A DNA stretch of 13,143 bases, taken from NCBI GenBank assembly GCA_009886815.1, contig QXYP01000178.1, positions 1 to 13,143 on the forward strand. The letters run 5' to 3'. This document shows, piece by piece, positions 1-13,143 of this stretch (position 1 is its first letter; the number at the start of each line of letters is the position of its first letter). The notes beneath the pieces are model-generated. The model worked only from the letters and a program-made list of their open reading frames with translations. It was not told where the DNA came from and ran no database searches. The DNA is from Halieaceae bacterium. Lineage in GTDB: Bacteria; Pseudomonadota; Gammaproteobacteria; Pseudomonadales; Halieaceae. Made by a program: the position numbers and the translations under genes.

Positions 1-29
1 ATGAGTGATGGCAGAAGCCTGTCACTCAT
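1..29. other. Perfect 8-bp inverted repeat (hairpin) at window edge
   Basis: ATGAGTGA (1-8) and TCACTCAT (22-29) are perfect inverted repeats around a 13-nt centre, which itself contains a small GGC/GCC pairing (10-12 with 17-19). It lies downstream of the ETF-QO stop codon on the minus strand. Read on that strand it could be the stem of an intrinsic terminator, but any T-tract would fall outside the window, so the terminator role is unproven. Confidence 0.5.
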
Positions 30-41
30 GCCCGCTGATTA

Positions 42-67
42 GGCAGTTCCTGAAATAGGGAACTGCC
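42..67. other. 9-bp inverted repeat just downstream of the ETF-QO gene
   Basis: GGCAGTTCC (42-50) and GGAACTGCC (59-67) form a perfect 9-bp stem with an 8-nt loop, beginning about 10 nt past the ETF-QO stop codon on the minus strand. No T-run follows on either strand, so it is not a textbook intrinsic terminator. It may stabilise the mRNA 3' end or act together with the hairpin at 1-29. Confidence 0.55.
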
Positions 68-77
68 CGCTTGTTGC

Positions 78-1730
78 TTACATGTTGGGGTAGTTAGGTC
101 CACCAAAGCCCTCAGGGGTGACCCAAGTAATATTTTGTGACGGGTCTTTTATGTCGCACGTCTTACAATGCACACAGTTCTGCGCGTTAATCTGAAAGCG
201 CTGCCCTTGCGCGTCTTCCACAATTTCATAAACACCGGCAGGGCAGTAGCGCTGCGCGGGCTCATCGTATCGCGGCAAATTCTTCGCCAAAGGCACATTC
301 GGATCAAGCAACGTTAAGTGGCAAGGCTGATCTTCTTCATGGTTTGTATTAGACAAAAACACTGAGGACAAGCGGTCAAAAGTGACCACGTTGTCGGGCT
401 TGGGGTAACTCATCTTTTTCGCTTTGTCTGCGTCTTCTAGACACGCATAGTCGGGCTTCTGGTCTCGCAGTGTGAAAGGCAGCTTGCCGCCAAAAATGTT
501 TTGGTCAATCCATACCAGACCGGCACCGACAAGATAGCCAAACTTATGCATGAAGCCGGCAAAGTTGCGGGTTGTATAAAGTTCGTCGCCCAGCCACGAG
601 CCTTTAAGGCGCTCTGTGAAAGTCGTGAGATCTTTAGGTGCATCTTCACCATGAGAGAGGGCATCCATAAGGGTCTCGGCGGCAATCATGCCACTCTTCA
701 TGGCGGTATGATTACCTTTGATCTTCACGCTGTTTAAGGTCCCCGCATCGCAGCCAATCAAGAGTCCGCCTGGGAAGTGCATTTTAGGCAGCGAGTTGTG
801 CCCGCCCTTGGCAAGTGCCCGAGCGCCGTAAGCAATGCGGCTGCCGCCCTCAAGGACCGACTGTGTTGTTGGGTGGGTCTTCCAGCGCTGAAATTCTTCA
901 AAGGGGCTGAGGTGAGGGTTTGAATAGTTCAAGTCACAAATTAGGCCCAGGTACACCTGATTGTTTTCCGCATGGTACAGAAATGCGCCTCCTGAAGAGT
1001 TGCTCTCAGAGAGCGGCCAGCCAAGACCATGAACCACCTTGCCAGGTTCGTGCTTACCGGGCTCGATCTCCCATATTTCTTTAATACCAATGCCGTAATG
1101 CTGAGGGTCGGCGTTTTTGTCGAGTTCGAACTGCTGCATCAGCTGCTTACCGAGATGTCCTCGGCAACCTTCAGCAAATAACGTATACCGGGCATGCAGC
1201 TCCATGCTGGGCACGTAGGCGTCTTTTTGGGTGCCATCTAGACCTACACCCATTTCTCCAGTTGCAATGCCCTTTACGGCACCTGTTTCATCGTAAAGCA
1301 CCTCTGCCGCAGCAAATCCCGGATAAATTTCGACACCAAGCCCTTCAGCCTGCTCGGCCAGCCAACGGCAAACGTTACCCATGGATACTATGTAATTACC
1401 CTCATTATGAGTCGGCTTTGGAATCATGAAGTTGGGTAATTTGGTGGCGCCACTGCCGCTGGTGTAGAAATAGAAGGTATCTTCTGTCACGGGAGTGGAG
1501 AGCGGGGCGCCCATTTCTGCCCAGTTGGGGAGTAGTTCATTGAGGGCTCTGGGCTCCAGTACGGCGCCCGAGAGAATATGTGCGCCAACTTCTGAGCCTT
1601 TTTCTACTACGCAAACGGTAGTTTCTCGCTCTTGTTCCTGCGCCAATTGCATAACGCGTATTGCGGCAGACAATCCCGCAGGCCCTGCGCCAACAATAAC
1701 GACGTCAAACTCCATTGATTCGCGTTCCAT
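78..1730 (-). CDS. Electron transfer flavoprotein-ubiquinone oxidoreductase (ETF-QO)
   Basis: This 550-residue protein takes electrons from reduced ETF and passes them through FAD and a 4Fe-4S cluster to ubiquinone at the inner face of the cytoplasmic membrane. It links acyl-CoA and amino-acid dehydrogenases to respiration. The N-terminus carries a Rossmann FAD motif, G14-A-G-P-A-G19. The C-terminal ferredoxin-like domain has four cysteines, C496, C519, C522 and C525 (CVHCKTC), that would bind the 4Fe-4S cluster. Length matches bacterial homologues of about 550 residues, without the mitochondrial presequence. The ATG at 1730 gives the usual family N-terminus (MERESMEFDVVIVG). A GGGGG run about 9 nt upstream may serve as ribosome binding site; M6 is a less likely alternative start. 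It is divergent from etfBA, which encodes its electron donor, a common gammaproteobacterial arrangement. Identification is very secure from the two cofactor motifs and context. Confidence 0.97.
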   Translation of the reverse strand: MERESMEFDVVIVGAGPAGLSAAIRVMQLAQEQERETTVCVVEKGSEVGAHILSGAVLEPRALNELLPNWAEMGAPLSTPVTEDTFYFYTSGSGATKLPNFMIPKPTHNEGNYIVSMGNVCRWLAEQAEGLGVEIYPGFAAAEVLYDETGAVKGIATGEMGVGLDGTQKDAYVPSMELHARYTLFAEGCRGHLGKQLMQQFELDKNADPQHYGIGIKEIWEIEPGKHEPGKVVHGLGWPLSESNSSGGAFLYHAENNQVYLGLICDLNYSNPHLSPFEEFQRWKTHPTTQSVLEGGSRIAYGARALAKGGHNSLPKMHFPGGLLIGCDAGTLNSVKIKGNHTAMKSGMIAAETLMDALSHGEDAPKDLTTFTERLKGSWLGDELYTTRNFAGFMHKFGYLVGAGLVWIDQNIFGGKLPFTLRDQKPDYACLEDADKAKKMSYPKPDNVVTFDRLSSVFLSNTNHEEDQPCHLTLLDPNVPLAKNLPRYDEPAQRYCPAGVYEIVEDAQGQRFQINAQNCVHCKTCDIKDPSQNITWVTPEGFGGPNYPNM

Positions 1731-1747
1731 AGCGATTTTCCCCCAAA

Positions 1748-1785
1748 TTTGATCTTGCGTTACATATTTGATCTTGCGTTACATA
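1748..1785. repeat. Perfect tandem duplication of a 19-bp unit upstream of ETF-QO
   Basis: The unit TTTGATCTTGCGTTACATA occurs twice head to tail at 1748-1766 and 1767-1785 without a mismatch. It sits 18 to 55 nt upstream of the ETF-QO start codon, in its leader or promoter zone. A 19-bp period is close to two helical turns, so it could place two regulator sites on one DNA face, or it may be a recent slippage duplication. I do not recognise the unit as a known operator such as the PsrA or FadR consensus. Confidence 0.9.
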
Positions 1786-1793
1786 GTTGTATG

Positions 1794-1821
1794 GTGACTT
1801 ACGGTGCGGTACTGGTATAGT
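1794..1821 (+). promoter_or_regulatory. Candidate sigma-70 promoter for etfBA (upstream)
   Basis: A -35-like GTGACT (1794-1799) is followed after 16 nt by TATAGT (1816-1821). The -10 is preceded by TG one base away (1813-1814), giving an extended -10 element. Transcription would start near 1828 and make an etfBA leader of about 130 nt. This is inferred from consensus matching only. Confidence 0.45.
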
Positions 1822-1830
1822 CGCGCCCGA

Positions 1831-1844
1831 GGCAGATTTCTGCC
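1831..1844. other. Short inverted repeat GGCAGA-TT-TCTGCC
   Basis: A perfect 6-bp inverted repeat with a 2-nt centre lies just after the upstream candidate promoter. It could be an operator half-site pair near the transcription start or the first hairpin of an etfBA leader. With a 2-nt loop it would be a poor RNA hairpin, so a protein site is the likelier reading if it is functional. Confidence 0.35.
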
Positions 1845-1852
1845 CAACACAG

Positions 1853-1894
1853 CCACAGGTTCAAGCTTAAAACTGAACTTGTGGTCGCCTTTTT
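1853..1894 (+). promoter_or_regulatory. Terminator-like hairpin in the etfBA upstream region
   Basis: CCACAGGTTCA (1853-1863) pairs with TGAACTTGTGG (1874-1884) over 11 positions, ten Watson-Crick and one G-U, around a 10-nt loop. Five bases later comes a run of five T (1890-1894). On RNA this resembles an intrinsic terminator or attenuator, weakened by the gap before the T-run. It lies between the two candidate promoters, so it could terminate leader transcripts from the upstream one. As DNA it could equally be a long operator. Confidence 0.4.
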
Positions 1895-1906
1895 GAACTT
1901 CGGGTA

Positions 1907-1915
1907 TGTTACACT
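1907..1915 (+). promoter_or_regulatory. Candidate extended -10 promoter for etfBA (proximal)
   Basis: TG-T-TACACT forms an extended -10 element about 45 nt before the etfB start codon, which would give a short leader of roughly 38 nt. No convincing -35 is present at the expected distance, which is tolerated by extended -10 promoters. Inference only. Confidence 0.4.
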
Positions 1916-1959
1916 AAACACCCCGCAAAGCACTATTCTAGCAAAGCTACGGAGTCATA

Positions 1960-2712
1960 ATGAAAGCACTGGTCGCTGTTAAGCGCGTCGTTGATTATAA
2001 CGTCAAGGTACGCGCCAAAGCCGATGGCAGTGATGTTGAACTTAACAATGTCAAAATGGCCATCAACCCCTTTTGTGAGATCGCTGTCGAGGAGGCCGTG
2101 CGCCTCAAAGAGGCTGGAACGGTCTCTGAAGTCGTCGTGGTATCGGTGGGGGAAAAGTCTAGCCAAGAACAAATTCGTACTGCTCTCGCCCTGGGCGCTG
2201 ATCGTGGTATTCATGTTGAAGTGGAAGGGCGTCCCGAGCCCCTCGAAATTGCCAAGCTTTTAAAGGGCGTTGTTGATAAAGAACAGCCGCAGCTGGTCAT
2301 TTTGGGAAAACAGTCCATTGACGGTGACAATAACCAAACGGGGCAGATGCTAGGTGCATTGGCTAATATGGGCCAAGGGACTTTTGCTTCTGAGATCAAA
2401 ATCGACGGTGATAGCTTAGAAGTGATTCGGGAAGTGGACGGAGGACTGCAAACGCTCAAGTTGTCGCTCCCTGCGATTGTCACTACCGATCTGCGTTTAA
2501 ATGAGCCCCGATATGCTTCCCTGCCCAATATTATGAAGGCTAAGAAGAAGCCCTTAGACGTGACAAACCCTGAAGAGCTTGGAGTGAGTGTGACATCGCA
2601 CATTACACAACTCGGCGTGGCACCACCTCCTGAGCGCGCTGCAGGAATTAAGGTTGAGGATGTGGCTCAGCTGGTCGATAAACTCAAAAATGAAGCAAAG
2701 GTGATCTCATGA
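1960..2712 (+). CDS. etfB: Electron transfer flavoprotein subunit beta
   Basis: This is the 250-residue small subunit of the heterodimeric ETF, which accepts electrons from acyl-CoA, glutaryl-CoA and related dehydrogenases in the cytoplasm. The N-terminus MKALVAVKRVVDYNVKVR is the classic family start. The segment DGDNNQTG at 121-128 corresponds to the AMP-binding loop. NEPRYASLPNIMKAKKKPLD at 181-200 is the signature and recognition-loop region that docks on partner dehydrogenases. Length is typical of the family. The ATG has a GGAG ribosome binding site 5 nt upstream (1951-1954). Its stop overlaps the etfA start (ATGA), so the two subunits are translationally coupled for equal output. The divergent ETF-QO gene encodes its acceptor. 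Identification is secure. Confidence 0.98.
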   Translation: MKALVAVKRVVDYNVKVRAKADGSDVELNNVKMAINPFCEIAVEEAVRLKEAGTVSEVVVVSVGEKSSQEQIRTALALGADRGIHVEVEGRPEPLEIAKLLKGVVDKEQPQLVILGKQSIDGDNNQTGQMLGALANMGQGTFASEIKIDGDSLEVIREVDGGLQTLKLSLPAIVTTDLRLNEPRYASLPNIMKAKKKPLDVTNPEELGVSVTSHITQLGVAPPPERAAGIKVEDVAQLVDKLKNEAKVIS

Positions 2713-3638
2713 AGACGCTGGTTATTGCCGAACACGACAACAACACCCTCAAGCCTGCAACGCATAATGCAGTTGCCGCGGCACAAGCCATAGGGGGAGA
2801 CATTGATATTTTAGTGGCGGGGGCTGATTGCGGCGCTGTCGCTGAAGCTGCGGCGGCCATTCCTGGAGTTGGCAAAGTGCTGAGTGCTGATAACGCCGTA
2901 TATGCGAATCAACTGGCCGAAAATGTGGCCTTACTGATTGCTGATGTTGCGGCAGCCTACGACAACGTTGTGGCTCCTGCGACGACGGGCGGAAAGAACA
3001 CCATGCCAAGAGTTGCTGCGCTTATGGATGTCGCGCAGATTTCTGACATCATCGCAGTTGATAGCCCTGATACCTTTAAGCGACCCATCTACGCGGGCAA
3101 CGTAATAGCCACCGTGCAATCATCGGATGTTAAAAAAGTAATTACCGTGAGAACCACGGCTTTTGATGGTGTTCCAGAAGAGGGAGGCTCTGCAACGGTT
3201 GAGGCTGTAGCTGCGGCACATGACGCAGGTCTTTCGAGCTTTGTTGGCGAAGAGGTGGCGGTTTCAGATAGACCCGAGCTTACAGCTGCCTCAGTGGTTA
3301 TTTCGGGCGGTCGAGGCATGCAAAACGGTGACAATTTTCAGTTGTTGGAAGGCATTGCCGATAAGCTCGGTGCTGAGATTGGTGCTTCGCGAGCAGCCGT
3401 AGACGCCGGCTTTGTACCCAACGATTATCAGGTAGGGCAGACCGGTAAAATCGTTGCGCCAGACCTTTATATCGCCGTTGGCATCTCGGGTGCAATTCAG
3501 CACTTGGCAGGAATGAAAGACAGCAAGGTGATTGTTGCGATTAACAAAGATGAGGATGCGCCAATTTTTCAGGTGGCAGACTATGGCTTAGTCGCCGATC
3601 TGTTTCAGGCACTGCCCGAGTTAGAATCGGCCATTTAA
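2709..3638 (+). CDS. etfA: Electron transfer flavoprotein subunit alpha
   Basis: This is the 309-residue FAD-carrying large subunit of ETF. The N-terminal half (about 1-185) is the alpha/beta domain that pairs with the beta subunit. The C-terminal half is the FAD domain, with SGGRGM at 199-204, SRAAVDAG at 227-234, the flavin/adenosine-binding run QVGQTGKIVAP at 241-251 continuing through AVGISGAIQH, and INKDEDAPIF at 279-288. Length and all motifs are as in typical group I ETF that serves beta-oxidation. The ATG overlaps the etfB stop by 4 nt, with AAGGTG shortly upstream as ribosome binding site. The gene is followed by a strong intrinsic terminator, so etfBA forms a two-gene transcription unit. 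Confidence 0.98.
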   Translation: MKTLVIAEHDNNTLKPATHNAVAAAQAIGGDIDILVAGADCGAVAEAAAAIPGVGKVLSADNAVYANQLAENVALLIADVAAAYDNVVAPATTGGKNTMPRVAALMDVAQISDIIAVDSPDTFKRPIYAGNVIATVQSSDVKKVITVRTTAFDGVPEEGGSATVEAVAAAHDAGLSSFVGEEVAVSDRPELTAASVVISGGRGMQNGDNFQLLEGIADKLGAEIGASRAAVDAGFVPNDYQVGQTGKIVAPDLYIAVGISGAIQHLAGMKDSKVIVAINKDEDAPIFQVADYGLVADLFQALPELESAI

Positions 3639-3649
3639 AAACTCGATTT

Positions 3650-3681
3650 CCATCGCCCTGTTTTTTGGGGCGATGGTTTTT
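3650..3681 (+). terminator. Rho-independent terminator after etfA
   Basis: CCATCGCCC (3650-3658) and GGGCGATGG (3668-3676) form a perfect 9-bp GC-rich stem around a 9-nt loop, followed directly by TTTTT (3677-3681). It begins 11 nt after the etfA stop codon. The rest of the intergenic stretch to 3913 contains no gene I can support. Confidence 0.93.
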
Positions 3682-3887
3682 CAACGCGTAAGCAAGACCC
3701 TGTAATCTCTGTAAGTTCCCAGCAAAGCATACCTGCCGGTCCTCAGCCAGCAAGCTCCGATCCGCCACCTCACTGAAAATTCCAACCGACTATCTAGAGG
3801 TCAATTTACTGCCCGAGGCAGGAGGCCTAGGTTTGACTGTTGTTTTTTGTGTGCATCACTGGTCGCTTGAGAGGTAAGTAGTGAGCC

Positions 3888-3900
3888 GAGCTGCGAGCTC
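3888..3900 (-). other. Small hairpin downstream of the exopolyphosphatase gene
   Basis: GAGCT (3888-3892) and AGCTC (3896-3900) form a perfect 5-bp stem with a 3-nt loop, 13 nt beyond the stop codon of the minus-strand exopolyphosphatase gene. There is no T-tract on the minus strand, so I do not call it an intrinsic terminator. The operon end may rely on Rho or read into the etfA terminator hairpin. Confidence 0.25.
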
Positions 3901-3913
3901 AGAAATGTAGGGT

Positions 3914-5440
3914 TTAGTCGAACTGCAGTTGAACCCCTAATTTCTTGATGGTCCTACTCGCTGCGACAAGCTCTTTGGTGGTGAGGGGGTGATCCCCATA
4001 CCACCCCTTAGGCAGACCTAGGCTTATGGATGTAGTGCTTGCCCTAACGTCCAAATCATCTAGATCTTCTGTCCACTTTAGAACCACCGACAGGCGCATG
4101 ATTACCAGCATTTTCAGCGCTCTCTCGCCATGCTTTTCCCGCATTCTATTCAGTTTATCCTGACGCAGTTTGCCCCGCTGTAGGTTCACCAGAGTAGCGA
4201 TTAGCTCCTGCTCTCCTTGGGAAAAGCCCGGCAAATCTGAGTTTTCAAGGAGGTAGCCTGAGTGACGATTGTAATGTTTCTGGGAAATGGCAACGCCAAT
4301 GGCATGGCATCTTCCGGCCCATAGCAAGAGTTCAAGGTCGCGGTTACCGAGTTGCCAAGTTTTGCGAACCCCCACTGTGAGGGTCTTGACGGTTGTTGCG
4401 ACATAGTCAGATGCAGAGGGCTCTGCGTTGTATCGCGCGAGCATGGCAGAAATTGATCGCTCTCGAACATCTTCATGCCGTAGCCTGCCCATCAAATCGT
4501 AAACAACACCCTCTCGCAGTGCGCCGCTAGATGTGCGCATTTGTTCAATCTGCAGGACTCGGAACAGGCCTAGCGTTATGGCGAGGCCCGCAGCAAACAC
4601 TGGCCGCCGCTTATCACTAAGGCCCTCCCAAGGAATTTCGTCGGCGTGACGATATACTAGCAACGACTTTTGTAGCCGCTCAAGGGACTTAATATCGATA
4701 CCTTCATCGCGCCAACCATTCATGCAGATCAGTGCTTCTATCGCTTGTAGTGTGCCAGAGGATCCAACGGCCTCCGACCAATGTTTGGCACCGTAGTGCT
4801 TGCGAATATGGGACACCTCAATCATCGCTTGCTCAAGGGCATTGTTGAAACGGCGCTTGCTGATTTTCCCATTGGCAAAGAAGGTATTCGCATAGCTGAC
4901 GCACCCCAACTGCAAGCTTTCCAGGCGAGTGGGCTCAAACCGTCGTCCTACAATAAACTCTGTACTTCCCCCGCCGATATCAACAACGAGCCGACTTCTT
5001 TCGTCATCGGCCAGTGAATGGGCGACACCGAGGTACACGAGGCGGGCTTCTTCACGGCCATAGACCACATCAACCGGCACCCCAAGAATCTCTTGGGCAG
5101 GTTTAGTAAATGCATGACGGTTACTGGCACGCCGCAAAGCGTGTGTGCCAACTACCCGAATTTTTGAAGGTTCGACACTTTGTAGCAGTTGGGCGAAGGT
5201 TTTGAGGCAGTCAAGGCCCCGTTCAATGGCTTCCCGTGACAGTTTGCGCCCTTTAAGCCCGGCAGCTAGCTGCACCTTTTCTGCTAGGGTGTGAACCGGC
5301 CTGATCTCGCCGTGCTCTAGGCGCCCGATTAGAAGGTGAAAGGAGTTACTGCCAAGATCCAATGCGGCGAGAAGACTGCCATCCGGTAGCTCGTCTGTGC
5401 TATCCGTGTGGTGTGGGCTGTAAAGGGGTGTTAACGACAT
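3914..5440 (-). CDS. ppx: Exopolyphosphatase (Ppx/GppA family)
   Basis: This 508-residue protein belongs to the actin-like phosphatase superfamily that removes terminal phosphate from inorganic polyphosphate (Ppx) or converts pppGpp to ppGpp (GppA). Visible motifs are DLGSNSFH at 28-35 (phosphate 1), GREEARLVYLG at 128-138 with the E130/E131 pair at the likely catalytic glutamate, DIGGGSTE at 154-161 (phosphate 2) and SGALREGVVYDL at 305-316. The C-terminal HD-like helical domain contains RHSGYLLENSDLPGFS at 392-407. This two-domain length matches long gammaproteobacterial Ppx and GppA rather than the short single-domain forms. Sequence alone does not settle Ppx versus GppA; Ppx is the default. 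It lies 89 nt downstream of alr on the same strand with no terminator seen between, so it may be read with the D-amino-acid operon, though a separate promoter is possible. Confidence 0.93.
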   Translation of the reverse strand: MSLTPLYSPHHTDSTDELPDGSLLAALDLGSNSFHLLIGRLEHGEIRPVHTLAEKVQLAAGLKGRKLSREAIERGLDCLKTFAQLLQSVEPSKIRVVGTHALRRASNRHAFTKPAQEILGVPVDVVYGREEARLVYLGVAHSLADDERSRLVVDIGGGSTEFIVGRRFEPTRLESLQLGCVSYANTFFANGKISKRRFNNALEQAMIEVSHIRKHYGAKHWSEAVGSSGTLQAIEALICMNGWRDEGIDIKSLERLQKSLLVYRHADEIPWEGLSDKRRPVFAAGLAITLGLFRVLQIEQMRTSSGALREGVVYDLMGRLRHEDVRERSISAMLARYNAEPSASDYVATTVKTLTVGVRKTWQLGNRDLELLLWAGRCHAIGVAISQKHYNRHSGYLLENSDLPGFSQGEQELIATLVNLQRGKLRQDKLNRMREKHGERALKMLVIMRLSVVLKWTEDLDDLDVRASTTSISLGLPKGWYGDHPLTTKELVAASRTIKKLGVQLQFD

Positions 5441-5529
5441 CTGGCTAGCCCCAGCACCATGTAGCGGTCTGTCTAAAGAGTGGCATCGTAGAAACGCGGA
5501 ATCTGCGGTAGGCCTGAATTGTTTGCATC

Positions 5530-6600
5530 TTAATCGCTGAACCTCATCGGTACTCGGCCCGTTAGTCGGGTGAGCAGCTCATAGCCTATGGTGCCACAAT
5601 GCCTAGCGACTTCATTGACCGGTAAATTTTTCCCCCACAGTTCGACGGGGGTGTCTAGTTGGCAGTTGGGGAAGTCGGTGACGTCGACCGTAATCATGTC
5701 CATCGAAACCCTGCCTACCAGCGGGAATCGTCCGTCTTGTATCCATACGGGTGTACCGTCCTCAGCGCCCCTTGGGTAACCGTCGCCATAGCCGACTGGA
5801 ACCGTTGCGATAAGGCTGTCACGTGTTGCTCGCCATCGTCCGCCGTAACCCACTGTTTCGCCCTCTGGAACCTGCCTTAGTGCCATAACTGCGGATTTGA
5901 AGGACATAACCGGAGTCAGGGACTTGGCCGTTCCTTTATCTGTGTGTTGCGCGCCGTACAGCATGATGCCCGGGCGCACCCAATCGGTAGGGGTTGCCAA
6001 GGTGTTGATGATAGCGGCTGAATTGGCCACGCTAGATTCTGAAGCCATCGAGGCTGTTAGTGCTTGCCACGCTTGCTGCTGGTTTAGGGTTACAGTCGAG
6101 GAGGGATTTTCCCCATCGGCATAATGGCTCATGAGAATCATCGAATCAGCACCCAATTGGCGCAGTCGTTTTATCACTTGGGGTGCTTCCGCTGGAGAGA
6201 AGCCCAATCTGTGCATACCAGTGTCCACTTTAATCCACAGCGGAGTTGTATATTGGTAACCGGCTTTTTCGAGAAGATCGATTTGGTGGTGACTGTGAAG
6301 TGTCATCATTAGGTCGTGTTCCTTGATGGCTTCAACATCCGCTCGATCAAATGGCCCCTCTAATACCAAGAGGGGAAGGGCAATGTTGTGTTGCCGCAGT
6401 CCAACCGCTTCTTCACAGAAAGCGACCGCAAAGCCATCAACGCTCTGACTCAATACCTCGCTGCAAGGAATAATGCCATGACCGTAGGCATTGGCTTTAA
6501 CCGAGGCCAGAATTTTACTGTTTCCGGCGAAACGGCGAGTTACCGCAGCGTTGTGTGAGAGCGCAGCGAGGTCAACAGATAGGGTTGTGGGTCTTGGCAC
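5530..6600 (-). CDS. alr: Alanine racemase
   Basis: This 356-residue PLP enzyme interconverts L- and D-alanine, for peptidoglycan synthesis or D-alanine use. The PLP lysine is K35 in SVKANAYGHG. The second catalytic base is Y252 in VGYGGRW. KVDTGMHRLG at 124-133 supplies the likely carbamylated-lysine position (K124) and the PLP-pyridine arginine (R131). GRVSMDM at 297-303 carries the substrate-site methionine of the opposite subunit. The fold is the usual N-terminal TIM barrel plus C-terminal beta domain, and length is normal. The start is GTG at 6600 with a weak ribosome binding site, 8 nt after the dat stop, so it is probably coupled to dat. Pairing with a D-amino-acid aminotransferase supplies or drains D-alanine for that enzyme. 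Whether this is the only Alr in the cell cannot be told from the window. Confidence 0.96.
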   Translation of the reverse strand: MPRPTTLSVDLAALSHNAAVTRRFAGNSKILASVKANAYGHGIIPCSEVLSQSVDGFAVAFCEEAVGLRQHNIALPLLVLEGPFDRADVEAIKEHDLMMTLHSHHQIDLLEKAGYQYTTPLWIKVDTGMHRLGFSPAEAPQVIKRLRQLGADSMILMSHYADGENPSSTVTLNQQQAWQALTASMASESSVANSAAIINTLATPTDWVRPGIMLYGAQHTDKGTAKSLTPVMSFKSAVMALRQVPEGETVGYGGRWRATRDSLIATVPVGYGDGYPRGAEDGTPVWIQDGRFPLVGRVSMDMITVDVTDFPNCQLDTPVELWGKNLPVNEVARHCGTIGYELLTRLTGRVPMRFSD

Positions 6601-6608
6601 GACTTATC

Positions 6609-7463
6609 TCAGGCGCTGTAGCGATGGTGAGCGAAGAGTGATTGGGCTGCTGCCCATACCGCTCCAGCCTTGCCACCACTGACGCTATGGCCGTCAATGG
6701 CGATAACAGGTGCAATTTCTTTGGTCGAACTAGTGAGCCAGACCTCATCGGCAGCCATAACTTCAGTACGCGAAACAGCGCGCTCTTCAACGCTCCAGCC
6801 GTCTCCCCGCAAAATATCGACCAGCATGTTACGGGTTACACCCGGTAACTTTTCAATGTCCAGAGGTGGTGTGATCACCGTTTTATTTTGCACGATAAAG
6901 ACATTGCAGGCAGCAGCTTCTGTGAGCTCTTCTTGCTCATTAAACAGAATAATTTCATCTGCACCCGAGTCAACGCCTTCCATCATGTGCAGCACATTTC
7001 CCAGTAGCGCAACAGATTTAATGTCGCAGCGCTTCCAGCGACGATCTGTGGCAGTTGCCACTTGGTAGCAGGTCGCCTTGTCAGGATCACCATTGCAGGG
7101 GGCATTTACGGTAAAGGTGTAGGCAAAAACGGTGGGTTGGCAGTCGACGGGAAATCGGTGATTTCGAACCGGAGAAGTTCCACGCGTTACCTGAAGATAG
7201 ACACCCTGATAGTCACCTGCATTTTGCGCGGTTAATTTAGAAAAAAGTGTGTGCCACTTGTCTGCTGTGAGGGGGTTTTCAAGTTGAATTGCTGCTAAGC
7301 CCTGATCGAGACGCTGCATGTGCCGTTTAAAGCCGACCAGCTGACCGTTGTAGGAGGGTATTACCTCGTAGATACCGTCACCAAATAAGAAGCCACGATC
7401 CATCGGAGAAATACGTGCCTCCTCTAAAGGTACAAACTCACCGTTAAGGTAGGCGATGGTCAT
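6609..7463 (-). CDS. dat: D-amino-acid aminotransferase (D-alanine transaminase)
   Basis: This 284-residue fold-type IV PLP aminotransferase would catalyse D-alanine + 2-oxoglutarate to pyruvate + D-glutamate, in both directions and on other D-amino acids. The Schiff-base lysine is K149 in CDIKSVALLGNVL. E182 in LTEAAACN contacts the PLP nitrogen. Y32 in GDGIYE and the substrate-carboxylate pair R100/H102 in SPVRNHRFP match the R-x-H signature of D-specific enzymes and differ from branched-chain or 4-amino-4-deoxychorismate members. LPGVTRNMLVDIL at 206-218 is the family phosphate-binding region. Length matches Bacillus D-AAT (about 283). The ATG overlaps the upstream stop (ATGA), and a GGGGGT run about 9 nt upstream may act as ribosome binding site. 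It sits between the DUF4392 cyclase-like gene and alr, which strongly supports D-alanine/D-glutamate as physiological substrates. Confidence 0.93.
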   Translation of the reverse strand: MTIAYLNGEFVPLEEARISPMDRGFLFGDGIYEVIPSYNGQLVGFKRHMQRLDQGLAAIQLENPLTADKWHTLFSKLTAQNAGDYQGVYLQVTRGTSPVRNHRFPVDCQPTVFAYTFTVNAPCNGDPDKATCYQVATATDRRWKRCDIKSVALLGNVLHMMEGVDSGADEIILFNEQEELTEAAACNVFIVQNKTVITPPLDIEKLPGVTRNMLVDILRGDGWSVEERAVSRTEVMAADEVWLTSSTKEIAPVIAIDGHSVSGGKAGAVWAAAQSLFAHHRYSA

Positions 7464-8308
7464 TCGTTGTTACCCCCACTAATTATTAGCCTGATCTCTT
7501 GAATAAGAGCCTCACCCACAGCAGCCTCAAAGCCATCTTCAGTATTAGTTGGCTCGTGGCTTACGCCGTCGACAGCGCCTAAGTCTACGCAACGCTGGAG
7601 CAGCGCATCGGTATCAAGCCAGTCTAGGACCGGACGGTCGCACAACGCTTCAGCGATGGCGATCAATGCATAGGCCCCCCAGTTTGAGACGTCGGCAACA
7701 ATAAGCTCATCGCATCCGATACGTGCTGGCTTTATATCAAGTCTGTCCAGTATCTGGCCAGCCCGACCCATACCCGCTTCATTGCCACCATCGCCAATGG
7801 CAATAACGGGACAAGTTGCCAGCTCTAAAAGCGGCTCCACGGGGCGGCAGGCCTCGGTGATGTCTTTTCCCGCAATATTGTAGAAGCGGCCGTCTGCTGC
7901 GGCCCCAGGTCTTTCAATGACAATAATGAGTGAGGGTGATAGATCAAGCAGCAGCCCCTGTGCTTCAGCGTGAGCCCCCTCATAGTCAAAGCTCTTAAGT
8001 GGATAAGTTCGAATCGACTCGCCCAAAGCGCGGATGATGGCATCACCGGTTAAAAGCCAGGGTGTGCGGCCTAAGCTCTCTAAAAAGTGATAAAGCGCAA
8101 ACGCGCCGGGTGGGCCGTCAGTCTCAAAGGTTCCTGCTACTGGGAATCCAGTACAAATGATGATGTTCCCTTCCGCTGCAATAGTGCTTTGTGCGGCACG
8201 CAGAAGATAACTGGATGGCAGCGACTCTTGTACCATCCGCATGCCCCTAGGGTTTCGGGCAACCAGAGCACGCTCTATTTGGCGACTGATGTCTGCTGAA
8301 GGGATCAA
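7460..8308 (-). CDS. DUF4392 protein (C-terminal-domain homologue of D-glutamate cyclase DGLUCY)
   Basis: This 282-residue protein resembles the DUF4392 family, known as the C-terminal domain of the mitochondrial D-glutamate cyclase that forms 5-oxo-D-proline from D-glutamate. Conserved-looking blocks are GFPVAGTFETDGPPGA at 54-69, IERPGAAADGRFYN at 131-144, IGDGGNEAGMG at 171-181 and VADVSNWGAYAL at 204-215. There is no signal peptide or membrane segment, so it is cytoplasmic. The start is TTG at 8308, overlapping the pxpC stop as TTGA; the next Met is residue 23 and would trim a region that looks part of the fold. It has no strong ribosome binding site, so translation probably depends on pxpC. 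The catalytic role of this half alone is not established to my knowledge. Partnership with the operon's DUF1445 protein is inference from the eukaryotic fusion. Confidence 0.85.
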   Translation of the reverse strand: MIPSADISRQIERALVARNPRGMRMVQESLPSSYLLRAAQSTIAAEGNIIICTGFPVAGTFETDGPPGAFALYHFLESLGRTPWLLTGDAIIRALGESIRTYPLKSFDYEGAHAEAQGLLLDLSPSLIIVIERPGAAADGRFYNIAGKDITEACRPVEPLLELATCPVIAIGDGGNEAGMGRAGQILDRLDIKPARIGCDELIVADVSNWGAYALIAIAEALCDRPVLDWLDTDALLQRCVDLGAVDGVSHEPTNTEDGFEAAVGEALIQEIRLIISGGNNE

Positions 8309-9285
8309 AGGGCCGTGTTTCCCAAGCTAGTCAGGGCCTTGAGGTGCGTCTCTTCATAGTGGTCGTGTAACCAAACAATTTGCTCTGCAGTCGTTGGGCT
8401 TATTGCTTCGAGTTTAACCATTTGTCCAGCTCTTGCTTGCCCAAGTCGCACCCGGTCTGGTGGAATAATGACCCCCAGCTGAGGGTAGCCGCCCATGGTT
8501 TGGCGGTCATTCAAAAGTACCAGAGGCTGTCCGTCCGGGGGAACTTGAATCGAGCCTAAACACGTGGCCTCTGACCAAAGTTTTGTCAGGCCAGTGTCAA
8601 TCGGATTTCCGCTCAGAGGGATGGCCATACGATTGGCGGCTCCGGAAATACTAAAGGTTTTCTCACACAAGGTTTCTCTGCAGGACTCGGTCACTTCGTC
8701 GTAATGCATGCCAGGTATAAATCTCAAGTGGAGAATATCAGTGTGGAGCTGCGTTTCATCGCGTTGTCGACGTTCTCCGCGGGGGCGCATCTTCGGGACA
8801 TCTTGCGGTACTGGCAGATCGGCAACCGGCAACAAATCCCCGGGCTGTAAGGCTTGCCCATTCAGCCCGCCAAAGCCTTCGCGAATAACCGTACTGCGGC
8901 TCCCCAGAACAGCTGGGGTAGTAATACCGCCTTTCACAGCCAGGTAACTGTACGTACCGGTCAGAGTTCTGCCAATGGTAATGGTCGAATTGGCCTCGAC
9001 ATATAAGGGCTGATCAATTGGCTGCTGCTCGTCGTTAATATGCAGCGTGACGGGAGCGCCACATAGCGATACCTGTAAATCGCAGGTTGTCTTTAGGGTC
9101 AAGCCGGCCAAAACGATTTCAATGCCAGCGAGATCGTCTGTATTGCCCAGTAAGCGGTTAGCACAACGAAGTGAGAAGGCGTCTACAGCGCCCCCTGTGG
9201 TGATGCCATGGCCTAAATAACCAAGGCGACCCAGATCCTGCACGGTAGCAAGCAGTCCCGGATTGATCACACTAAGGCCGTTCAC
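8305..9285 (-). CDS. pxpC: 5-oxoprolinase subunit PxpC (KipA-like, biotin-dependent carboxyltransferase family)
   Basis: This 326-residue protein is one of three subunits of prokaryotic ATP-dependent 5-oxoprolinase, which opens 5-oxoproline to glutamate; with PxpB it is related to the two parts of allophanate hydrolase/urea carboxylase. Family features are NPGLLATVQDLGRLGYLGHG at 8-27, the D35-A-F-S start of the first core helix, SGAANRMAIPLSG at 214-226, and PPDGQPLVLLNDRQTMGGYP at 249-268. Length matches E. coli YbgK and B. subtilis KipA (310 to 335). It starts at GTG 9285, overlapping the pxpB stop as GTGA. A second in-frame GTG at codon 6 would cut into the conserved N-terminus, so the first is preferred. 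Cytoplasmic, expected to bind PxpB directly. Identification is secure by motif and gene order. Confidence 0.95.
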   Translation of the reverse strand: MNGLSVINPGLLATVQDLGRLGYLGHGITTGGAVDAFSLRCANRLLGNTDDLAGIEIVLAGLTLKTTCDLQVSLCGAPVTLHINDEQQPIDQPLYVEANSTITIGRTLTGTYSYLAVKGGITTPAVLGSRSTVIREGFGGLNGQALQPGDLLPVADLPVPQDVPKMRPRGERRQRDETQLHTDILHLRFIPGMHYDEVTESCRETLCEKTFSISGAANRMAIPLSGNPIDTGLTKLWSEATCLGSIQVPPDGQPLVLLNDRQTMGGYPQLGVIIPPDRVRLGQARAGQMVKLEAISPTTAEQIVWLHDHYEETHLKALTSLGNTAL

Positions 9286-9956
9286 AGCGTACCGCCCAGA
9301 GAGAGAAATTCATCGCGAGTGATGGGTTTAAAGGACACTTGGTCACCTACGGCGATCAAGCCCGGAGGTGATTGCTCTAAGTCGAAAAGTGGCAGAGGGC
9401 AACGTCCCAACAAGTGCCACCCACCCGGTGAAACTGCGGGATAAACCGCCGTTTGCCGATCGGCGATGGCGACGCTACCTGCGGGTACAGCCCGTCGAGG
9501 GGTCTGTAAACGCGGCATGTCCAGCTGCTCAGAGATGTTTCCTAGGTAACAAAAACCTGGGGAAAATCCGGTGGCAAAAGCCGTATATTGATTACCAGAA
9601 TGCAGCTCAATCACTGCCTGCACTGACAGGCCGCTGTGTTCCGCCACTACTGCCAGGTCTTGGCCCGATTCTTCTGCATACCACACGGGCAATTCAACCG
9701 CTCGCCCGGCGCATTGCTGGCTTCCTACGATGTTATCTAAATCGCCAATGGCTGCCAGTAAGGCTTCTCGAGAAAGCTCGGTAGGATTAAAAAAAAGTGT
9801 GAGGGTTCTGTAGCCAAGCACACAGTCAGTGAGCCCCTTGGGATATTGCTTTGTCAGTCGATCCCGCAGGTCTAAAAGGCTCGCGGTAACAGAAGCACTG
9901 GGTGCGCCATCATAACTCAAGCGAATACCTGTTAGACCGGCATAGCTCCAGTGCAT
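9282..9956 (-). CDS. pxpB: 5-oxoprolinase subunit PxpB (KipI-like)
   Basis: This 224-residue protein is the KipI/allophanate-hydrolase-subunit-1-type component of 5-oxoprolinase, forming the ATP-using part with PxpC. The C-terminal cyclophilin-like domain shows ELHSGNQYTAFATGFSPGF at 117-135, then PRRAVPAGSVAIADRQTAVY at 153-172 and SPGGWHLLGRCPLPLFD at 176-192, all hallmarks of the family. Length matches E. coli YbgJ (218) and KipI (240). The ATG at 9956 lies 3 nt after the pxpA stop, and its own stop overlaps the pxpC start by 4 nt. In B. subtilis the homologue was first described as an inhibitor of the sporulation kinase KinA; beside pxpA and pxpC the enzymatic role is far more likely. Confidence 0.95.
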   Translation of the reverse strand: MHWSYAGLTGIRLSYDGAPSASVTASLLDLRDRLTKQYPKGLTDCVLGYRTLTLFFNPTELSREALLAAIGDLDNIVGSQQCAGRAVELPVWYAEESGQDLAVVAEHSGLSVQAVIELHSGNQYTAFATGFSPGFCYLGNISEQLDMPRLQTPRRAVPAGSVAIADRQTAVYPAVSPGGWHLLGRCPLPLFDLEQSPPGLIAVGDQVSFKPITRDEFLSLGGTL

Positions 9957-9959
9957 CGG

Positions 9960-10754
9960 TCAGCCTGCAGGTGTTTGTAGCGCTGTACGGATCGCCCTGA
10001 GCATCTCTAATGCCGCAGGAGTATCTCCGTGTACACAAAGGGTATCGGGGACAATGTTGAGTTTGTGTCCCTTAACGCTGCGTAGCGTACCCGAGGCGAT
10101 GGCCTTCGCCTGGGCGATCGCCGCCTCGAGATCCAAAAGTGCACCGGGCTTATCCCTTGGAACCAAATAACCGGCCCGTGTATATCCTCTGTCCGCAAAG
10201 GCCTCAAAACGTAAACTCAAGCCATAATCAAAGGCCGTTGCAACGGATTTTTTATCTCTGGGAGTGGCAAGCATGACTAACTCAAGGGAACGATAATAGG
10301 AGGCAACGGCTTGCATGATTGTTCGTTCGAGTTCGGCGCTGGTGTTCATATCGTTGTACAGGGCCCCGTGCGGCTTTACATAGGTGACACGTCCCCCATA
10401 GGTCCGGGCCATACCGTCTAGCGCAGAGATTTGATAGTGAATACAGTCAATAAGCTCCTGACCCCGGAGATTCATTGAGCGACGGCCAAAGCCCTGTAAA
10501 TCCGGATAAGCGACGTGGGCGCCAATTTCCACTTTATGGCGCTTGGCGAGTTTGACGGTCTCACGGATGATTCTAGGGTCACCGCCATGATAACCGCAGG
10601 CCACGTTTGCGCAGTCGATGAGGGGCATAATTTCCTCATCGCAGCCCATTTTATAGGCGCCAAAACCTTCGCCTAAATCACAGTTCAGTTTAATGCTTAA
10701 GGGGCTGGGTTGTTTTTTTCGGGCGCGGCTAACAACTCTCGTGACGGCTTTCAC
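9960..10754 (-). CDS. pxpA: 5-oxoprolinase subunit PxpA (LamB/YcsF family), with N-terminal extension
   Basis: This 264-residue protein is the LamB/YcsF-family subunit of 5-oxoprolinase. The core carries [10 protein letters not shown] at 23-32, [12 protein letters not shown] at 49-60, [15 protein letters not shown] at 78-92, VKPHGALYN at 126-134, [15 protein letters not shown] at 187-201 and [10 protein letters not shown] at 237-246, so all key His/Asp-rich motifs are present. Typical members begin almost at the DLGEG motif. Here about 20 basic residues ([20 protein letters not shown]) precede it. GTG at 10754 is the only ATG, GTG or TTG codon before the core in this frame, and it overlaps the DUF1445 stop as GTGA, so the extension seems genuine unless a rare ATT at codon 21 is used. 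The codons include a run of seven A, but the frame is open throughout. Confidence 0.95.
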
Positions 10755-11554
10755 AGTATGGCGAGTCCTGTATTGGGCTTATCGGATACCAGCATATAGC
10801 CGGGAGCATGGGTAAAGGCCAGAGGCACTTTGGCGTTTTCAAGTGCTACCTGCGGAGTAACACCGCAGGCCCAAAATAAAGGGACTTCGTGTTCTGCTAT
10901 CGACACGGCCTCTCCAAAATCGGGGTCTTGCAGGCTTTCGATACCGATTTGTGTGGGGTCGCCAAAATGAATGGGTGCGCCGTGAACGGCCGGGAAGCGG
11001 GTGCAAATTTGAATGGCTCTTATCGCGTCTTTAGGTTTCATGGGGCGCATGCTAACAACGACGTTGCCTGCGAAGGGGCCCGCGCTAATGCACGGTAGAT
11101 TAGTTCGAAACATGGGGACATTCACCCCTTCGGATATATTGCGTATTTCGAGTCCATCGGCGATGAGCGCCTCTTCGAAAGAAAATGAGCAGCCGAGTGC
11201 GAAAGCTACGCAGTCATCGGCCCAATGATCGAGTAGATGATCAGGCTCCTCGGTTAATACCCCGTTCTCCCAGCGTCGATATCGAGGTAGGTCGGTGCGA
11301 ACATCAATATCCGCGCCGAGCTCGGGTAAACTGAAATCTCCGGGCTCAGGGCTTACGGCCAGGAGAGGGCAGGGCTTTGGATTGCGCCGACAAAAATCGG
11401 CGAAGTCGCTGGCGTAATTTTGAGGGATGATCACCAAATTACACTGGACGAAACCGGGGGCGAGACCACTGGTAGGTTCTGTGAGGTTGCCCTGGCGTGC
11501 AGCAAGACGCAGCTGTTTGGGCGCCATGGACTTATGCGGGTCACCAACGGTCAC
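10751..11554 (-). CDS. DUF1445 protein (putative hydro-lyase; N-terminal-half homologue of D-glutamate cyclase)
   Basis: This is a 267-residue DUF1445/UPF0317 protein (YcsI-like), the family forming the N-terminal half of mitochondrial D-glutamate cyclase DGLUCY, which converts D-glutamate to 5-oxo-D-proline. From the chosen start, blocks include [15 protein letters not shown] near residue 28, [67 protein letters not shown] and [11 protein letters not shown], all typical of the family. I place the start at GTG 11554 because AAAGGAGGT (11567-11559) lies 5 nt upstream and the length then fits the usual 260 to 270. The longer ATG start at 11635 would add 27 unrelated residues and overlap the divergent gene. 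Methionine at 11527 is another fallback. It is first in the operon and overlaps pxpA by 4 nt. YcsI also neighbours pxp genes in Bacillus. Confidence 0.9.
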
Positions 11555-11558
11555 TTTT

Positions 11559-11567
11559 ACCTCCTTT
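11559..11567 (-). promoter_or_regulatory. Strong Shine-Dalgarno that fixes the DUF1445 start
   Basis: Read on the minus strand this is AAAGGAGGT, a near-perfect anti-16S match, 5 nt before a GTG codon at 11554-11552. It lies inside the frame that would be used from the upstream ATG at 11635, which argues that GTG is the true start of the operon's first gene. Confidence 0.85.
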
Positions 11568-11626
11568 GCTTTAACTCGCGGCGAGCTCTTGTATAGTAAG
11601 CGAAACATACCATTGCGAGTACCCCG
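11568..11626. promoter_or_regulatory. Divergent promoter region with overlapping -10-like boxes and inverted repeats
   Basis: TATAGT (11592-11597, plus strand) could be a -10 for the acyl-CoA synthetase gene. On the minus strand the same bases give TACTAT and TATACA, candidates for the D-glutamate operon, so the two promoters would compete. No good -35 is seen for either, suggesting activator dependence. ACTCGC (11574-11579), GCGAGC (11581-11586) and GCGAGT (11615-11620) are related short elements. The first two make a CTCGC-G-GCGAG palindrome and the first and third an inverted pair bracketing the -10 boxes. Consensus inference only. Confidence 0.45.
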
Positions 11627-13143
11627 ATGCCCCATATATCAATTACTGCAGCAGAAACACCCCACAAACCGGCCTTCATTATGGCGAACTCTGGTGAAAT
11701 GGTGACCTATGGCGAGTTAGAAGCCAGAAGTAATCAGGTTGCACATTTGTTTCGCCTTTGCGGACTTCAGTCAGGTGATCACGTCGCGATCATGGTGGAA
11801 AACTGCCGGCAGTTTCTCGAAATTACAACCGGTGCCATGCGCTCCGGTATTATTTTCACGCCGATCAGTACGCACCTCAAAGCCGATGAGACGGCGTATA
11901 TTTTAGAGAATTGCGGTGCACAGTTGTTCGTTGCGTCCCATTCGCTAACCTCAGTGGCCCTTCATATGGTGGGCAGCGCCGAGGCTCTCAAGCACTTTTA
12001 TATGATTGGCGGTATCGAAGACGGATTTTTATCCTGGGAGGAAACCGTCGATGTGTTGCCTGTGTCGCCTATTGATGACCAAGCTATGGGCACCACCATG
12101 CTGTATTCGTCGGGCACTACGGGCAAGCCCAAGGGGGTTTATAACAAGCCTTATACCGAAATTTTTGATGAGCCACTGCCGCTAACGCTGTCCTTGGGCG
12201 CGGCTTTTGGATTTGGCCCCGAAACCACCTATCTATCTCCGGCGCCGCTTTATCACGCTGCGCCGTTACACTACAACATGGTGGTGCTCGATACGGGTGG
12301 CACTTCCATCATCATGGAAAAGTTCAACGCCATCCGAGCTTTGGAGCTGATACAAGAGCACAGAATTACCCACAGTCAGTGGGTGCCCATTATGTTTGTC
12401 CGAATGCTCAAGCTACCCGAAGATCAGCGTAATCAGTTCGATACCAGCTCAATGCAGGTGGCTATTCATGCGGCTGCTCCGTGCCCCATCGATGTTAAAG
12501 AGCAAATGATAAATTGGTGGGGGCCGGTGATCCTTGAATACTATTCATCGAGCGAGGGTGCGGGTTTTACCTTGATAGACTCCAATGATTGGCTCAACCA
12601 CAAAGGCTCAGTGGGACGCCCCTTGTTTGGCGTACCTCATGTGTTAGACGAGGAGGGCAATGAACTGCCCGCTGGGGAGGTTGGGAGCATCTGGTTTTCC
12701 GATATCGCTAATAAATTTGAATACCATAATGAGCCGACTAAGACCGCAGAGGCTTACAACAAAGATGGTTGGACCTCTGTGGGTGACATGGGTTACCTCG
12801 ATGAAGAGGGCTATTTGTATCTCACCGACCGTAAGAATTTCACCATTATTTCCGGTGGGGTCAATATTTATCCTGCAGAAATCGAAAACCTGTTAATCAA
12901 TCATGACAAGGTCGCCGACGTGGCCGTTTTTGGCGTGCCCTGCGATGAATTTGGTGAGTCCGTTCAGGCCGTAGTCCAGCCTGCAAGTTGGGGCGATGCG
13001 ACAGATGAAACAGCGATGGAGCTTATGGAGTGGCTCAAAGAGCGACTGTCGCACATCAAAATCCCTAAAAACCTCGATTTCATGGAGCAGCTTCCCAGGA
13101 TGGACAATGGCAAGCTCTACAAGCGCCACTTGATGGAGGCGTA
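11627..13143 (+). CDS. Acyl-CoA synthetase (class I AMP-forming ligase), cut at the window end
   Basis: This frame stays open for 505 codons to the window edge. The enzyme activates a carboxylic acid with ATP to an acyl-adenylate and transfers it to CoA. Motifs are the P-loop [11 protein letters not shown] at 160-170, YYSSSEG at 305-311, GSVGRP at 327-332, the ribose-binding D387 in VGDMGY, the hinge region DRKN at 401-404 followed by [14 protein letters not shown], and the catalytic lysine K496 in DNGKLYKR. It resembles fatty-acid/aromatic/steroid-type FadD-like ligases; substrate cannot be assigned. The first ATG (11627) is used; its ribosome binding site is weak, and an in-frame stop lies 30 nt upstream. 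The last two bases of the window are ta, so the next codon is either a stop or Tyr, and at most a few residues are probably missing. It is divergent from the D-glutamate operon. ETF genes in the same window would serve its beta-oxidation pathway. Confidence 0.93.

Follow-up and report, generated by a model that had tools for sequence, protein, structure and literature searches.

The discovery of the 5-oxoprolinase PxpABC is said to go back to Niehaus in 2017. The MurD2-MurL route of Xanthomonas provides D-Glu without the glutamate racemase MurI. The chlamydial DapF racemase is reported to do so as well (PMC5885031). In Gram-positive bacteria (Bacillus, Staphylococcus), Dat reversibly converts D-Ala and 2-oxoglutarate into D-Glu and pyruvate (PMC13251936). 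In mammals, a protein that joins the DUF1445 and DUF4392 families converts free D-Glu into 5-oxo-D-proline, and D-Glu accumulates in knock-out mice for this cyclase (PMC5339696). The lone DUF4392 protein TON_0340 was reported to be a Mn-dependent phosphatase acting on phosphorus compounds, and that paper states that archaea have no DUF1445 homologues (PMC5132392). Here we analyse a bacterial operon in which genes for both families stand together with pxpABC, dat and alr. Neither this operon nor the DUF4392-MurD fusions discussed below were found described in the open-access literature that was searched.

Gene content and conservation of the operon

The window, 13,143 b in length, is one entire contig of a metagenome-assembled genome that is ~86% complete. 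Seven genes lie on its minus strand in the order DUF1445, pxpA, pxpB, pxpC, DUF4392, dat and alr, with 4-nt overlaps at four junctions (DUF1445/pxpA, pxpB/pxpC, pxpC/DUF4392 and DUF4392/dat) and gaps of 3 nt between pxpA and pxpB and of 8 nt between dat and alr. The original prediction had given these identities, the single strand and the overlaps and gaps exactly to the base. It had also placed the start of DUF1445 at a GTG at 11554, as against a longest frame of 10751-11635 (minus strand), and this choice is backed by a ribosome-binding site, AAAGGAGGT, read from the sequence at 11567-11559 on the same strand. Every expected Pfam family was matched well over cut-off. Among NCBIfam models, those for Alr, PxpB, two PxpA subfamilies and a hydro-lyase (DUF1445) scored over cut-off, three PxpA equivalog models and the PxpC equivalog NF045499 (190.4 versus 500 bits) scored under it, and none of the models searched matched DUF4392. 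Promoter and terminator scans of the operon yielded about as much as scans of shuffled sequences.

The idea that the operon is a rare curiosity is ruled out by its conserved gene order. The order is unbroken in 42/42 named loci with 7 kb on either side of DUF4392, in a set made of the best 80 of 525 loci and skewed to close relatives; genes counted for the order had to lie within 7 kb and on one strand, Dat matches below 34% identity were set aside, and an Alr-like gene (31%) upstream in loci L170 and L208 is omitted. Among 38 relatives, the seven genes stand in order in 14 of the 17 other carriers, and two of the other three are at contig ends. In an order-wide sample, drawn evenly, as was a phylum-wide one, dat lies at most 2 kb from DUF4392, in the same orientation, in 18/19 carriers, own genome counted. 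By these three counts the genes are not rarely linked elsewhere within the Gammaproteobacteria, where several families share the arrangement, and the functional linkage that had been claimed is supported. Beyond closer kin, a minority of DUF4392 genomes, 2 of 10 others in the phylum-wide sample, have the operon linked to dat, and DUF4392 is without any adjoining partner gene in 4 of 10 phylum-wide loci. Single genes are also missing from individual loci: pxpB and pxpC from L023 and L195 (with DUF1445 of L023 on a separate contig), pxpA from L208 and L233, and DUF1445 from L163. Five relatives retain dat-alr at the same site without DUF1445 and DUF4392, and one genome, G034, has pxpABC near dat-alr without DUF4392.

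Proposed supply of D-Glu and D-Ala

The alr gene (5530-6600, minus strand, GTG start) encodes an alanine racemase (PF01168 and PF00842; TIGR00492, 335.7 bits versus a cut-off of 168) and is the sole match to the Alr model in its own genome. The dat gene (6609-7463, minus strand) encodes a predicted D-amino-acid aminotransferase of PLP fold type IV (PF01063). Its product scores under both NCBIfam D-transaminase cut-offs (TIGR01121, 228 versus 277.45 bits; NF005209, 249.1 versus 320 bits), so that the name Dat rests on the closest solved relatives, which are the D-amino-acid aminotransferases 4PBC, 4M0J and 3DAA/1DAA, and on site residues. The carboxylate trap Y32, R100 and H102 aligns with Y31, R98 and H100 of 3DAA, and the catalytic Lys in CDIKS aligns with the catalytic Lys of 3DAA, which we take to be number 145.

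The MurI model TIGR00067 was over cut-off in 0/25 genomes of the genus, including three carriers that are 97-99% complete, and the own genome (86% complete) gave no glutamate racemase match even among weak ones. Seven of the 25 show weak partial matches that stay below cut-off (E 1e-6 to 7e-6), and under-cut-off matches alone were seen in 17 of 49 further DUF4392 carriers (MurI was examined in 49 of the set of 80 loci); these could represent different proteins of the racemase superfamily, though a glutamate racemase may be among them. MurI over cut-off is absent from 41 of these 49 genomes and kept in eight. Where the operon includes alr, 24/26 genomes are without MurI over cut-off, an association of alr linkage with MurI that is not significant (Fisher p 0.12, kinship ignored). 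In six of the 49, MurI and a same-strand Dat close by are both absent, and a close Dat was not found in 5 of the 25 genus genomes (completeness 54-94%). The order sample holds 116 genomes, all of them, apart from ours, with a completeness of 95% or more; the thresholds were E<=1e-20 for MurI and E<=1e-45 for Dat. In it, MurI is missing from 15/19 DUF4392 carriers versus 19/97 non-carriers (Fisher p 1e-6, kinship ignored), and Dat is present in 29/34 MurI-less versus 12/82 MurI-bearing genomes (Fisher p 6e-13, kinship ignored). Halioglobus japonicus and H. pacificus are cultured examples of carriers without MurI.

Since MurI is missing from most carriers and the sole alr found in the genome lies in the operon, Alr and Dat most likely make, at least in part, the D-Ala and D-Glu of peptidoglycan. 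We therefore favour a reading in which the operon probably supplies D-amino acids to the cell wall and drains their surplus, in bacteria mostly lacking glutamate racemase; the enzyme activities, the direction of flow and the regulatory role of the drain are what we infer. Alr would convert L-Ala into D-Ala, and Dat would pass the D-Ala amino group to 2-oxoglutarate, yielding D-Glu for MurD. DUF1445 and DUF4392, acting as a metal-dependent D-glutamate cyclase, would turn surplus D-Glu into 5-oxoproline, whose ring PxpABC would reopen with ATP, sparing carbon and nitrogen. Such a unit would answer how D-Glu is made for the cell wall in many marine gammaproteobacteria without MurI, and would supply a reason for a D-glutamate cyclase in bacteria. 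If so, dat should be essential in MurI-less strains, with D-Glu rescuing its loss, and loss of the cyclase should cause D-Glu to accumulate.

The putative cyclase and the fate of 5-oxoproline

The gene for DUF1445 (10751-11554, minus strand), the presumed N-terminal half of the cyclase, matches PF07286 (210 bits) and NF003969 (383.7 versus 324 bits), and its solved relatives are 3DB9 and 2PIF. The presumed C-terminal half is encoded by the DUF4392 gene (7460-8308, minus strand, TTG start; PF14336, 200 bits), for which the TON_0340 structures are solved relatives and in which the metal site is retained. E62, D64, E132, D173, E177 and D258 correspond to TON_0340 E59, D61, E115, D157, E161 and D246 (PMC5132392), and these six acidic ligands are invariant across 17 aligned sequences. 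Among the 38 relatives, DUF1445 occurs in 18/18 DUF4392 carriers versus 1/20 others; isolated DUF1445-DUF4392 pairs were found in two genomes, and both families share one chain in 9/9 proteins scanned. Judging by this pairing, the shared chain and the conserved metal site, DUF1445 and DUF4392 resemble two subunits of one D-glutamate cyclase, which would remove D-Glu in excess. Giant DUF4392 proteins were also considered as NRPS, which Pfam ruled out.

Outside the operon, a search whose query was itself a DUF4392-MurD fusion returned DUF4392 fused to a truncated MurD-like domain in 120/120 proteins listed of 330 matches, planctomycetal wherever an organism was given. These fusions connect the DUF4392 family with the use of D-Glu for the cell wall, MurD being the enzyme that consumes it. 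All 120 aligned chains retain MurD Lys115, Asn138, His183 and Lys198, but two active-site residues are preserved in none: Ser116 is replaced by Arg in 119 and by Trp in 1, and Glu157 by Ala in 119 and by Ser in 1. In 116-120 of the 120, the C-terminal residues that bind D-Glu fall in gaps. Tentatively, DUF1445/DUF4392 might be a peptidoglycan control valve that burns D-Glu when UDP-MurNAc-L-Ala, the second substrate of MurD, is scarce, with a MurD pseudo-ligase as the sensor in the fusions and the gammaproteobacterial valve placed within the dat-alr operon. The MurD-like pseudo-ligases would then make the drain on D-Glu depend on how peptidoglycan synthesis stands. Elsewhere MurI is under allosteric control; a valve would do for MurI-less bacteria what that control does for MurI, and human DGLUCY would descend from a cell-wall control enzyme.

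The three 5-oxoprolinase genes are contiguous: pxpA (9960-10754, GTG start; PF03746; NF003816, 312.5 bits versus 213), pxpB (9282-9956; PF02682; TIGR00370, 166 bits versus 145.55) and pxpC (8305-9285, GTG start; PF02626; TIGR00724 over cut-off), all on the minus strand and encoding subunits A, B and C. In a quick tree, used for positions alone, with several long branches meeting and relatives L021-L037 not included, the operon PxpA branches separately from both E. coli PxpA and the transporter-linked PxpA that relatives without the operon possess. These relatives carry a divergent pxpABC elsewhere in the genome, adjoining an Nramp gene, which rules out that operon-less Luminiphilus, where the five other genes are missing next to dat-alr, are without any 5-oxoprolinase; DUF1445 and DUF4392 were not found anywhere in their genomes. 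Unless chirality or regulation separates them, a cyclase encoded together with an enzyme that opens the ring at the cost of ATP would cycle futilely. The route also has a chirality gap: a PxpABC that accepts only the L-form would interrupt it, and one that accepts the D-form would give back D-Glu. To our knowledge, no gene of the operon racemises 5-oxoproline.

This gap bears on the catabolic flow of the original prediction, in which Alr and Dat would funnel alanine and peptidoglycan-derived D-amino acids to D-Glu, the cyclase would make 5-oxoproline and PxpABC would yield L-Glu for growth. Every step except one is encoded in the operon, marine hosts encounter D-amino acids, and Dat is dispensable for D-Glu in the carriers that keep MurI (8/49). 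We nevertheless regard this direction as doubtful. The absence of MurI from most carriers and the presence in the operon of the only alr found in the genome imply that flow runs at least partly towards D-Glu, five relatives keep dat-alr without the cyclase genes, and outside closer kin a minority of DUF4392 genomes (2/10) link the operon to dat. Furthermore, none of the seven genes encodes a transporter, whereas the pxpABC of operon-less relatives adjoins the Nramp gene, and the one absent step is a racemisation, the mammalian cyclase yielding 5-oxo-D-proline (PMC5339696).

A repair or salvage role seems unlikely. Here D-Glu, or muropeptides that carry a free D-Glu at the N-terminus, would spontaneously give rise to 5-oxo-D-proline, which a D-specific PxpABC would reopen, returning D-Glu to the Dat/MurD pool, and DUF1445/DUF4392 would be a cyclotransferase or run in reverse. 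The separate position of the operon PxpA and the placement of pxpABC near dat-alr in G034 are consistent with such a role, but MurI-less relatives without the operon manage without it, and the mammalian protein works from free D-Glu to 5-oxo-D-proline (PMC5339696). That the bacterial DUF1445/DUF4392 is no D-Glu cyclase at all, for example a phosphatase or a hydro-lyase on another small acid, is very improbable: TON_0340 is reported to be a phosphatase (PMC5132392) and the DUF1445 model is named 'putative hydro-lyase', but the mammalian two-family protein is a D-Glu cyclase whose knock-out raises D-Glu in mice (PMC5339696), and the association with dat, pxp and MurD-like domains speaks for D-Glu.

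Comparison with known systems

The supply-and-drain unit that we favour shares parts with several described systems. As for mammalian DGLUCY (9030617O03Rik), both Pfam halves, PF07286 and PF14336, are encoded here; unlike the fused mammalian protein, they are two separate genes for a putative cyclase and share their operon with alr, dat and pxpABC. The B. subtilis pxp operon, ycsF-ycsG-ycsI-kipI-kipA, likewise links pxpABC to a DUF1445 gene (ycsI) and to 5-oxoproline use, and it presumably contains neither dat nor alr. DUF4392, present here, had no match in the control genomes, and the B. subtilis control genome has MurI. The B. subtilis operon, unlike ours, also has the NRAMP-family gene YcsG, described as a Mn importer (PMC10448178). 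With Gram-positive Dat, the operon has in common the predicted interconversion of D-Glu and D-Ala by a fold-IV transaminase, but it occurs in Gammaproteobacteria mostly without MurI and combines dat with alr and the putative cyclase. TON_0340 of Thermococcus (PDB 5GKX, 5GL2-5GL4) shares the DUF4392 family and the metal site and, unlike the proteins here, has been reported as a Mn-dependent phosphatase (PMC5132392). The Xanthomonas MurD2-MurL route and chlamydial DapF solve the same problem with enzymes unrelated to those of the operon.

The seven-gene operon and its conservation

Contig C88, which is the whole window, comes from a 2.7-Mb metagenome-assembled genome that is 86% complete and whose closest named relatives are Luminiphilus (Halieaceae). 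The original prediction had described DUF1445, pxpA, pxpB, pxpC, DUF4392, dat and alr as one operon, and this is borne out to the base by seven minus-strand frames, of which four junctions overlap by 4 nt and the other two leave gaps of 3 and 8 nt; DUF1445 starts at a GTG at 11554, with a AAAGGAGGT site upstream. Pfam matches on the operon are alanine racemase, class IV aminotransferase, PF14336, PF02626, PF02682, PF03746 and PF07286. Alr, PxpB and the hydro-lyase (DUF1445) model are over their NCBIfam cut-offs, PxpA by subfamily models only; Dat falls under two curated cut-offs, PxpC falls under its equivalog cut-off, and NCBIfam has no model for DUF4392. Among solved structures, Dat is closest to D-amino-acid aminotransferases, the DUF4392 protein to Thermococcus TON_0340 and the DUF1445 protein to 3DB9/2PIF. 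The operon has a divergent gene for an AMP-binding, acyl-CoA synthetase-like protein on one side and ppx on the other. A block made up of an ETF-ubiquinone oxidoreductase gene opposite etfB-etfA spans 78-3638, and this ETF block also adjoins the operon in loci L025, L031, L033, L035 and L036.

Among 38 relatives, DUF4392 is found in 18, the window's own genome counted, and the same seven-gene order is present in 14 of the 17 stretches around the other carriers. Two stretches stop within the operon; L023 (genome G027) has only pxpA-DUF4392-dat-alr, with DUF1445 on a separate contig, and Pseudoalteromonas L195 likewise retains pxpA-DUF4392-dat but has no pxpBC. In L037 (genome G011), ppx, alr, DUF4392 and DUF1445 are each split into two frames, so that this operon is either decaying or poorly assembled. 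In named genomes, 42 of the best 80 of 525 loci have at least 7 kb on each side, and gene order is intact in all 42, with the full seven genes in 24 and six without alr in 11; DUF1445, PxpA, PxpB and PxpC each occur in 41 of these, Dat in 38 and Alr in 25. Among the hosts are Halieaceae, Porticoccaceae/SAR92, Oceanospirillaceae, Arsukibacterium, Alishewanella, Pseudoalteromonas, Bowmanella and Thiotrichaceae. No same-strand dat is present at the loci of Thiotrichaceae, Bowmanella and Lacimicrobium. In an order-wide sample of 116 genomes, DUF4392 is over cut-off in 19 (the window's own counted), and by coordinates dat lies less than 2 kb away on the same strand in 18 of them. A LysR-type regulator gene, Pfam-backed in L166 and L188 and recognised by likeness elsewhere, stands between DUF4392 and dat in L160, L166, L168, L169, L178 (on the opposite strand), L188, L194, L196, L197 and L213.

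Proposed supply of D-glutamate without MurI

The glutamate racemase (MurI) model has no match over cut-off in any of 25 genus genomes, seven of which show weak, partial matches below it; the same search does match known genomes and nine from other families. In 20 of the 25 there is a close Dat, whole or partial; none was found in the other five, which are 54-94% complete. The Alr model has a single match in the window's incomplete genome. In the order-wide sample, MurI (E<=1e-20) is missing from 15/19 DUF4392 carriers versus 19/97 non-carriers (Fisher p 1e-6), and Dat (E<=1e-45) occurs in 29/34 MurI-less versus 12/82 MurI-bearing genomes (Fisher p 6e-13), both tests being uncorrected for kinship. 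Furthermore, 41 of the 49 genomes behind the named loci lack MurI over cut-off (17 of the 41 have weak matches), as do 24 of 26 genomes with alr in the operon. This is most simply explained if Alr and Dat provide peptidoglycan D-Ala and D-Glu. MurI-free routes to D-Glu elsewhere include MurL and a racemising DapF (the latter from passages of PMC5885031). In the DUF4392 carriers L164, L184, L200, L204, L210 and L214, MurI is not over cut-off and no same-strand Dat lies close by.

DUF1445 and DUF4392 as a putative D-glutamate cyclase

A mouse protein joining DUF1445 and DUF4392 turns D-Glu into 5-oxo-D-proline, and D-Glu builds up in mice when it is knocked out (passages of PMC5339696); six split homologs of the human protein were previously counted in gut bacteria (excerpts of PMC12547972). 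DUF1445 is present in 18/18 DUF4392 carriers among the 38 relatives, G037 being the sole DUF1445-only genome. Both families share one chain in all nine proteins scanned, two listed matches carrying them are of eukaryotic source, and the two families also pair up at loci with no pxp. Phosphatase remains a rival function for DUF4392, as such activity was measured for TON_0340, whose six acidic metal ligands (both from passages of PMC5132392) are all conserved in the window's DUF4392 protein.

In a phylum-wide sample, DUF4392 occurs in 11 of 397 genomes. In two of the ten carriers other than the window's own genome, the operon includes dat but not alr (L231, six genes in all, and L233, additionally without pxpA), and another two have the DUF1445-DUF4392 pair without pxp: L234 (7864-10449), adjoining a PALP-fold PLP enzyme, and L235 (7168-12651), adjoining an RpiR-type regulator and an FAD/Fe-S oxidase, with a partial Dat gene 8 kb off on the opposite strand. 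In two more, DUF1445 lies in the vicinity of a gene for a giant DUF4392 protein: 3573 aa with two DUF4392 domains and DUF4781 in L232 (5679-16400; DUF1445 adjoining), and 1412 aa with one DUF4392 domain in L236 (6076-10314; DUF1445 ~5 kb off). In four (L227-L230) no partner gene adjoins DUF4392, though a Dat-like piece lies 9 kb off in L230.

Unexpectedly, a joined DUF1445-DUF4392 query retrieved six chains of 864-945 residues, ordered DUF4392, MurD-like N-terminal and middle domains, DUF1445. A search with one such chain gave 330 proteins, of which the best 120 all carry DUF4392 and Mur-ligase domains and, where the organism is named, come from Planctomycetota or Phycisphaerae; having been picked by similarity to a fusion, they do not give frequencies across the DUF4392 family. 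Pfam finds no Mur ligase C-terminal domain in the six chains or nine more. Aligned to E. coli MurD, all of these best 120 (P0132, P0133, P0140, P0142, P0144, P0159 and P0240-P0353; six also with DUF1445) retain Lys115, Asn138, His183 and Lys198 and lose Ser116 (119 Arg, 1 Trp) and Glu157 (119 Ala, 1 Ser), and C-terminal domain positions are gapped in 116-120. We infer that the fusions may be pseudo-ligases sensing the substrate of MurD. Planctomycetota belong to the PVC group, the vast majority of which are without MurI (passages of PMC5885031).

The fate of 5-oxoproline and comparison with known systems

Dat is a reversible transaminase, and D-Glu would thus track the pools of D-Ala, 2-oxoglutarate and pyruvate; a D-Glu drain is plausible as a means of control. 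If PxpABC is L-only, the drain would stop at 5-oxo-D-proline and PxpABC would have a different job; if it is D-active, D-Glu would be regenerated and ATP spent. Whichever enantiomer PxpABC opens, a complete route from alanine and D-amino acids to glutamate, as originally proposed, requires a racemisation that no operon gene is known to supply. The earlier interpretation is partly supported, its route to glutamate being doubtful. The operon is best read as cell-wall D-Glu supply plus drain.

In the operon-less Luminiphilus genomes G006, G014, G017, G018 and G020, dat-alr still has the acyl-CoA synthetase gene on one side and ppx on the other; the five other operon genes are absent from this site, and DUF1445 and DUF4392 were not found anywhere in these genomes. 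Operon-less Luminiphilus have a divergent pxpABC at another site (L216-L218, L220); its PxpA shows 36-39% identity in the four genomes compared. In a quick tree, whose long branches leave details unsure, operon-linked PxpA (named loci and window) stands apart from that of operon-less Luminiphilus and E. coli, with the dat-linked PxpA of G034, which has pxpABC and dat-alr without DUF4392, at the base of the operon-linked group and one unlinked PxpA (G029) inside it.

We found no description of the seven-gene operon in the open-access papers searched, and the arrangement is a conserved and seemingly undescribed combination of known enzyme families. An Nramp gene adjoins the divergent pxpABC in the two Pfam-checked operon-less loci (L216, L217), as one stands beside pxp in the Bacillus ycs operon, where the NRAMP-family protein YcsG of B. 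subtilis is an Mn importer (passages of PMC10448178).
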